Below the pieces are notes generated by a model. It was not told where the DNA came from and did not search any database. It saw only the letters and a list, made by a program, of their open reading frames with translations. Below are positions 1-64,000 of a DNA stretch of 64,000 nt, piece after piece (positions within the stretch are counted from its first letter, which is position 1; each line of letters begins with the position of its first letter). This DNA comes from Anaeromyxobacter paludicola (GTDB lineage: Bacteria > Myxococcota > Myxococcia > Myxococcales > Anaeromyxobacteraceae). Made by a program: the position numbers and the translations under genes. Where the stretch lies: contig NZ_AP025592.1 of the NCBI RefSeq assembly GCF_023169965.1, positions 3,410,001 through 3,474,000 on the forward strand. The letters run 5' to 3'.

Positions 1-2664
1 GGTCCCGGTGAAGCTCGAGGCGGCCTTCTCCGTCCAGGTCTCGAGCTGCAGGCTGCCCGGGTCGTAGGCGCGGCAGCTGCTGGTCCGCGGGACGCAGGCG
101 GAGAAGGCGAGGGTGGCGCCCGGCGCGCGATCGAGCACGGCGAGGGTGGTGGAGCCCGCGCCGCCCAGGCCCCACGCGTCCTGGACGGCGTAGCTCAGCG
201 GCTGCGCCTGGGCGAAGGTGGCGAGGGGCGGCAGGCCGCCCTGGGCGACCGACCAGGCGAGGTCGCAGGCGCCGGTCACCTGGTAGCCGCCGCCGGAGGC
301 GACCACGCCCATCCGCGCGCAGACCCCGCTCGAGGTGGCCGCAGCCTGGAGCGGGTCGCCGTCGGGATCGATCCAGATGCCGGAGACGAGCTCGGGCTGC
401 GTCCGGTAGCCGGTCCCGTCGTAGCTGTGCGCGACCGGGACCACGCTCGGCGAGGCGGTCGTGAGCACCGGAGCCCGGTCCTTCACGCGGACCGAGGTCC
501 GCACCTGGACCGCCTCCCAGGGATCGCGGCCGGTGGAGACGAGCGTGAAGGGCGAGCTGTCGTCGGCGTGGCGGAGCTCCCCGGGCCACGCGATCGGGAC
601 CTCGAGCTGGAAGTCGCCGCCGGCGGAGACGGCGGCCGCCGCGTGGGGCGCCCAGGCCGCGTCCACCTCCACCTGGAAGTCGCTCGTCACCGGATCGCCG
701 TCGGGATCGACGACCTGCAGCGGCTGCGATCCCTGCACGCGGTAGCTGCGAGGCGCGCCGGGGAGGTCCACGAAGTGGTCGAAGGCCGCGAGCGGGGGCG
801 CGGTGACGACGGGAGGGCGGTTGCCGACGAGCATCGGGAAGGTGGACCTCGCGGTGGCGCCCGAGCCGTCGCCGACGGTGCACGCCGTGACGTGGGCCAC
901 CGCGCCCGTGAGCTCCAGCGGGTCCTGGCAGGCCAGCTGGACATGGACCGCGCCGCCCTCGACGGTCGCCACGAAGGCACAGGCGTGGGCCCGGCTCGGC
1001 TCGTCGGCGCAGGTCACCGTGAGCGGATCGCCGTCGGGATCGGAGGCGGCCAGCGGCGCCGAGAACTCGGTCGTGTACCGCTGCCGGACGGGGTCGTAGG
1101 CGTGCGGGAGCGACTGCGCGACTCCCTCGCTCACCCGCGGCGCGGAGTTCTGCGGGCTCAGGTGGAAGGCGAGCTGGATCGCGAGGTCGCCGTCGCTCAC
1201 CGACGCCACGACGACATGCCGGACGTCGGTCCCCACGAGGTCCCGCAGGTCGGCGCAGCCGATCCGGACGACCGCGTGGCCATCGGTGACGGACGGCTCC
1301 AGCGCGCAGCCGGTCGCCCGCGCGGACTGGAGCGACCAGCCGAGCGTGGTCGGGTCGCCCTCGGGATCCGAGGCCGTCACGTCCACCGCGATCTCGGACC
1401 AGTAGCGGCGGCTCTGGGCGTCGTAGGAATGGGTGGGCGAGAGCGTGGTGCCGGCCTGCGGCGAGCTGGCGGTCGGGACCTGATCGAGCACCGTGAGCGG
1501 GAAGCGCGTCGTGGCGGAGCTGCCGGCGGGGTCGGTGCCCGTGAACGCGAGCACGTGCGTGAGATCGCCCTGCGTCAGCTCGGCCAGCGTCGGGCACTCG
1601 ACGCGGAAGTGCATGCCGCCCGCGGCGGCGTCGGTGGCGAGGGTGCAGGAGGTCGGCCGGGAGGTCTCGAGCGCGGCAGTGAACCGGAGGGTGTCGCCGT
1701 CGGGCTCGGTGAACTGGACGGGCGCGGTCCCCTCCGCGACGTACCGGCGGGCCGCCGGGTCGTAATGGTGGGGCACGGCGAGCTGCGAGCCCGCGCCGGC
1801 GCGGACCGGCCGGTCCTTGACCGTGACCACCACCTCGTCCCTCGCCCGCTTGCCCCGGGCGTCGGTCACGGTCACGAAGAAGCGCCAATCACCAGAGAGC
1901 GGCGTCCCGGCGGTGCTGATGCGCACCTCGGCCTGCGCCCCCTCGGTGCCCCCGAAGAACTCCACCTTGGGCGCGGGGAGCCCGCTCAGCCCCGCCGGCG
2001 GCTCGTAGCTCCAGTGGTAGCTCACCGGCTCGCCGTAGGCGTCGTGCCCGGCGGCCGAGAGCCGGACCACCTGCGAGCCGCTGTCGGTGACCGGCGTGCA
2101 GACGAGCGGGCTGCCCTGGCAGGTGTGCTCGAGCGCGAGGTCGTCGCCCGCCGCCACCGTGGGCGGCGGCACGTCGGTCGAGGGGTTGGAGTTGGTGCCG
2201 CCCGTGGTCCCGCTGCCGGAGGCCGACACCGCGAGCACCACGCTGGCCGGCGCGCTCTGGCGCCCGTGCGCGTCGGTCACCACCAGGGCGACGGTGTACG
2301 TGCCCGTGCACGAGAAGACCGTGTCGAGCCTGGGCTGCGTGCTCCAGGAAGGGACCGCGGCGCAATCCCCGCCGGTCACCGACCAGGCGTAGGCCGTGAC
2401 CGCATCGCCGCGATCCGGATCGCTGCTCCCGGTGCCGTCGAGGACGAGCTGCTCCCCGGCGGCGAGGCCGCTCGACGGGGCGCCGCCGATCGCGGCCGAA
2501 GGCGCGTTGTCGGCGGCGCAGACGCCGCTGAAGCACACGCCCGCGCCGCAGTCGGCGTCGGTGGTGCAGGTCTTGAGCTGCCGCTCGCCGCTGCCGCAGG
2601 CCGCGAGCAGGGCGAAGAGGCACACGCCGGCGGCGCGCGCCCGAAGTCCCCCCGGACTCGTCAT
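1..2664 (-). CDS. Large repeat-containing surface lipoprotein (3' end outside window)
   Basis: The frame is open from an ATG at 2664 down to the window edge (888 codons seen, no stop), so the C-terminus is missing. An AAGGGAG ribosome binding site precedes the ATG. The N-terminus is a lipoprotein signal peptide with lipobox LLAAC, followed by a short Cys-rich stretch (CTTDADCGAGVC). A PKD-like region follows (about residues 60-290), then at least five repeats of about 110 residues. Each repeat starts near an H-x-Y-D or related motif (DNA about 1765, 1430, 1100, 745 and 428), and most carry a D-P-D-G-D-P-like motif shortly after. The acidic motif resembles Ca-binding loops of cadherin or PKD-type domains, so adhesion or another outer-surface structural role is likely. 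That role is inference. It is divergent from the lipoprotein gene at 2969, which has a similar Cys-rich start. Confidence 0.85.
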   Translation of the reverse strand, partial: MTSPGGLRARAAGVCLFALLAACGSGERQLKTCTTDADCGAGVCFSGVCAADNAPSAAIGGAPSSGLAAGEQLVLDGTGSSDPDRGDAVTAYAWSVTGGDCAAVPSWSTQPRLDTVFSCTGTYTVALVVTDAHGRQSAPASVVLAVSASGSGTTGGTNSNPSTDVPPPTVAAGDDLALEHTCQGSPLVCTPVTDSGSQVVRLSAAGHDAYGEPVSYHWSYEPPAGLSGLPAPKVEFFGGTEGAQAEVRISTAGTPLSGDWRFFVTVTDARGKRARDEVVVTVKDRPVRAGAGSQLAVPHHYDPAARRYVAEGTAPVQFTEPDGDTLRFTAALETSRPTSCTLATDAAAGGMHFRVECPTLAELTQGDLTHVLAFTGTDPAGSSATTRFPLTVLDQVPTASSPQAGTTLSPTHSYDAQSRRYWSEIAVDVTASDPEGDPTTLGWSLQSARATGCALEPSVTDGHAVVRIGCADLRDLVGTDVRHVVVASVSDGDLAIQLAFHLSPQNSAPRVSEGVAQSLPHAYDPVRQRYTTEFSAPLAASDPDGDPLTVTCADEPSRAHACAFVATVEGGAVHVQLACQDPLELTGAVAHVTACTVGDGSGATARSTFPMLVGNRPPVVTAPPLAAFDHFVDLPGAPRSYRVQGSQPLQVVDPDGDPVTSDFQVEVDAAWAPHAAAAVSAGGDFQLEVPIAWPGELRHADDSSPFTLVSTGRDPWEAVQVRTSVRVKDRAPVLTTASPSVVPVAHSYDGTGYRTQPELVSGIWIDPDGDPLQAAATSSGVCARMGVVASGGGYQVTGACDLAWSVAQGGLPPLATFAQAQPLSYAVQDAWGLGGAGSTTLAVLDRAPGATLAFSACVPRTSSCRAYDPGSLQLETWTEKAASSFTGT

Positions 2665-2968
2665 CTCGAGCTCCCTTTGTACTTGCTCCGGTCGTTTGGA
2701 TCCCAATACGCTGACGTTCACTTTGAGATCAAGCGATGATTGACGGTGAGTCATCATCGCGGGTCAATGCGAGGGGCGTACCAGCAGCTTTGGTTCGAGC
2801 AGAACGGGCTCTCAGGCCCGCGAATGGCCGTTTCGCGGACCTGTGGTCCGTCGCGCGGACCGATACCGGGCCCGGGGCGCGCAGGGACGCTGGCGCGGTG
2901 ACTGGCAGGCCTTTCGCAATCTCCATCGCGCCCGGCGACCCGCCGGTCGCAACAGTCGGGGGAATCGA
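2665..2968. other. Intergenic region between divergent lipoprotein genes
   Basis: This 304 bp gap is less GC-rich on its left half than the rest of the window. It holds the candidate promoter for the leftward gene and an inverted repeat GCGATGAT-N12-ATCATCGC at 2733-2760 that abuts the promoter's -35 element. That position would suit an operator. I see no RNA gene or additional coding frame in it. Confidence 0.5.
2703..2732 (-). promoter_or_regulatory. Possible sigma-70 type promoter of the repeat lipoprotein
   Basis: On the minus strand TTGATC (2732-2727) and TATTGG (2708-2703) are separated by 18 bp and lie about 40 bp upstream of the ATG at 2664. The match is moderate and rests on sequence alone. 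Confidence 0.35.
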
Positions 2969-5035
2969 ATGAAGATCCGTCGCGCGCTGCTCCTGGTCCT
3001 CCTGACCGCCGCCTGCGGCCGCTCCGCGGACCCGGCGGGCTGCGCCGCGGACTCCGACTGTCCCGCGGGCCAGCGCTGCGCGCCGGCGCCCGCCGGCACC
3101 TGCGTGCCGCTCGCCTCCGGCGACGGCGGCGAGCCCGACGGTGGAGCGAGCAGCGACGGCGGCGCGGACGCCGGCGCTCCGCCGACGGACGGTGGGACCG
3201 ACGGCGGGACGACGGACGGCGGGACGGGACAGCCCGACGGCGGCCCCAGGACCTGTGAACCGGCGTGCGGCGCGGGGCAGGTCTGCACCGCCGCGCTCAC
3301 CTGCGCCGACGCCTACACCGTCGCGATCCTCTCCCCGGCCGACGGCGCGCTCGTCGGCGCGTCCCTCCGGCTGCAGGTCCTGGTCGTGCGGGGCAACGCC
3401 GAGGTCGCGCCGCCCTCGGTGACGTTCCTCGCCAGCCCCGTCGCCAACGGCGCCGTCCGGATGAGCCTCGCCGGCTCCGACGGGCTCGCGTCCTCCTGGA
3501 CCTTCGAGCTCCCCATCCCGAACGCGGTGGAGAGCCCGGTGACGGTCACGGTCGTGGCCCAGGGCCCCGCCGGCGAGCAGCGCCGGAGCATCACCGTGCA
3601 GGCGGACGCCGCGGGTCCGCGCCAGACGACGGTGACCGCCGGCTGCGAGACCGATCCCTGCACCCCCACGTCGGTGGTGACCGTCCGCGAGCAGATCACC
3701 GACCCGCACCTCGTGGGCGCCGAGGCGGCGATCTCGCTCGACGGCTACGCGCGCGTCTTGCCGCTCGCGCCTTCCGGGGATGGCTACGCGGTCACCTTCT
3801 CGCTCCGCGATCTTCCGTTCCCGGCGCTCCGGGGCCCGGCGATCGTCCGGGTCACCGCCCGGGACTCGCTGGGGAACGCGAGCGTCCTCGACAACTGGGT
3901 CTGGGTGGATCGGCTGGCCTGGCAGCGCCAGCTCGGCGCGCCCGTCACGACGCCCGCGATCCTGCCCGACGGCTCGCTGGTGGCCGGCCTGGCCGGGACG
4001 GTGCGCCAGCTCGTCGGCCTCTGGCCCGACGGTACCGACCGCTGGCTGTTGAGCCTCGGCGTGGATCCGGCCCTGCGCGGCGGGTTCGTCACCGCGCCGC
4101 CGAGCGTCGGCGCCAGCGCGATCTGGGTCGGCTCGGAGGACGGTCGCGTCTACGCGGTCGATCTCGCGGGGACGAAGATCCTGAACGGCGTGGAGGGGGC
4201 GAGGGGGTGCGATACGGGCGGGCCGGTAAAGGGATCTCCGGCACTGACCTACGGCGGTGCGGAGCTGGCCTTCACGACCTCCTCCGATGGAGTCTTTACT
4301 GCTGTCGACAAGGCGATCAAATGCGCGCCGAGTGGTGTGACGGATCCTCTGGTCAGCGGGCCCAGCATCGATGGCAACGACCACGTCATTGGAGTTACTT
4401 CCGGCGGAACTCTCTATAGAGAGGAGTTTTCTGCGGGCTTTCGAGTGCTCGGCGCTGTTGCGTCGCTTTACGAAGCGCGAGCGGAATGCGCGGTAAACGC
4501 AGCGGGAACATCCTGGGTTCCAGGAACAGATGGCACCCTCTACGGGGTAAGCGTTTCAGGTAGCGTGGTTAGACAGACCGTAGGCTCCCCCATCACCAGC
4601 TCCCCCGTCGTCGCCGCCAACGGCGACATCATCTTCGGCGACGAGGCCGGCGTCCTCCACCGCTACACCCCGGCCGGCGTGAAGGTCTGGGCCACCGAGC
4701 CGAGCTTGGGCGCCCCACTGCGCGCCCCGCTGCTCCTCTCCGGCGGCGACGCCGACATCCTGGTCACGACCGCGGACGGCCGGCTCGTGGCCGTCACCGG
4801 GGCGGGGACGGTGCTCTGGTCCGGCGCGCTCGCGCCGGGGCAGGACCTGCGCGAGGGGAACGTCTACACCGCGCCCGGGCAGTCGGGCCGCATCCTCAGC
4901 ACCGCCTACTTCGGCTGCTCCGACGGCAACCTCTACGCGGTGACCGTGGACGGCCAGCTCGACCCGGCCTCCCCCTGGCCGCGCGCCCACCACGACGCCC
5001 AGAACACCGGGAACGCGCGGGGGCCCCGGCCGTGA
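2969..5035 (+). CDS. Lipoprotein with DGG-rich linker and PQQ-like beta-propeller
   Basis: A 688-residue protein. I chose the ATG at 2969 because it gives a lipoprotein signal with lipobox LTAAC; the open frame upstream lacks any secretion signal. The order is signal, Cys-rich motif (CAADSDC...CAP), a linker of repeated DGG/DGGT units (about residues 48-90), and a second short Cys-rich motif (CEPACGAGQVC). An Ig or cadherin-like region follows (about 105-310), then repeated blades of the type GxxVxxxPxxxxDGxLxxGxxxGxLxxL, typical of PQQ/quinoprotein-like eight-bladed propellers. The function is unknown; outer-surface binding is plausible. DNA from about 4200 to 4590 is markedly less GC-rich than the rest of the gene. 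It overlaps the next gene by 4 bp. Confidence 0.85.
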   Translation: MKIRRALLLVLLTAACGRSADPAGCAADSDCPAGQRCAPAPAGTCVPLASGDGGEPDGGASSDGGADAGAPPTDGGTDGGTTDGGTGQPDGGPRTCEPACGAGQVCTAALTCADAYTVAILSPADGALVGASLRLQVLVVRGNAEVAPPSVTFLASPVANGAVRMSLAGSDGLASSWTFELPIPNAVESPVTVTVVAQGPAGEQRRSITVQADAAGPRQTTVTAGCETDPCTPTSVVTVREQITDPHLVGAEAAISLDGYARVLPLAPSGDGYAVTFSLRDLPFPALRGPAIVRVTARDSLGNASVLDNWVWVDRLAWQRQLGAPVTTPAILPDGSLVAGLAGTVRQLVGLWPDGTDRWLLSLGVDPALRGGFVTAPPSVGASAIWVGSEDGRVYAVDLAGTKILNGVEGARGCDTGGPVKGSPALTYGGAELAFTTSSDGVFTAVDKAIKCAPSGVTDPLVSGPSIDGNDHVIGVTSGGTLYREEFSAGFRVLGAVASLYEARAECAVNAAGTSWVPGTDGTLYGVSVSGSVVRQTVGSPITSSPVVAANGDIIFGDEAGVLHRYTPAGVKVWATEPSLGAPLRAPLLLSGGDADILVTTADGRLVAVTGAGTVLWSGALAPGQDLREGNVYTAPGQSGRILSTAYFGCSDGNLYAVTVDGQLDPASPWPRAHHDAQNTGNARGPRP
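4200..4590. other. Low-GC patch inside the propeller gene
   Basis: By hand count, 4261-4560 is 59% GC (177/300) while 4621-4920 is 76% (227/300). Codons rare elsewhere in the window (AGA, TTT, ACT, TAT, AAA) cluster here, and the reading frame continues intact. This looks like a segment replaced from a different source or under different selection. Confidence 0.7.
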
Positions 5036-6729
5036 GGCGCGCGTTGCCGCTCGCCCTCGCGCTCGGGGTCGCCGCCGCCTCGCCGGAGGCCCGGGCCGAG
5101 GAGGTCGTCACGGCGGTGCTCGCCGTCGGCGACGCGCCGGCGGGCCCCGACCGCGAGCTCGCCCGGCTTGCCGGCGCGCTCCGGGAGGAGTGCCGCGCGC
5201 GCTCCTCGGCCGTGCTCGAGGCGAGCGCGCTGCGGAGCCGGCTCGCGGGGGAGCCGCCCGCCGCGCGGCTCGCCGAGCTCGATCGCGCCGCCGGCGCGGC
5301 GGTCCAGGCCTACCTGTCCGGCGACTACGCGCGGTCCGCCCGCGCCTGGCGCGCGCTCGTCTCCGACCTGGAGTCGCTGCCGGAGGGGCCGGAGGCCTAC
5401 GAGCAGTGGACGCGGGCGGTGCTGCGCCTCGCCCACGCCGAGGGAACCCTGGGGCGCTGGGCCGACGCGCGCGCGGCCATGGAGCGGCTGCTCGCGGTGG
5501 AGCCGCGCTTCGCGCCCGACCCGGACGATTACGCGCCGAGCTACCGGCGCGTCTTCGACGACGCCCGCCAGAAGCTCCGCTCGCGCCCCTCCCGCCGGCT
5601 CGCGGTCACCTCCTCCGGCCGCCCCGGCGCGGTCTTCGTGAACGGCAAGTCGATCGGGGTGACGCCCGTGACGGTGACGCTGCCCGCGGGCCGCTACCGC
5701 GTGGGCGGGACGAGCGGCGGCCTGCGCGCCCCGACCGCGGCCGTGGACCTGCGCACCGCCGACGGGCGGGTGGAGCTCGACTTCGCGCTCTCGGACGCCG
5801 TGCGGCTCGACGCCGGCCCCGGCCTGGCGCTGGCGCCCTCCGGCCGGCCCGAGGCGCTGCGGGAGCTGGGCGCGCGGCTCGGGGTGGACCGGGTCGTGGC
5901 GCTCGCTGCCGCGGCCGGGGACGGGCCGCCCGCGCTCGCGGCCTCGCTCCACGAGGTGCGCAGCGGCGCGGTGCTCCGGGAGGCGCGCGTGCGGCGGCCC
6001 CCCGGCGCCGACGCCGCCCCGGCGCTCCGCGCGCTCGCCCGGTTCCTCCTCACGGGAGAGCGGGTGGAGGGGCTCGAGGTGACCGCGCCGGCCGCGGCGC
6101 CGGCCGCCGGGCACTCCCGCGCCGCCTCCGACCCGGCGCTCTCGGCGCCGTTGCGCGCGCCTGCTCCGGAGCCGGTGCCGCTCGAGCTGCCTCCCGCGAG
6201 CGCGCGGGCGCCTTCGGCCGGGCCCGTCCTCGTCGCGCTCCCCGCGGCCTCCGTCGCCGCGGCCGCCGCGGCCGCCGCGACGGTCCCGCCCGCGACCCTC
6301 CCGGCCACGGCACCCCCGCCCTCGACGCTCCCCGCCGCGCTCGCTCCCGCGCCCGACCCGCCCACCGCCTCCGATCTGCGCGCCGCCGCGCCACCGCCGG
6401 TCCCCGCCGCCGCGCCGGCGGCCCGGCGCTCGGGGTGGCTGCGCCCGGCCGCGTGGATCTCGGGGGCGCTGGCGCTCGGGATGGCCGGGGTGGCCTCCTG
6501 GCAGGGGCTCGCGGCCGCGAGCGCCTACGATCGCGCCAACGCGATGGTCCGCGCCGACGGCCTGCTCGCGGCGGGGGCCGACCCGGCGCGCTACCACGAC
6601 GCGCTGGGCGAAGGAGACCGGGCGCGACGGATGGCCTGGGCGAGCGCCGGCTCCTCGGTGGCGCTCGCGGCGACGGCCGGCGTGCTGGGCTGGCTCTCCG
6701 CGGAGCCGGCTCCGGCCGGCGCGAGGTGA
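5032..6729 (+). CDS. PEGA-domain protein with TPR-like N-terminal half
   Basis: A 565-residue protein that starts with GTG inside the stop of the previous gene (GTGA overlap). An N-terminal signal peptide (ends near AEA-RAEE) is followed by an alpha-helical, TPR-like region to about residue 180. A PEGA domain spans about 186-226 (SGRPGAVFVNGKSIGVTPV). PEGA domains are thought to bind surface polymers. A further region to about 340 contains a GVDRVV strand reminiscent of TolB or CsgG-like domains. Then come a long Ala/Pro-rich linker (about 350-465) and two hydrophobic segments near the C-terminus (about 468-493 and 533-556). Coupling to the propeller lipoprotein suggests a shared envelope role; this is inference. 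Confidence 0.8.
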   Translation: MRRALPLALALGVAAASPEARAEEVVTAVLAVGDAPAGPDRELARLAGALREECRARSSAVLEASALRSRLAGEPPAARLAELDRAAGAAVQAYLSGDYARSARAWRALVSDLESLPEGPEAYEQWTRAVLRLAHAEGTLGRWADARAAMERLLAVEPRFAPDPDDYAPSYRRVFDDARQKLRSRPSRRLAVTSSGRPGAVFVNGKSIGVTPVTVTLPAGRYRVGGTSGGLRAPTAAVDLRTADGRVELDFALSDAVRLDAGPGLALAPSGRPEALRELGARLGVDRVVALAAAAGDGPPALAASLHEVRSGAVLREARVRRPPGADAAPALRALARFLLTGERVEGLEVTAPAAAPAAGHSRAASDPALSAPLRAPAPEPVPLELPPASARAPSAGPVLVALPAASVAAAAAAAATVPPATLPATAPPPSTLPAALAPAPDPPTASDLRAAAPPPVPAAAPAARRSGWLRPAAWISGALALGMAGVASWQGLAAASAYDRANAMVRADGLLAAGADPARYHDALGEGDRARRMAWASAGSSVALAATAGVLGWLSAEPAPAGAR

Positions 6730-6731
6730 CC

Positions 6732-6768
6732 CGCGGCGTGTCGCGGCGTGTCGCGGCGTGTCGCGGCG
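6732..6768. repeat. 10-bp tandem repeat
   Basis: CGCGGCGTGT is repeated three times, followed by a partial fourth copy, just after the PEGA gene's stop codon. Probably slippage-derived. Confidence 0.8.
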
Positions 6769-6803
6769 GGCCCGCACGGCCCACGGGGCGCGAAGCGCGC
6801 TCC

Positions 6804-7184
6804 CTAGCGCGGGGGGCGGGAGCGCTCGTGCACCCGGCGCACCACGCTCGTCAGCTCGTCGGGCGTGAACGGCTTGAACAGGAACGCGTCGGCCTGCAGG
6901 AGCTTGCGGACGTGCGCCGAGGCCACCCCGGTCACCACGACGATGGCGATGTCGCGGTTCTTCGGGCTCGCCCGCAGCTGCTCCAGGAACTGCGCCCCGT
7001 CCATCCCGGGCATGAGCAGGTCGAGCAGGATCACGTCCGGCCGGGCGCCGTCCTCGATCGTCCGCAGCGCCTCGGCGCCGTCCGACGCCGTGGACGCCTC
7101 GAAGCCGCTCGCCCGGAGAGTGTCCGAAAGCGCGCTCCGCAGCTCCTGGCTGTCGTCCACGATCAGCACGCGGGGTGAGGGCAT
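6804..7184 (-). CDS. Single-domain response regulator (CheY-like receiver)
   Basis: A 126-residue protein made of one receiver domain. I chose the ATG at 7184 because the receiver begins at once (PRVLIVDDS). An upstream in-frame start would add 12 non-conserved residues. Conserved residues are D10/D11 (metal), D55 (phosphoacceptor, in LLDLLMPGMDG), T85 and K104 (LFKPF). There is no output domain, so it probably acts through protein contacts. No kinase gene is adjacent, and the pathway cannot be told from context. Confidence 0.93.
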   Translation of the reverse strand: MPSPRVLIVDDSQELRSALSDTLRASGFEASTASDGAEALRTIEDGARPDVILLDLLMPGMDGAQFLEQLRASPKNRDIAIVVVTGVASAHVRKLLQADAFLFKPFTPDELTSVVRRVHERSRPPR

Positions 7185-7262
7185 TGGCGCTCGACTACTC
7201 TCCCGGGAGCGGAGTGTCAAAGGTAAGCGGGATCCGGTGCCGTTTGGGACTCCGCCACCGGG

Positions 7263-8555
7263 TCAGCGTCGCGCCGGCGGCAGCGCCCCCCAGGCCGATT
7301 CGACGGCGCGTCCGAGCCGCTCCGCGAGCCCTGGCCCGTAGTAGGTGCGCTCGGTCTCGCCGTGGCGCAGCGCCATCCGCTCGGGGGTCTCCACGTACCC
7401 GGCGTAGTCGTCGGCGAGGGACACGATCTCGGCCTCCGGGGCGGCGCGGGCGCGCCACTGCTCGCCCACCTCCATCACCGGCTCGCTGGGCGTGAAGAGG
7501 AGCGCGAGGGGGCCGAGCCGCAGCGCCGTGACCGGCGCCTCGGCCGGGAACAGCCCCCAGGCGACGTTCCGCGCCAGCTGCGCCAGCCGGCGCGGCGCCG
7601 CGGCCGGATCGGGGGGCGGGAGCGCGATGCGGACCTCCGAGAGCGCCAGCGCCGGCCGCGCCTCGGGCCCGCTCCAGGCGAGCTCCGCCACCTTCGACTG
7701 CACCGCCCGGGCGTAGAGCTCCGGGGTGAGCTTCACCGCGTCGCCGAGGTGCGGCGTCGCGTCCCCGAGCGCTCCCTGGAAGAAGAGGGTCGGCGCGGGC
7801 TGCGAGCGCATCAGCGCCCCGGGCCAGTCGCCCGAGAGCCGGTGGTTGTCGGCGCCGAGGATGGTCGCGTGCGAAGGGTAGACGAGCACCTGGGCGAGGA
7901 GGGCGCCGTCCGGGCGCGCCAGCCGGAACCCGGTGAGCCGCGCGGTCACCGGGCGCAGGTACTCGCGGCTGTGCACGAGCCCCGGCGCGTCGGCCCGCGC
8001 GGTGGAGAGCAGCGCCGGGGCGCGGGCGGCGTGCGCGGCCCGGACCGCCGCCGCGATCCGTTCCACGAGGGCCTCGAGCTCCCGGCGCTCGTACGGCCCG
8101 GTCGCGAACGCCTCGGCGAGCGCGCTGTCCCAGAAGCCGCCCGGGCCGGAGTGGGTGTGGGTCGCCGCGACCACCACCGCGTCGAGGCCGAGGTCGCGGA
8201 CCCGCTCGCGCACGGCGCCCGAGAGCTCGGCGGGGACGAGCAGCAGCTCGGCCGAGACGAGCGCCACCCGGCAGCCGGGCTCCTCGAGCACGAGCGCGCG
8301 GACCCCCACCGGATCCCGCACCCCGCGGGCGGCCCAGCGCAGCCGGGGAAACCCGGCGATGGGCGCGTCCGGGCGCGGGTCGAGCGGCAGCTCGGCCACG
8401 CCGGCGAGGAGCGGGCCGCCCCCGCTCGCCCGCTGCACGAGGCGCGGGGCGCCCGGCCGCTCGGCGGGCCGCCACCGCAGCGAACCGGCGGCCACGATCG
8501 CGGCCGCCGCGGCGGCGAGGGCCGCGACGAAGAGCAGCGTCCTGGCGAGAAGCAT
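7263..8555 (-). CDS. Neutral/alkaline ceramidase-family protein
   Basis: A 430-residue protein with an N-terminal hydrophobic segment (residues 1-24) acting as signal or anchor. It carries the family's HTHSGPGG motif (H133, H135), as well as [15 protein letters not shown] and [10 protein letters not shown], all features of the neutral/alkaline non-lysosomal ceramidase family, which hydrolyses the amide bond of ceramides. Bacterial ceramidases are usually near 650 residues and include a C-terminal Ig-like domain. This protein matches only the catalytic part, so its substrate may differ. I used ATG 8555; a TTG two codons upstream is possible. It is divergent from purF with only 35 bp between start codons. 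Confidence 0.75.
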
Positions 8556-8570
8556 TTTCAAGCGTCAACC

Positions 8571-8578
8571 GTTATACT
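8571..8578. promoter_or_regulatory. Symmetric -10 element shared by divergent genes
   Basis: GTTATACT contains TATACT on the plus strand (8573-8578, 12 bp before the purF ATG) and TATAAC on the minus strand (8576-8571, 15 bp before the ceramidase-family ATG). With 35 bp between starts, both transcripts would be leaderless or nearly so. No convincing -35 box is visible for either direction. Confidence 0.4.
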
Positions 8579-8590
8579 GCGCAACCCGCC

Positions 8591-10060
8591 ATGGCTTACG
8601 ACGCCGTGTATGACAAGCTCAAGGACGAGTGCGGCGTCTTCGGGATCTGGGCCCTGGGCCAGTCCGAAGAGGCCGCCAACTTCACCTACCTCGGACTGCA
8701 CGCGCTGCAGCACCGCGGGCAGGAGGCCGCCGGCATCGTCTCGACCGACGGCACCACCCTCCACGCCCACCGCGAGATGGGCCACGTGGCCGACATCTTC
8801 AACGCCGAGGTGCTGGGCCGCCTGAAGGGCGGCGCCGCCATCGGCCACGTGCGCTACTCGACCGCCGGGGCGAGCCACGTGAGGAACGCCCAGCCCATCG
8901 CCGTGCAGTACGCCGGCGGGGCGGTGGCGGTGGCCCACAACGGCAACCTCGTGAACGCCGAGGAGCTGCGGGCCGAGCTCGAGCAGTCGGGCTCCATCTT
9001 CCAGACCACGAGCGACACCGAGGTGGTGGTCCACCTCATGGCCCGGGCCCGCTCGGCGGGCTCCGCCCCGGCCGACCCGGTGGACCGGCTGGTGGCCGAG
9101 GCCCGCGCCGCGCTCGCCCGCGTGGCCGGCGCCTACTCGATCCTCTTCCTCTCCCAGCAGGCCATCGTCGGCGCGCGCGACCCGCTCGGCTTCCGGCCGC
9201 TGGTGATCGGCAAGCTCAAGGGGAGCTGGGTCCTCGCCAGCGAGACCACCGCGCTCGACCTCATCGAGGCCGAGTACGTCCGCGAGGTCGAGCCGGGCGA
9301 GCTGGTGGTCCTCGACGGCAAGGGGCTCCGCTCCGAGCCGCTCTTCCCGGGCCAGGCCCGCCCGGAGCGGCAGGGGCGCTGCGTCTTCGAGCACATCTAC
9401 TTCGCCCGGCCCGACTCGGTGCTGTTCGGCCGGTCGGTCTACTCGGTTCGCCACGCGCTCGGCCGCGAGCTCGCCACCTCGCACCCGGTCCCGGCCGACC
9501 TCGTCATCCCGGTGCCGGACTCCGGCGTCCCGGCGGCCATCGGCTACGCCGAGGAGAGCGGGATCCCGTTCGCCACCGGCCTCGTCCGCTCGCACTACGT
9601 CGGGCGGACCTTCATCGAGCCGCAGCAGTCGATCCGCCACTTCGGCGTGAAGCTGAAGCTGAACGCGCTCAAGGACGTGCTGCGCGGCAAGCGGGTGGTG
9701 GTGGTGGACGACTCGGTCGTCCGCGGCACCACCAGCCGCAAGATCGTGAAGATGATCCGCGACGCCGGCGCGAGCGAGGTCCACCTGCGCATCAGCTCGC
9801 CGCCGACGGCGTGGCCCTGCTACTACGGCATGGACACGCCGACCCGGCAGGAGCTCATCGCCTCCACCCACAGCGTGGAGGAGATCGCGAAGTACGTCAC
9901 CGCCGACAGCCTCGGCTACCTCACGCTCGAAGGGCTCTACCGGGCGGTGGGCGAGTCGCGCCAGGGCTACTGCGACGCCTGCTTCTCCGGCGACTACCTG
10001 GTGCAGTTCCCGCGGCAGCGCGAGCCGCGCGGCGCCGGGCTGCGCGTCGTCGGGGCCTGA
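8591..10060 (+). CDS. purF: Amidophosphoribosyltransferase (glutamine PRPP amidotransferase)
   Basis: A 489-residue enzyme of the first committed purine step: PRPP plus glutamine gives phosphoribosylamine. The N-terminal Ntn-hydrolase domain begins at C14 (DEC-GVFGIW), so a 13-residue propeptide must be removed. The PRPP loop [13 protein letters not shown] lies near residues 374-386. Four cysteines, C264, C410, C461 and C464 (CDAC), match the positions of the [4Fe-4S] ligands of the Bacillus subtilis-type enzyme, so an oxygen-sensitive cluster form is predicted. The ATG is 12 bp after a -10-like box and has no clear Shine-Dalgarno sequence. Confidence 0.97.
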
Positions 10061-10174
10061 CGAGCTCGCGAAGCGGTCCCCGCCCGGCCCGGTCCCGGGA
10101 TCGCCGGGCGCCTGGGCCCGCACGGGACGGGTTCCGCGGCGGCGCCGTCGGCCGGAGGCGCTACACTCGGGGTC

Positions 10175-11296
10175 GTGACCTCGTCCGCCGATCGCTGGCG
10201 CGTGCAGGAGGGCGCGCTGCAGCTCTACCGGCTCTTCGACGTCGCCGACGCCATCGACCTCTCGAAGGCGGAGGCGATCGCCGCGGCGCCGCGCTCGCGC
10301 CTGAGGCTCGAGACCGCCCAGGGGTCCGCCGCGTTCGAGATCCCGGCCCCGCCGCTGCACCTCGCGCTCGGCGAGCGGACCCTCCGGCTCTCCTCCGGCC
10401 CGCGCGTCGTCCAGGCCGAGGCCCGGCTCTACGACTACGGGGTGGTGAGCGTGGTCTACCGGCTGCCCATCCCGCCGGGCACGCCGCTCGAGGCGCTCGT
10501 CCCGCTCGCCGAGGAGCTCGCCGCGGCGCCCACCCCGGCGCTCGACGCCGAGGCGCGCCGCGAGGCCGACGAGCTCTGCCGCGCCCTCGCGCCCACCCTC
10601 TCGCGGCCGCACGCGTGGGACGGCCTCGAGACCTACCACGTCTTCTTCGTGCGCCGCTTCGACCGCCCGGTCGGCGCGGCGGAGCTCCTCGCCGAGGCGC
10701 CCCTCGCGAAGCTCCTGCTGGGGGAGGGGAGCGCCACGCCGCTCTCGGAGGGGGAGCGGGAGGACGTGCTCAAGCACCGCTTCAGCTACCTCGCCGACGA
10801 CCTCGCGGTGGTGGACTGGAACAGCGCCTTCGTGCTGGAGCCGTCCGGGGTCGGGGACATCCCGGACCTGCTCGAGTTCGCGACCGCCCACCTGCTCGAG
10901 CTCCGCTACTACGACGCTCTCCTCGACCGCGAGCTCTCACGCATCTACGACGAGCTCGACGCCGGGGGGCGCTTCCAGAACGTCTTCACCCGCCGGTACG
11001 GGCGGCTGCGGCGGCGCACCGCGGCGCTGCTCCTCGAGCTCACCGAGATGACGGAGCGGCTCGAGAACGCGGTGAAGATCATCGGCGACTTCTACCTGGC
11101 GCGCCTGTGGCAGAGCGCGATCCGTCGCTTCCGCCTGCCGGCGTGGCAGGAGACCGTGCTGCGCAAGCAGCAGCTCCTCTCGGGCGTGAACGCGCTGCTC
11201 GGCGACGCCGCCGACACGAGCCGCGGGCAGCTCATGGAGCTGGCGGTCATCCTGCTCATCCTCGGCGAGTTCCTGCTGGCCCTCGCGGTGCACTGA
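10175..11296 (+). CDS. RMD1/DUF155-like membrane-anchored protein
   Basis: A 373-residue protein starting with GTG. The middle part contains YDYGVVSVVYRLP, and the C-terminal half is helical with LLEFATAHLLELRYYDALLDREL and LENAVKIIGDFYLARLW. One C-terminal transmembrane helix (about residues 350-371, MELAVILLILGEFLLALAV) ends the protein. This layout resembles the RMD1/YagE (DUF155) family, whose fungal members act in mitochondrial and meiotic functions; the bacterial role is unknown. The family assignment rests on motif order and needs a profile search. It stands alone, 114 bp after purF, and is followed by a terminator. Confidence 0.7.
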   Translation: MTSSADRWRVQEGALQLYRLFDVADAIDLSKAEAIAAAPRSRLRLETAQGSAAFEIPAPPLHLALGERTLRLSSGPRVVQAEARLYDYGVVSVVYRLPIPPGTPLEALVPLAEELAAAPTPALDAEARREADELCRALAPTLSRPHAWDGLETYHVFFVRRFDRPVGAAELLAEAPLAKLLLGEGSATPLSEGEREDVLKHRFSYLADDLAVVDWNSAFVLEPSGVGDIPDLLEFATAHLLELRYYDALLDRELSRIYDELDAGGRFQNVFTRRYGRLRRRTAALLLELTEMTERLENAVKIIGDFYLARLWQSAIRRFRLPAWQETVLRKQQLLSGVNALLGDAADTSRGQLMELAVILLILGEFLLALAVH

Positions 11297-11325
11297 GCGT
11301 CCGGGGGCGGGCCCGGTCGCCGGGG

Positions 11326-11346
11326 GGCCGATCGCGCGGATCGGCC
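11326..11346 (+). terminator. Hairpin terminator
   Basis: A perfect 8-bp stem (GGCCGATC / GATCGGCC) with a 5-nt loop is followed by CATTTTG, 30 bp after the DUF155-like gene. It probably ends that transcript and shields the HU promoter downstream. Confidence 0.6.
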
Positions 11347-11369
11347 CATTTTGCAGGCCGATCGCGCGG
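11326..11369. repeat. Two direct copies of a 14-nt motif
   Basis: GGCCGATCGCGCGG occurs at 11326-11339 and again at 11356-11369, 30 bp apart, ending 8 bp upstream of the HU -35 box. The first copy forms the left arm of the terminator hairpin. Copies at this spacing could also serve as an activator or repressor site. Confidence 0.55.
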
Positions 11370-11377
11370 TCAGGCAG

Positions 11378-11406
11378 TTGACGGGCGGATCCGAAAGCGA
11401 TATCAG
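11378..11406 (+). promoter_or_regulatory. Sigma-70 type promoter of the HU gene
   Basis: TTGACG (11378-11383), a 17-bp spacer and TATCAG (11401-11406), 46 bp upstream of the HU ATG. A strong Shine-Dalgarno sequence AAGGAGGG lies at 11435-11442. Confidence 0.7.
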
Positions 11407-11451
11407 GGCTGTCAATCGCCGCCGGTGGGCGGGTAAGGAGGGCTTCCTAAA

Positions 11452-11739
11452 ATGACGCAGGCTCAGTTCTTCCAGGCGGTGGCCGAGGCTTCCGATCTCT
11501 CGAAGGCCCAGGTGCGCGCGGTGTTCACGGCGGTCGAGGAGATCGTCACCAAGCGGCTCAAGGCCGAGGGCAAGATCCCGCTGGGCGGCCTCGGGGCCGC
11601 CAAGCTGGTGGACCGCAAGGCGCGCGTGGGCCGCAACCCGGCCACGGGCGAGCAGATCAAGATCGCGGCCCGCACCGCCATCAAGCTGAACCCGTCCAAG
11701 GCGCTCAAGGACGTGTTCAACAAGAAGGCCAAGAAGTAG
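11452..11739 (+). CDS. HU-family DNA-binding protein
   Basis: A 95-residue histone-like protein. The N-terminal helices (TQAQFFQAVAEASDLSKAQV) are followed by the beta-arm region containing GRNPATGEQIKI, the HU/IHF signature with its intercalating proline, and a Lys-rich tail (NKKAKK). HU dimers bend and compact DNA. The gene has its own promoter, ribosome binding site and terminator and is single. High expression is likely. Confidence 0.95.
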   Translation: MTQAQFFQAVAEASDLSKAQVRAVFTAVEEIVTKRLKAEGKIPLGGLGAAKLVDRKARVGRNPATGEQIKIAARTAIKLNPSKALKDVFNKKAKK

Positions 11740-11763
11740 TCGGTCGCAGCGCTCGAGCTTTTG

Positions 11764-11795
11764 GGAGGCCCGCCGGAGCGATCTGGCGGGCCTCC
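11764..11795 (+). terminator. Rho-independent terminator after HU gene
   Basis: A perfect 11-bp stem GGAGGCCCGCC / GGCGGGCCTCC with a 10-nt loop, then TCCATTTCTG, lies 24 bp after the HU stop. Confidence 0.75.
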
Positions 11796-11812
11796 TCCAT
11801 TTCTGGCTAACA

Positions 11813-12256
11813 ATGGGGGGCATGACGGTGCGCGTGAAGGCGGTGGAGACGGCGGCGGAGCGCGAGGCCACCCGGGCGGTGCGCCGGCGGGTGTTCATCG
11901 ACGAGCAGCGGGTGCCGGCCGAGCTGGAGTACGACGAGCACGACGAGGCCGCCGACCACGTGGTCGCCTTCGACGACGGCGGCGCCTGCGTCGGGACCGG
12001 CCGCCTGGTGGTGCAGGCCCCCGGCGTCGGGCGGGTGGGGCGGATGGCGGTGGACGCCCGCTGCCGCGGCCAGGGCGTGGGGGCGAAGCTCCTCGAGGCG
12101 CTCGAGGCGATCGCCCGGGCCCGCGGCCTCCGCGAGATCGTGCTCCACGCGCAGGCGCACGCGGCGCCCTTCTACGACAAGGCCGGCTACCTCCCGGAGG
12201 GCGAGCGGTACGAGGAGGCGGGGATCCCTCACGTCACCATGCGCAAGCGGCTCTGA
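11813..12256 (+). CDS. GNAT-family acetyltransferase (ElaA-like)
   Basis: A 147-residue protein (144 if the ATG at 11822 is used). GNAT features are the N-terminal RRRVFIDEQRVPAELEYDEHD (typical of ElaA/YjdJ-type members), the strand VGRMAVDARCRGQGVGAKLL with the Q/RxxGxG/A acetyl-CoA loop, and the C-terminal APFYDKAGY. The acetyl acceptor is unknown. It lies just after the HU terminator and is followed by a GC-rich hairpin repeat. Confidence 0.9.
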   Translation: MGGMTVRVKAVETAAEREATRAVRRRVFIDEQRVPAELEYDEHDEAADHVVAFDDGGACVGTGRLVVQAPGVGRVGRMAVDARCRGQGVGAKLLEALEAIARARGLREIVLHAQAHAAPFYDKAGYLPEGERYEEAGIPHVTMRKRL

Positions 12257-12269
12257 GCCGCGCGTCGCG

Positions 12270-12388
12270 CCCCCTCCCTGTCCCTCCCCCGCTCGCGCGG
12301 AAGCGGGGAAGAGGGGACCGCGGGGCTCGCTGCCGGAGGTGCCGCGCGGAGCTCCCTCCCCGCTCGGGCGGGGAGGGCAGGGGAGGGG
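12270..12388. repeat. GC-rich hairpin repeat, copy 1
   Basis: Two hairpin cores lie inside a larger inverted pair: CCCCTCCCTGTCCCTCCCC at the left and GGGGAGGGCAGGGGAGGGG at the right. The first 25 bases (12269-12293) also occur, with only small differences, at 55256-55280. It fills the space between convergent genes and may end transcription from both sides. Confidence 0.7.
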
Positions 12389-12417
12389 CGGCCAGTCGGA
12401 ACCGGGCGCCGGCCGCT

Positions 12418-13149
12418 TCAGGCAATATGCAGCAGCGACCGCAGGGTCGTGATGATGTCCCCGAACTTCACCGGCTTCTGCAGGAACACGTCCACCCCGA
12501 GCGGGGCCGTCCGCGCCATGGCGGCCTTGCCGCCGGCGCTGATCACGACGATGGGCATCCCCGCGCAGGCCGGGTTCTTGCGGGCCAGCTCCACCAGGGT
12601 GAAGCCGTCCATCCCCGGCATGTACAGGTCGGCCATGAGCAGGTCCACCCGCGGCAGCCGCTCCAGCCGGGCGGCCGCCTCGCGGCCGTCGTGGGCGAAG
12701 TCCACCTTCAAGTCCACGCCGTCGCTCGCGATCCGGCGCATCGCCTGCTGGTACATCTCGAGGACGAGCGGGTTGTCCTCGACCACCAGCAGGTTGTAGG
12801 CGTGCTTCCCGGTCGCCGGGACGGTCAGCGCGGAGCCGGCGAGGCGGGCCAGCTTCTGCCGGTCCTCCGGCCGGTCCTCCGGCACCCTCACCGCGAGACC
12901 CTTGGGGAAGTCGGTGCTCGCCTGGCGCAGGCGCACCACCTCCACCTCGATGGCCACGGGCTCGAGCAACCCCGGGAAGCTGACCGAGAGCGGCACCCGG
13001 TCGCCGATCGCCAGCTCGCGCTCGGTGCGGATGAAGAGCCCGCTCGCCGACAGGTTCTCGGTCGCGTCCCGCAGCTCGGGGAGGTCCGGATAGTCGATCC
13101 GGAGGATGAGCGGCACGCGAGGGTGCTGTCGCTGGTCGTTGGGCGCCAT
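12418..13149 (-). CDS. PilZ domain plus receiver domain protein
   Basis: A 243-residue protein. I prefer the ATG at 13149 because the PilZ motif RQHPR (R7, R11) follows at once and the promoter palindrome lies upstream. The PilZ domain (about residues 6-105) keeps both c-di-GMP motifs, RxxxR and NLSASG (32-37). A receiver domain (about 117-243) has E124/D125, phosphoacceptor D174 (MADLYMPGMDG) and a conserved lysine in LQKPV. The protein could therefore sense c-di-GMP and phosphorylation together. Such fusions are common in myxobacteria; targets cannot be inferred here. Confidence 0.92.
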   Translation of the reverse strand: MAPNDQRQHPRVPLILRIDYPDLPELRDATENLSASGLFIRTERELAIGDRVPLSVSFPGLLEPVAIEVEVVRLRQASTDFPKGLAVRVPEDRPEDRQKLARLAGSALTVPATGKHAYNLLVVEDNPLVLEMYQQAMRRIASDGVDLKVDFAHDGREAAARLERLPRVDLLMADLYMPGMDGFTLVELARKNPACAGMPIVVISAGGKAAMARTAPLGVDVFLQKPVKFGDIITTLRSLLHIA

Positions 13150-13151
13150 GT

Positions 13152-13165
13152 GCGGGAATTCCCGC
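13152..13165. promoter_or_regulatory. Perfect 14-bp palindrome between -10 box and start codon
   Basis: GCGGGAATTCCCGC lies 2 bp upstream of the PilZ-receiver ATG (minus strand) and 1 bp downstream of a TATACT -10 box (13172-13167). A repressor bound here would block initiation or elongation. Confidence 0.5.
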
Positions 13166-13190
13166 GAGTATACACCCCCCGAAAAACGGA

Positions 13191-13219
13191 TTGACAACCT
13201 CAGAGGGCCAAACTAGCTT
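13191..13219 (+). promoter_or_regulatory. Sigma-70 type promoter of nuoEFJK
   Basis: A consensus -35 TTGACA (13191-13196), a 17-bp spacer and TAGCTT (13214-13219), 35 bp upstream of the nuoE ATG. Confidence 0.6.
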
Positions 13220-13254
13220 CGCGCAGTCAATTTCCTCAGGTATCTCGGAGCCTT

Positions 13255-13776
13255 ATGGCCGGCGCGACGCGGAACATGCCCGTACTCGCAGCGGAATTGC
13301 CTCCCGAACAGGTGTCCCGGTTCGATGCCGAGCTGGGGGTGATCCTGAAGCGGTACCCCGAGGATCGGCAGGCGGCGGCCATGATCCCGGCCCTCCGGCT
13401 CGGCCAGGAGGTCTTTGGCTGGCTCTCCCCGGCGGTCCAGCAGCTCTGCGCCGACCGGCTCGGGACCTCCCCCGCCCGGGCCGAGGAGGTCGCCACCTTC
13501 TACGTGATGCTCGAGACCCACCCGCACGGGCGGCACGTGGTCGAGCTCTGCACCAACATCGGCTGCTGCCTGTCCGGCTCGGAGCGGATCTTCGAGGCGG
13601 TGAAGCGCAAGCTCGGCGTCGAGAACGGCGGCACCACCCCCGACGGCCGGATCACCTTCCGCGAGGTCGAGTGCCTCGGCTCCTGCGGCACGGCCCCCGC
13701 CATGCTGGTGGACGAGGAGATGCACGAGCGGCTCACGCTGGAGAAGGTCGAGAAGCTCCTGGGAGGCCTGAAGTGA
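13255..13776 (+). CDS. nuoE: NADH-quinone oxidoreductase subunit E (24 kDa type)
   Basis: A 173-residue thioredoxin-fold [2Fe-2S] subunit. The four ligands are C99, C104, C140 and C144, in CTNIGC and CLGSC. With NuoF and NuoG it forms the NADH-oxidising module of complex I. The first gene of a four-gene operon, it overlaps nuoF by 4 bp. A start at the second Met (residue 8) is possible. Confidence 0.95.
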   Translation: MAGATRNMPVLAAELPPEQVSRFDAELGVILKRYPEDRQAAAMIPALRLGQEVFGWLSPAVQQLCADRLGTSPARAEEVATFYVMLETHPHGRHVVELCTNIGCCLSGSERIFEAVKRKLGVENGGTTPDGRITFREVECLGSCGTAPAMLVDEEMHERLTLEKVEKLLGGLK

Positions 13777-15095
13777 GCGACACCCTGATCCTCTCCAAGC
13801 GCTGGGGCAAGAAGGACAGCCACACCCTCGCCTCCTACCGGGCCGACGGCGGCTACGCCGCGCTCGAGAAGGCCCTGGGCATGGACCCGGCGGCCATCGT
13901 CAGCGAGGTGAAGGCCTCGAACCTGCGCGGCCGCGGCGGCGCAGGCTTCGCCACCGGCCTCAAGTGGTCCTTCCTCCCGAAGGACATCCGCCCCCGCTAC
14001 CTCTGCATCAACGCCGACGAGTCGGAGCCGGGCACCTTCAAGGACCGCTACATCATCGCCCACGATCCCCACCAGCTCATCGAGGGGATCGCCATCGCCT
14101 GCTTCGCCAACGACATCCACCTCGCCTACGTCTACATCCGCGGCGAGTTCAAGCGGCAGGCCGAGATCCTCCACGCCGCCGTCCAGGAGGCGTACGCGGC
14201 CGGCATCCTCGGTCCCAAGCTGCTCGGGCGCGACTTCGCCCTCGACCTCCACGTCCACCGCGGCGCCGGCGCCTACATCTGCGGCGAGGAGAGCGCCCTC
14301 ATGGAGTCGCTCGAGGGCAAGAAGGGCTACCCGCGCCTCAAGCCGCCCTTCCCGGCGGTGGTGGGGCTCTGGGGCAAGCCGACCATCATCAACAACGTCG
14401 AGACGCTCGCCAACGTCCCCTGGATCGTCCAGAACGGCGGCGCCGCCTTCGCGGCCCTGGGCCAGGGCAAGTCGGGCGGCACGCGCCTCTTCTGCGTCTC
14501 CGGCCACGTGGTGCGGCCCGGCGTCTACGAGAAGCCGGTCCACTACAACCTCAAGAAGCTCATCATGGAGGACTGCGGCGGCATCGTCGGGGGCCGGGCG
14601 GTGAAGGCGGTCATCCCGGGCGGCAGCTCCGCCCCGGTGCTCGCGGCTCACGAGATCGACGTCTCCATGGAGTTCGACGCCCTCAAGGCGGCCGGCACCA
14701 TGGCCGGCTCCGGCGGCGTCATCGTGATGGACGAGTCCACCTGCCTCGTCCGCGCGCTGGCGCGCATCTCCAAGTTCTACGCCGAGGAGAGCTGCGGCCA
14801 GTGCACCCCCTGTCGCGAGGGCACCCCGTGGATGGAGGGCATCCTCCACCGGATCGAGCACGGCGAGGCGAGCGCGGCCGACGTGGACCGGCTCGAGCAG
14901 GTGGCGAACTCGATCGCCGGCAACACCATCTGCGCCCTCGGCGACGCCGCGGCCATGCCGGTGCAGAGCTTCCTCAAGAAGTTCAAGCCGGAGTTCCTGC
15001 GTCACGTGGAGCACCGCGGCTGCCCCTACGGCGAGCACGCCTGGGGCCTGACGCAGGACTCGCGCGAGGCGGTCGTCGGAGAGATGAGGGTCTAG
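13773..15095 (+). CDS. nuoF: NADH-quinone oxidoreductase subunit F (NADH/FMN-binding, 51 kDa type)
   Basis: 440 residues, starting with GTG inside the nuoE stop. It contains the NADH-binding glycine loop GRGGAGFATG (about residues 53-62), the FMN-site motif NADESEPGTFKDR, and the N3 [4Fe-4S] ligands CGQCTPC with a fourth Cys about 40 residues later (NTICALGD). It accepts hydride from NADH and passes electrons to the FeS chain. The length is normal for the family. Confidence 0.96.
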   Translation: MSDTLILSKRWGKKDSHTLASYRADGGYAALEKALGMDPAAIVSEVKASNLRGRGGAGFATGLKWSFLPKDIRPRYLCINADESEPGTFKDRYIIAHDPHQLIEGIAIACFANDIHLAYVYIRGEFKRQAEILHAAVQEAYAAGILGPKLLGRDFALDLHVHRGAGAYICGEESALMESLEGKKGYPRLKPPFPAVVGLWGKPTIINNVETLANVPWIVQNGGAAFAALGQGKSGGTRLFCVSGHVVRPGVYEKPVHYNLKKLIMEDCGGIVGGRAVKAVIPGGSSAPVLAAHEIDVSMEFDALKAAGTMAGSGGVIVMDESTCLVRALARISKFYAEESCGQCTPCREGTPWMEGILHRIEHGEASAADVDRLEQVANSIAGNTICALGDAAAMPVQSFLKKFKPEFLRHVEHRGCPYGEHAWGLTQDSREAVVGEMRV

Positions 15096-15097
15096 GC

Positions 15098-15604
15098 ATG
15101 GGCGACAAGGCCGAGATGGCAGTCTTCTGGATCTTCACCGTCCCGCTCATCGCCTCGAGCCTCGGGGTGGTGGTGGCGAAGAACCCCATCACCGCGGCGA
15201 TGAGCCTGGTGGGCGCCTTCTTCTGCCTGGCGGGGATCTACGTGCTCCTCACGGCGCACCTGGTCGCCTTCCTGCAGATCCTGGTCTACGCGGGCGCCAT
15301 CATGGTGCTCTTCCTCTTCGTCATCATGCTGCTCTCGCTGCAGGACGAGGTCCTGGGCGTCTCGCGGCTCAAGGTGATGCAGGGGGTGGGCGCGGTGGGG
15401 TGCATCGGGGTGTTCGCGGTGGTCTACCGGGCCATCCTGGCCTCCGGCGGGCGCTACATGCCGCAGGTGGACGAGGGCTACGGCACCGTCAAGGCGGTGG
15501 GCCGGCTGCTCTTCACCCAGTACCTCCTGCCGTTCGAGGCCACGAGCTTGCTGCTCCTCGTCGCCATCGTGGGCGCGGTGGTCGTCGCCAAGCAGAGGAT
15601 CTGA
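15098..15604 (+). CDS. nuoJ: NADH-quinone oxidoreductase subunit J
   Basis: A 168-residue membrane subunit with five predicted transmembrane helices. The family motif runs LVYAGAIMVLFLFVIML, containing the pi-bulge region of helix 3. It takes part in coupling quinone reduction to proton pumping. It is 2 bp downstream of nuoF and 3 bp upstream of nuoK. The usual nuoG, H and I genes between F and J are absent here. Confidence 0.95.
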   Translation: MGDKAEMAVFWIFTVPLIASSLGVVVAKNPITAAMSLVGAFFCLAGIYVLLTAHLVAFLQILVYAGAIMVLFLFVIMLLSLQDEVLGVSRLKVMQGVGAVGCIGVFAVVYRAILASGGRYMPQVDEGYGTVKAVGRLLFTQYLLPFEATSLLLLVAIVGAVVVAKQRI

Positions 15605-15607
15605 GCC

Positions 15608-15910
15608 ATGGTCCCCTCCAACTACTACCTGGCGCTCGGCGCGATCCTCTTCACCATCGGCCTGTTCGGGGTGGTGACGAAGCGGAACATCCTCATCGTC
15701 TTCATGTGCATCGAGCTGATGCTCAACGCCGCCAACCTGACCTTCCTCACCTTCGCGCGGCAGGGCGGGAACATGGCGGGCCACGCCATCGCCTTCTTCG
15801 TGATCGCGGTGGCGGCGGCCGAGGCCGCGGTGGGGCTCGCCATCGTCATCGCCATCTACCGCACCCGCGGGACCCTGCACATGGACGAGGTGAAGGTCCT
15901 CCGGGACTGA
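15608..15910 (+). CDS. nuoK: NADH-quinone oxidoreductase subunit K
   Basis: A 100-residue, three-helix membrane subunit, with the conserved glutamate-bearing stretch [15 protein letters not shown] and a second acidic residue in [11 protein letters not shown]. The length matches NuoK/MrpC-like proteins. It ends the short nuo operon; subunits L, M and N do not follow. Confidence 0.95.
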
Positions 15911-16037
15911 CGGGCGGCGGGCGTCCGCCCGACCTTCACCCCCGGCGACGACGCGCCGCGGCGCCCCTTCCGGCGCATCGCGGCGCGGCCGTTTTCGCGC
16001 GCGCCGGCCCCGGCGCCGAGTGTAGATTGGCGCCCAC

Positions 16038-17054
16038 ATGCTCGCGCGCTGCGCTCGCTGCCAGAACACCTTCACGACCGACCGCTTCGGGATCCAGACC
16101 TGCCCGCACTGCGGCTCGGAGGTGCTGCTCTCCGACCCGAACGCGCCCGCCGCGCCGCCGGCCCAGCCCGCGCCGCCCGCGCCGGGCACCTCGTCGCCGA
16201 GCTGGGGCGCGCCGCCGGCGCCGCCGCCCGGGTTCGGCGCCCCGCCGCCCGGGGCCGGGGCCGCCCCCCCGGGCGCCCCGCCGCCTCCCCCGGGCCGCCC
16301 GCCCGGCGCCCAGCCCTCCGAGGGCGGGTGGGGCAGCGCCCCGCACCGGCCGGTCGCGCCGCCGCCGCCGGGCTGGGAGCGGAGCGCGCCCTTCGTGGAC
16401 CGCAGCCGGATCGGCTTCCTCGCCTCCTACGTCCAGACCTGGAAGCTGGTGGCCTTCGACCCGGCCCAGTTCTTCCGGTACGTGCGCATCGCCGAGAGCC
16501 GGAGCGCGGTGCTCTTCGGCGTCGTCGCCCTCACGCTCGGGAACTGGTTCCAGACCCTCTACGGCTACGCGGTCTCGAGCGCGGCGGTCGGGCTGTTCGA
16601 CGACATGCTGGGGAAGATCCCGCAGGGGCGGATGGGCGTGGACCACGCGCTCGTCCTCGCGCTCAAGTCGCGCACCACCTTCGCCGGCGTGCTGGCGCAG
16701 CTGGTGATGGCGCCGCTCGCGGCGCTCTTCGTGCTCTACCTCACCGCCGGCGTGATGCACCTGCTCCTGCTCCTCTTCCGGGCCGCGCCGCGCGGCTTCG
16801 ACGCGACCCTCACCGCGGTCGGGTACGCCTTCGGGCTCTTCGTCCTGCAGGCGGTCCCGGTGTGCGGCTACCCGGTGGCGGCCATCTGGTTCCTCGGGGC
16901 GGTCATCCTGGGGCTCGGCGAGACGCAGCGCTGCGGCCCGGGGAAGGCGGCCGCGGCGGCGCTCCTGCCGCTCGGGTTCGTCTGCTTCTGCTGCGGCGGC
17001 GCGGTGGCCACCATGCTGGCCGGCCTCGGCACCATCTCGTCGCAGGGGGAGTAG
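16038..17054 (+). CDS. Zinc-ribbon / Yip1-domain membrane protein
   Basis: 338 residues. The N-terminus is a zinc-ribbon-like motif (CARC...CPHC, residues 5-24) of the type seen at the start of many deltaproteobacterial proteins. A long Pro/Gly/Ala-rich linker spans about 34-118. A Yip1-like region with about five transmembrane helices follows (about 150-330). The function is unknown; the protein presumably sits in the inner membrane with the ribbon in the cytoplasm. It begins a run of membrane and lipid genes through plsY. Confidence 0.8.
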   Translation: MLARCARCQNTFTTDRFGIQTCPHCGSEVLLSDPNAPAAPPAQPAPPAPGTSSPSWGAPPAPPPGFGAPPPGAGAAPPGAPPPPPGRPPGAQPSEGGWGSAPHRPVAPPPPGWERSAPFVDRSRIGFLASYVQTWKLVAFDPAQFFRYVRIAESRSAVLFGVVALTLGNWFQTLYGYAVSSAAVGLFDDMLGKIPQGRMGVDHALVLALKSRTTFAGVLAQLVMAPLAALFVLYLTAGVMHLLLLLFRAAPRGFDATLTAVGYAFGLFVLQAVPVCGYPVAAIWFLGAVILGLGETQRCGPGKAAAAALLPLGFVCFCCGGAVATMLAGLGTISSQGE

Positions 17055-17057
17055 CCG

Positions 17058-17465
17058 GTGGCGTCGCGCGCGGAGGCCCGCCCGCCGTTCGGGCACGTCG
17101 AGGTCTTCGCCCTCCTCGGCGCCTCGAGCTTCCTCGCGGCCCGCTTCTTCCCGGTGCTGGCGCTCCGGCTCCGCTGCCCGCTGCTCGCCCTCACCGGCTG
17201 GCCCTGCCCCACGTGCGGCATGACGCGGGCCTTCGTGCGGCTCGCGCACGGCGCGGTGGGCGGGGCGGTGGCCGCGAGCCCCCTCGGCGCGCTCCTCGCG
17301 GCGGCCGCGTGGGCCTTCGGCGCCGCCGCCCTCGCCGCCTGGGCCGCCGGCCGCCCGCTCCCGGCGCTGCCCCGCCCGGCGCAGCGCGCCCTCGCGGCGG
17401 CCCTGGTCGGGCTCGCCGCCGTCAACTGGTCCTGGCTCTGTCTCACCCGCTGGAGGTCGCCGTGA
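17058..17465 (+). CDS. DUF2752-family membrane protein
   Basis: A 135-residue protein with a GTG start, 3 bp after the previous stop. The diagnostic motif is CPTCGMTRA (about residues 52-60) in an otherwise hydrophobic protein with three predicted helices. The family function is unknown. It overlaps plsY by 4 bp. Confidence 0.85.
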   Translation: MASRAEARPPFGHVEVFALLGASSFLAARFFPVLALRLRCPLLALTGWPCPTCGMTRAFVRLAHGAVGGAVAASPLGALLAAAAWAFGAAALAAWAAGRPLPALPRPAQRALAAALVGLAAVNWSWLCLTRWRSP

Positions 17466-18079
17466 ATCCGCCGCTGCTCACGTCCGTCGTGCTCGTCGTC
17501 CTGGGCTACCTGATGGGCTCGGTGCCCTTCGGGCTCATCCTGGCGCGCGCCTTCGCCGGAGTGGACGTGCGCGCCGTCGGGTCGGGCAACATCGGCGCCT
17601 CCAACGTCTCGCGCGCGGCCGGCAAGCTCGCGGGGGTGGTGACGCTCCTCTTCGACGCCGGCAAGGCGGCGCTCCCGATGATCCTCACCCGCTCGCTCCT
17701 GCGCGGCTCGTACGGCGACGCGGCGGCCGGCCACCTCGAGCTCTACGTGGGCGTGGCCGCGTTCGTGGGCCACTGCTTCCCGGTCTGGCTCCGGTTCAAG
17801 GGCGGCAAGGGGGTCGCCACCGGGCTCGGCGTCTTCGCGGTGCTCGCGCCGCTCGCCGCGCTGGCGGCCCTGGTGTCCTTCGGGGTCGTCTTCGCGGTGA
17901 CCCGCATCGCCTCGGTGTCGTCGCTCGTCGGCACCACCGTCTGCGCCGGCGGCGCCATCCTCGTGCACGGGTGGGGGACCGACGTGGCCTGGGGCGCGCT
18001 CCTCATCGCCGCGCTCATCTTCTGGCGCCACCGCGGCAACCTCGCCAGGCTCTTCCAGAAGCGCGAGATCAAGGTCTAG
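17462..18079 (+). CDS. plsY: Glycerol-3-phosphate acyltransferase PlsY
   Basis: A 205-residue inner-membrane enzyme that acylates glycerol-3-phosphate using acyl-phosphate. Family motifs are GSVPFGLI, VGSGNIGASNVSRAAG and RFKGGKGVATGLG. The start is GTG, overlapping the DUF2752 gene. The length is normal. Confidence 0.96.
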   Translation: MNPPLLTSVVLVVLGYLMGSVPFGLILARAFAGVDVRAVGSGNIGASNVSRAAGKLAGVVTLLFDAGKAALPMILTRSLLRGSYGDAAAGHLELYVGVAAFVGHCFPVWLRFKGGKGVATGLGVFAVLAPLAALAALVSFGVVFAVTRIASVSSLVGTTVCAGGAILVHGWGTDVAWGALLIAALIFWRHRGNLARLFQKREIKV

Positions 18080-18121
18080 CGGCGCGCCCGGGGCGGGCGC
18101 GCGGCGGGCCAGGGAGCGGCC

Positions 18122-18547
18122 ATGGAAGGCTATCCGGTGGTGGTCGAGGAGAAGGTCCGCTACTCGGACATCGACGCCTTCAACCACCTCAACAACGTGG
18201 TCTTCTTCCAGCTCTTCCAGCAGGCGCGGGTGGCCTACTTCGAGGAGGTGGGGATCTTCAGCCGCATGGGGCGCGGCGAGCAGAACCTGGTGGTCGGCGA
18301 GACCTCCTGCCGGTTCCTCGCCGAGGGGCACTACGGCGACGTGGTGCAGTGCGGGGCGCGCTTCGCTCGGCTCGGCACCAGCTCCTGCGAGCAGCAGTAC
18401 CGGCTCGAGGTGCGCGGCAAGCCCATCGCCGAGGGGAGCGCGGTGCTCGTCTTCTACGACTTCCAGACCGGCCGCTCGGCGCCGCTCCCGGAGCCGCTCA
18501 AGGCGCGCATCCGCGAGATCGAGGCGCGCGCGGGGCGGGTGATCTGA
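18122..18547 (+). CDS. Acyl-CoA thioesterase (4-hydroxybenzoyl-CoA thioesterase/YbgC type)
   Basis: A 141-residue hotdog-fold protein. The signature YSDIDAFNHLNNVVFFQL carries the catalytic aspartate of this subfamily. The substrate cannot be told; a lipid-related role fits the neighbour plsY. It is 42 bp downstream of plsY, in the same direction. Confidence 0.88.
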   Translation: MEGYPVVVEEKVRYSDIDAFNHLNNVVFFQLFQQARVAYFEEVGIFSRMGRGEQNLVVGETSCRFLAEGHYGDVVQCGARFARLGTSSCEQQYRLEVRGKPIAEGSAVLVFYDFQTGRSAPLPEPLKARIREIEARAGRVI

Positions 18548-18576
18548 GGCCCCGCGGGCGCTAGAACGAGGGCACC

Positions 18577-20349
18577 TTGCCCGCCCCCGAGCTTTCGTCC
18601 GGCGCCCGCGCCGCCGCCCCCCGCGCCTCCCTCCGCCGCCTCTGGCCGCTGTTCCGCGAGGAGCGGCCGGCGCTCGCCCTCGCCACCCTGCTCCTCCTCG
18701 TGGGCTCGCTGGCGGCGCTCGCCTACCCGCAGGGCGTCCGGATCATCGTGGACGGCGCCACCTCCCGGCGCGACCCGGCCGCGGTCCGGGACGCCGCGCT
18801 GCTGCTGGGGGCGCTCGCGGTGCTGCAGGGGCTCGCCGTGGCCGGCCGGGCCTGGCTCTTCGGCGTCGCCGGCGAGCGCGGCGTCCGGCGCGTGCGCGAG
18901 CAGCTCTTCCGCTCGCTGGTCTCGCAGGAGGTCGCCTTCTTCGACGGCCAGCGCACGGGCGCCCTCCAGTCCCGGCTCGCCTCCGACACCGCCGCGCTGC
19001 AGGCGCTCCTCTCGTCCCAGCTCTCGATGGCGCTGCGCAACGGCGTGCAGGTGGCCGGCGCGCTGGCGCTCCTCGTCTACACCTCGCCGCGCCTCACCGC
19101 GGTGATGCTGTCGGTCATCCCGGCGGTGGCCTTCGGCGCGGTCTTCTACGGGCGGAAGATCCGCGGCCTGTCGCGCCGCTCGCAGGACGCCCTCGCCGAG
19201 GCCGGGCACGTCGCCGAGGAGTCGCTCTCCGCCATCCGCACCGTCCGGGCCTTCGCCGCCGAGGACGCCGAGGACCGCCGCTACGGCGCCGCCGTGGCCC
19301 GGGCCTTCGCGCTCGCCCGCGCCCGGGTCCTCGCCGGCTCCGTCTTCCTGGGCGCCACCTACGCCGGCGTCTACGCCGCCATCGCGGTGGTGCTCGGCTA
19401 CGGCGGGGCCCTCGTGGCGCAGGGCGCGCTCACCGCCGGCGCGCTGACCGCCTTCCTCGTCTACACGCTGCTCATCGCCATGGGGCTCGGGACCCTGGCC
19501 GACAACTGGGCGGAGGCGATGCGCGGGCTGGGGGCCGCCGAGCGGGTCTTCGAGCTCGTGGACCGCGCCCCGGCGATGGCGCTGCGGGGCGGGCGCCGGC
19601 TCGAGCGCGTCGCCGGCCGCGTCGCCTTCGAGGACGTCCGCTTCTCGTACCCGCTCCGGCCCGAGGCCGAGGTGCTCCACGGGATCGAGCTGGTGGTCGA
19701 GCCGGGCGAGGTGGTGGCCCTCGTCGGCCCCTCCGGCGCCGGCAAGTCCACGCTCGGCGCGCTCCTGGTCCGGCTCTACGACCCCTCCGCCGGCCGGGTC
19801 ACGCTCGACGGGCACGACCTCCGGGAGCTCGATCCCTCCTGGCTGCGCGCCCAGGTCGGGGTGGTGTCGCAGGAGCCGGTGCTCTTCTCGACCAGCGTCG
19901 CCGAGAACGTCCGCTACGGCCGCCCCGGCGCGAGCGACGCCGAGGTGCGCGAGGCCCTCGCCGGCGCCAACGCGCTCGACTTCGTCCAGGGCTTCCCCGA
20001 CGGCCTCGCCACGCGCGTGGGCGAGCGGGGGCAGCAGCTCTCCGGCGGCCAGAAGCAGCGGGTGGCCATCGCCCGGGCCATCCTCAAGGACCCGCGGCTC
20101 CTCCTCCTCGACGAGGCGACGAGCGCGCTCGACGCCGGCTCGGAGGCGCTGGTGCAGGAGGCGCTCGCGAGGCTCATGCGCGGCCGCACCGCGATCGTCA
20201 TCGCCCACCGGCTCTCCACGGTGGTGGGCGCCGACCGGGTGGTGGTGATCGACGGCGGCCGGGTGATCGAGTCGGGCGGCCACGCCGCGCTGGTCTCGCG
20301 CGGCGGCGCCTACGCCCGGCTGGTGGAGCGGCAGGTGCTGCGCGGGTAG
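18577..20349 (+). CDS. ABC exporter, fused permease-ATPase (MsbA/multidrug type)
   Basis: A 590-residue half-transporter. Six transmembrane helices (about residues 30-320) precede an ATPase with Walker A GPSGAGKST, a Q-loop (VGVVSQEPVLF), signature LSGGQKQR and Walker B LLLLDEATSALD. It would homodimerise. The lipid or drug substrate cannot be inferred from sequence alone; nearby plsY and thioesterase genes make a lipid substrate plausible. The start chosen is TTG 18577, 29 bp after the thioesterase stop; no better in-frame start is visible. Confidence 0.93.
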   Translation: MPAPELSSGARAAAPRASLRRLWPLFREERPALALATLLLLVGSLAALAYPQGVRIIVDGATSRRDPAAVRDAALLLGALAVLQGLAVAGRAWLFGVAGERGVRRVREQLFRSLVSQEVAFFDGQRTGALQSRLASDTAALQALLSSQLSMALRNGVQVAGALALLVYTSPRLTAVMLSVIPAVAFGAVFYGRKIRGLSRRSQDALAEAGHVAEESLSAIRTVRAFAAEDAEDRRYGAAVARAFALARARVLAGSVFLGATYAGVYAAIAVVLGYGGALVAQGALTAGALTAFLVYTLLIAMGLGTLADNWAEAMRGLGAAERVFELVDRAPAMALRGGRRLERVAGRVAFEDVRFSYPLRPEAEVLHGIELVVEPGEVVALVGPSGAGKSTLGALLVRLYDPSAGRVTLDGHDLRELDPSWLRAQVGVVSQEPVLFSTSVAENVRYGRPGASDAEVREALAGANALDFVQGFPDGLATRVGERGQQLSGGQKQRVAIARAILKDPRLLLLDEATSALDAGSEALVQEALARLMRGRTAIVIAHRLSTVVGADRVVVIDGGRVIESGGHAALVSRGGAYARLVERQVLRG

Positions 20350-20859
20350 GGCGCAATGCCAGTCACCGAGCGAGCTCCCCTCGTTCGAACGGCGCCCGCG
20401 CGCCGAGCCCTGACCTTCTTCGGGCCATGACGCGGGCGGAGGGCGCACGCGCGAACGATCTCGTGGAGCTCGGCGGCGGCGCCGCCGCCTCGCCGGACGG
20501 GTCCGAACGCACGGGGCCAGGGGCGCGCGAAACGAGGCCGCGCCCGCGAGGAGGATCGGCCAGCCGTCCCCGGGGAAAGCTCGTGCCGGAAGCTCCCGCA
20601 GCTTGTGTCGCCTGCTGCCGATCCATCTCGTTACCCATGCACCCAATCCGGACCCCGTGTTCGCTTGACAGGGCCGCGGGCTTTTCCGCCTCGCGGCGGT
20701 CCCGCGCGCTGGGCAGGCCCCTCCGGACGCATCCGGCTTCCCCTGCGCGGCGCGCCCGCCGTGTCCGAGGGAGCGCGGAGGCTGCTCCGGGAAAGCCCGG
20801 CCACGGACCGCCCAGACCCCTTCCCGGAGGGCTCGAAAACCGCTGGTACAACGGAGTCC
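20350..20859. other. Non-coding left flank of the HNH gene
   Basis: This 510-bp gap holds the left inverted-repeat arm (20418-20551). The rest, 20552-20859, has a lone TTGACA at 20665 without a good -10 box and no convincing gene. The stretch immediately before the HNH start contains TACAAC 8 bp upstream of the ATG. Confidence 0.6.
20418..20551. repeat. Left arm of a 134-bp imperfect inverted repeat
   Basis: It matches, in inverted orientation, 22232-22365 on the other side of the HNH gene. Three anchors are colinear: 20 identical bases at the inner end, 31 identical bases in the middle (20466-20496, containing an 18-bp perfect palindrome of GGC/GCC), and 10 bases at the outer end. Confidence 0.75.
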
Positions 20860-22140
20860 ATGAACGCTCCGCTCTCCTTCGACCTGACCGCACTGTCCGA
20901 CCGCGCGCTCCTCGAGGCCCTCACCTCGCTCGTCCGGCGCGAGCGCGAGGTCACCGCCGAGGTCGTCGCGCACCTCGCCGAGGTCGATGCTCGCAGGCTC
21001 TACCGCGACCACGCCTGTCCCTCGATGCACGCTTACTGCGTGGGCGTGCTCCACCTCGCCGACGAGGCCGCCTACAAGCGCATCAACGCCGCCCGTACGG
21101 CGCGCCGCTTCCCTGCCGTCCTGGAGATGCTCGCCGACGGCAGGCTCCACCTCTCCGCCGTATGCCTCCTTGCGCAGCACCTCACCGAGGAGAACCACGG
21201 AGCCCTCCTCGACGCCGCGGTCCACCGCAGCAAGCGCGACATCGAAGAGCTCCTCGCCGAGCGATTCCCCCGGCCGGACGTGCCCGCGGCGCTGCGCAAG
21301 CTCCCGAGCCCGTTGCCGCGCTTCGCGCCATCGGCGCCGCCCGAAGCGCCGCCGCTTGTCGCTCCGCCGCAAGCGCCCTCGCTTCTCCCTCGGCCCGAAG
21401 CGCCATCACTCCTCATTGCGCCCGAAGCGCCGTCGCGCCGCATTCCCCCCGCTGCGCTCGCGCCCTCCGCACCGGTCGTCGCGCCGCCTCCTCCTCCGCG
21501 CCCCGTGCTCGCTCCGCTCGCGCCCGAGCGCTACAGGCTCCAGCTCACCATTTCTCGCCAGACCCGCGACCGGCTGGAGGAGGCCCGGGACCTGCTCGGC
21601 CATCAGATGCCGGCCGGAGATCTCGCCGAGGTGGTCGACCGCGCGCTCGAGCTCCTGGTCCGGGAGCTTCGCAAGCGGAAGTTCGCCGAGACCCGAACGC
21701 CGCGCGCGCCCAGGTCCGCCCCGGCGACCGAGGGCTCACGGCACATTCCCCACCACGTCCGGCGCGAGGTGGCGCTTCGCGACGGGAATCAGTGCACCTT
21801 TGTCGCCGAGGACGGACGGCGCTGCCCGGCGCGCCGCAGGCTCGAGTTCCACCACCAGCGGGTCGCGTTCGCGAAGGGCGGGGAGGGGTCGGCCGACAAC
21901 CTCTGCCTCCGCTGCACCGCCCACCACGGGCTCGCGACGGAGCAGGAGTTCGGCCGCGAGCACGTCGCCCGACGGGTCGCCGAGGCCCGGTTAGCGCGCG
22001 AGCGCCTCCGCGGTGCCAAGGCGCCTTCCCCGGGAGTGGCGAGCACCCCCCGCGAGCGCCGCCGCGAGGCCAAGCCACCGTCCCCGGGAACGGCGAGAAC
22101 GGCCAGCACTCCCTCATCGTTCGCGTTCGGCCCGACCTGA
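20860..22140 (+). CDS. HNH endonuclease with DUF222/13E12-like N-terminal region
   Basis: A 426-residue protein. I chose the ATG at 20860 because the conserved region (LSDRALLEALTSLVRREREVTAEVVAHLAEV) begins there. The helical N-terminal domain resembles the 13E12/DUF222 repeat family. A Pro/Ala-rich low-complexity linker (about residues 150-218, repeated PEAPS units) follows. The C-terminal HNH nuclease region (about 300-368) has C312, H331/H332, C349, C352 and H355/H356. The tail is Arg/Pro-rich. The gene stands alone between inverted repeats, suggesting a homing or mobile role; this is inference. Confidence 0.85.
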   Translation: MNAPLSFDLTALSDRALLEALTSLVRREREVTAEVVAHLAEVDARRLYRDHACPSMHAYCVGVLHLADEAAYKRINAARTARRFPAVLEMLADGRLHLSAVCLLAQHLTEENHGALLDAAVHRSKRDIEELLAERFPRPDVPAALRKLPSPLPRFAPSAPPEAPPLVAPPQAPSLLPRPEAPSLLIAPEAPSRRIPPAALAPSAPVVAPPPPPRPVLAPLAPERYRLQLTISRQTRDRLEEARDLLGHQMPAGDLAEVVDRALELLVRELRKRKFAETRTPRAPRSAPATEGSRHIPHHVRREVALRDGNQCTFVAEDGRRCPARRRLEFHHQRVAFAKGGEGSADNLCLRCTAHHGLATEQEFGREHVARRVAEARLARERLRGAKAPSPGVASTPRERRREAKPPSPGTARTASTPSSFAFGPT

Positions 22141-22522
22141 CCGATGGCTCGGCGGGGCGGGCCTTCCGTGCTCCACCCGGCCGGTCCCTCCCACCGGGCG
22201 CGATGCGGCGAGCTTCCGTGAGGGTTGTTCACCTCGCGGGCGCGGCCTCGTCGCACGGGCCCCCGCGTTCGCGCGTGCAGGCTCCGCCCGGCGAGGCGGC
22301 GGCGCCGCCGCCGAGCTCGCGGGAGCGCTCGCGCGCGACCCTCCCCTCGTCGTCCTGGCCCGAAGGCGGCTCGCCGGACAGGGCCGCGGTCGAAGCAGAC
22401 TGGCCCCGTCGCGCTGGCCGGCGCCGGAGCCGGAGTGCGCGCGCCCCGACCACTGACAGAGAGGCACGGCGGAAGGCGCTCCGTGAACGGGATGGCGGCT
22501 ACCTGCGCCGCGCGGCTCCGGC
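22141..22522. other. Non-coding right flank of the HNH gene
   Basis: This 382-bp gap holds the right inverted-repeat arm (22232-22365). The remaining sequence up to the convergent gene ending at 22523 shows no gene, RNA or clear terminator. Confidence 0.6.
22232..22365. repeat. Right arm of a 134-bp imperfect inverted repeat
   Basis: Inverted partner of 20418-20551, of the same length. The 31-base central match lies at 22288-22318. The arm starts 91 bp after the HNH stop codon. Confidence 0.75.
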
Positions 22523-22963
22523 TCAGCGGAGCAGCGACTTCACGAGGTGCGCCCCGAGCTCGCGCAGCCCGGCGTCGAGCGCGGCGCTGCCCTTCTCGGA
22601 CTGGAGCGTCGCCCGCAGGGCCTCCGGCGCCAGCCCGAGCTCGAGGTTCACCCGGACGAGCACCGCCGAGAGGGCCGGGCCCGCCGCGGCGGCCTTCACC
22701 TTGCCGCCGCGCTCCTGCATCGCCTTCGCGATCCGATCCAGGAGGGCGTCCTCGCTGGTGCGCGGGCCCTGCTGGTCGAAGAGCGCCTCCGAGATCCCCC
22801 AGTGGAGATCCTCGAGGAGCTCCGGCGCCGCGAGCGCCAGGGCGAGCCGCTCGCGCGCCTCCTCCTCGTCCACCGACATCGCGGCCGCGTAGGTGGGGGC
22901 GACGAGGGTGACGAGGTCCTTGCGCGGGAAGAGGTGCGGCAGGCGCTTCGAGAAGAGGGGCAC
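22523..22963 (-). CDS. Conserved-looking hypothetical protein downstream of ftsK
   Basis: A 146-residue, mostly helical, soluble protein with a normal GC-rich codon pattern. I do not recognise a family. The N-terminus (LFSKRLPHLFPRKDLVTLVAPTYAAA) has no signal peptide. It lies 60 bp after ftsK on the same strand, so it is probably cotranscribed with it. Confidence 0.75.
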   Translation of the reverse strand: MPLFSKRLPHLFPRKDLVTLVAPTYAAAMSVDEEEARERLALALAAPELLEDLHWGISEALFDQQGPRTSEDALLDRIAKAMQERGGKVKAAAAGPALSAVLVRVNLELGLAPEALRATLQSEKGSAALDAGLRELGAHLVKSLLR

Positions 22964-23023
22964 GGCGGGAGCATACCCGGTCGCGGCGCGCGCTGCCCGG
23001 GGACGCCGGACCCGGGCGCCGCG

Positions 23024-25855
23024 CTAGACGTTCGTCTCCGCCCGCGCCTCGCCGATGGGGCGCACCAGCACCTGCCGCGGCTTCACGCCGTTCGGCGGGC
23101 CGACCACGCCCTCGCGCTCCATGCGCTCGATGATCTTGGCGGCCTTGTTGTAGCCGAGCCGCATCTCGCGCTGGAGCTTCGAGACCGAGACCTCCTCCAT
23201 GCGCGAGACGAGGTCCACCGCCTGGTCGTAGACCGGATCGTCCTCGTCCTCGCCGCGGCCGGCCCCCTCGCCCGAGTCGCGGGCCTTGAGGATCGACGGG
23301 TCGTAGACCGGGCGCCCCTGCTCCTTGAGGAAGGAGACCACCCGCTCGATCTCGCCCTCGGAGACGAAGGCGCCCTGGACGCGGGTCACCGGCTGGGTCG
23401 CGGTGAGCACCAGCATGTCGCCGTCGCCGAGCAGGCTCTCGGCGCCGGGGCCGTTGATGATGGTGGCCGAGTCGTGGCGGCTGGCGAGCCGGAAGGTGAT
23501 GCGGGCCGGGAAGTTGTTCTTGATCATGCCCGTCACCACGTCGGTGGACGGGCGCTGCGTCGCCACCATGAGGTGGATGCCGGTGGCGCGGGCCTTCTGC
23601 GCCAGGCGGGCGAGCGAGATCTCCACCTCGCGCGGCGCGGTCATCATGAGGTCGGCGAGCTCGTCGATGATGACCACGATGTACGGCAGCTTCTGCGGCT
23701 GCTTCTTCTGGTCGCGGGCGGCCACCGGATCGTCCGGCGGGGGCGCGGTCGGGTCCTCGTACTCGGCGCTCGCCTCGATCGGCTCGAACTCCGGCGGCGG
23801 CTCGCCCATGGAGGCCGCGTCGCGCGCGGCGAAGACCTCGCTGGCGGGGCGGCCCGGCGCGGCGGTCCCGCCGGCGGCGTCCACCGCCTCGCGGGCGAGG
23901 CGCGCCTCGGCCTCCTCCTCGGTCTCGCCCTGGGCGACGTCCACCACCACGAGCTTCTTCGGCCGGGGCGCGAGCTCCGCCTCCTCGAAGAGCGTGCCCT
24001 GCGCCCGCTGCTTCTCCACCTTGGCGTTGTAGCTCTTGAGGTCCTTCGAGCCGGTGTCGGCCAGGATCTGGGTGCGCCGCTCCATCTCGTCCACCGCCCA
24101 CTGCAGCGCCCGGGTGGCCTTCTGCGGGTCGGTCACCACCGGCAGGAGCAGGTGCGGGATGTCCTCGTAGATGGAGAGCTCGGTCATCTTCGGGTCCACC
24201 ATGATCATGCGGACCTGGTCGGGCGCCTGCCGGTAGAGCATCGACAGGATCATGGTGTTGAGGCCGACCGACTTGCCCGAGCCGGTGGTGCCGGCGATGA
24301 GCAGGTGCGGCATCCGCTGCAGGTCGACGCAGTAGGGGATGCCCTCGATGTTCTTGCCGAGCGCGAGCGGGAGCAGGCCGCCCGCGTGGGCGAAGGTCTC
24401 CGACTCGAGCACGTCCTTCAGGAACACCGTGGCCCGGTCGCGGTTCGGCACCTCGATGCCCACCACGCCCTTGCCCGGGATGGGCGCGATGATGCGGATG
24501 CGCGTGGCGGACAGGGCCATGGTGAGCTCCTTGTCCAGGTTCTCGATCTTGGCGAGCTTCACGCCGGCGACCGGGCTGAACTCGTAGAGCGTCACCACCG
24601 GGCCGGGCCGGATGTGGCGGATCACCCCCTCGACGCCGTGGGTCTTGAGGGTGGCGACGATGATGCCGGCGGTGCGCTGCAGCCCGCCCTCGTCCACCTC
24701 CTTCTCTACCACCTCGGGCTTGTCGAGGAGCCCGAGGGCGGGGAGGGTGAAGACCGCGCCGGACTGGGTGTAGGCGAAGGACGGCTCCTCCTTCTCGTCC
24801 TCCTTCTTGCGCTTCTTCTTCTCCTGCATGGCCGCCGAGAGCACGATCTCGGGGCGCGCCGGCTCGGCGGCGGGCGCGTTCGCGGCGGGCTCGGCGGCCG
24901 CCGCGGGCTCCTCGGCGGGCGCGGCGGCCTCGGCCGGCGCCACCACCACGAGCGGCCGCGCCTCGCAGGCGTCCTCCTTCTTCTTGCGGCGCGGCTTCTC
25001 CTTCGGCTCCTCTGGCGGGAGCGGCGCGGTGTTGAGCTCGCGCGCCCAGGCCGGATCGTCGTCGCCGGCGGGCCCCTCCTCCGCCGCGACCTCCACGGCG
25101 CCGGCGGCGAGCGCCACCGCGGCGCGGGCGCGGGCCTCCTCGTCGGCGGCCTCCTCCTCGGCCCGGCGGGCCTTCTCGGCCGCCTCGGCCTCCCGCAGCT
25201 CGGCCACGGCCTCGCGGTGGCGGTCCACCGCCTCGCGGGTCTGGTGGAACAGGAAGGCACCCAGGGCGCGCATCGCGCGGCCGACCGCGGCGGCGGCCGC
25301 GACCACGTCGAGGTCGGCGGCGAGGATGAGGGCCACCACCGCGCAGGCGCCCACCACGAGGGCGGTGCCGACGGCGCCGAAGAGCGCCTCGGCGTTGCGG
25401 CAGAGCACGCGGCCCACCGCGCCGCCGGCGGGGAAGCTCGCGAGCTCGGTCCGGCCGAGGAAGAGCTGGGCCAGGGTGGCGACGGCGAGGGTCAGCACCG
25501 CGTAGGCCGCCGCCGCCACCGCGGTGAGGCGGCGCGGCGCGTCGCGGAAGAGCCGGATGGCGCCGGTGCAGACGGCGATGGGCAGCACCAGGGCGGAGAA
25601 GCCGAGGACGCCGTAGAGCCCCAGCGCGGCGTAGTGGCCGACCTTGCCGCAGAGGTTGCCCGCCGGCGGGAGCCCCCGGTCGAGGAACAGGCGGTCCTGC
25701 GAGGAGAAGCTGACGAGCGCGAGGAACAGCGCGAGCCCCACCGTGAAGAGCAGGACCGCCGCGATGTCCTTCTTCATCCCGGTGCCGCGCGCCCCCTCGG
25801 CGCGCTCGCCCCGCTTCGCGGTGTCCTTCTCCTTGCGGCTCTTCCCCTTGCCCAT
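23024..25855 (-). CDS. ftsK: DNA translocase FtsK/SpoIIIE
   Basis: A 943-residue septal DNA pump that moves chromosome ends during division. The N-terminal part has four to five transmembrane helices (about residues 28-190). A charged/Ala-rich linker follows, then the RecA-like motor with Walker A GTTGSGKS (about 521-528) and Walker B VVIIDELADLMM (about 725-735). A C-terminal winged-helix gamma domain (about 875-940, REMRLGYNKAAKIIERME) would read KOPS-like sites. Between the conserved SYN motif and Walker B there is an acidic insertion of roughly 60-90 extra residues compared with E. coli FtsK. The ATG is preceded by AGGAAGGG. Confidence 0.95.
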   Translation of the reverse strand: MGKGKSRKEKDTAKRGERAEGARGTGMKKDIAAVLLFTVGLALFLALVSFSSQDRLFLDRGLPPAGNLCGKVGHYAALGLYGVLGFSALVLPIAVCTGAIRLFRDAPRRLTAVAAAAYAVLTLAVATLAQLFLGRTELASFPAGGAVGRVLCRNAEALFGAVGTALVVGACAVVALILAADLDVVAAAAAVGRAMRALGAFLFHQTREAVDRHREAVAELREAEAAEKARRAEEEAADEEARARAAVALAAGAVEVAAEEGPAGDDDPAWARELNTAPLPPEEPKEKPRRKKKEDACEARPLVVVAPAEAAAPAEEPAAAAEPAANAPAAEPARPEIVLSAAMQEKKKRKKEDEKEEPSFAYTQSGAVFTLPALGLLDKPEVVEKEVDEGGLQRTAGIIVATLKTHGVEGVIRHIRPGPVVTLYEFSPVAGVKLAKIENLDKELTMALSATRIRIIAPIPGKGVVGIEVPNRDRATVFLKDVLESETFAHAGGLLPLALGKNIEGIPYCVDLQRMPHLLIAGTTGSGKSVGLNTMILSMLYRQAPDQVRMIMVDPKMTELSIYEDIPHLLLPVVTDPQKATRALQWAVDEMERRTQILADTGSKDLKSYNAKVEKQRAQGTLFEEAELAPRPKKLVVVDVAQGETEEEAEARLAREAVDAAGGTAAPGRPASEVFAARDAASMGEPPPEFEPIEASAEYEDPTAPPPDDPVAARDQKKQPQKLPYIVVIIDELADLMMTAPREVEISLARLAQKARATGIHLMVATQRPSTDVVTGMIKNNFPARITFRLASRHDSATIINGPGAESLLGDGDMLVLTATQPVTRVQGAFVSEGEIERVVSFLKEQGRPVYDPSILKARDSGEGAGRGEDEDDPVYDQAVDLVSRMEEVSVSKLQREMRLGYNKAAKIIERMEREGVVGPPNGVKPRQVLVRPIGEARAETNV

Positions 25856-26148
25856 CGCCCAACCCTTCCTGATGCGTGGCCTTTTTCGGATCCTGCGGCC
25901 AGCGATGCCAGATGGTATCGGGGGGTGGCCGAAAAGCCATTTTCCGGCCGGCCCGGCGAGGGGCGGCGACGGACGGGCCGGCGGGCCGGATCCCCCGTGA
26001 TCCCGGCCACATCCCCGCCGGGCGCGAGCGGCGGATGGCCGTTATGAAACCTCGCATCGCCGCCGGGCTGAGGTATGAGGAGGGGGAGGCCCTCCGGCGA
26101 GAGTCCGGACGGCCCCACATCGACCCGACGCCCGCACGAGGAGCGCGC

Positions 26149-26487
26149 ATGTCCGACAGGGGAATCACGACGCCTTCGCAGACCGAGGACGAGTACTTCG
26201 TCAAGGAAGACGCCGAGAAGAAGCGGCGGATCGCCCTCCAGGTGAAGCAGGAGACGGCCGCCGCCGAGCTGCAGCGGCTGAAGGACCTGCACTACATGCA
26301 CTGCCCCAAGTGCGGCCTGAAGATGACCGAGGTGAAGTACGGGAAGGTGGACGTGGACGTCTGCTTCGCCTGCAACGGCATCTTCCTCGACCAGGGCGAG
26401 CTCGAGCAGATCGAGCGGGACCGCCACCCGGTCATGGGCGCCATCCTCAACTGGTTCAAGGCCGAGACCCACCACCCGGTGAAGTGA
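26149..26487 (+). CDS. TFIIB-type zinc-ribbon protein
   Basis: A 112-residue protein with ATG 26149 after a GAGGAG site. An N-terminal charged helix is followed by CPKCGLKM and [18 protein letters not shown], the zf-TFIIB family signature (two CxxC knuckles plus the WLD/FLD-GEL motif). The function of this family is unknown. It starts a run with gatC 11 bp downstream. Confidence 0.88.
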
Positions 26488-26498
26488 GGGAGCGCCCG

Positions 26499-26792
26499 AT
26501 GTCGCTGTCACTCGAGGAGGTGCGCCGGGTCGCCTCCCTGGCCCGGCTGCGCCTTTCGGCGGAGGAGGAGCGGCTCTTCCAGGGCCAGCTCTCCGCCATC
26601 CTCGACCACGTGAAGCAGCTCGAGGCGCTCGACGTCTCGGCGGTCGAGCCGATGACGCACGCCCTCGCCCAGGGCGAGGTGGGGGCGCTGCGCCCCGACG
26701 AGCCCGCGCCGTCGCTCGACCCGGAGCTGGCGCTCGCCGCCGCCCCGGCGCGCGAGGGGACCGCCTTCCAGGTGCCGAGGATCATCGAGTGA
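26499..26792 (+). CDS. gatC: Asp/Glu-tRNA(Asn/Gln) amidotransferase subunit C
   Basis: A 97-residue chaperone-like subunit that wraps around GatA. Typical motifs are [17 protein letters not shown] and VEPMTHA, and the C-terminal part is AFQVPRIIE. It overlaps gatA by 4 bp. Confidence 0.96.
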
Positions 26793-28258
26793 GCGCCGCG
26801 GAGCTTCTCTCGGGATCGATCCAGGAGGCGGCGGCCGCCCTCGACGACCGGACCGTCTCCTCGCTCGAGCTCACCCAGGCGGCGCTCGCGCGCGTCGCCG
26901 AGACCGACGGGCGGCTCGGGGCCTTCCTCGCCGTCACGCCGGAGCGGGCCCTCGACGCCGCCCGCGCCTCCGACGCCCGCCGCGCCCGCGGCGACGCGCG
27001 CGGGCCGCTCGACGGCGTGCCGGTGGCGCTGAAGGACATCTTCCTCACCCAGGGCGTCCCCACCACCGCCGGCTCGCGCATCCTCGAGGGCTACGTCCCG
27101 CCCTACGACGCGACGGTGGTGGAGCGGCTCCAGGCCGCCGGCGCGGTCTCGCTCGGCAAGCTCAACATGGACGAGTTCGCCATGGGCTCGTCCAACGAGA
27201 ACAGCGCCTACAAGCCCTGCCACAACCCCTGGGACCTCGCCCGCACGCCGGGCGGGAGCTCCGGCGGCAGCGCGGCGGCGGTCGCGGCGCGCCAGGTCTT
27301 CGGCACGCTCGGCACCGACACCGGCGGCTCCATCCGCGAGCCGGCCGCCTTCTGCGGCGTGGTGGGGGTGAAGCCGACCTACGGCCGCGTCTCGCGCTTC
27401 GGCGTCATCGCCTTCGCGAGCTCGCTCGACCAGCCGGGCCCGTTCGGCAAGACCGTCGCCGACGCGGCGCTCCTGCTCGGCGCCGTCGCCGGCCACGACC
27501 CCCGCGACGCCACCAGCAGCACCCGGCCGGTGGACGACTACCTCGCCGGCCTCGAGGGCGGCGCCGCCGGGCTGCGCGTCGGCGTGCCGCGCGAGTGGTT
27601 CCAGGAGGGGCTCGAGCCGGGCGTGGAGCGGGCCGTCCGCGGCGCGCTCGCCGCCTACGAGCGGCTCGGCGCGAAGCTCGTCGAGGTCTCGCTGCCCCAC
27701 GCGAAGTACGCCGTGGCGGCCTACTACCTCATCGCGCCGGCCGAGGCCTCCTCCAACCTGGCCCGCTACGACGGCGTGCGCTACGGCCTGCGCGCCAAGG
27801 CCTCCGCGCTCAAGGAGATGTACGCCGAGACCCGCGAGCAGGGCTTCGGGCCGGAGCCGAAGCGGCGCATCATGCTCGGCACCTACGCGCTCAGCGCCGG
27901 CTACTACGACGCCTACTACCTGCGCGCCCAGAAGGTCCGCACGCTCATCCGGCGCGACTTCGACGAGGCCTTCGCGCGCTGCGACGTGGTGGCCGGCCCG
28001 GTGACGCCCACCGCGGCCTTCCGGCTCGGCGAGAAGGTGGACGACCCGCTGCAGATGTACCTCGCCGACATCTACACCATCCCCTGCAACCTGGCGGCGC
28101 TCCCCGGCCTCTCGCTCCCGTGCGGCCTGCACGAGGGGCAGGGGCTGCCGGTGGGGCTGCAGCTCGTCGGCCGCCCCTTCGACGAGGCGACGCTGCTCCG
28201 CGCCGCCCGCGCGCTGGAGCGCGAGCAGGGCCCGCTGCCCGCGCCGGCGGGGGTGTAG
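26789..28258 (+). CDS. gatA: Asp/Glu-tRNA(Asn/Gln) amidotransferase subunit A
   Basis: A 489-residue amidase subunit that releases ammonia from glutamine. The amidase triad is K82 (VALKDIF), cis-S157 (TPGGSSGGS) and nucleophile S181 ([11 protein letters not shown]). The start is GTG within the gatC stop. Together with GatB it converts Glu-tRNA(Gln) and/or Asp-tRNA(Asn), which suggests this organism uses an indirect charging route. Confidence 0.97.
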
Positions 28259-28264
28259 CCGAAG

Positions 28265-28723
28265 ATGCCGCTCGACCGGCGCGCCCCGCGGCAGGTGGCG
28301 GTCTGGATCTGGACCGGCATGCTCTGCATGTCGGCGGCGTTCCTCGTCACCACCCTCACGCTGGCGGTGCCCCCGCGCGTCGCCGCCTGGGCCACCCCCT
28401 GGCTGTTCTGGGTCTCGGTGGCGGTGGCGGCCGCCGCGGTGGTGCTCTCTCGCCACCTGCCGCTCCGGATCACGCCGCGCCAGGCCGGCGGGCGGCCCGA
28501 GGTGGTCGCCACGGCGCGCCTGCTCGTCGGCTGGTCGCTCTGCGCCGGCGCGGGGGCCTTCGCGCTCCTGGCGCGCGTCGCCTCCGCGGACCCGCGGCTG
28601 GTGGGGGTGTTCGTCCTCTGCCAGTTCGGCGTCCTCACCCTCTACCCCAGCCCGAGCCGCTGGGCCCTCATGGCCGACCTGCCCGACGTTCCCATGGCCG
28701 GCCCGGGGCGAATGGTGCGATAG
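28265..28723 (+). CDS. Four-helix membrane protein of unknown function
   Basis: A 152-residue hydrophobic protein with about four transmembrane helices. It sits 6 bp after gatA and 4 bp before gatB, so it is within the gat operon. I do not recognise a family. No catalytic motif is seen. Confidence 0.8.
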
Positions 28724-28727
28724 CGAC

Positions 28728-30179
28728 ATGCCCGTCTCCGACTTCGAGGTGGTGATGGGGCTGGAGGTGCACGCCCAGCTCCTCACCCGGACCAAGATCT
28801 TCTGCGGCTGCTCCACCGCCTTCGGCGCGGAGCCCAACCACCACGTCTGCCCGGTCTGCCTGGCGCTCCCGGGCGTGCTCCCGCGCCTCAACGCCGAGGT
28901 GGTGGAGTTCGCGGTGCGCACCGGGCTCGCGCTCGGCTGCGAGATCCAGCCCAAGAGCGTCTTCGCGCGGAAGAACTACTTCTACCCGGACCTGCCGAAG
29001 GGCTACCAGATCAGCCAGTACGAGCTGCCGGTCTGCCTCGGCGGCGGCGTGGACATCGAGGTGGACGGGGTCCCGAAGCGGATCCGGCTCACCCGCATCC
29101 ACATGGAGGAGGACGCCGGCAAGAGCGTGCACGACGCGCTCGGCGGCTCGGCGGTGGACCTGAACCGCGCCGGCGTGCCGCTCCTCGAGATCGTCTCCGA
29201 GCCCGACCTGCGCTCGGTGGACGAGGCGGTCGCCTACCTCAAGGAGCTGCGCGCGATCCTCATGGCCCTCGGCGTGAACGACGGGAACCTCGAGGAGGGC
29301 TCGTTCCGCTGCGACGCCAACGTGAGCGTCCGGCCGCGCGGGCAGGCGGCGCTGGGGCAGCGCTGCGAGATCAAGAACATGAACTCCTTCCGCTATCTCA
29401 AGCAGGCGGTGGAGTACGAGGTGGCGCGGCAGGTGGAGCTCGTCGAGGCGGGCGGGAAGGTGGAGCAGGAGACCCGCCTCTTCGACCCGGACCGGGGCGA
29501 GACGCGGGCCATGCGCAGCAAGGAGGACGCGCACGACTACCGCTACTTCCCCGAGCCCGACCTCCCGCCGCTGCTCGTGGACGCCGCCTTCGTGGAGCGG
29601 GTGCGGGGGACGCTGCCGGAGCTGCCGCGCGCCCGCGCCGCCCGCTACCGCGAGGCGCTGCAGCTCTCGGCCTACGACGCCGGGGTGCTGGTGGCCGACG
29701 CCGGCGTGGCCGGCTTCTTCGACGCCGCCCTCGCGGCGTACGGCGGCGGGCCGGAGCGGGCCAAGAAGGTCGCCAACTGGGTGAACGGCGAGGTGGCCCG
29801 GCTCGCCAACGAGACCGGCCTCGCGCCGCGCGACTGGAAGCTCGCCCCCGCGGCGCTCGCCTCCCTGCTCCGGCTCCTCGACGCGGGCACGCTCGGCGGC
29901 CCCGGCGCCAAGCAGGTGCTGGAGGTGCTCTTCCGCGAGGGCGGCGACCCCGAGGCGGTGGTGAAGGAGAAGGGGCTCGCGCAGGTCTCCGACGAGGGGG
30001 CCATCGAGGCGGCGGTGGACGAGGTGCTGGCCGCGAGCCCGGTCGAGGTGGAGCGCTACCGGGGCGGGAACCGGAAGCTCATCGGCTTTTTCGTCGGGCA
30101 GGTGATGAAGCGCATGCGCGGCAAGGGCAACCCGGCGGTGGTGAACGCGCTCCTCGAGAAGAAGCTCGGGGGCGCCTGA
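28728..30179 (+). CDS. gatB: Asp/Glu-tRNA(Asn/Gln) amidotransferase subunit B
   Basis: A 483-residue kinase/transamidase subunit. The N-terminus is [23 protein letters not shown] with the paired-Cys knuckle, completed by CPVCLALPG. The core has [16 protein letters not shown]. The C-terminal helical and YqeY-like tail ends in [19 protein letters not shown]. The length is normal. It overlaps the next small gene by one base (TGATG). Confidence 0.97.
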
Positions 30180-30397
30180 TGGCCTGGGCGGGCTGGGGCG
30201 CCGGTCCCGCCGGCGCCGGCTCGGCCGGCGGCCCGTCGCGCGCCTTCCTCTGGGCGCTCGCGGCGGTGGGCGCCGCCATCGCGGCGGCGCTCTGGAAGGA
30301 CGGCCGGGCCTCCGGCGCCCTGTTCTCGGCCGCTGCGGCGGCCTACTTCGCCCTGCGCGCCTCGGGCGTGCTCGGGCCACGGAAGGACGACGAATGA
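30179..30397 (+). CDS. Small hydrophobic protein
   Basis: 72 residues with two short hydrophobic segments (about 21-40 and 46-61). Its ATG overlaps the gatB stop, and its own stop overlaps the mtnA start, so it is translationally coupled on both sides. I recognise no family. Codon use matches the neighbours. Confidence 0.65.
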
Positions 30398-31410
30398 CCC
30401 CCCGCGAACCCTTGCGCCCGGTGGGCTACGACGACGCCGCCGACCGGGTGCGGCTCCTCGACCAGCGCAAGCTGCCGGCCGTGGAGACCTGGCTCGAGCT
30501 CGAGACGGCGGAGCAGGTGGCGGACGCCATCCGGACCCTCGCCGTCCGCGGCGCCCCGGCCATCGGCGTGGCGGCGGCCTACGGCGTGGCGGTCGAGGCC
30601 CGGCGCGGCGCCTCCCCGGAGCGGCTGCGCGAGGCCTCGCGGCTCATCGCCTCGGCCCGGCCCACCGCGGTGAACCTGGCCTGGGCGGTGGCGCGGATGT
30701 CCCGCCGGCTCGAGGCCGGGCCGGCGGCGCTCCTCGCCGAGGCGCACGCCATCCGGGACGAGGACGAGGCCTCCTGCCGCCGCATGGGCGCGCTCGGGGC
30801 GCCGCTCCTCCCGCGGGGCGCGCGGGTGCTCACCCACTGCAACGCCGGCGCGCTCGCCACCGCCGGCTACGGCACCGCCCTCGGCCTGGTGCGCGCCGCG
30901 GTGGAGGCGGGGAACCCCGTCACCGTCTTCGCCGACGAGACCCGCCCCTTCTTCCAGGGCGCGCGGCTCACCGCCTGGGAGCTGCAGCGCGACGGGATCC
31001 CGGTGACGGTCCTCACCGACGGCATGGCCGGCTGGCTCATGCAGCGGGGCGAGATCTCCTGCGTGGTGGTCGGGTCCGACCGGATCGCCGCCAACGGCGA
31101 CGTCTGCAACAAGATCGGGACCTACGCGCTCGCGGTGCTGGCGCGCCACCACGGGCTGCCGTTCTACGTGGCCGCCCCCTGGAGCACCGTGGACCTCGCC
31201 ACCGCGCGCGGCGCCGACATCCCCATCGAGGAGCGGGGCGCCGACGAGGTGGTGCGGATCAACGGCGCCCTCATCGCCCCCGAGGGCGTGCCGGCGCGCT
31301 ATCCGGCCTTCGACGTCACGCCGGCGGCGCTGGTGACCGCGATCGTGACCGAGCGCGGGGTGGCCGACGGCGACCTCGCCGCGGCGCTCCGGCGGCTCGC
31401 CGGCGCCTGA
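30394..31410 (+). CDS. mtnA: S-methyl-5-thioribose-1-phosphate isomerase
   Basis: A 338-residue enzyme of the methionine salvage pathway that converts methylthioribose-1-phosphate to methylthioribulose-1-phosphate. Motifs are RGAPAIG, the catalytic Cys C149 ([14 protein letters not shown]) and Asp D229 ([14 protein letters not shown]). Other salvage genes are not in the window. A perfect palindrome follows 24 bp after the stop. Confidence 0.96.
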
Positions 31411-31433
31411 GCGGCGCGGGGCTCCTGGCCGGG

Positions 31434-31453
31434 CCTCCCCGCCGGCGGGGAGG
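31434..31453 (+). terminator. Palindromic terminator-like hairpin
   Basis: A perfect 20-bp palindrome with half-site CCTCCCCGCC lies between mtnA and the potassium channel gene. It has no T-run, so the call is structural. Confidence 0.45.
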
Positions 31454-31526
31454 GGGCGACGTGGGCTCCTCCCGGGCGATCGGGCGCAGTGGGGCGAACC
31501 GCGCGCCCGCCGCTTAGGAAGACCGG

Positions 31527-32453
31527 ATGCGGCGCGAGCGCACCACCCCGATCGGCGACCGGGTCGGCCGGATGCGGTCGGAGTACGGGGCCGGGCGCGA
31601 GATCGAGGTGCTGGGGATCCCCCGCCACCCCTTCCTCGACGCCTACCACCACCTGCTCACCGCCTCCTGGCCGCGGCTCATCTCGCTCGCGCTGGCGGTG
31701 TTCCTGGGGGCGAACGGCCTCTTCGCGGTCGGGTACTTCACCTGCGGCGGCGTGGAGGGGGCGCGCCCCGGCTCCTTCCGCGACGCCTTCTTCTTCAGCA
31801 TCCAGACCATGGCCACCATCGGCTACGGCCGGATGTCCCCGGTGTCGCTCGGCGCCCACGTCCTCGTGGCCCTGGAGGCCTTCAGCGGCCTCTTCGCGCT
31901 CGCCTTCATGACCAGCCTCTTCTTCGCCAAGTTCGCCCGCCCGAGCGCGCGGGTGCTCTTCAGCGAGGTGGTGGTGGTGAGCGACTACGACGGGGTCCCC
32001 TCGCTCATGCTCCGGATGGCCAACGCCCGCGCCAACCAGATCGTGGAGGCCCAGGTGCACCTCTCGCTGGTGCGCGACGAGGTGACGGCGGAGGGGCAGC
32101 GGGTGCGGCGGGTGCGCGACCTGGCGCTGCGGCGGAGCCAGTCGCCGATGTTCGCCATCTCCTGGACGGCCATCCACCCCATCGACCCGGGGAGCCCCTT
32201 CTACGGGAGCTCGGCGGAGCTCTGCCGCGAGAGCGAGACCGACCTCATCGTCACCCTCATCGGCTTCGACGAGAGCCTCTCGCAGACGGTCCACGCCCGT
32301 CACTCCTACCGGCCGGAGGCCATCCTGTTCGGGCGGCGCTTCGTGGACCTGTTCGCCTTCGGCGAGAGCGGGGTGCGGACCATCGACTACCGGCGCTTCC
32401 ACGACACGGAGCCGGGGACGCTCAGCTGGCCGTCCCCGGGCTCGACCGGCTAG
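31527..32453 (+). CDS. Inward-rectifier potassium channel, KirBac type
   Basis: 308 residues. Two transmembrane helices (about residues 50-75 and 108-135) flank a pore helix and the K+ selectivity filter TIGYG (97-101). The large C-terminal immunoglobulin-like cytoplasmic domain (about 140-295) contains the Kir-type strand pattern (LMLRMANARANQIVEAQV). The slide helix region before TM1 is present (HPFLDAYHHLLT). It would form a tetramer in the inner membrane. The stop shares CTAG with the convergent neighbour. Confidence 0.94.
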   Translation: MRRERTTPIGDRVGRMRSEYGAGREIEVLGIPRHPFLDAYHHLLTASWPRLISLALAVFLGANGLFAVGYFTCGGVEGARPGSFRDAFFFSIQTMATIGYGRMSPVSLGAHVLVALEAFSGLFALAFMTSLFFAKFARPSARVLFSEVVVVSDYDGVPSLMLRMANARANQIVEAQVHLSLVRDEVTAEGQRVRRVRDLALRRSQSPMFAISWTAIHPIDPGSPFYGSSAELCRESETDLIVTLIGFDESLSQTVHARHSYRPEAILFGRRFVDLFAFGESGVRTIDYRRFHDTEPGTLSWPSPGSTG

Positions 32454-32890
32454 TCCCGATCGTGGCCGTGGCCGTGGCCGTGTCCCTCGCCGTGGCCGTG
32501 CCCCTCGTGCTTCCACTCCTTGCGCTCGCGCTTCTCCTCGCGCCGCGCCTCCTTCCGCTCCTCCTTGCGCCAGTGCTTGTACTGGCCGGGCGGCAGCCGG
32601 TAGATGGGCGCCGGGACGGCGCGGTCCTCGACCACCACCCAGCCGGCGCGCCGGTCGCGGGCGCGGTACCAGCGGCCGTCCTGCCGCATCCACCAGTAGC
32701 GGCGGTGGAAGAAGATTTCCTGATCGGAGTTCTCGATCACCTGGACGCCCGGCTGGACCACCACCAGGGGAGGGGCGACCGGCACCGGTACGCCGAGCTG
32801 CACGGCGACGTTGACCTGCGCCTCGGCGGCGCTGGAGAGGAGGAGGACCGCGAGGGGAGGCAGGAGGAGGAGCTTGAGTGAGTGTCCCAT
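32450..32890 (-). CDS. Secreted protein with His-Gly-rich tail
   Basis: 146 residues. A signal peptide (cleavage near AEA-QV) is followed by a small domain with YWWMRQDGRWYRARD, which resembles short aromatic repeat motifs of periplasmic proteins. Next comes a strongly basic/acidic helix (EERKEARREEKRERKEW) and a tail of HG/HE repeats, likely to bind metal such as nickel, zinc or copper. Function unknown. It is convergent with the K+ channel gene and divergent from rplU. Confidence 0.8.
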   Translation of the reverse strand: MGHSLKLLLLPPLAVLLLSSAAEAQVNVAVQLGVPVPVAPPLVVVQPGVQVIENSDQEIFFHRRYWWMRQDGRWYRARDRRAGWVVVEDRAVPAPIYRLPPGQYKHWRKEERKEARREEKRERKEWKHEGHGHGEGHGHGHGHDRD

Positions 32891-32943
32891 GATCTGGGGA
32901 GGCTACCTCGACTCCCCCACGTGCGATCAAGGGGCCGGAATCC

Positions 32944-32973
32944 TTGACAGCCCCGGCGCGGCGATCGTATAGA
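32944..32973 (+). promoter_or_regulatory. Sigma-70 type promoter of rplU-rpmA
   Basis: TTGACA (32944-32949), an 18-bp spacer and TATAGA (32968-32973). The 5' leader would be about 85 nt and ends with AAGGAG ahead of the rplU ATG. Confidence 0.75.
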
Positions 32974-33063
32974 ACCGCCCTTCCGGAGAACCGGCTCGGC
33001 CGCGCGTTGGCGCGAAAGGTTGCCAGGTCGGCGAAACTCCCAAGGAAATCCAAGGAGCATCCG

Positions 33064-33369
33064 ATGTACGCGGTGATCAGGACCGGCGGCAAGCAGTATC
33101 GCGTGACCGAGGGCGACCGTCTCAAGGTGGAGAAGGTCGAGGCCGAGGTCGGCGGGAAGCTCACGTTCGACGTGCTGCTCGTCGGCGGCGAGGGCGAGGC
33201 CAAGGTCGGCCGCCCCGTGGTCGAGGGCGCTGCGGTGGAGGGCGAGGTCGTCTCCCACGGCAAGCACAAGAAGGTGATCAACTTCCGCAAGAAGAAGGAA
33301 GGCTGGACGAAGAAGCGCGGCCACCGCCAGCCGTTCACCGAGGTCCGCATCACCGCGGTCCGCGCCTAG
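33064..33369 (+). CDS. rplU: 50S ribosomal protein L21
   Basis: A 101-residue protein with typical [13 protein letters not shown] at the N-terminus and [22 protein letters not shown] near the end. The ATG follows an AAGGAG site. It is the first gene of the usual rplU-rpmA-obgE arrangement. Confidence 0.98.
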
Positions 33370-33395
33370 GCGCCGCCAAGGAAGGATAGAAGCAA

Positions 33396-33656
33396 ATGGC
33401 TCACAAAAAGGGACAGGGCTCCTCGCGCAACGGCCGTGACTCTCCCGGCCAGCGCCGCGGCGTCAAGGTGTACGGCTCCGAGCAGGTGCTCGCCGGCAAC
33501 ATCATCGTGCGTCAGTGCGGCACGCTCTTCCACCCCGGCGCCAACGTCGGGATGGGGCGTGACTACACCATCTACGCCACGATCGACGGCGAGGTGAAGT
33601 ACGAGACCAAGCGCGGCGACCGCCGCGTGGTCTCGGTGCTCCCCAAGGCCTCCTAG
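33396..33656 (+). CDS. rpmA: 50S ribosomal protein L27
   Basis: An 86-residue protein starting [16 protein letters not shown], with no N-terminal extension of the Firmicutes type, so no Prp protease processing is needed. It lies 26 bp after rplU with a strong AAGGAAGG site. Confidence 0.98.
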
Positions 33657-33679
33657 GCCTCGGGCAGAGCAGCCGGCGC

Positions 33680-33715
33680 GACGCCGCGGGCCCTTCGAAG
33701 GGGCGCCGCGGCGTC
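33680..33715 (+). terminator. Terminator hairpin after rpmA
   Basis: An outer stem GACGCCGCG / CGCGGCGTC and an inner arm CCCTTCGAAGGG, followed by TGCGTTTCC. It may partly insulate obgE from the ribosomal-protein genes. Confidence 0.6.
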
Positions 33716-33753
33716 TGCGTTTCCGGGGTCCCTCCGATGAAGGCGGTGCGCGC

Positions 33754-34818
33754 GTGAAGTTCGTCGACCAGGTCCAGATCTACGTGAAGGCCGGCGACGG
33801 CGGCGACGGCGCCATCGCCTGGCGGCGCGAGAAGTTCATCCCCCGCGGCGGCCCGGCCGGCGGCGACGGCGGCAACGGCGGCGACGTGGTGCTGGTGGTC
33901 GATCCGCAGCTCTCCACGCTGCTCGACTTCCGCTACGTCCGCGAGCACAAGGCCCGCAACGGCGAGAAGGGGCGCGGGTCGGACCAGAACGGCGCCGACG
34001 GCGCGCCGCTCGAGGTGAAGGTCCCGCCGGGCACGGTGGTGAAGGACCTCGGCACCGGCGAGGTGCTCGCCGATCTCGCGGTGGGCGACCGGTTCGTGGT
34101 GGCCAAGGGCGGCAAGGGCGGCCTCGGCAACATGAACTTCGCCACCTCGACCAACCAGGCGCCCAAGTACGCCGAGCCGGGCACGCCGGGCGAGGAGAAG
34201 AACCTCCAGCTCGAGCTGAAGCTCCTCGCCGACGTGGGCATCATCGGCTACCCGAACGCCGGCAAGTCCACCCTCATCAGCCGCATCTCGCGGGCCAAGC
34301 CCAAGATCGCCGACTACCCGTTCACCACCATCACCCCGAACCTGGGCGTGGTCTCGTGGCGCAACGAGCGCAGCTTCGTGGTGGCCGACATCCCGGGGCT
34401 CATCGAGGGGGCGCACCAGGGCGCCGGGCTCGGCCACCAGTTCCTGCGCCACGTGGAGCGCTGCCGGGTGCTGGTGCACCTCGTGGATCCGGCCGCGCCG
34501 GGCGAGGGGCGCAGCCCCAAGGCCGACTACGAGTCGATCAACCGCGAGCTGAAGCTCTACTCGCCCGAGCTCGCGACGAAGCCGCAGATCGTGGCGCTCT
34601 CGAAGCAGGACCTCCCCGAGGCGCGCGAGCAGGTGAAGGCGTTCCAGAAGCTCTTCGCCCGCCGCAAGGTGAAGCCGACGGTGCTCGCCCTCTCGGCGGT
34701 CACCGGCGAGGGGCTCGACGCGCTCCTCGACGCCGTGGCCGGCGTGCTCTGGGGCGGGGAGGGCGGCGAGAAGGCGGCCCCGCGCAAGAAGGTGGGGAAG
34801 CCGAGGGCGGCGCGGTGA
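33754..34818 (+). CDS. obgE: GTPase Obg/CgtA
   Basis: A 354-residue essential GTPase in ribosome assembly and stress signalling. The Gly-rich Obg fold is at residues 1-158 (GDGGDGAIAWRREK). The G domain carries GYPNAGKST (from about 166), DIPGLIEGA and SKQD. The C-terminal tail is short and Lys-rich. The start is GTG. A six-codon minigene (ATG 33737 to TGA 33757) overlaps this start codon. Confidence 0.97.
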   Translation: MKFVDQVQIYVKAGDGGDGAIAWRREKFIPRGGPAGGDGGNGGDVVLVVDPQLSTLLDFRYVREHKARNGEKGRGSDQNGADGAPLEVKVPPGTVVKDLGTGEVLADLAVGDRFVVAKGGKGGLGNMNFATSTNQAPKYAEPGTPGEEKNLQLELKLLADVGIIGYPNAGKSTLISRISRAKPKIADYPFTTITPNLGVVSWRNERSFVVADIPGLIEGAHQGAGLGHQFLRHVERCRVLVHLVDPAAPGEGRSPKADYESINRELKLYSPELATKPQIVALSKQDLPEAREQVKAFQKLFARRKVKPTVLALSAVTGEGLDALLDAVAGVLWGGEGGEKAAPRKKVGKPRAAR

Positions 34819-35465
34819 CCCGCGCCGTCGAGGAGGCCGAGTTCCTCCTGCCCGAGCGCAAGGCGCGCATCGACCGGGCGGTGGCGAACCGCACCCGCAC
34901 CCTCACCGTGGTGATGGAGGCGCTCTGCGACGCGCAGAACGTCAACGCGGTGCTGCGCACCTGCGAGGCCTTCGGCGTGCAGCAGGTCCACGTGATCGAG
35001 GGGGTGATGAAGGCCTTCGATCGCAACAAGAAGATCAGCCAGAACGCCGACAAGTGGCTCGACGTGCGCCGGTGGGAGCGGACCGCCGACTGCCTCGACC
35101 ACCTCGCGGGCGAGGGGTTCACCCTCTACGCCACCCACCTCGACGACGGCGCCGTGCCGCTCGCGGAGCTCTCCTTCGCCGACAAGGTGGCGCTGGTCTT
35201 CGGCAACGAGCACGCCGGGGTGTCGCCGGAGGCGCTCTCGCGCTGCCACGCCCGCTACGTCATCCCCATGCTCGGCCTCGTGCAGTCGCTCAACGTGTCG
35301 GTGGCCGCGGCGGTGAGCCTCGCCCGCGCGGTGGAGCGCCGCACCGTGGAGCGCGGCCGCCACGGCGACCTCTCCGAGGTCGAGGCCCGGGCGCTCCGGG
35401 AGCGGTTCTACGTGCAGGCCGTGAAGCAGCGCTCGCGGATCGCGCGGGCGCTCCGGGACCGCTGA
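34815..35465 (+). CDS. trmH: tRNA (guanosine-2'-O-)-methyltransferase, TrmH type
   Basis: A 216-residue SPOUT-class (trefoil knot) enzyme. The three family motifs are NVNAVLRTCEAFG, LVFGNEHAGVS and MLGLVQSLNVSVAAAVSL. The N-terminal and C-terminal helical extensions match TrmH, which methylates G18 of tRNA, better than RlmB. GTG start, 4-bp overlap with obgE. Confidence 0.9.
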   Translation: MTRAVEEAEFLLPERKARIDRAVANRTRTLTVVMEALCDAQNVNAVLRTCEAFGVQQVHVIEGVMKAFDRNKKISQNADKWLDVRRWERTADCLDHLAGEGFTLYATHLDDGAVPLAELSFADKVALVFGNEHAGVSPEALSRCHARYVIPMLGLVQSLNVSVAAAVSLARAVERRTVERGRHGDLSEVEARALRERFYVQAVKQRSRIARALRDR

Positions 35466-35607
35466 GCCCCCCGAGGTTCCCCGGAGGGGGTGCGGCGGCG
35501 GAGCCCGTCGCTGGGGCCGCGCCGCGCCGGAGTCGCGGCGCACCCGGCCCGCGCTGCCGAGGCTTCGCGGCCTTGCGCGGGCACGGCGCGTGCTCCGCCC
35601 CGTCGCC

Positions 35608-36141
35608 ATGGCGCGCCTCGCCGTCCTCGCCCTCGCCTCCCTCCTCTGCGCCCTCCCCGCCTCGGCCGCCGCGGGCCGGTTCTCGCTGCGGGTCTCGGTC
35701 GGGGACCCGCTCGCCGACGCCCGGCTGATGGGGCTCGACGGCCGGCCGGTCCGGCTCCTCGCCGACCGCGCCCCCACCGTGTTCCTCTTCCTGCGCCCCG
35801 GCGACGAGGGCTCGCGCGAGGCGCTCCAGGGGCTCCTCGCCCTCCGCGCCGCGCTGGCCGGCAAGCCGGTGCGGCTCGTCGCGGTGGTCTCGCCCGCGGA
35901 TGGGCCGGAGCGGGTCCGGGCGCTCCTCCGGGACTCGCCGGGGCTCACGGTGCTCGTGGACCGCGGCGACGCCCTGCACGCGCGGCTCGGCACCTTCCCG
36001 CTGCCGGCGGTCGGGCTCGCCGGGCCAGACCACCGGCTCGCCGCCTTCGAGCCCTGGACCGACCGGGACGAGACGGCCGCGCTCGCGCGCGCCATCGAGG
36101 AGCTGCTCGACGGTCCGACCGTCGCGGCGGCCTGGCGCTAG
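35608..36141 (+). CDS. Secreted thioredoxin-fold protein lacking the CxxC motif
   Basis: 177 residues from ATG 35608, which gives a clean signal peptide (ends ASA-AAG). A GTG six codons upstream is possible. The pattern (PLADARLMGLDGRPVRL, then PTVFLFLRPGDEG, then LVAVVSPADGPERVRALL) matches redoxin/AhpC-TSA domains. The redox CxxC position is replaced by RPGDEGSRE, and the mature part has no Cys. It is therefore probably a structural or binding protein, not a redox enzyme. It is convergent with the pseudouridine synthase gene and shares a CTAG stop. Confidence 0.75.
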   Translation: MARLAVLALASLLCALPASAAAGRFSLRVSVGDPLADARLMGLDGRPVRLLADRAPTVFLFLRPGDEGSREALQGLLALRAALAGKPVRLVAVVSPADGPERVRALLRDSPGLTVLVDRGDALHARLGTFPLPAVGLAGPDHRLAAFEPWTDRDETAALARAIEELLDGPTVAAAWR

Positions 36142-37091
36142 GGCGCGCACCCCTCCCAGAAGTCCCGCAGGTCCTCGGGCCACGGCGCCTCGAGCGCCAC
36201 CGGCTCCCGGGTGACCGGGTGCGGCACGGTGAGCCGCCAGGCGTGCAGCGCGTGCCGGTCGAGCCGCAGGGCGGCGCGGTCGGCGTCGGTCATCGCGCGC
36301 TTGGTGAACCGGTCGAAGATGGTCTCGTCGGCGCCGTAGATCTTGTCGCCCACCATCGGCAGCCCGGCGTGGTGCAGGTGGGCGCGGATCTGGTGCTGGC
36401 GGCCGGTCCGGGGGTGGCAGGCGAGCAGGCAGACCGGCGCGCCGTCGCGCGTGCGCCGCCGCGCGAGCACCTCGAAGCGGGTGGCGGACGGCGCGCCGGC
36501 CGGATCGACGTGCATGCGCACCTTCACCGCCGAGGCCTGCGTCAGCGCGAGCGGCGCGTCCACGAGGAAGTCCTCCTCGGCCGGGGCGCCGAGGGCGAGG
36601 GCGAGGTAGGTCTTCTTCACCTTGCCCTGCGCGAAGGCCCGCTTCAGCGCCGCGGTGTGCTCCGGCGCGCCGCCGCAGGCGAGGAGCCCCGAGGTCTCGC
36701 GGTCGAGCCGGTGGGCGGGGTCGATCTTCCGCTCCGGGAAGCGCTCCCGCACGAGCGCGGTGAAGGTGTGGTGGTGGTAGCGCGCCGTCGGGTGGACCGG
36801 CAGCCCGGCCGGCTTGAGCGCCACGAAGAGCGCGCCGTCGTCGTGGGCCACGTCGAACGTGAGCGGCGTGTCGGGCTCGGGATCGGCCTGCTTGAGCAGC
36901 ACGAAGGAGAGGCCGGCCTTCACCTTGCTCGAGGGCTTGAGCGAGCGCCCCGGCTCGGCCTCGAGCCGCTCCTCGATGAGCCGCTGGATCTGCGCCCGCG
37001 AGAGCCGCCGGATCTTCTCCTGAAGGTAGCGGTCGAGCCGCCACCCGGCGTAGTTCTCCTCGACGGTGAAGCGGACGCGGACCTCGGACAT
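36138..37091 (-). CDS. RluA/RluD-family RNA pseudouridine synthase
   Basis: A 317-residue enzyme. An S4 RNA-binding domain (about residues 16-70) precedes the catalytic domain with D130 in HRLDRETSG. Further motifs are KTYLALA and HPRTGRQHQIRAHL. It isomerises uridine in rRNA or tRNA; the exact target (RluD, RluC or RluA type) cannot be settled by eye. Confidence 0.93.
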   Translation of the reverse strand: MSEVRVRFTVEENYAGWRLDRYLQEKIRRLSRAQIQRLIEERLEAEPGRSLKPSSKVKAGLSFVLLKQADPEPDTPLTFDVAHDDGALFVALKPAGLPVHPTARYHHHTFTALVRERFPERKIDPAHRLDRETSGLLACGGAPEHTAALKRAFAQGKVKKTYLALALGAPAEEDFLVDAPLALTQASAVKVRMHVDPAGAPSATRFEVLARRRTRDGAPVCLLACHPRTGRQHQIRAHLHHAGLPMVGDKIYGADETIFDRFTKRAMTDADRAALRLDRHALHAWRLTVPHPVTREPVALEAPWPEDLRDFWEGCAP

Positions 37092-37147
37092 GGGTCGGCG
37101 AACATACCATTGGCCGCCCCCGGGCCGGCTGCTAGGCTGGCCCGCAG

Positions 37148-37645
37148 ATGACGACGCCCGCGCTCCTCGCCGCGGCGCTGCTCCTCGGCGCCGCCCCGGA
37201 CCCCGCCTCCCCGCCGCTCGGCGTGGCGCCCTTCGGCGCCGCCCCGCAGCTCTCCTTCAGCGCCCGGCGCGCCGCCGAGGAGGTCGCCCGCGCCCTCGCC
37301 AGCGACGGCGTCGCCGTGCTCGGGCCGGACCGCGCCGAGGCGCGGCTCGGGCGCGAGCGGACCGAGCTGCTCGCCGCCTGCGGCGCCGACGCCCACTGCC
37401 TCGCCGGCGCCGCCGCGCCGCTCGGCGTGGAGCGGGTGCTCGGGGGCGAGCTCCAGCAGGGCGAGGGCCGCTACCGGGCGCGGCTCGTGCTGGTGCGCGT
37501 GAAGGACGAGCGGGTCCTCGGGAGCGTCGAGCGCGACCTGCCCCTCGGGACGAAGCGGCTCCAGGCGGAGCTGGCCGAGGTGGCCCGCCGGCTGCTCCGG
37601 GGCGGCGAGGCGCCCGCCGCGGCCCGGCCCGACGCCCCCAGGTAG
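37148..37645 (+). CDS. Secreted hypothetical protein
   Basis: 165 residues with a signal peptide (ends near AAP). The region FSARRAAEEVARALASDGVAVLGPDRAEA followed by ACGADAHCLAGAAAPLGVERVLGGELQ looks like a TolB or CsgG-type N-terminal alpha/beta domain. The two Cys residues (ACGADAHC) could form a disulfide. Function unknown. It is convergent with wecB. Confidence 0.75.
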   Translation: MTTPALLAAALLLGAAPDPASPPLGVAPFGAAPQLSFSARRAAEEVARALASDGVAVLGPDRAEARLGRERTELLAACGADAHCLAGAAAPLGVERVLGGELQQGEGRYRARLVLVRVKDERVLGSVERDLPLGTKRLQAELAEVARRLLRGGEAPAAARPDAPR

Positions 37646-37653
37646 CCGCCGCC

Positions 37654-38733
37654 TCACCGCAGGAGCGCGTCCACCACCCGCTCCGCGGCGCGGCCGTCCC
37701 AGAGCTCCGGCCGGCGGCCGCGCTTGCCCCGCCCGTCGAGCGCCGCCTCGGCCTCGCGCACGATCGCCACGGGGTCGGTGCCGACGACGGTGTTGGTCCC
37801 CTCGTCCACGGTGATGGGCCGCTCGGTGTTCTCGCGCAGCGTGAGGCAGGGGACGCCAAGGCCGGTGGCCTCCTCCTGCAGCCCGCCCGAGTCGGTGAGG
37901 AGCAGGGCCGCGCCGCTCGTGAGCGAGAGGAAGTCGAGGTAGCCCTGCGGCTCCACCAGCCGGAGCGCGCCCGCGAGGCCGGCGAGCCCCGGGACCTCGA
38001 GCCGCGCCCGCGTGCGCGGGTGGACCGGGAAGACCACCGGCACCCGCGCGGCCACGCGCGCCAGCGCCGAGAGGAGGCGCGCGAGCACCGCCGGGTCGTC
38101 CACGTTGGAGGGGCGGTGCAGCGTGAGCACCGCGTAGCCGCCGCGCGCGAGCCCGAGCCGCTCCGGCACCTCGCGGGCGCGGGCCGCCGGCAGGCTCGCG
38201 AGCAGCGAGTCGATCATCACGTTGCCGACCCGGGCCACCCGCGCCGCCGGGATCCCCTCGCGCGCCAGGTTCCGGTCGGCGTCGGGGCTGGGGGTGAGGA
38301 GCAGGTCGGCGAGGTGGTCGGTCGCGACCCGGTTCAGCTCCTCCGGCATGGTCCGGTCGAAGCTGCGCAGTCCGGCCTCGAGGTGCGCCACCCGGATCCC
38401 GGCCTTCACCGCCACGAGCGCGGCGGCGAGCGTGGAGTTGACGTCACCGGGCACCACCACCCAGTCCGGCGGCGGCAGGCGGCCGAGCGCCTCCTCGAAG
38501 GCCAGCATGCAGCGGGCGGTCATGGCGGCGTGGCTGCCCGACCCGACGCCGAGGTGGAGGTCCGGGGGCGGCAGGCCCAGGTCCTCGAAGAAGACGTCCG
38601 ACATCCTGGCGTCGTAGTGCTGCCCGGTGTGCACGAGCCGCTGCTCGAGCCCCCGCGCCGCGCAGGCCCGCATCACCGGGGCGACCTTCATGAAGTTGGG
38701 GCGGGTGCCGACGACGTGGACCACGAGCGGCAT
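37654..38733 (-). CDS. wecB: UDP-N-acetylglucosamine 2-epimerase (non-hydrolysing)
   Basis: A 359-residue enzyme that makes UDP-ManNAc for surface polysaccharide. The N-terminal GTRPNFMKVAPV, HTGQHYD, PGDVNSTLAAALVA, HLEAGLRSFDRTMPEE and DSGGLQEEA motifs are all present. ATG 38733 is chosen because the GTRP motif follows by nine residues. It is divergent from kdsB. Confidence 0.95.
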   Translation of the reverse strand: MPLVVHVVGTRPNFMKVAPVMRACAARGLEQRLVHTGQHYDARMSDVFFEDLGLPPPDLHLGVGSGSHAAMTARCMLAFEEALGRLPPPDWVVVPGDVNSTLAAALVAVKAGIRVAHLEAGLRSFDRTMPEELNRVATDHLADLLLTPSPDADRNLAREGIPAARVARVGNVMIDSLLASLPAARAREVPERLGLARGGYAVLTLHRPSNVDDPAVLARLLSALARVAARVPVVFPVHPRTRARLEVPGLAGLAGALRLVEPQGYLDFLSLTSGAALLLTDSGGLQEEATGLGVPCLTLRENTERPITVDEGTNTVVGTDPVAIVREAEAALDGRGKRGRRPELWDGRAAERVVDALLR

Positions 38734-38867
38734 GTCGCCCGAAAAGCTAGGGACGGCGGGCCAGTCGGGAGAGTGCCTTCCTTGGGGGATGGCGCCGCGC
38801 CCCTCGCGTCCCCGGCGCGCGCCCGGCCGCTCCCTCGCGGCGCGGGCGCACTTTCGGCAGGGGGCGA

Positions 38868-38896
38868 TTGACGGGAGATCCCCGGCATCGTACTTA
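38868..38896 (+). promoter_or_regulatory. Promoter of kdsB-pyrG-kdsA
   Basis: TTGACG (38868-38873), a 17-bp spacer and TACTTA (38891-38896). The TTG start of kdsB is only 12 bp after the -10 box, so the message would have almost no leader. Confidence 0.5.
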
Positions 38897-38907
38897 GTGG
38901 TCCCGGT

Positions 38908-42139
<3,232 letters not shown>

Positions 42140-42143
42140 GGCG

Positions 42144-42345
42144 GCGGGGGGGCCCCCCTCCCCGGCCCTCCCCCCGCACGCGGGGGGAGGGTGGATCGGC
42201 TCCGCCCCTTCCCCCCACTGAGCCCTCTTCCCCTCGCCGCCGGACGGCTCGGCGCGCGGCGAGCTCTTCCCCTCGCCGCCGGACGGCCCGGCGCGCGGCG
42301 AGCGCTTCCCCTCCCCGCCGGAGGGGGGGAGGGACAGGGAGGGGT
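42144..42345. repeat. GC-rich hairpin repeat cluster, copy 2, with two 39-bp tandem units
   Basis: It holds hairpin arms of the window-wide family at both ends. Two 39-bp copies (42225-42263 and 42264-42302) differ at one base; a third copy is partial. They separate kdsA from kdsC by 251 bp, in an otherwise overlapping operon. Confidence 0.75.
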
Positions 42346-42390
42346 GGCGCGGCCCACGCGAAGCGTTCGCTCCTCGCCCGCGCCGCGAAG

Positions 42391-42858
42391 GTGAAGCTCC
42401 TCCTCCTCGACGTGGACGGCGTCCTCACCGACGGCCGGCTCTTCTACTCGGAGCGGGGCGAGGAGCTGAAGGCCTTCGACGTGAAGGACGGCCACGGGAT
42501 CGTCCTGCTGCGCTCGCACCTCGCCCTCGGCGTCATCTCCGGCCGGCCCGGCCTCGCCCGGCGCCGCCTCGAGGAGCTCGGCTTCACGCACCTCGTCTTC
42601 GGCCAGCGCGACAAGCTCGCCGCCTACGCCGACCTGCGCGCCGGGCTCGGGCTCGCGGACGAGGAGGTGGCGTACATGGGGGACGACGTGAACGACCTCG
42701 CCCTCCTCGCCCAGGTGGGGCTCTCGGCCGCGCCGGCCGACGCCCGCCCCGAGGTGCTCGCCCAGGTGGACTTCGTGGCGCGAGCCGGCGGCGGTCGCGG
42801 GGCGGTCCGCGAGCTCTGCGAGCTCCTGCTCCGGGCGCGGGGCGCCTGGGAGTACTGA
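42391..42858 (+). CDS. kdsC: 3-deoxy-D-manno-octulosonate 8-phosphate phosphatase
   Basis: 155 residues from GTG 42391. The HAD phosphatase motifs are LLLDVDGVLTDG (nucleophile Asp 7 residues in), VISGRPG, KLAAYADL and YMGDDVNDLALL. Family members are usually near 170 residues with a short N-terminal helix. The frame continues upstream (AHAKRSLLARAAK) without a good start codon, so the repeat cluster may have altered the original start. Confidence 0.9.
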   Translation: MKLLLLDVDGVLTDGRLFYSERGEELKAFDVKDGHGIVLLRSHLALGVISGRPGLARRRLEELGFTHLVFGQRDKLAAYADLRAGLGLADEEVAYMGDDVNDLALLAQVGLSAAPADARPEVLAQVDFVARAGGGRGAVRELCELLLRARGAWEY

Positions 42859-42862
42859 GCGC

Positions 42863-42910
42863 GCCCCCGCCCCGGCCCTCCCCCGCTTCGCGGGAGCGGG
42901 AGACGGGGCC
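42863..42910. repeat. GC-rich hairpin repeat, copy 3
   Basis: A short member with hairpin CCCCCGC-TTCG-CGGGAG, directly after kdsC and before lpxL. Confidence 0.65.
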
Positions 42911-43001
42911 TGGTGGCGCCGTGCCCTCCGGCGCCGCTCCGCGCAACCCCACGTTCGCGCGGTACCCGCCCCGTCCGGCGGCGTGCTAGCTTCCGCCGCC
43001 G

Positions 43002-43970
43002 ATGTCGATCCCCTGGCACAAGCGGGCGCGGCGGCGGCTCCGCTCCGCCGCCATCGGCTTCCTGGCGCGGGCCCTGTCGCGGCTGCCGCTCGGCTGGGCG
43101 CTCGCGCTCGGCGCCCTCTGTGGGCGGCTCGCGTACCGCTTCGGCGGCGAGACGCGCCGGCAGATGCTCTCGCACCTCGCCCGCGCCTTCCCGGAGAAGC
43201 CGCTCCAGGAGCACGAGGCGATCGCGCGGGCCTCGCTCGTCCACCTCGCCCAGCTCGCCCTCGAGGTGATCGCGGTCCGCGCCTACGACGCGCGGCTCGA
43301 GGAGTACGTCACCTTCGCGGGCGCGGGCGAGCGGCTCCTGGCCGAGGCGATGGCGCGCGGGCGCGGCCTGGTCTTCGTCACCGGCCACGTCGGCAACTGG
43401 GAGCTCCTCGCCCGGCGCATCGGCCGCACCGGCGTGCCGAACGCGGTCATCGCGCGGCGGAGCGCCGACGAGCGGGTGAACGCGCTCATGGAGCGGTTCC
43501 GGGCCGAGGGCGGGGTCGCCACCCTGTGGCGCGAGGACCCGGCCACCGCCCGCGCCCTCATCCGGAACTTCCGCGCCGGCAAGCTGCTCGGGATCCTGGT
43601 GGACCAGGACACCCGGGTGCAGGGGGTGTTCGTGCCGTTCTTCGGGCGGCTCGCCTTCACCCCCCGGGCGGCGGCGGACCTGGCCCTCCGCTTCGGCGCG
43701 CCGGTGGTGGTCGGCACCTGCCACCGGGCCGGCGACCGGCCGGGCCACGTGCTCGAGCTGACCGAGGTCGGGTACGACCCCGACCCGGCCGATCCCGAGG
43801 CCGAGGTCCAGCGGATCACCCTCGAGTGCACCCGGATCCTGGAGGACGCGATCCGGGCCCACCCCGCCGAATGGGTCTGGATGCACGACCGCTGGAAGAC
43901 CCGCCCCGGCGGGGAAAACACCCCCCAAGCAATTGCGGTGCCGAAAACGCGTGAAATGACGGGGGTCTAG
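43002..43970 (+). CDS. lpxL: Lipid A acyltransferase (LpxL/HtrB family)
   Basis: A 322-residue inner-membrane enzyme adding a secondary acyl chain to lipid A. The catalytic H129-x4-E134 motif sits in TGHVGNWE. A further family motif is EWVWMHDRWKTRP. The N-terminal amphipathic/hydrophobic segment (about 10-45) anchors it. LpxL versus LpxM or LpxP specificity is not resolved. Confidence 0.92.
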   Translation: MSIPWHKRARRRLRSAAIGFLARALSRLPLGWALALGALCGRLAYRFGGETRRQMLSHLARAFPEKPLQEHEAIARASLVHLAQLALEVIAVRAYDARLEEYVTFAGAGERLLAEAMARGRGLVFVTGHVGNWELLARRIGRTGVPNAVIARRSADERVNALMERFRAEGGVATLWREDPATARALIRNFRAGKLLGILVDQDTRVQGVFVPFFGRLAFTPRAAADLALRFGAPVVVGTCHRAGDRPGHVLELTEVGYDPDPADPEAEVQRITLECTRILEDAIRAHPAEWVWMHDRWKTRPGGENTPQAIAVPKTREMTGV

Positions 43971-44037
43971 CGCCCCTCCTTCGCGCAAGTCCCGTAGCAA
44001 GGGCTGTGCCACTAGATCGACCCTGCCCAATAATGCT

Positions 44038-44583
44038 ATGAAAAAGCGGATTTGGACGCGGCTGGCGGCCCTGGCGCTGGCGCTGGGAACGGGCGTTGGC
44101 GGCAGCGGTTGCGGCCCTGGTCGAGAGTCGGAGGCGCGGCGAGTGACACCGGAAGTGAAGCTCGAGGGGCTCTCGTTCCGCGTGTTCCGCGGGGCCGAGC
44201 TCGAGGTGTCCGGTACCGCCCGGAGCGCCACCTGGGAGCGCGGCAGCGCCGGGCTCTCGGCCGAGCAGGTCGTGGCCCACTTCCCTCCCTCGGAGGGGCG
44301 TCCTGCCGCCAGCGTCACCGCGGCCCGCATGACCGGCAGCCTCCGCACCCACGACTTCGCCGCCACCGGCGGGCTGGTGGCCAGCCAGGGCGCCGAGCGG
44401 ATCGAGAGCCCCTCCGGCCGCTACAGCAGCCGGACCGGGTTCCTGAGCGGCGACGAGCAGGTCGAGGTCTTCGGCAAGGGGTACCAGCTCTCCGGCAAGG
44501 GCTACGCGCTCGACCCGACGACCCGCGCCCTCACCATCGGCGGCCGGGCCCACCTCGTCGCCGGGGAGGGCGGCTCGAGGTGA
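44038..44583 (+). CDS. lptC: LPS export protein LptC
   Basis: A 181-residue bridge component connecting LptB2FG to LptA. A short N-terminal hydrophobic segment is followed by beta-strand repeats (LSFRVFRGAELEVSGTA, ADLRTHDF-like strands) typical of the OstA/LptC jellyroll. The segment ends in GGSGC, a weak lipobox, so it may be a lipoprotein instead of the usual single-pass anchor. Its place directly before lptA and lptB supports the call. It overlaps lptA by 4 bp. Confidence 0.85.
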   Translation: MKKRIWTRLAALALALGTGVGGSGCGPGRESEARRVTPEVKLEGLSFRVFRGAELEVSGTARSATWERGSAGLSAEQVVAHFPPSEGRPAASVTAARMTGSLRTHDFAATGGLVASQGAERIESPSGRYSSRTGFLSGDEQVEVFGKGYQLSGKGYALDPTTRALTIGGRAHLVAGEGGSR

Positions 44584-45101
44584 TCGGCGCCGCCTCCCTC
44601 GCGCTGGCGCTCCTCGCGGGCGCCCCGCGCACCGGTCCGCGCGCGGCCCCGCCGGGCGGCGCGGCGCCCCCGGTGCACGTGACCGCCGACGAGGTCGAGT
44701 ACCGCTACAAGGAGCGCAAGGCGGTCTTCGTCGGGCGGCCGCTCGTCAAGCTCACCCGCGAGGACTCCGTCCTCCTCTGCAAGCGGCTCGTCGCCGACAA
44801 CGACGCCGAGGGGCGGATCAGCCACGCGGTCTGCACCGGCGACGTGCGCTTCACCCGCGGGCAGAAGCTCGCCACCTGCGAGGTCGCCACCTACGACGAC
44901 GCCAAGGGCACCATCGTCTGCGAGGGCCACCCGGTGCTGCACGACGGCGACTCGGTGCTGCACGGCGAGCTGCTCACCTACGACCTCGACCAGGACCGGG
45001 CCGTCATGACCAAGGCCAAGGGCACGGTGGTGCAGCGGCCCGGCGAGGGCGACGCGACCGGCCGCCGCAAGAAGCGGTCGGCGGGGGAGGGCGCGAAGTG
45101 A
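44580..45101 (+). CDS. lptA: LPS transport periplasmic protein LptA
   Basis: A 173-residue periplasmic protein with signal peptide (residues 1-15) and OstA-type repeats (VHVTADEVEYRYKERKAVF, CTGDVRFTRGQK, CEGHPVLHDGDSVLHGELLTYDL). It forms the bridge filament that carries LPS across the periplasm. GTG start, 4-bp overlaps with both neighbours. Confidence 0.93.
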   Translation: MIGAASLALALLAGAPRTGPRAAPPGGAAPPVHVTADEVEYRYKERKAVFVGRPLVKLTREDSVLLCKRLVADNDAEGRISHAVCTGDVRFTRGQKLATCEVATYDDAKGTIVCEGHPVLHDGDSVLHGELLTYDLDQDRAVMTKAKGTVVQRPGEGDATGRRKKRSAGEGAK

Positions 45102-45868
45102 CCGCGCCCCGCACGCTCCGGGCCGAGGGGCTCGCGAAGAGCTACCGCCGCCGCAAGGTGGTGGACGGCGTCTCCTTCGAGGTCGCGCCGGGGGAGGTGG
45201 TGGGGCTCCTCGGGCCGAACGGCGCCGGGAAGACCACCAGCTTCAACATGACGGTCGGCCTCGTGGCCGCCGACGCGGGGCGGGTGCTCCTCGGCGACCG
45301 GGAGCTGACGCGGCTGCCGATGCACCGCCGCGCCCGGCTCGGGCTCGGGTACCTGCCGCAGGAGCCGTCCATCTTCCGCAAGCTCACGGTGCGCGAGAAC
45401 TTCACCGCCGTGCTCGAGGCGCTCGGGGTGGCCCGCGCCGAGCGCGAGGCCCGCGCCCGCGCGCTGCTCGAGGAGTTCCGGCTCGAGGCGGTGGCGGAGA
45501 GCCTGGGCGAGCAGCTCTCGGGCGGCGAGCGCCGCCGGGCCGAGGTGGCGCGCAGCCTGCTCGCCTCCCCGCACTACGTCCTCTTCGACGAGCCCTTCGC
45601 CGGCGTGGATCCGATCGCGGTGGCAGAACTGCAGCGGCTCATCGGTTCCCTGAAGGCGCGCGGCATCGGCGTGCTGCTCACCGACCACAACGTCCGCGAG
45701 GCGCTCCACATCTGCGATCGCGCGTACGTCCTCGCCGCCGGGCGGATCCTCGAGGAGGGGACCCCGGCCCACATCGCCGCGAGCGCCCGCGCCCGCGCCG
45801 CCTACCTGGGCGAACGCTTCAGGCTTGAACCGGCGACCGACGCCGCGGAGGGGTCTCCCGCACCATGA
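45098..45868 (+). CDS. lptB: LPS export ABC transporter ATPase LptB
   Basis: 256 residues. Walker A GPNGAGKT, signature LSGGERRR and Walker B YVLFDEPFAGVD. The LptB-specific segment TRLPMHRRARLGLGYLPQEPSIFRKLTV is present. It powers extraction of LPS from the inner membrane with LptF and LptG, which are encoded elsewhere. GTG start, 4-bp overlap with rpoN. Confidence 0.97.
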   Translation: MTAPRTLRAEGLAKSYRRRKVVDGVSFEVAPGEVVGLLGPNGAGKTTSFNMTVGLVAADAGRVLLGDRELTRLPMHRRARLGLGYLPQEPSIFRKLTVRENFTAVLEALGVARAEREARARALLEEFRLEAVAESLGEQLSGGERRRAEVARSLLASPHYVLFDEPFAGVDPIAVAELQRLIGSLKARGIGVLLTDHNVREALHICDRAYVLAAGRILEEGTPAHIAASARARAAYLGERFRLEPATDAAEGSPAP

Positions 45869-47370
45869 GTCTCGAGCTCAAGCAGCACCTCAAGATGACG
45901 CAGCAGCTGGTGATGACCCCCCAGCTGCAGCAGGCGATCAAGCTCCTGCAGCTCTCGCGGATGGAGCTGGTGGACCTGATCCGCACCGAGATCACCGAGA
46001 ACCCCCTGCTCGAGGACCCGGGCGAGGGCGAGGAGGACTCCCGCGCCGAGGGCGCGAGCCCGGCCGAGCAGCAGCAGGCCGAGGCGGAGCCGGTGCACAA
46101 GGAGGCGGAGCGCGCCGAGGAGGTGAAGGGCGAGGAGGGCGCCAACGAGATCGACTGGGACCAGTACCTCGACCACTACCAGCTCCAGGGCCACACCGCG
46201 CCGTCGAACCGCGGGCTCGCCGACGAGGAGCTGCCGGGGTACGAGGCCACGCTCACCAAGAAGGGCGACCTCGTCGATCACCTCACCTGGCAGCTGCGGC
46301 TCTCCAACTTCTCCCCCGACGAGGAGAAGGTGGCGATGCTCATCATCGGGAACCTCGACCAGGACGGCTACTTCAAGATGCCGGCGGTGGAGGGCGAGGA
46401 GGACGGCGGCTCGTCGCGCGACCCGCTGGTCCGGGTGGCCTTCGAGTCGGGCATGGGGATGGAGTTCGCGGAGAAGGTGCTGCGCCGGGTGCAGGCCTTC
46501 GACCCGCTGGGCGTCGCCGCGCGCGACCTGCGCGAGTGCCTGCTCATCCAGGTGGGCGCGCTCAACGCCGACACGCCCGAGATCGTGGCGATCATCGAGC
46601 GCCACCTGAAGCACCTCGAGTCGAAGAACTACGGCGCCATCGCCAAGGACCTCAAGATCTCGGTCGAGGAGGTGGTGAAGGCGGTCAAGGTGATCAGCCA
46701 CCTCGAGCCGAAGCCGGGGCGCGCCTTCTCCGGCGAGGAGCCGCAGTACATCACGCCCGACGTCTACGTCTACAAGATGGGCGACAAGTACGTGACCGTC
46801 CTCAACGACGACGGGCTCTCGAAGCTGCGCATCAGCGGCACCTACCGCGCCGCCCTGAAGAACGGGCGGGCCGGCGAGGCGAAGGAGTACATCCAGGACA
46901 AGCTGCGCAGCGCGGTCTGGCTCATCCGCTCCATCCACCAGCGGCAGCGGACCATCTACAAGGTCACCGAGTCGATCGTGAAGTTCCAGCGCGACTTCTT
47001 CGACAAGGGCATCGCCCACCTGAAGCCGCTCATCCTGCGCGACGTGGCCGAGGACATCGGGATGCACGAGTCCACCGTCTCGCGCGTCACCACCAACAAG
47101 TACGTCCACACGCCGCAGGGCATCTACGAGCTCAAGTTCTTCTTCAACTCCGCCATCAACAAGACCGGCGGCGACGAGATCGCGAGCGAGGCGGTGAAGA
47201 ACCACATCCGCCAGATCGTGTCCGGCGAGGACCCGAAGCACCCCCACTCGGATCAGAAGATCGTGGAGATCCTGAAGGGGCAGGGGATCGAGATCGCCCG
47301 CCGCACCGTCGCCAAGTACCGCGAGGTGCTGGGCATCCTGCCGAGCTCCAAGCGTAAGAAGTATTTTTAG
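45865..47370 (+). CDS. rpoN: RNA polymerase sigma-54 factor
   Basis: 501 residues. Region I is Gln/Leu-rich (LKQHLKMTQQLVMTPQLQQ), region II acidic (about 45-105). The core-binding domain follows, and the C-terminal RpoN box ARRTVAKYRE is near 485-495. The helix-turn-helix LRDVAEDIGMHESTVSRV recognises the -12 element. Its place after lptB and before hpf/ptsN is the classic proteobacterial order. Confidence 0.98.
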   Translation: MSLELKQHLKMTQQLVMTPQLQQAIKLLQLSRMELVDLIRTEITENPLLEDPGEGEEDSRAEGASPAEQQQAEAEPVHKEAERAEEVKGEEGANEIDWDQYLDHYQLQGHTAPSNRGLADEELPGYEATLTKKGDLVDHLTWQLRLSNFSPDEEKVAMLIIGNLDQDGYFKMPAVEGEEDGGSSRDPLVRVAFESGMGMEFAEKVLRRVQAFDPLGVAARDLRECLLIQVGALNADTPEIVAIIERHLKHLESKNYGAIAKDLKISVEEVVKAVKVISHLEPKPGRAFSGEEPQYITPDVYVYKMGDKYVTVLNDDGLSKLRISGTYRAALKNGRAGEAKEYIQDKLRSAVWLIRSIHQRQRTIYKVTESIVKFQRDFFDKGIAHLKPLILRDVAEDIGMHESTVSRVTTNKYVHTPQGIYELKFFFNSAINKTGGDEIASEAVKNHIRQIVSGEDPKHPHSDQKIVEILKGQGIEIARRTVAKYREVLGILPSSKRKKYF

Positions 47371-47554
47371 CCCCCTCCGGGGCGAATCCGCCCGTGATCG
47401 CCGGGCGGAGGTCTGTTACGCTTTTCTCGTGGGCCTTTCGCCCAGTCTGCAGCACCTGGATCACCGGCCGCGGCGCGGCGCGCTCCACCTCAGCGTGGGG
47501 TCGCCGGACGCGGCCGTCGCGTCTCACGACTCCACAACGAGCAGGAGGCCGTTC

Positions 47555-48094
47555 ATGCAGGTCAATGTCACCTTCAGGCACATCGAGTCGACGGAAGCGC
47601 TCAAGGCGCACGCGCGGGAGAAGGTGGAGCACATCCAGCGGTACCTCGACCACGCGAGCGACGCGCACGTGGTGCTCTACGTGGAGAACCTGGACCACCA
47701 CGCCGACATCACCCTGAAGGCCGGGCCCTACCTGCTGCGCGGGCGCGCCCGCTCGGAGGACATGTACGCCTCCATCGACGCCGCCGCGGACAAGATCGAG
47801 AAGCAGCTCAAGAAGCACAAGGAGAAGCTGAAGAACCACAAGGCCCCGGCCGCGCCGGTCGAGCCGGTGGCGATCAGCCACGAGGTGTTCGACGCCGAGA
47901 AGCACCCGAGCGACCGGATCGTGAAGAGCGTCAGCTTCCAGGCGAAGCCGATGAGCCTCGACGAGGCGGTGATGCAGCTCGACCTGCTCGACTCGCACTT
48001 CTTCGTGTTCCAGAGCGCCAAGGACCGGACGATCAACGTCGTCTACCGCCGCGACGACGGCAACCTCGGGCTCATCAAGGCCCAGGCGAGCTAG
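47555..48094 (+). CDS. hpf: Ribosome hibernation promoting factor, long form
   Basis: 179 residues from ATG 47555, which follows CAGGAGG. The N-terminal RaiA/HPF domain (1-105) is linked to a C-terminal dimerisation domain (about 120-179, SVSFQAKPMSLDEAVMQLDLL...FVFQSAK). Long HPF dimerises 70S into 100S ribosomes in resting cells. A strong hairpin follows, so ptsN may have its own promoter. Confidence 0.95.
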   Translation: MQVNVTFRHIESTEALKAHAREKVEHIQRYLDHASDAHVVLYVENLDHHADITLKAGPYLLRGRARSEDMYASIDAAADKIEKQLKKHKEKLKNHKAPAAPVEPVAISHEVFDAEKHPSDRIVKSVSFQAKPMSLDEAVMQLDLLDSHFFVFQSAKDRTINVVYRRDDGNLGLIKAQAS

Positions 48095-48117
48095 CCAGAG
48101 CGCCGCCGCAGCTCGCG

Positions 48118-48147
48118 CCGCCGCTCCGGGGAGACCCGGGGCGGCGG
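48118..48147 (+). terminator. Strong hairpin between hpf and ptsN
   Basis: A 13-bp stem (CCGCCGCTCCGGG / CCCGGGGCGGCGG, one T-G wobble) with a GAGA loop, followed by TGGTGTTT. Confidence 0.6.
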
Positions 48148-48257
48148 TGGTGTTTCGGGGCCGCCGCGCGGCCCGCCGCGCGGGCCGCGCAGCCCCTCCC
48201 GTTCCGCTTGCTTTCTCGGCGGCGGATCGTCAAAAGTCTCTCGCACTCGGGTCGCCC

Positions 48258-48716
48258 ATGAAGATCGTCGAATTCCTCCGCCCGGACGCCGTCGTCGGCG
48301 AGATCGCGGGCCAGTCCGGTCCCGCGGTGCTCGCGGAGCTCTGTCAGCCCATCGCCGCCGGCCTGAAGCTCGAGCCGCAGCGGCTCGTGGACATCCTCGT
48401 CGAGCGCGAGAAGCTCGGCTCGACCGGCATCGGCGACGGCGTCGCCATCCCCCACGGCAAGGTGCCGGGGCTGCCGGCGCTGGTGGCGAGCTTCGGGCGC
48501 TCGCGGGCCGGGGTGGACTTCCGCGCCATCGACGGGAAGCCGACCCACCTCTTCTTCACCCTCTTCGCCCCCGAGAACAGCGCCGGCGCCCACCTCAAGG
48601 CGCTCGCGCGCATCAGCCGGCTCTTCAAGAACGCCGGCTTCCGCGCCGCCATCCTGGAGGCGAAGGACGCGGCCGAGATCTACCGGCTCATCGAGACCGA
48701 GGACGGGCGCTACTAG
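48258..48716 (+). CDS. ptsN: Nitrogen PTS enzyme IIA (EIIA-Ntr)
   Basis: A 152-residue phosphocarrier. The conserved active-site region GDGVAIPHGKVPGL contains the phosphorylated His. FGRSRAGVDFRAIDGKPTHLFFTL is the family pattern. It is regulatory, linking nitrogen/potassium state to RpoN and envelope functions in other proteobacteria. The start at ATG 48258 matches the family's MKIVEFLRPD. The usual hprK, rapZ and HPr genes do not follow. Confidence 0.95.
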   Translation: MKIVEFLRPDAVVGEIAGQSGPAVLAELCQPIAAGLKLEPQRLVDILVEREKLGSTGIGDGVAIPHGKVPGLPALVASFGRSRAGVDFRAIDGKPTHLFFTLFAPENSAGAHLKALARISRLFKNAGFRAAILEAKDAAEIYRLIETEDGRY

Positions 48717-48941
48717 CCCGCCCGGCCGCCGCGCGCGGCCGGACCTGGGCTCCGCCCCGCCCGGTTGCATCCCACCCCGGCGGTGGGTGTACCGTCGGGG
48801 TGTGTCGGGACCCGTGGAGACCTTCGCTCTGGCCGCTCCCCTCGCCCACCCAGGCCGGAATGGCGAGTCTCGTCGAGCACTTGCGCGCGGCCGGGCGGCG
48901 GGCGCCGGCGGTGCCGCTCTTGCAGGAGCAAGCGGGTCGCG

Positions 48942-50876
48942 ATGAGCGCCGACAGATCCGCGCACCCCGGGCCGACCACCGGCCTGTTCTTCTGCCGCTG
49001 CGGGCCGAACCTCGGCGCCGTGGTCCGGGTGGGTGAGCTCGAGCGCGAGCCCTGGCCGGGCGCCGCGGTCCACCGCCACGCCTTCCTCTGCTCCGAGGAG
49101 GGGCAGGCGTTCCTGGTCGAGCGCGTCCGGGAGGGCGGGCTCGCGCGCGTGGTCGTGGCCGGCTGCTCCCCGCGCGAGCACCAGCGCACCTTCGAGCGGG
49201 CGCTCGCGCGCGCCGGCCTGCAGCCGCACCTGCTCCAGATGGCGAACCTGCGCGAGCAGGGCGAGTGGCGCGGGGGCGACCCCCAGGCGGCCACCGCCGC
49301 CGCCCGCGCCCTCGTCGGCGCCGCCCTGGCCCGCGTCGAGCGCCACCGGGCCTTGCCGCTCCGGTCGGTGGCGGCCTCGCTCGACGTGCTCGTGGTCGGC
49401 GCCGGGCCGGCCGGGCTCTCCGCCGCGCTGACGCTGGCCCGCGCCGGCCGCGAGGTCACGCTCGTGGAGCGGTCGGCCTCGCTCGGTGGGCTCGCCTGGG
49501 AGCTCGACCGGGTCCACCCCGGCGGCGCCTGCGCCTCCTGCTTCCTCGACCCGGTGGTGGACGAGGTGCTGCACCACCCGCGCATCCGGGTGCGCACGCG
49601 CTGCGAGCTCTCCTCCCTGCACGGCCGGCTCGGGCGCTTCGAGGCGCGGCTCTCGGCGCAGGCGCCCTTCGTGGACGCCGGCCGCTGCGTCGCCTCCGGC
49701 TGCTGCGAGGCGGCCTGCCCGGCGGAGGCGCCGGATCCCCGCGACGGCGGGCTCTCGCGCCGCAAGGCCATCGCGCTCCCAAGCTCGGGCGCCCTGCCGC
49801 ACACGGCGTCGCTCGATCCCGCGCGCTGCCTCCGCGGCGCCGGCGAGGACTGCCGGGCCTGCGCCGAGGCCTGCCCGGGCGGCGCGATCCGGCTCGACGC
49901 CGTTCCGCGCGAGGACGTGGTCGAGGTGGGCGCGGTGGTGCTCGCGACCGGGCTCGCCCCCGGGGCGCCGCCGGGCTCGCCGGGGGTGATCTCGGCCTGG
50001 CAGCTCGAGCGCCTGCTCCACCCGTCCGGCCCGACCGGTGGGGCGCTGCGGGGGCCCGGCGGGCGCGTGCCGGAGGCGGTGCTCCTGGCGCTCGCGGAGG
50101 GGGCCGAGGAGGCCGACGGCGACCTCGGCCGGCGCGTGCTGCTCGAGCTCGCCGGCCAGCTGCGGGCCCGCCACCCCGAGCTGCACCTCACCGTCGCCGG
50201 CGGCTGCGAGCTCGCGGCCGGCGCCGCCGAGCCCGCGCGCGCGCTCGCCCGCGAGGGCGTCCGCTTCGCGCCCGGCGCGCTCGCGCCCGACGGCGTCGCC
50301 CCGGGGCAGGACGGGCTCTGGGTGCGCCTCGCCTGGGAGGACCGGCCGCGCCGCGCCGACCTGGTCGTGGTCTGGACGCCGGTCCGGCCGGCCGAGGGGA
50401 GCGCGGCGCTCGCGGCCGCGCTCCGGCTGCCGCTCGATCCGCGCGGGTTCGTCGCCACCGCCGGCGCGCCCTTCCGCCCCACCGCCACCCGCACCCCCGG
50501 GCTCCACGTGGCCGGCGCCGCCGCCGGCCCGCGGACCATCGCGCAGGCCATCGGCGAGGGGGCCGCGGCGGCCGGCCTGGTGCTGTCCGAGCTCCCCCCG
50601 GGCGAGCGGCTCGAGATCGACCCGCTCGCCGCCGAGGTGGAGCCGTCGCGCTGCTCCGCCTGCGGCGTCTGCCTGCCGGCCTGCGCCGCGGGCGCGCTGT
50701 CGCGGGGGGAGGGCGGGCGCGCCCGGGTCGAGCCCGTCCACTGCACCGGCTGCGGCAGCTGCGCCGCGGCCTGCCCTTCCGGCGCCATCTCGGCGCCGCA
50801 CCACACCGCCGAGCAGCTGGGAGCCGAGCTCTCCGGCCTGCTCTCGGCGACGAACCCGCTGGAGGAGAGACGATGA
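48942..50876 (+). CDS. hdrA: Heterodisulfide reductase subunit A-like iron-sulfur flavoprotein
   Basis: 644 residues from ATG 48942, which places the CxCG motif (C18, C20) at the N-terminus as in HdrA. The FAD-binding Rossmann motif VVGAGPAGLSAAL begins near residue 149. An internal ferredoxin-like region has two sites: CVASGCCEAACP (C249, S252, C254, C255, C259), where the usual second Cys is Ser, and C296/C304/C307/C311. The C-terminal ferredoxin domain has two Cx2Cx2Cx3C sites (C571-C581 and C601-C611). HdrA proteins bifurcate or confurcate electrons between a hydrogenase and ferredoxin/disulfide partners. It is the first gene of a five-gene operon and overlaps the next by 4 bp. Confidence 0.93.
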   Translation: MSADRSAHPGPTTGLFFCRCGPNLGAVVRVGELEREPWPGAAVHRHAFLCSEEGQAFLVERVREGGLARVVVAGCSPREHQRTFERALARAGLQPHLLQMANLREQGEWRGGDPQAATAAARALVGAALARVERHRALPLRSVAASLDVLVVGAGPAGLSAALTLARAGREVTLVERSASLGGLAWELDRVHPGGACASCFLDPVVDEVLHHPRIRVRTRCELSSLHGRLGRFEARLSAQAPFVDAGRCVASGCCEAACPAEAPDPRDGGLSRRKAIALPSSGALPHTASLDPARCLRGAGEDCRACAEACPGGAIRLDAVPREDVVEVGAVVLATGLAPGAPPGSPGVISAWQLERLLHPSGPTGGALRGPGGRVPEAVLLALAEGAEEADGDLGRRVLLELAGQLRARHPELHLTVAGGCELAAGAAEPARALAREGVRFAPGALAPDGVAPGQDGLWVRLAWEDRPRRADLVVVWTPVRPAEGSAALAAALRLPLDPRGFVATAGAPFRPTATRTPGLHVAGAAAGPRTIAQAIGEGAAAAGLVLSELPPGERLEIDPLAAEVEPSRCSACGVCLPACAAGALSRGEGGRARVEPVHCTGCGSCAAACPSGAISAPHHTAEQLGAELSGLLSATNPLEERR

Positions 50877-51112
50877 GCGAGGAGACGAGCGGAGAGGTCG
50901 TGCGGCTCGACGCGGTCGGGATGCGCTGCCCGCACCCGGTGCTGGTGCTGTCGAACGCCACCGTGCACACGCCGCCCGGGACCATCGTGGAGATCACCGG
51001 GGACTGCGACACCTTCGAGCGGGACATCCGGCAGTTCTGCGAGCGCCGCAAGAAGACGGTGCTCGCGGTGCAGGGGACGCCGCCCAGGCTCACCATCCAG
51101 ATCCGGTACTAG
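50873..51112 (+). CDS. TusA-family sulfur carrier protein
   Basis: A 79-residue protein. The N-terminal strand VVRLDAVGMRCPHPVLVLS contains the CPxP signature with sulfur-binding C19. The rest follows the small alpha/beta TusA fold. TusA proteins receive persulfide and pass it on. Here the gene lies between hdrA and the hydrogenase genes, overlapping hdrA by 4 bp and 3 bp from the next, so it is an integral part of this operon. The acceptor is unknown. Confidence 0.93.
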   Translation: MSEETSGEVVRLDAVGMRCPHPVLVLSNATVHTPPGTIVEITGDCDTFERDIRQFCERRKKTVLAVQGTPPRLTIQIRY

Positions 51113-51115
51113 CGC

Positions 51116-52702
51116 GTGCCCCGCGACCCCCGGCTGGTGGCGTTCCTGTGCGACGGCTGCGCCTACGCGGCCGCCGACGCGGCCGGGCGGGCCCGGCTCG
51201 AGGTGCCGCACGAGCTGCTCTCGATCCGGGTCGTCTGCACCGGCCGGGTCGAGCCGGCGCTGGTGCTGCAGGCGTTCCGCGAGGGCGCGGACGGGGTGCT
51301 GGTGGCCGGCTGCCACCCCGGCGAGTGCCACCACGGCGGCGCGAACCTGGCGGCCGCCTCGCGCTTCGAGCTGCTCTCGGCCACCCTCCGCCAGCTCGGC
51401 GTGCCCGAGGGGCGGTTCCGGCTGGAGTGGATCGGGGCCGGCCAGCCGGATCGGTTCGCCCTGGTGGCGCGTGAGATGGTCGAGGGGCTGCGCGCGCTCG
51501 GGCCGCTCGAGTACGCCGGCCGGCTCGGCCCGGCGGCGGCGCCGCTGGCGGTCCCGGAGGCCGCCCCGCGCGCGCCCGGCCGGCCGCGCGTCGCCTTCTG
51601 GTGGAACAGCTCCTGCGGCGGCTGCGAGGAGGCGGTGGTGGACCTCGGCCCCGACCTCGCGCCGCTCCTCGGCGAGTGCGAGGTGGTGCTCTGGCCCTTC
51701 GCGCTCGACTACAAGCGCAGGGACGTGGAGGCGCTCCCCGACGGCAGCATCGACGTCGCCTTCCTGAACGGCGCGGTGCGGCTCGAGGACCAGCTGGAGT
51801 GGTCGCGCCTGCTGCGGCGCAAGGCGCGCCGGCTCGTCGCCGTCGGCGCCTGCGCGCAGCTCGGGGGCGTGGTCGGGCTCGGGAACCTCACCGGGCCGGG
51901 AGAGATCGAGGCCGCCGCGCGCACGCCGCTCGGCGCGGCGGCGCCGGAGCCGGTCGCCCCGCGCCCGGGCGAGCCGCGGCTCCCGCCGGTGCTGGCGCGC
52001 GTGGTCCCGCTCACCGAGGTGGTGGAGGTGGACGCCATCCTCCCCGGCTGCCCGCCCTCTCCCGAGCTGGTCCTCGCGGCGGTGCGCCGCCTCCTCGACC
52101 CGGCGCCGCTGCGGCCCGCCGAGGTGCTCGCGCCCGATCTCGCGCTCTGCGAGCGCTGCCCGCGGCGCGAGACCATGCCGGAGCGGCTCGAGCTCACGGC
52201 GCTGCGCCGGCTCGGCACCACCCAGCCCGACCCCGCCACCTGCTTCCTCGCCCAGGGGCTGCTCTGCATGGGCCCCGCGACGCGCCAGGGCTGCGGCGAC
52301 GACTGCGGCTGCGTGGGGGCCAACGTCCCCTGCCGCGGCTGCTTCGGCCCGCTCGACGGCGTCCGCGACCAGGGGGCCGCCTTCCTCGCCGCGCTCGGCA
52401 CGCTCCTCGCCGCGCCGGGGGAGCGCGGCCTGCGCGCGCTGGCGCGCACCGTGCCGGACCCGGCCGGCACCTTCTACCGCTACGGCCTCGCGGCGGCGAC
52501 GCTGCCGGCGCGGACGCCGCTGGCCGCCCCTCCCCAGCTCTCCCCGCCCGAGCGGGGAGGGAGCGCCGCGGAAGACCCGACGTCTCCCCCTCTCCCGCCC
52601 GAGCGGGGAGGGAGCGCCGCCGGAGACCCGACGTCTCCCCCTCTCCCGCGTGAGCGGGGGAGGGACGGGGAGGGGGCGCGGCGCAGGGAGGCGGAGGAAT
52701 GA
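51116..52702 (+). CDS. MvhD-MvhG fusion: hydrogenase iron-sulfur delta domain plus small subunit
   Basis: 528 residues, GTG start. Residues 1-135 match MvhD, the adapter to HdrA ([2Fe-2S] motifs LCDGCAYAAADAAG, CTGRV and AGCHPGECHHGGAN). Residues about 155-465 match MvhG, the small subunit of [NiFe] hydrogenases (SCGGCEEAVVDLG, GACAQLGG, PGCPPSPE, CERCP and a Cys-rich C-terminal part). In methanogens these are two proteins. The last 60 residues are a 17-residue repeat (PPERGGSAAEDPTSPPL), made from the GC-rich hairpin repeat. It overlaps mvhA by 4 bp. Confidence 0.9.
   Translation: MPRDPRLVAFLCDGCAYAAADAAGRARLEVPHELLSIRVVCTGRVEPALVLQAFREGADGVLVAGCHPGECHHGGANLAAASRFELLSATLRQLGVPEGRFRLEWIGAGQPDRFALVAREMVEGLRALGPLEYAGRLGPAAAPLAVPEAAPRAPGRPRVAFWWNSSCGGCEEAVVDLGPDLAPLLGECEVVLWPFALDYKRRDVEALPDGSIDVAFLNGAVRLEDQLEWSRLLRRKARRLVAVGACAQLGGVVGLGNLTGPGEIEAAARTPLGAAAPEPVAPRPGEPRLPPVLARVVPLTEVVEVDAILPGCPPSPELVLAAVRRLLDPAPLRPAEVLAPDLALCERCPRRETMPERLELTALRRLGTTQPDPATCFLAQGLLCMGPATRQGCGDDCGCVGANVPCRGCFGPLDGVRDQGAAFLAALGTLLAAPGERGLRALARTVPDPAGTFYRYGLAAATLPARTPLAAPPQLSPPERGGSAAEDPTSPPLPPERGGSAAGDPTSPPLPRERGRDGEGARRREAEE
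52529..52675. repeat. GC-rich hairpin repeat, copy 4 (within coding sequence)
   Basis: A 51-bp unit (start-to-start 52544 to 52595) is repeated about 2.4 times. Each unit carries the hairpin CTCCCCGC-CCGA-GCGGGGAG or close variants. It is translated as the C-terminal tail of the hydrogenase fusion protein. Confidence 0.8.
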
Positions 52703-54204
52703 GCCGCCGCATCACCATCGATCCCGTGACCCGGCTCGAGGGGCACGGCCGGATCGAGATCGCGCTCGACGAGCGGGGCGAGGTCCGCGACGCCTGGCTG
52801 CAGGTCCCGGAGCTGCGCGGGTTCGAGCGCTTCTGCGTGGGCCGGCCGGCCGAGGAGATGCCGCAGCTCACCGCGCACGTCTGCGGCGTCTGCCCCGCCG
52901 CGCACCACCTCGCGAGCGCGCGGGCCCTGGACGCGCTCTACGGCGCCGAGCCGCCGCCGGCGGCGCACGCCATCCGCGCGCTCTACTACCACCTGTTCCT
53001 CCTCGAGGACCACGCGCTCCACTTCTACTACCTGGGCGGCCCGGACCTCCTGCTCGGCGCCGACGCGCCGCAGGGGATGCGCAGCCTCTTCGGCGTGGTG
53101 GCCGCGCTCGGCAAGGAGGTGGGCGAGCGGGTGGTGGCGGCCCGCCGGGAGGCGCGCGGCCTCATGCAGGCCATCGGCGGCCGCACGGTCCACCCGGTCT
53201 TCGCGCTGCCCGGCGGCATCTCCCGGCCGCTCGCGAAGGAGACGCTGGAGCGGCTCCGCCGCGCCGCTCCCATGCTCCTCGACTTCGCCGGCTTCACCCT
53301 CGACGCCTTCGCGCGCCGGGTCCGCGGCGCGGCGGGGTACGAGGCGCTCCTCGCGAGCCCCGCCTTCCGGCTCGAGACCCACTCGATGGGCCAGGTGGAC
53401 GGCGAGGGCCGGCTCTCGTTCTACGGCGGGCGGCTCCGGGTGGTCGATCCGCGCGGCGACGAGCTCCTCTCCTTCGAGGGGAAGGACTACGCGCGCCACC
53501 TCGCCGAGCACGTCGAGCCCTGGACCTACGTGAAGTTCCCCTACCTGCGCGCCCAGGGCTGGCGCGGCTTCGAGGAGGGCGCCGCGAGCGGCCTCTACCG
53601 GGTGGGCCCGCTGGCGCGGCTCAACGCGGCCCCGCGCATGGCCACCCCGCGGGCCGGGGCGGAGCGGGAGCGGCTGTTCGAGGCGCTCGGCGGCCGGCCG
53701 GTGCACCAGACCCTGGCGTTCCACTGGGCGCGGCTCGTCGAGGCGCTCCAGGCGGCCGAGGCGATCGCGGCCGCGGCGTCGGACCCGCTGCTCGAGAGCC
53801 CCGAGGTGCGGCGCGTGCCCGAGCCGCTCGAGGCGCGCTGCCCGCCCGGCGGTGAGCTCGAGGGGGTGGGCGTGGTCGAGGCACCGCGCGGCACGCTCGT
53901 CCACCACTACCGCGCCGGCCCGGACGGCCTGCTCACCGGCGCGACGCTGCTCGTCGCGTCCCAGCACAACGCCGCGCCCATCCAGATCTCGGTGCGGCGC
54001 GCCGCCGCCGAGCTCATCCACGGCGGCCGGGTGGACGACCGGATCCTGAACACGCTCGAGATGGCCTTCCGCGCCTACGACCCGTGCAACGCCTGCGCCT
54101 CCCACGCGCTCCCGGGCGAGCTGGCGCTCGCGGTGACGATCCGCGGGCCGGGCGGCGAGGTGGTGCGGCGGCTCGCGCGCGGGGCCGGGCCGGACGGCGC
54201 GTGA
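52699..54204 (+). CDS. mvhA: [NiFe] hydrogenase large subunit, MvhA type (group 3)
   Basis: A 501-residue catalytic subunit. The L1 site is RLEGHGR with CGVCPAAHH (residues about 60-70). The L2 site DPCNACASH lies close to the end and is followed by a 32-residue tail expected to be removed on maturation. Four Cys ligate the Ni-Fe(CN)2CO centre. The sequence is of the cytoplasmic F420-non-reducing/Mvh type, with no twin-arginine partner or cytochrome b. It overlaps the protease gene by 4 bp. Confidence 0.95.
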   Translation: MSRRITIDPVTRLEGHGRIEIALDERGEVRDAWLQVPELRGFERFCVGRPAEEMPQLTAHVCGVCPAAHHLASARALDALYGAEPPPAAHAIRALYYHLFLLEDHALHFYYLGGPDLLLGADAPQGMRSLFGVVAALGKEVGERVVAARREARGLMQAIGGRTVHPVFALPGGISRPLAKETLERLRRAAPMLLDFAGFTLDAFARRVRGAAGYEALLASPAFRLETHSMGQVDGEGRLSFYGGRLRVVDPRGDELLSFEGKDYARHLAEHVEPWTYVKFPYLRAQGWRGFEEGAASGLYRVGPLARLNAAPRMATPRAGAERERLFEALGGRPVHQTLAFHWARLVEALQAAEAIAAAASDPLLESPEVRRVPEPLEARCPPGGELEGVGVVEAPRGTLVHHYRAGPDGLLTGATLLVASQHNAAPIQISVRRAAAELIHGGRVDDRILNTLEMAFRAYDPCNACASHALPGELALAVTIRGPGGEVVRRLARGAGPDGA

Positions 54205-54674
54205 CGGTGCTCGCGCTCTGCCTCGGGAACCGGATCCGTCGCGACGACGGCGTGGGCTGGCGCGTCGCCGCGGCGCTCCGGGCCGCCGCGCCGCCGGGGC
54301 TGGAGGTGCGCGAGACGGCGCTCTCCGGGCTTCACCTCCTGGACGAGATGGAGGGGTTCGAGGAGGTGGTGCTGGTGGACGCGGTCGCGAGCGGCCGCGC
54401 CGAGCCGGGCACGGTCCGCGACTTCCCGCTCTCCGACCTCCCCGCCACCGCGAGCCCCACCCCGCACGGCCTGGGGCTGCCCACGGCGGTGCGGGCCGCG
54501 GCGGCCATGGGCGCGCCGGTGCCCCGGGCGCTCCACGTGGTGACGGTGGAGGTGGCCGACATGACCACCCTCGGCGAGGGGCTCACGGCGGCCGTGGAGG
54601 CGGCCGTCCCCGAGGCGGTCGCCCGCGTGCTCGAGGTGCTGGTTCGGTGGCGTGACGCCGCCGGGACCCGTTGA
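54201..54674 (+). CDS. Hydrogenase maturation protease (HyaD/HoxW type, M52)
   Basis: A 157-residue endopeptidase with GNRIRRDDGVG near the N-terminus, LVDAV and two His-containing segments (PHGLG, LHVVTVEV), which supply nickel ligands. It cleaves the C-terminal peptide of the large subunit after Ni insertion. GTG start inside the mvhA stop. No hypABCDEF genes are nearby. Confidence 0.93.
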   Translation: MTVLALCLGNRIRRDDGVGWRVAAALRAAAPPGLEVRETALSGLHLLDEMEGFEEVVLVDAVASGRAEPGTVRDFPLSDLPATASPTPHGLGLPTAVRAAAAMGAPVPRALHVVTVEVADMTTLGEGLTAAVEAAVPEAVARVLEVLVRWRDAAGTR

Positions 54675-54698
54675 CAGGGGCGCAAAAGGAAATATACC
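54671..54698 (+). promoter_or_regulatory. Sigma-70 type promoter of the SH3-like lipoprotein gene
   Basis: TTGACA (54671-54676), a 16-bp spacer and TATACC (54693-54698). The -35 box overlaps the maturation-protease stop codon. Confidence 0.65.
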
Positions 54699-54787
54699 TC
54701 GCGGCCATTCGTAGAACGCCGTCGCGAGCCGCACCCGGGCGGACCTTCCGCCCGCGCGCCGCGCCCGCACCCAGGGAGGAAGCACCC

Positions 54788-55177
54788 GTGAATCGCACCC
54801 ACGTCCGCGCGGCCGCCTTCGCCGCTGCGCTCAGCGTCACCGCCTGCTCGCACGAGCCGCTCTTCCGGAGCGAGGCGGAGCTCCGCCAGAAGACCCTCAC
54901 CGTCCAGGGCACCACCGTCCCGGCCACGCTGGCCCGCGACGCCGCCGTCCAGTCGAGCCCGGCCGACGCCGCGCCGACCCTCGCCACCCTGCCGCGCGGC
55001 GCCGAGGTCTGGGCCGCCGACAAGGCGGTGCACGGCTACCGCCGGATCAAGACCGCCGACGGCAAGTCGGGCTACGTCGCCGAGCCGGCGCTGCAGATCG
55101 GCGTGGGCCACCCGGCGCCGCTGCAGCCGCAGCAGGCCGCCACGCCGGCCGAGCCGAAGGTGAGCGGCGCGAAGTAG
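54788..55177 (+). CDS. Lipoprotein with SH3-like domain
   Basis: 129 residues, GTG start after AGGGAGGA. A lipoprotein signal with lipobox VTAC is followed by a bacterial SH3-like fold (about residues 38-100, TLPRGAEVWAADKAVHGYRRIKTADGKSGYVAE). It ends in a short Pro/Ala-rich tail. Such domains often bind cell-wall peptide. It has its own promoter and terminator. Confidence 0.85.
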   Translation: MNRTHVRAAAFAAALSVTACSHEPLFRSEAELRQKTLTVQGTTVPATLARDAAVQSSPADAAPTLATLPRGAEVWAADKAVHGYRRIKTADGKSGYVAEPALQIGVGHPAPLQPQQAATPAEPKVSGAK

Positions 55178-55207
55178 GTCCGCGCCCGCCCATTCCCCGC
55201 GTCACCG

Positions 55208-55237
55208 AGCGGCGGGCTCCTCGCGGGGCCCGCCGCT
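55208..55237 (+). terminator. Rho-independent terminator
   Basis: A perfect 10-bp stem AGCGGCGGGC / GCCCGCCGCT, then TCTTCTTC. It ends the SH3-like lipoprotein transcript. Confidence 0.75.
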
Positions 55238-55256
55238 TCTTCTTCGCGGTGCCGCT

Positions 55257-55375
55257 GCCCCCTCCCTGTCCCTCCCCCGCTTCGCGGGAGAGGGGAAGAG
55301 CGGCCCGCGGGAGCAATCTCAGACGCGCCGCGCTGCACTCTCCTCGCGCGGGGCGGAGGGGAGGGGCCCCGGCGC
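55257..55375. repeat. GC-rich hairpin repeats, copies 5 and 6
   Basis: Copy 5 (55257-55301) starts with nearly the same 25 bases as copy 1. Copy 6 (55331-55375) is a GGGGAGGGGC-rich partner arm. Confidence 0.65.
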
Positions 55376-55381
55376 CGCCGG

Positions 55382-55497
55382 GGAGGGGCGCAGCCCCTCC
55401 ATGCCGGGCGAGCCTGGGCAGTCGCGAAGGCGACAGCCCAGGCGCAAGGGACCCGGCGAGCAGGGTGAGGCCCCGCCGGGCTTCGCCTGGCGGGGCG
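55382..55497. repeat. Multi-hairpin element
   Basis: Successive stems. 55382-55400 is GGAGGGG / CCCCTCC. 55412-55443 is GCCTGGGC-A-GTCGC-GAAG-GCGAC-A-GCCCAGGC, a fully symmetric two-part stem, enclosed by GCCGGG (55403) and CCCGGC (55452). 55471-55495 is CCCCGCC / GGCGGGG. It lies just beyond lepB's 3' end. Confidence 0.65.
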
Positions 55498-55512
55498 GGG
55501 CGCAGCCCCGTG

Positions 55513-56202
55513 TCAATGATCCACGCGGTGGAACAGGCGCGTCCACCGCGGGCCCGAGGGGCCCCACGACGCCAGCGCCATGACCGCCCGCCCCTTGATG
55601 CGCCCGATGGGCACCGGCCCGAAGACGCGGCTGTCGGCGCTGTGGTCGCGGTGGTCGCCGGCCAGCCAGACGGTGCCGGGCGGCACCACCACCTCGGGCA
55701 CGTCGCCGCAGTAGGCCGAGGGCGTGCAGTAGCTCCCGTAGCGGTGCCGCTCGAGCTGCTCCTCGAAGGCCACGCACGGCTCCTCCGTCCAGGGGCCGCC
55801 CTCGGGCTTGTTCCAGTAGGCGCAGGGGCCGGGGACGCGCTGCCGCGGCGCCGGCTGGCCGTTGAGCCAGAGCGCGCCGTCGCGGATCTCCACCCGGTCG
55901 CCGCCCACCGCCACCACCCGCTTGATGAGGTCGTCGGAGCGCGGGTTGCCGGGGGGCGCGAGCAGCACCACGACGTCGCCGCGCTTCGGCGCCGACCACT
56001 GGAGCTGGGTGCTCTCGGTGAACGGCAGCCGCGCGCCGTAGGCCCACTTCTCGACGATGACGTAGTCGCCGATCTGCAGGGTCGGGATCATCGAGCCCGA
56101 GGGGATGTAGACCGCCTCGTAGAGGAGGGTCCGGAAGGCCAGCACCGCCAGGATGGTGAGGACCCAGCCGCGGACCTCCCGCTTCACCTTGTCACTGTCC
56201 AC
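55513..56202 (-). CDS. lepB: Signal peptidase I
   Basis: A 229-residue inner-membrane serine protease removing Sec signal peptides. One N-terminal membrane helix precedes the catalytic dyad S37 (PSGSMIPTL) and K94 (DDLIKRVVAVGGD). The C-terminal GDHRDHSADSR box is present. It has a Cys-bearing insertion (about 125-165, C-x-x-... YCTPSAYC) typical of longer bacterial SPases. Confidence 0.96.
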   Translation of the reverse strand: MDSDKVKREVRGWVLTILAVLAFRTLLYEAVYIPSGSMIPTLQIGDYVIVEKWAYGARLPFTESTQLQWSAPKRGDVVVLLAPPGNPRSDDLIKRVVAVGGDRVEIRDGALWLNGQPAPRQRVPGPCAYWNKPEGGPWTEEPCVAFEEQLERHRYGSYCTPSAYCGDVPEVVVPPGTVWLAGDHRDHSADSRVFGPVPIGRIKGRAVMALASWGPSGPRWTRLFHRVDH

Positions 56203-56230
56203 GCTTAGCTCACCCTTCGAGACCAGGAGC

Positions 56231-57469
56231 CTACTCGGTGCGCATCGCCTCGACCGGGTCGAGGCGGCTCGCCCGGGCCGCGGGGTAGATGCCGAAGAGC
56301 AGCCCGCAGCCGGACGCCGAGACGAGGGAGAGTAGCACCGCCCACGCCGGCACGCTCGCCGGAACTTGGTAGAGGGTGCGGGCCCCGAGCGCGATGCCGG
56401 CCCCGAGCAGCACGCCGAGCAGGCCGCCCAGGAGCGACAGCGTCACCGACTCCACCACGAACTGCGACAGGATGCGCCGCCGCCGCGCGCCGAGCGCCAT
56501 GCGCACCCCGATCTCGCGCGTCCGCTCCGCCACCGAGACCAGCATGATGTTCATGATCCCGATGCCGCCCACGAGGAGCGCCAGCGCGCAGACCCCGAAG
56601 GTGGCGGCGGTGACCACGGCGGCGATGTTGTTGAACACCTCGGCGATGGAGTCGTTGGAGAAGATCTCGAAGTCGTTCTCGGCGTCCGGGGCGAGGCCCC
56701 GCAGCCGCCGCAGCTGCCCCACCACCTCGTCGATGGCGCGCGGCACGTCCTCGTTGGAGGTGGCCTGGATGGCGATGTTGTCGTTGTTCGCCTTCCCGAG
56801 CACCTGCTCGAACGCCGGCCAGGGGATGGTCACGATGGCGTCGCGCGACTCGAGCCCGAGCACGCTCCCCATCCGCTCGAACACCCCCACCACCTCGAAG
56901 GAGGCGCCGCGGATCCGGATCTCGCGGCCGACGGCGCTCTCGCCCGGGAAGAGGAGGTCGGAGACGTCGGTGCCGACCACCGCCACCCGCCGGCCGAGCG
57001 CGATGTCGGTCTGGCTGACGAAGCGCCCCTCCGCCACGGTGACCGCGTTGGCGTACTCGTAGTCGGGCACCACCCCGGCCACCCCCACGTTCGGGCGGGT
57101 GGCGCGCTCGGCGGTCCAGATCCGCTCGGCGGTGCCCTGGTGGTACTCCTCGATGGAGACGTGGGCCACGTGCGGGCAGAGCGCCCGGATCGCCTCGCCC
57201 TGCTCGCGGGTGAGGTCCTTGCGCTTCGCGTACTTCGCCCGGTCGTGGTCGCCGAAGCTCACCGCCGGGAACTTCTGCACCTGGAACGAGGCCGCGCCGA
57301 GCTGGGCGAGGTCGGTGGTCACCTTGAGCCGGAGCCCCTCGGTGAGCGACATCATGGCCACCACCGTGGCGGCGCCGATCACGATGCCGAGCAGGGTGAG
57401 GAGCGAGCGGAGCGGGTTGGCGCGCAGCGTGCCGAGGGCGAGCGCCAGCGTGTCGAGGAAGCCGGTCAT
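56231..57469 (-). CDS. ABC transporter permease, FtsX/MacB type (second)
   Basis: A 412-residue permease with one N-terminal helix, a large periplasmic MacB-PCD domain and three C-terminal helices, including [24 protein letters not shown] 57469. It overlaps the previous permease gene by 4 bp. It pairs with that permease and the ATPase in a six-gene operon. Confidence 0.94.
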
Positions 57470-58710
57470 TCGTAGCGCAGCGCCTCCACCGGATCGAGGT
57501 GGGCGGCGCGCCAGGCCGGCCAGGAGCCGAAGGCGAGCCCGACCAGCGTCGAGAAGCCGAGCCCGAGCAGCACCGCCGAGGGGGTCGCGGCCGCCGCCAG
57601 CGGCGACACCAGCGCCACGAGCTGCGCCGCCCCGAGTCCGAGCGCGGTGCCCACGGCGCCGCCGAGCGCCGCCACGAAGGCCGCCTCGAGCAGGAACTGG
57701 AAGAGGATGGTGCCGCGCCGGGCGCCGAGGGCGCGCCGGACGCCGATCTCGCGGGTCCGCTCGTGGACCGACACCAGCATGATGTTCATGATCCCGATGC
57801 CGCCCACCACGAGCGTGATGAGCCCCACGCCGACCGCGACGCCGTAGAGGGCGCCGGTGAGCTGGCCGTAGACCTTGAGGAACTGCTCCTGCCGGTTCAT
57901 GGCGAAGTCGTCCGCCTTGCCGGCGGGGACGCGCCGGGCGCGGCGCAGGATCCCGGTGAGCTCGTCCTCGAGCGCGGGGAGGTCGCCCGGCGCGGCGGTG
58001 ACCGCGATCTGCAGCGACCGCTTGGTGCCGAAGATCCGCTCGAAGGCGCCGAGCGGCACGGTCACGTTGTTGTCCATGGCCATGCCGAGGAAGCGCCCCC
58101 GCCGCTCCAGGAGCCCCACCACCGTGAAGGGCCGCCCGGAGAGAAGCACCCGCTGCCCCAGCACCTCCGCCGGCCGCGCCCCGGGGAAGAGCCGGTCGGA
58201 CACGTCGGCGCCGAGGACCGCCACCGCGCGCGAGAGCTCCACGTCGCTCTCCACCAGGAAGCGGCCGGCGCCGACGGTGCCGCCGCCGGTCTCGAGGTAG
58301 CGGGTGTTGGTGCCGTTCACCGCCACCCCGGTGAGCTCGACGTCGCCGCGGCGCACCGCCGCCCGCGCGCGGGCGGTGGGGGCGATGGCCTGGGCGAGCG
58401 TGCACTCGCGCTGCACCGCCTCCACCTCGGCGCGGCCGATGGGGCGCCGGTTGCGCATGGTCCACCACTCGTCGGCGCCGCTGAGCCACTTCCAGCGGTC
58501 CACGTAGAGCGTGTGCGACCCGAGGGTCGCCACCTGCGCCTCGAAGCTGCGGTCGAGCCCCTGGATGATGGCGACGATGGCGATCACCGTCATCACGCCG
58601 ATGACGATGCCGAGGGTGGTGAGGAAGCTCCGCAGCCGCGCCGCCACGAGCGAGCCGGCGGCGATGCGCAGGGCCTCCGACGCCTCGGCGAGCGCGCGGC
58701 TCCCCCTCAC
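57466..58710 (-). CDS. ABC transporter permease, FtsX/MacB type (first)
   Basis: A 414-residue permease of the same layout as its downstream partner ([21 protein letters not shown] near the C-terminus). GTG 58710 start overlaps the ATPase stop. The two are clearly related but not identical, so the transporter is probably heterodimeric. Confidence 0.93.
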
Positions 58711-59456
58711 GTGCCCACCGCCCGCGGCACCGAGAGCGCCGCCACCTCTTCGCCGGGGCCGTCGGCGACCACCCGGCCGTCCGAGAGCCGCACCGCGCGC
58801 GGGCAGCGCGCGGCGAGCCGGGGCTCGTGCGTGACGAGCACGATGGTGTGCCCCCGGGCGTGCAGCTCGGAGAAGAGCCGGACGATCTCCTCGCCGGTGG
58901 CCGAGTCGAGGTTGCCGGTCGGCTCGTCGGCGAGGAGCAGCGACGGCTCGCCCACCAGGGCGCGGGCCACCGCGACCCGCTGCCGCTGCCCGCCGGAGAG
59001 CTCGTTGGGCCGGTGGTGCATGCGCTGGGCGAGCCCCACCGCGGTGAGCGCCGCCTCGGCGCGGACCCGCCGCTCGCGGCGCGGCACGCCGCGGTAGACG
59101 AGCGGCAGCTCCACGTTGGCGAGCGCGGTGGCGCGCGGGAGGAGCTGGAAGGTCTGGAAGACGAAGCCGATCTCGCGGTTGCGCAGGTCGGCGAGGGCGT
59201 CGTCGGAGAGGCCGGCCACGTCCTGCCCGTTGATCCGGTAGCGCCCGCCGGTCGGGGTGTCGAGGCAGCCGAGGATGTTCATGAGGGTGGACTTGCCCGA
59301 GCCCGACTGGCCCACCACCGCGACCCACTCCCCGCGCCGCACCTCGAAGGAGACGCCGTCGAGGGCGTGCACCACCTCGCCGCCGACGAGATAGTGGCGG
59401 CGCAGCCCCTCGAGCGAGAGGAGGGGCGCGTCGGGGCCGGCTCCCGGGCCGCTCAC
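58707..59456 (-). CDS. ABC transporter ATPase, MacB/LolD type
   Basis: 249 residues. Walker [11 protein letters not shown]-loop, signature LSGGQRQR and Walker [14 protein letters not shown], the last typical of the MacB/LolD class. GTG start overlaps the adaptor-gene stop by 4 bp. Unlike E. coli MacB, the ATPase and permease are separate proteins. Confidence 0.95.
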
Positions 59457-60748
59457 GACTTCTTCCCGCCCTCGCCGGGGACCGCGTCCTTGACCGGCTT
59501 GCCGTCCTCGAGCTCGCGCGCGAGGACCTTGTACGGGCCCTCCACCACCGTCTCGCCCGGCTTCACGCCGTCGAGGATCTCGATCTCGCTCTCGCTCGCG
59601 AGCCCGGTCTCGACCCGGCGCGCGCGCGCCACCCCGCGCTCCACCACGAACACCACCTTCTGCGTGGGCTCGCGCCGGGCCCTGGCGCCCGGGGCCGGCG
59701 CCACCGGCCGCTCGTCGCGCCGCTCGGCCGGGCCGCGCAGCTGCTTCTCGGTCCGGACCGTCACCGCCTGGATCGGCACCACCACCGCCTTCTCGTGGGT
59801 CTCGGTGGAGATGCCGGCCTGGCAGCTCATGCCCGGGAGCGCGCCCGCCACCGGGGCGGTGAGGGCGAGCCGCACCGGGAAGGTGGTCACCTCGGCCTCG
59901 GTGCCGGCGTTCTTGATGGTGGCGTTCTTCGCGATCTCGACCACCTGCGCCGGCCAGCGCCGGTCGGGGAAGGCGTCGATCTCCACCTCCGCCTGGTCGC
60001 CCTCGTGGAGGTAGACCACCTCGTGCTCGCCCACCTCCACCTTCGCCTCCATGGAGGAGAGGGTGGCCACGATGACGATCACGTCCTCGCTGAAGTCGGA
60101 GCCCCGCACCCGCTCCCCGACCTGCTTCTGGCGCGAGGTGACGATGCCGTCGATGGGGGCGTAGAGGGTGGTGAGGTCGAGGAAGTGGCGCGCCTCGGCG
60201 AGGGCGGCCTCGGCCTGGGCGATGCGCTGCCGCGCCGCCTGGGCCCGCGCCCGCTCGGCGGCGACGTCCGACTCCGCCCGCTCCAGCTCCGCCTGCGAGG
60301 CGTTGCCGGAGCCGGCGAGCCGGCGCACCCGGGCCAGCTCCGCCTCGAGCTTCCGCACCTGCACCTCCTCGAGCCCGAGGTCGGCGGCGGCGCTGGCGCG
60401 GGCCGCCTCCTGCTGGCGCACCTGGGCGGCGTAGCGGCGCGAGTCGATGCGCCCGAGGTACTGCCCCTTCTTCACGCGGTCGCCCTCGTGCACCGTGAGG
60501 TCGAGCAGGTCGCCGGAGAGGTTGGAGCTGAGCTTCACCTCGGTGGCCGCCTGCAGCTTGCCGGCGGCGGTCACCTTGCGGGTGATGGCTCCCTGCCGCG
60601 CCGCGGCGGTCTGCACGCCGATCGGCGGGACCGGCCGCGGCCGGAGCGAGAAGGCGAGGAGCGCCAGCACCGCGGCGCAGAACGCGAGGGCGAGGAGCCG
60701 CTGGCCCCACGACATGGACACGGGCTTCGCGGGAACGGCTTCGGTCAC
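59453..60748 (-). CDS. MacA-like periplasmic adaptor (membrane fusion protein)
   Basis: 431 residues. An N-terminal anchor (about residues 13-35), a biotinyl-lipoyl half ([23 protein letters not shown]), a long coiled coil (about 95-180) and beta-barrel domains. GTG 60748 start. It links the MacB-type transporter to the TolC channel upstream in the operon. Confidence 0.93.
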
Positions 60749-62133
60749 AGGACGCCTCCGACGGCGCGGTTGAGATCGGCGCGCGCCACCGCCTCGTCCA
60801 CGCGCGCCTGCAGGAGGGTGAGCTTCGCCTGGGTCAGCTTGAGGAGCGCGTCGCGGACCTCGAGCTGGCTCGCCGCCCCGGCGTCGAGCCGGGCCCGGGC
60901 GAGCTTCACGTTCTCCTCGGCGCTGCCGAGGCTCTCGGCGGCGAGCAGGGCCGAGCGGGAGAGCGCCACCAGCGCCGAGCGGGCGCGGGCGATCTCGCTC
61001 GCGACCTGCTGATCGGCCTGCTCCGCGCCGATGCGGGCCTGGGCCTCGGCGATCCCGGCCTTCGCCACCTGCGCCTGCGTCTGCCGCCCCGCGAAGAGGT
61101 TCCAGGTGAGCGCCACCTGCGCCACCGCGGTGTACTGGCGGGTGGGGTCGCCCAGCACGCCCTCCGAGCCGGTGAGGCTCGGCCCCTCGCGGTTGTAGGC
61201 GGCCTGGAGGCTCAGCGCCGGCCACCAGTCGGCGCGCGCGATGGCCACGTCGAGCCCGCTCGCGGCCACCAGCTCGCGCTGGCTGCGCAGGAGCGGCCGC
61301 GCCGCCCGCGCCCGCGCCAGCAGCGCCTCGGCCGGCGGCGGCTCGGCGGCGCCGCCGAGCCCGGGCGCGTCCACGGCGGCCGGGGCCACCACCGCCGGGA
61401 CGTCCACCCCCTCGCCGCCCAGCGCCACCGCGAGGTCGCTCCGGGCCTGCGCCACCCGCGCCCGCTGCGACTCGACGTTGATCCGGTCGTTCGCGAGGTT
61501 CACCCGGGCGGCGTAGGCGTCGCCCTTGAGCCCGCGCCCCTCCGCGAAGAGGGCGTCGGCGCGCCGCACCAGCTCCTCGCTGCGCGCCACCGTCTCCTCG
61601 AGCACGGCGAGGCTCCGCTCCGCCTTCACCACCTCGTAGAACTTGCGGGTGACGTCGAAGGCGGTGGTGAGCGCCGCCTCGTCGAGCTGCCCCGCCGAGG
61701 CGCGCTCCATCGATTCGGCGCGCCGGATCGCGTTCCAGGAGCGGAGCCCGTCGAAGATCGGCTGCGACAGCTTGAGGCCGAGCGACCAGTCGGCGAAGTC
61801 GGTCGCCGGGATGTTGATGGCCTGCTGCTGGAAGGTGGGCAGGCCGTCCGGCCCGACGCCGGTCGGGACCACCTGCACCGACTGGCGGGCCCCCACGAAG
61901 TCGCGCCCCCCGCTCGCGGAGAGGTCGAGGCGCGGCAGCACGCCGGCCCAGGAGGCGGTGACGTCCACCCCGGCCGCCTCGCGGCGCGACCGCGAGAGCC
62001 GGAGGTCCTTGTTCTGCCGCCCGGCGAGGGCCAGGGCGTCGTCGAGGGTGAGCGCGCCGCCCGCCGGCGCCGCGGCGGCCGGGGAGGCCACCGCGCCGAG
62101 GACCGCGAGCAGGCAGAGGGCCCCGGCGCTCAC
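60745..62133 (-). CDS. TolC-family outer-membrane efflux protein
   Basis: 462 residues. A signal peptide (ends SPAAA-AP) is followed by two homologous halves rich in helix. Motifs are [17 protein letters not shown] near the start and [32 protein letters not shown] near the end, both typical of TolC/OEP proteins. GTG 62133 start, 4-bp overlaps both sides. Confidence 0.93.
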
Positions 62134-62843
62134 GCCGCACCTCCGGCGAGCGCGGGGAGGGCGAGCTTCGCCGTCACGACGTACCCGGCCCAGAGCGCCC
62201 CCACCACCGCGGCGGCGCGGCGGCGCGACACGCCGGCCACCGGGGCGAGCCCGAGGACGAGGAGCGCGGCCGCCCAGAGCGCGAACAGGTCGAGGCTCGC
62301 GGCCGGCGCGAGCCAGCGCGGCGGCGCGCCCGGCGGCAGCCAGGCGGCGAGGTTGGCGGGGAGGACCGTATCGAGCGCCTCGGGCCGGAGCCGCCCGGCC
62401 CGGAGCAGGGCCGGGATGGCGAGGAGCCGCTCGAGCGCGAGCGGCAGGAGGGCGTGCGCCGTCACCGCGAGGGTGGGCCGGAAGGCGGGCCGGCCGCCCG
62501 CGGTGCGCAGCCCCGCGAGCAGCGCCGCCGCCACCGCGAGCGCCTGCAAGGAGGGGCCGAGCGCGGCGCCCGCCCAGCCGGAGAGGGCGCCGACCTTGCG
62601 GGCCTGCGCGGCGGCCTCCTCGCGCTGGTGGTCGGTCGGCTCGGGCTGGCCGGGCTGCTGCTCCTTGTCGAGCCGCTCGACGCCGGCCCGCTCGAGGTCG
62701 AGGCGCGGCAGCGCCACCGCGGTCGCGAGGAGGGCGGCGGCGGTGGCGGCGAGGAGCGGGGCCAGGAGGGCGCGCCGCCCGGCGGCGCGGGCGAGCGCGC
62801 CGGGCGGGCTGCGGAAGGTGTCGAGGAGGAGGTCGGCGGTCAT
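62130..62843 (-). CDS. Yip1-like membrane protein (first gene of exporter operon)
   Basis: 237 residues with five to six hydrophobic segments and a charged loop (about 55-80, EEAAAQARKVG). The layout resembles the Yip1/YIP1-domain group. Its function in the operon is unknown; a role in exporter assembly is a guess. ATG 62843. Confidence 0.72.
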   Translation of the reverse strand: MTADLLLDTFRSPPGALARAAGRRALLAPLLAATAAALLATAVALPRLDLERAGVERLDKEQQPGQPEPTDHQREEAAAQARKVGALSGWAGAALGPSLQALAVAAALLAGLRTAGGRPAFRPTLAVTAHALLPLALERLLAIPALLRAGRLRPEALDTVLPANLAAWLPPGAPPRWLAPAASLDLFALWAAALLVLGLAPVAGVSRRRAAAVVGALWAGYVVTAKLALPALAGGAA

Positions 62844-62974
62844 GTGGGTGCCGCCCCGCCCTACGGGGCAGGGGGCGCCCGTATTTCAACCAGACCGCCG
62901 AAGGAGTCAAAGCCTTGCCCGGAATACCCTGGCCGGCCCGCTCGACCGCGCCGGCCGGCCCGCGGGCCCGGCGC

Positions 62975-63493
62975 TCACTTCAGGAGCTTGAGCGCGCGGG
63001 TGAGGAGGCTCGGCTGCGCGCGCCGGAAGAGCCGCCGCGCCCGCCCCCGCCCGTAGGAGAGCTCCTCGACCGCCTCGTGCGCCGAGAACCGCCCCGGCCC
63101 GGCCACGAGCAGCCCGAGGGCGATGGCCATGAGGGCGAGGTTGTACTCGTAGCCGCCCTTGGTGATGTCGAACCCGTTCCGGGCGTGGACCCGCCAGACC
63201 GCCACCGCCTGCGTGGCGAGCACCGCCAGCGCCGCCGGCCGCGTCGCGAACCCGAGCAGCGCCATCGCCCCGGCCGCCGTCTCGGCGATGCCGGTGGCGA
63301 GCGCCCAGCGCTCTCCCGGCGCGATGCCGACGCTCTCCATGAACTGGCCGGTCTGCGCCCGACCCTCGGCCCGGAGCTTCCCGGTGCCGTGGTAGAGCAT
63401 GCTCGCGCCGAGCGCCATCCGCGCCGGCAGCGTCGCCGCGTCGCGGACCGCGCTGCGCCCCGTCATCATCCCCGCCGCGTCGATCGTCGTCAT
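62975..63493 (-). CDS. DoxX-family membrane protein
   Basis: 172 residues with four transmembrane helices and the DoxX pattern ALGASMLYHGTGKL plus ESVGIAPGERWALATGIAETAAGAMALLG. The C-terminal extension (RARRLFRRAQPSLL) is cytoplasmic and basic. DoxX relatives have been tied to quinone or thiosulfate reactions and oxidative stress; the role here is not determined. Confidence 0.88.
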   Translation of the reverse strand: MTTIDAAGMMTGRSAVRDAATLPARMALGASMLYHGTGKLRAEGRAQTGQFMESVGIAPGERWALATGIAETAAGAMALLGFATRPAALAVLATQAVAVWRVHARNGFDITKGGYEYNLALMAIALGLLVAGPGRFSAHEAVEELSYGRGRARRLFRRAQPSLLTRALKLLK

Positions 63494-63588
63494 GCCTCCG
63501 CCTCCCGGGGAAATGTCGGGACCCCCGCGCGGCCCGGCAACGCTCCGCGGCGCTGGAAAGCGGGCGGGGCGGCGGCTATGGTCGCGGG

Positions 63589-64000
63589 ATGGCCCGCCCG
63601 CTCCTCGCCCTGGCGCTCGCCGCGCTCCTCACGCGGCCGGCGTCCGCCGCGCCCGCCGGCGCGCCCCCCCGGACGCTGACCGTCGCCGCCGCCGCCAACC
63701 TCAAGGCGCCCATGGCCGATCTCGTCGCCGCCTTCGAGGAGGATCGCCCCGGCGTGAAGGTGCGGACCACCTTCGGCGCCTCCGCCAACCTCGCCGCGCA
63801 GGCGCGCGCCGGTGCGCCGTTCGACCTGTTCCTCTCGGCCGACGACCTCCACCCGCGCAAGCTCGCGGAGGCCGGGCTCGCCGACGCGGGCGGGCCGTTC
63901 ACGTACGCGCTCGGGCGGCTGGCGCTCTGGGCCCCCGCCGGCTCGCCGCTCGCCGTCGAGAAGGAGGGGCTCGCGGTGCTCGCCTCCCCCGCCGTGCGCA
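63589..64000 (+). CDS. modA: Molybdate ABC transporter substrate-binding protein (3' end outside window)
   Basis: 137 codons are seen from ATG 63589. A signal peptide (ends ASA-APAG) is followed by TLTVAAAANLKAPMADLVAAFEEDRPGVKVRTTFGASANLAAQARAGAPFDLFLSAD, the hallmark of ModA with its molybdate-binding Ser residues. The remainder lies beyond the window. modB and modC probably follow. Confidence 0.9.
   Translation, partial: MARPLLALALAALLTRPASAAPAGAPPRTLTVAAAANLKAPMADLVAAFEEDRPGVKVRTTFGASANLAAQARAGAPFDLFLSADDLHPRKLAEAGLADAGGPFTYALGRLALWAPAGSPLAVEKEGLAVLASPAVR

Follow-up and report, generated by a model that had tools for sequence, protein, structure and literature searches.

The window, a stretch of 64,000 nucleotides from the Anaeromyxobacter paludicola genome (a single contig of 4.59 Mb), contains at positions 20354-22495 a 2142-bp element (copy A) that is one of several dispersed copies in this genome. 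Copy A consists of terminal repeats of approximately 20 bp (CAATGCCAGTCACTTGACGA), two long inverted arms, a leader, and an HNH nuclease gene (Table 1). As the initial annotation had described, the two 134-bp arms are arranged in colinear blocks and enclose a single HNH gene without an operon partner, i.e., one ORF with a Pro/Ala-rich, low-complexity linker at residues ~139-229. The arms are 80% alike over 134 bp, and their gapped alignment reached a score of 130, whereas the best of 300 shuffles scored 44; in the three pairing blocks, of 35, 45, and 46 nt, the complementarity is 97%, 78%, and 72%, respectively.

These arms are not the ends of the element: when the copies were aligned, the true ends were located 64 bp further to the left and 130 bp further to the right. 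The arms are therefore subterminal, because the homology among copies continues outward to conserved ends, and in the alignment of arms with their flanks the outward homology extends to a conserved CAATGCCAGTCAC. A stable DNA hairpin formed by the arm was also considered and rejected, since its folding was no better than that of shuffled sequences. Within the arms, a 28-bp core (20465-20492 and the other nine arms in the genome) stands out, while the arms elsewhere differ by up to 22%. No known RNA family was matched in an Rfam search of the window, including the leader.

Table 1. Features of copy A (positions in the window) and related copies (positions in the genome)
Feature	Position	Strand	Remarks
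ABC transporter gene (left neighbour)	18577-20349	+	its stop codon is 4 bp to the left of the element
Left terminal inverted repeat, CAATGCCAGTCACCGAGCGA	20354-20373	+	homology common to the copies begins here; matches the IS4 right end TAATGCCAGTCAGTTAAGCA
Left subterminal inverted arm, invariant core CTCGGCGGCGGCGCCGCCGCCTCGCCGG	20418-20551	+	ten copies in the genome; core identical in 10/10
Conserved leader, arm to gene	20552-20859	+	copy B 86% identical over 20354-20856
HNH nuclease gene, intact, 426 aa	20860-22140	+	ORF list; family alignment; H331, N346, and H354 invariant (query numbering)
ParB/Noc-like helical DNA-binding domain (predicted), query residues 26-137	20938-21273	+	pLDDT mostly >85; ParB/Noc/Spo0J/KorB are the first 14 rows of structural matches, Z up to 9.2
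Pro/Ala-rich low-complexity linker	21277-21549	+	pLDDT <50; aligns poorly in the family
HNH nuclease domain, query residues 290-369	21730-21969	+	PF01844 in 19/20 relatives; structural matches IscB, EcoKMcrA, GVE2 HNH
Right subterminal inverted arm	22232-22365	-	arm alignment; among the ten genome copies
Degenerate right terminal inverted repeat, minus-strand sequence CCATCCCGTTCACGGAGCGC	22476-22495	-	aligned with other ends
Conserved short gene beside ftsK (right neighbour), convergent	22523-22963	-	ORF list and flank comparison
Copy B	2687264-2689305		arm pair; gene split between frames (frameshifted)
Copy C	3993076-3995065		arm pair; gene split between frames (frameshifted)
Copy D	302965-304058		arm pair; gene fragment (truncated)
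Copy E	near 3883000		single arm
Copy F	3691903-3692656		single arm; gene fragment (truncated)
Remnant G	3482466		shorter remnant

The HNH protein

Residue numbers refer to the query sequence, which begins at residue 2 of the 426-aa protein. The three residues of the HNH catalytic motif are invariant in 20 relatives, nearly all of which match the Pfam HNH model, while the window protein itself falls short of every Pfam model. DUF222 is matched by one of 20 members (1.3e-5) and not by the window protein. The IscB model covers the HNH stretch only (13.7 bits versus a cut-off of 175), the rest of the protein being ParB-like domain and linker, and the RuvC and HNH pair of IscB/OMEGA was not found in it. 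A plasmid or phage origin was rejected as no match was obtained and viral matches were limited to the HNH domain; a defence system was likewise rejected, the PADLOC matches being weak and at the level of the HNH domain.

The predicted structure has a mean pLDDT of 65, with confident regions limited to residues ~20-135 and the greater part of the HNH domain. The DNA-binding domains of ParB, Noc, Spo0J, and KorB match the N-terminal domain with Z scores of 8-9 and an rmsd of 2.5-3.5 over ~100 residues, although helical domains in general can give Z scores below ~13. The match is moderate for a helical domain and is taken as a similarity of predicted fold, and neither as a proven function nor as family membership. 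ParB-type domains bind palindromes, which is in line with the invariant palindromic arm core and with the hairpin targets described below. Among intact copies within a genome, median dN/dS values of 0.21-0.58 indicate that the nuclease gene is under purifying selection between copies.

Copies in the A. paludicola genome and corresponding sites in a congener

Further arm copies, whose absence would have spoken against the mobile unit proposed in the initial annotation, are present: the genome contains ten good ones, which form four inverted pairs (copies A-D) and two single arms (E and F). Homology to the HNH gene follows the arm positions, and the gene is intact in copy A. The occurrence of solitary arms and of a mixture of end types points to recombination among the copies. 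All six arm-bearing copies (A-F) lie where two genes converge, in most cases only a few bases away from the stop codons; the flanking genes were called with a simple gene finder based on codon usage. Direct repeats of 9-10 bp are located next to the ends of copy F (perfect, GCCCTAGGCG), copy B (9 of 10), and copy D (8 of 9; one mismatch each for B and D), and none abuts the ends of copies A and C. The earlier remark that no target duplication is visible thus applies to copy A and not to its sister copies B, D, and F. As the stop codons TAG/CTA abut the ends, a duplication of the TA or CTAG type was also considered; it was rejected because A and D do not fit it and the 9-10-bp repeats fit better. 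A pattern search of this genome (0-1 mismatches) for an autonomous element with the same ends returned only the known copies. Two further HNH genes of another subfamily (L038 and L039) occur in this genome without recognisable ends.

The comparison with element-free sites in relatives, also put forward in the initial annotation, was informative for three of the copies. In the only congener sampled (G001), the gene pairs of sites B, C, and D are present and the element is missing, with the convergent genes of site C being 10 bp apart; the exact pre-insertion sites are unreadable because the intergenic sequence has diverged. At site A, both the element and the ABC transporter are absent from G001, for which reason this site is uninformative and the insertion of copy A undatable. 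Across window positions 17494-22963, plsY and a thioesterase gene are only ~66% identical to the congener (L113), the next gene and ftsK are 91-94% identical, and the ABC transporter and the element that lie between them are absent from G001, which suggests a rearrangement breakpoint. At sites D and F, the congener carries hairpin repeats of the type CCCTCTCCC...GGGGAGGG instead of the element (L201 and L203); such repeats are possibly the natural target type.

Elements in sister genera

The gene family was found in 22 of the 24 family genomes (one genome per species), with up to ~34 matches per genome. The rest of the phylum is sparsely populated (18 of 117 genomes, 13 of the 18 belonging to this family), and members also occur in Eisenbacteria and Oligoflexales bins. 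Elements in G004, G006, G010, and G011 end in CTSANSATTCRTCACAWST, and the 19-bp end pattern gave 73 matches in five genomes as opposed to none for the reversed control. Among 19 further loci retrieved around such ends, away from the listed copies, 17 are HNH elements or remnants, two are solitary ends, and none has a transposase; solitary terminal repeats at L290 and L302 are without an HNH remnant. The ends of the G002 copies were not definable. Long subterminal arms are present in G004 and in one G007 subfamily as well, so the architecture seen in the window is not unique.

Many intact copies with perfect duplications are present in the relatives. Target duplications in the sister genera are 9-11 bp long, and 16 of 27 elements reach the threshold (a score of 8 or more), which is reached by 0.07% of displaced positions and by 5.7% of cross-pairings, the latter rate being raised because the target GGGCGCAGCCC recurs. 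The duplications are centred on hairpins of six or more paired bases in nine of 17 cases, versus 1.7% of random points, e.g., CCCCGCC-GCA-GGCGGGG and GTGCCT-GTA-AGGCAC. Of 60 sister-genus elements, 33 have convergent neighbours, an arrangement seen in 14 of 130 background gene pairs (p = 2e-10; genes called with the same codon-usage finder). This preference is weak in G007, where element ends lie in GGTCGG repeats.

Terminal repeats and transposases

The terminal repeats of the window genome share AATGCCAGTCA with the ends of E. coli IS4, which were taken from annotated records. On a profile of ten ends from the window genome, the IS4 right end scored 16.4 bits, a value reached by none of 300,000 random sequences. 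The end type differs by host, being IS4-subgroup-like in the window genome and Tn5/IS50-like in the sister genera. G007 contains an insertion sequence in two near-identical copies (99.4%), the transposase of which matches the solved Tn5 transposase (E 2.5e-33) and carries PF14706 and PF01609. Its left end (CTGACTATTGATCACATCT) scored 24.6 bits on the profile of HNH-element ends and its right end 8.5, so that the only Tn5-like insertion sequence seen fits the sister-genus ends well on one side only. The OE and IE of Tn5 scored 5.1 and 9.1. Out of 119,240 background positions, five or fewer scored as high in each case. The ends of elements that carry one nuclease family appear to come from two IS4 subgroups. 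In G007 (L309, L311, and L145-L163), HNH elements and the Tn5-like insertion sequence both lie within GGTCGG hexanucleotide repeats, and two HNH copies adjoin remnants of insertion sequence ends.

None of the element copies examined carries a transposase. The IS4-type transposase domain PF01609 is present in G002, G007, and G011, and is absent from the window genome, G001, G003, G004, G006, and G010; elements are numerous in G004, G006, and G010 although these genomes are without it.

Discussion

The comparison of copies and sites shows that the element is mobile. The initial annotation had proposed a mobile or homing unit that moves with its own flanks; the mobile part is upheld by the dispersed copies with different flanks, the congener sites without the element, the terminal repeats, and the duplications at sister copies, whereas homing was not shown. 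The ends, the duplication length, and the palindromic nature of the targets are typical of transposition by IS4-family DDE enzymes. The element is best explained, with a probability of roughly 0.7, as a non-autonomous transposon of the IS4-family type that has the nuclease as its only gene and is mobilised in trans by DDE transposases. In this reading, an IS4-family DDE transposase acting in trans would cut and paste the element via its terminal repeats, and the predicted nuclease would serve as an accessory for retention or spread, as TnpB/IscB do for IS200/IS605 elements. The nuclease may bind a palindrome (that of the arm core or that of the target hairpin) and may cut unoccupied sites, after which repair would restore or copy the element. 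IS4-family duplications are ~10 bp long (PMC2266710), and a member of the family inserts on the axis of REP palindromes, which are often located between convergent genes (PMC1525189). The absence of PF01609 from the window genome and from three genomes rich in elements, the missing duplications of copies A and C, and the one-sided match of the G007 insertion sequence to the sister-genus ends speak against this reading.

An unlikely alternative is that the HNH protein itself mobilises the element, with its ParB-like domain binding the ends or arms and staggered cuts being made at hairpins without any DDE enzyme. It would be in keeping with the nuclease being the only gene linked to these ends, with the purifying selection on this gene, with insertions centred on hairpins, and with several multi-copy hosts having no IS4-type transposase, but we know of no HNH transposase. 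The ends, moreover, match those of IS4 and Tn5 type, which are used by DDE enzymes, and duplications of 9-11 bp are the norm for the IS4 family (PMC2266710). Still less probable is a homing element, in which the nuclease would cut unoccupied sites and the element would spread solely via recombinational repair: HNH homing nucleases are common, the predicted fold is of a sequence-specific DNA-binding type, and the target hairpin recurs, but target duplications and unrelated flanks indicate transposition, and homing alone makes neither. That old, inactive repeats are involved, in which the gene survives by chance, is very improbable. In its favour, frameshifts affect copies B and C, D and F are truncated, the arms are only 78-97% alike, and copy A lacks a duplication; nevertheless, the gene of copy A is intact, intact copies with perfect duplications are numerous in the relatives, and dN/dS values lie below 1.

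A more far-reaching reading, less likely than not, is that a nuclease of ParB-like fold and HNH domain directs its own element to be inserted or copied at DNA hairpins, alone or partnered with IS4-family transposases; it would be a DDE-side counterpart of TnpB/IscB that was adopted by at least two IS4 subgroups.

Several known systems resemble parts of this arrangement. The shared terminal sequence and the ~10-bp duplications at sister copies are as in the IS4 subgroup, from which the element differs in having no transposase gene and in carrying an HNH nuclease and long subterminal inverted arms; an IS4-family member has a DDE transposase with a YREK motif in a single ORF, whereas the only gene here is the HNH nuclease. 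The IS50/Tn5 subgroup is approached by the 19-bp ends of the sister genera (similar to the G007 insertion sequence and the Tn5 OE/IE), the 9-bp duplications, and the palindromic targets, again except for the missing transposase. IS200/IS605-type elements with only IscB or TnpB are transposon-like units in which a nuclease is the only gene and a transposase is lacking. The present elements share this gene content, and an IscB-type HNH is among the nearest structural matches; unlike them, they have no RuvC, the window has no Rfam match, and their ends and target duplication are of the DDE type. The REP13E12/DUF222-HNH repeats of Mycobacterium also have a multicopy HNH gene with a helical N-terminal domain, and one relative matches DUF222, a match not obtained with the window protein. 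REP-targeting insertion sequences such as ISRm22 insert on the palindrome axis, often between convergent genes, but encode their own transposase (PMC1525189). KolobokP is described as a eukaryotic DDE transposon lineage that encodes a His-Me finger homing nuclease; the association of a DDE-type transposon with such an endonuclease is similar, whereas KolobokP encodes both enzymes and the present elements the nuclease only (PMC9587614). Finally, a MITE is a short, non-coding unit with the ends of an autonomous element, whereas the present one is 2.1 kb long and contains an intact gene whose family is under selection. A literature search of partial coverage found no account of these elements.

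On the IS200/IS605 side, transposase-less nuclease genes within transposon ends led to the biology of TnpB and IscB. The elements described here represent a comparable arrangement on the DDE (IS4-family) side, in which an HNH nuclease with a ParB-like domain is present in up to ~34 copies per genome. A hairpin target between convergent genes provides safe ground for insertion, and whether accessory nucleases aid the persistence of DDE transposons becomes a testable question. In this bacterial family, the reading would also account for a large set of multicopy 'HNH endonuclease' genes that had lacked an explanation.
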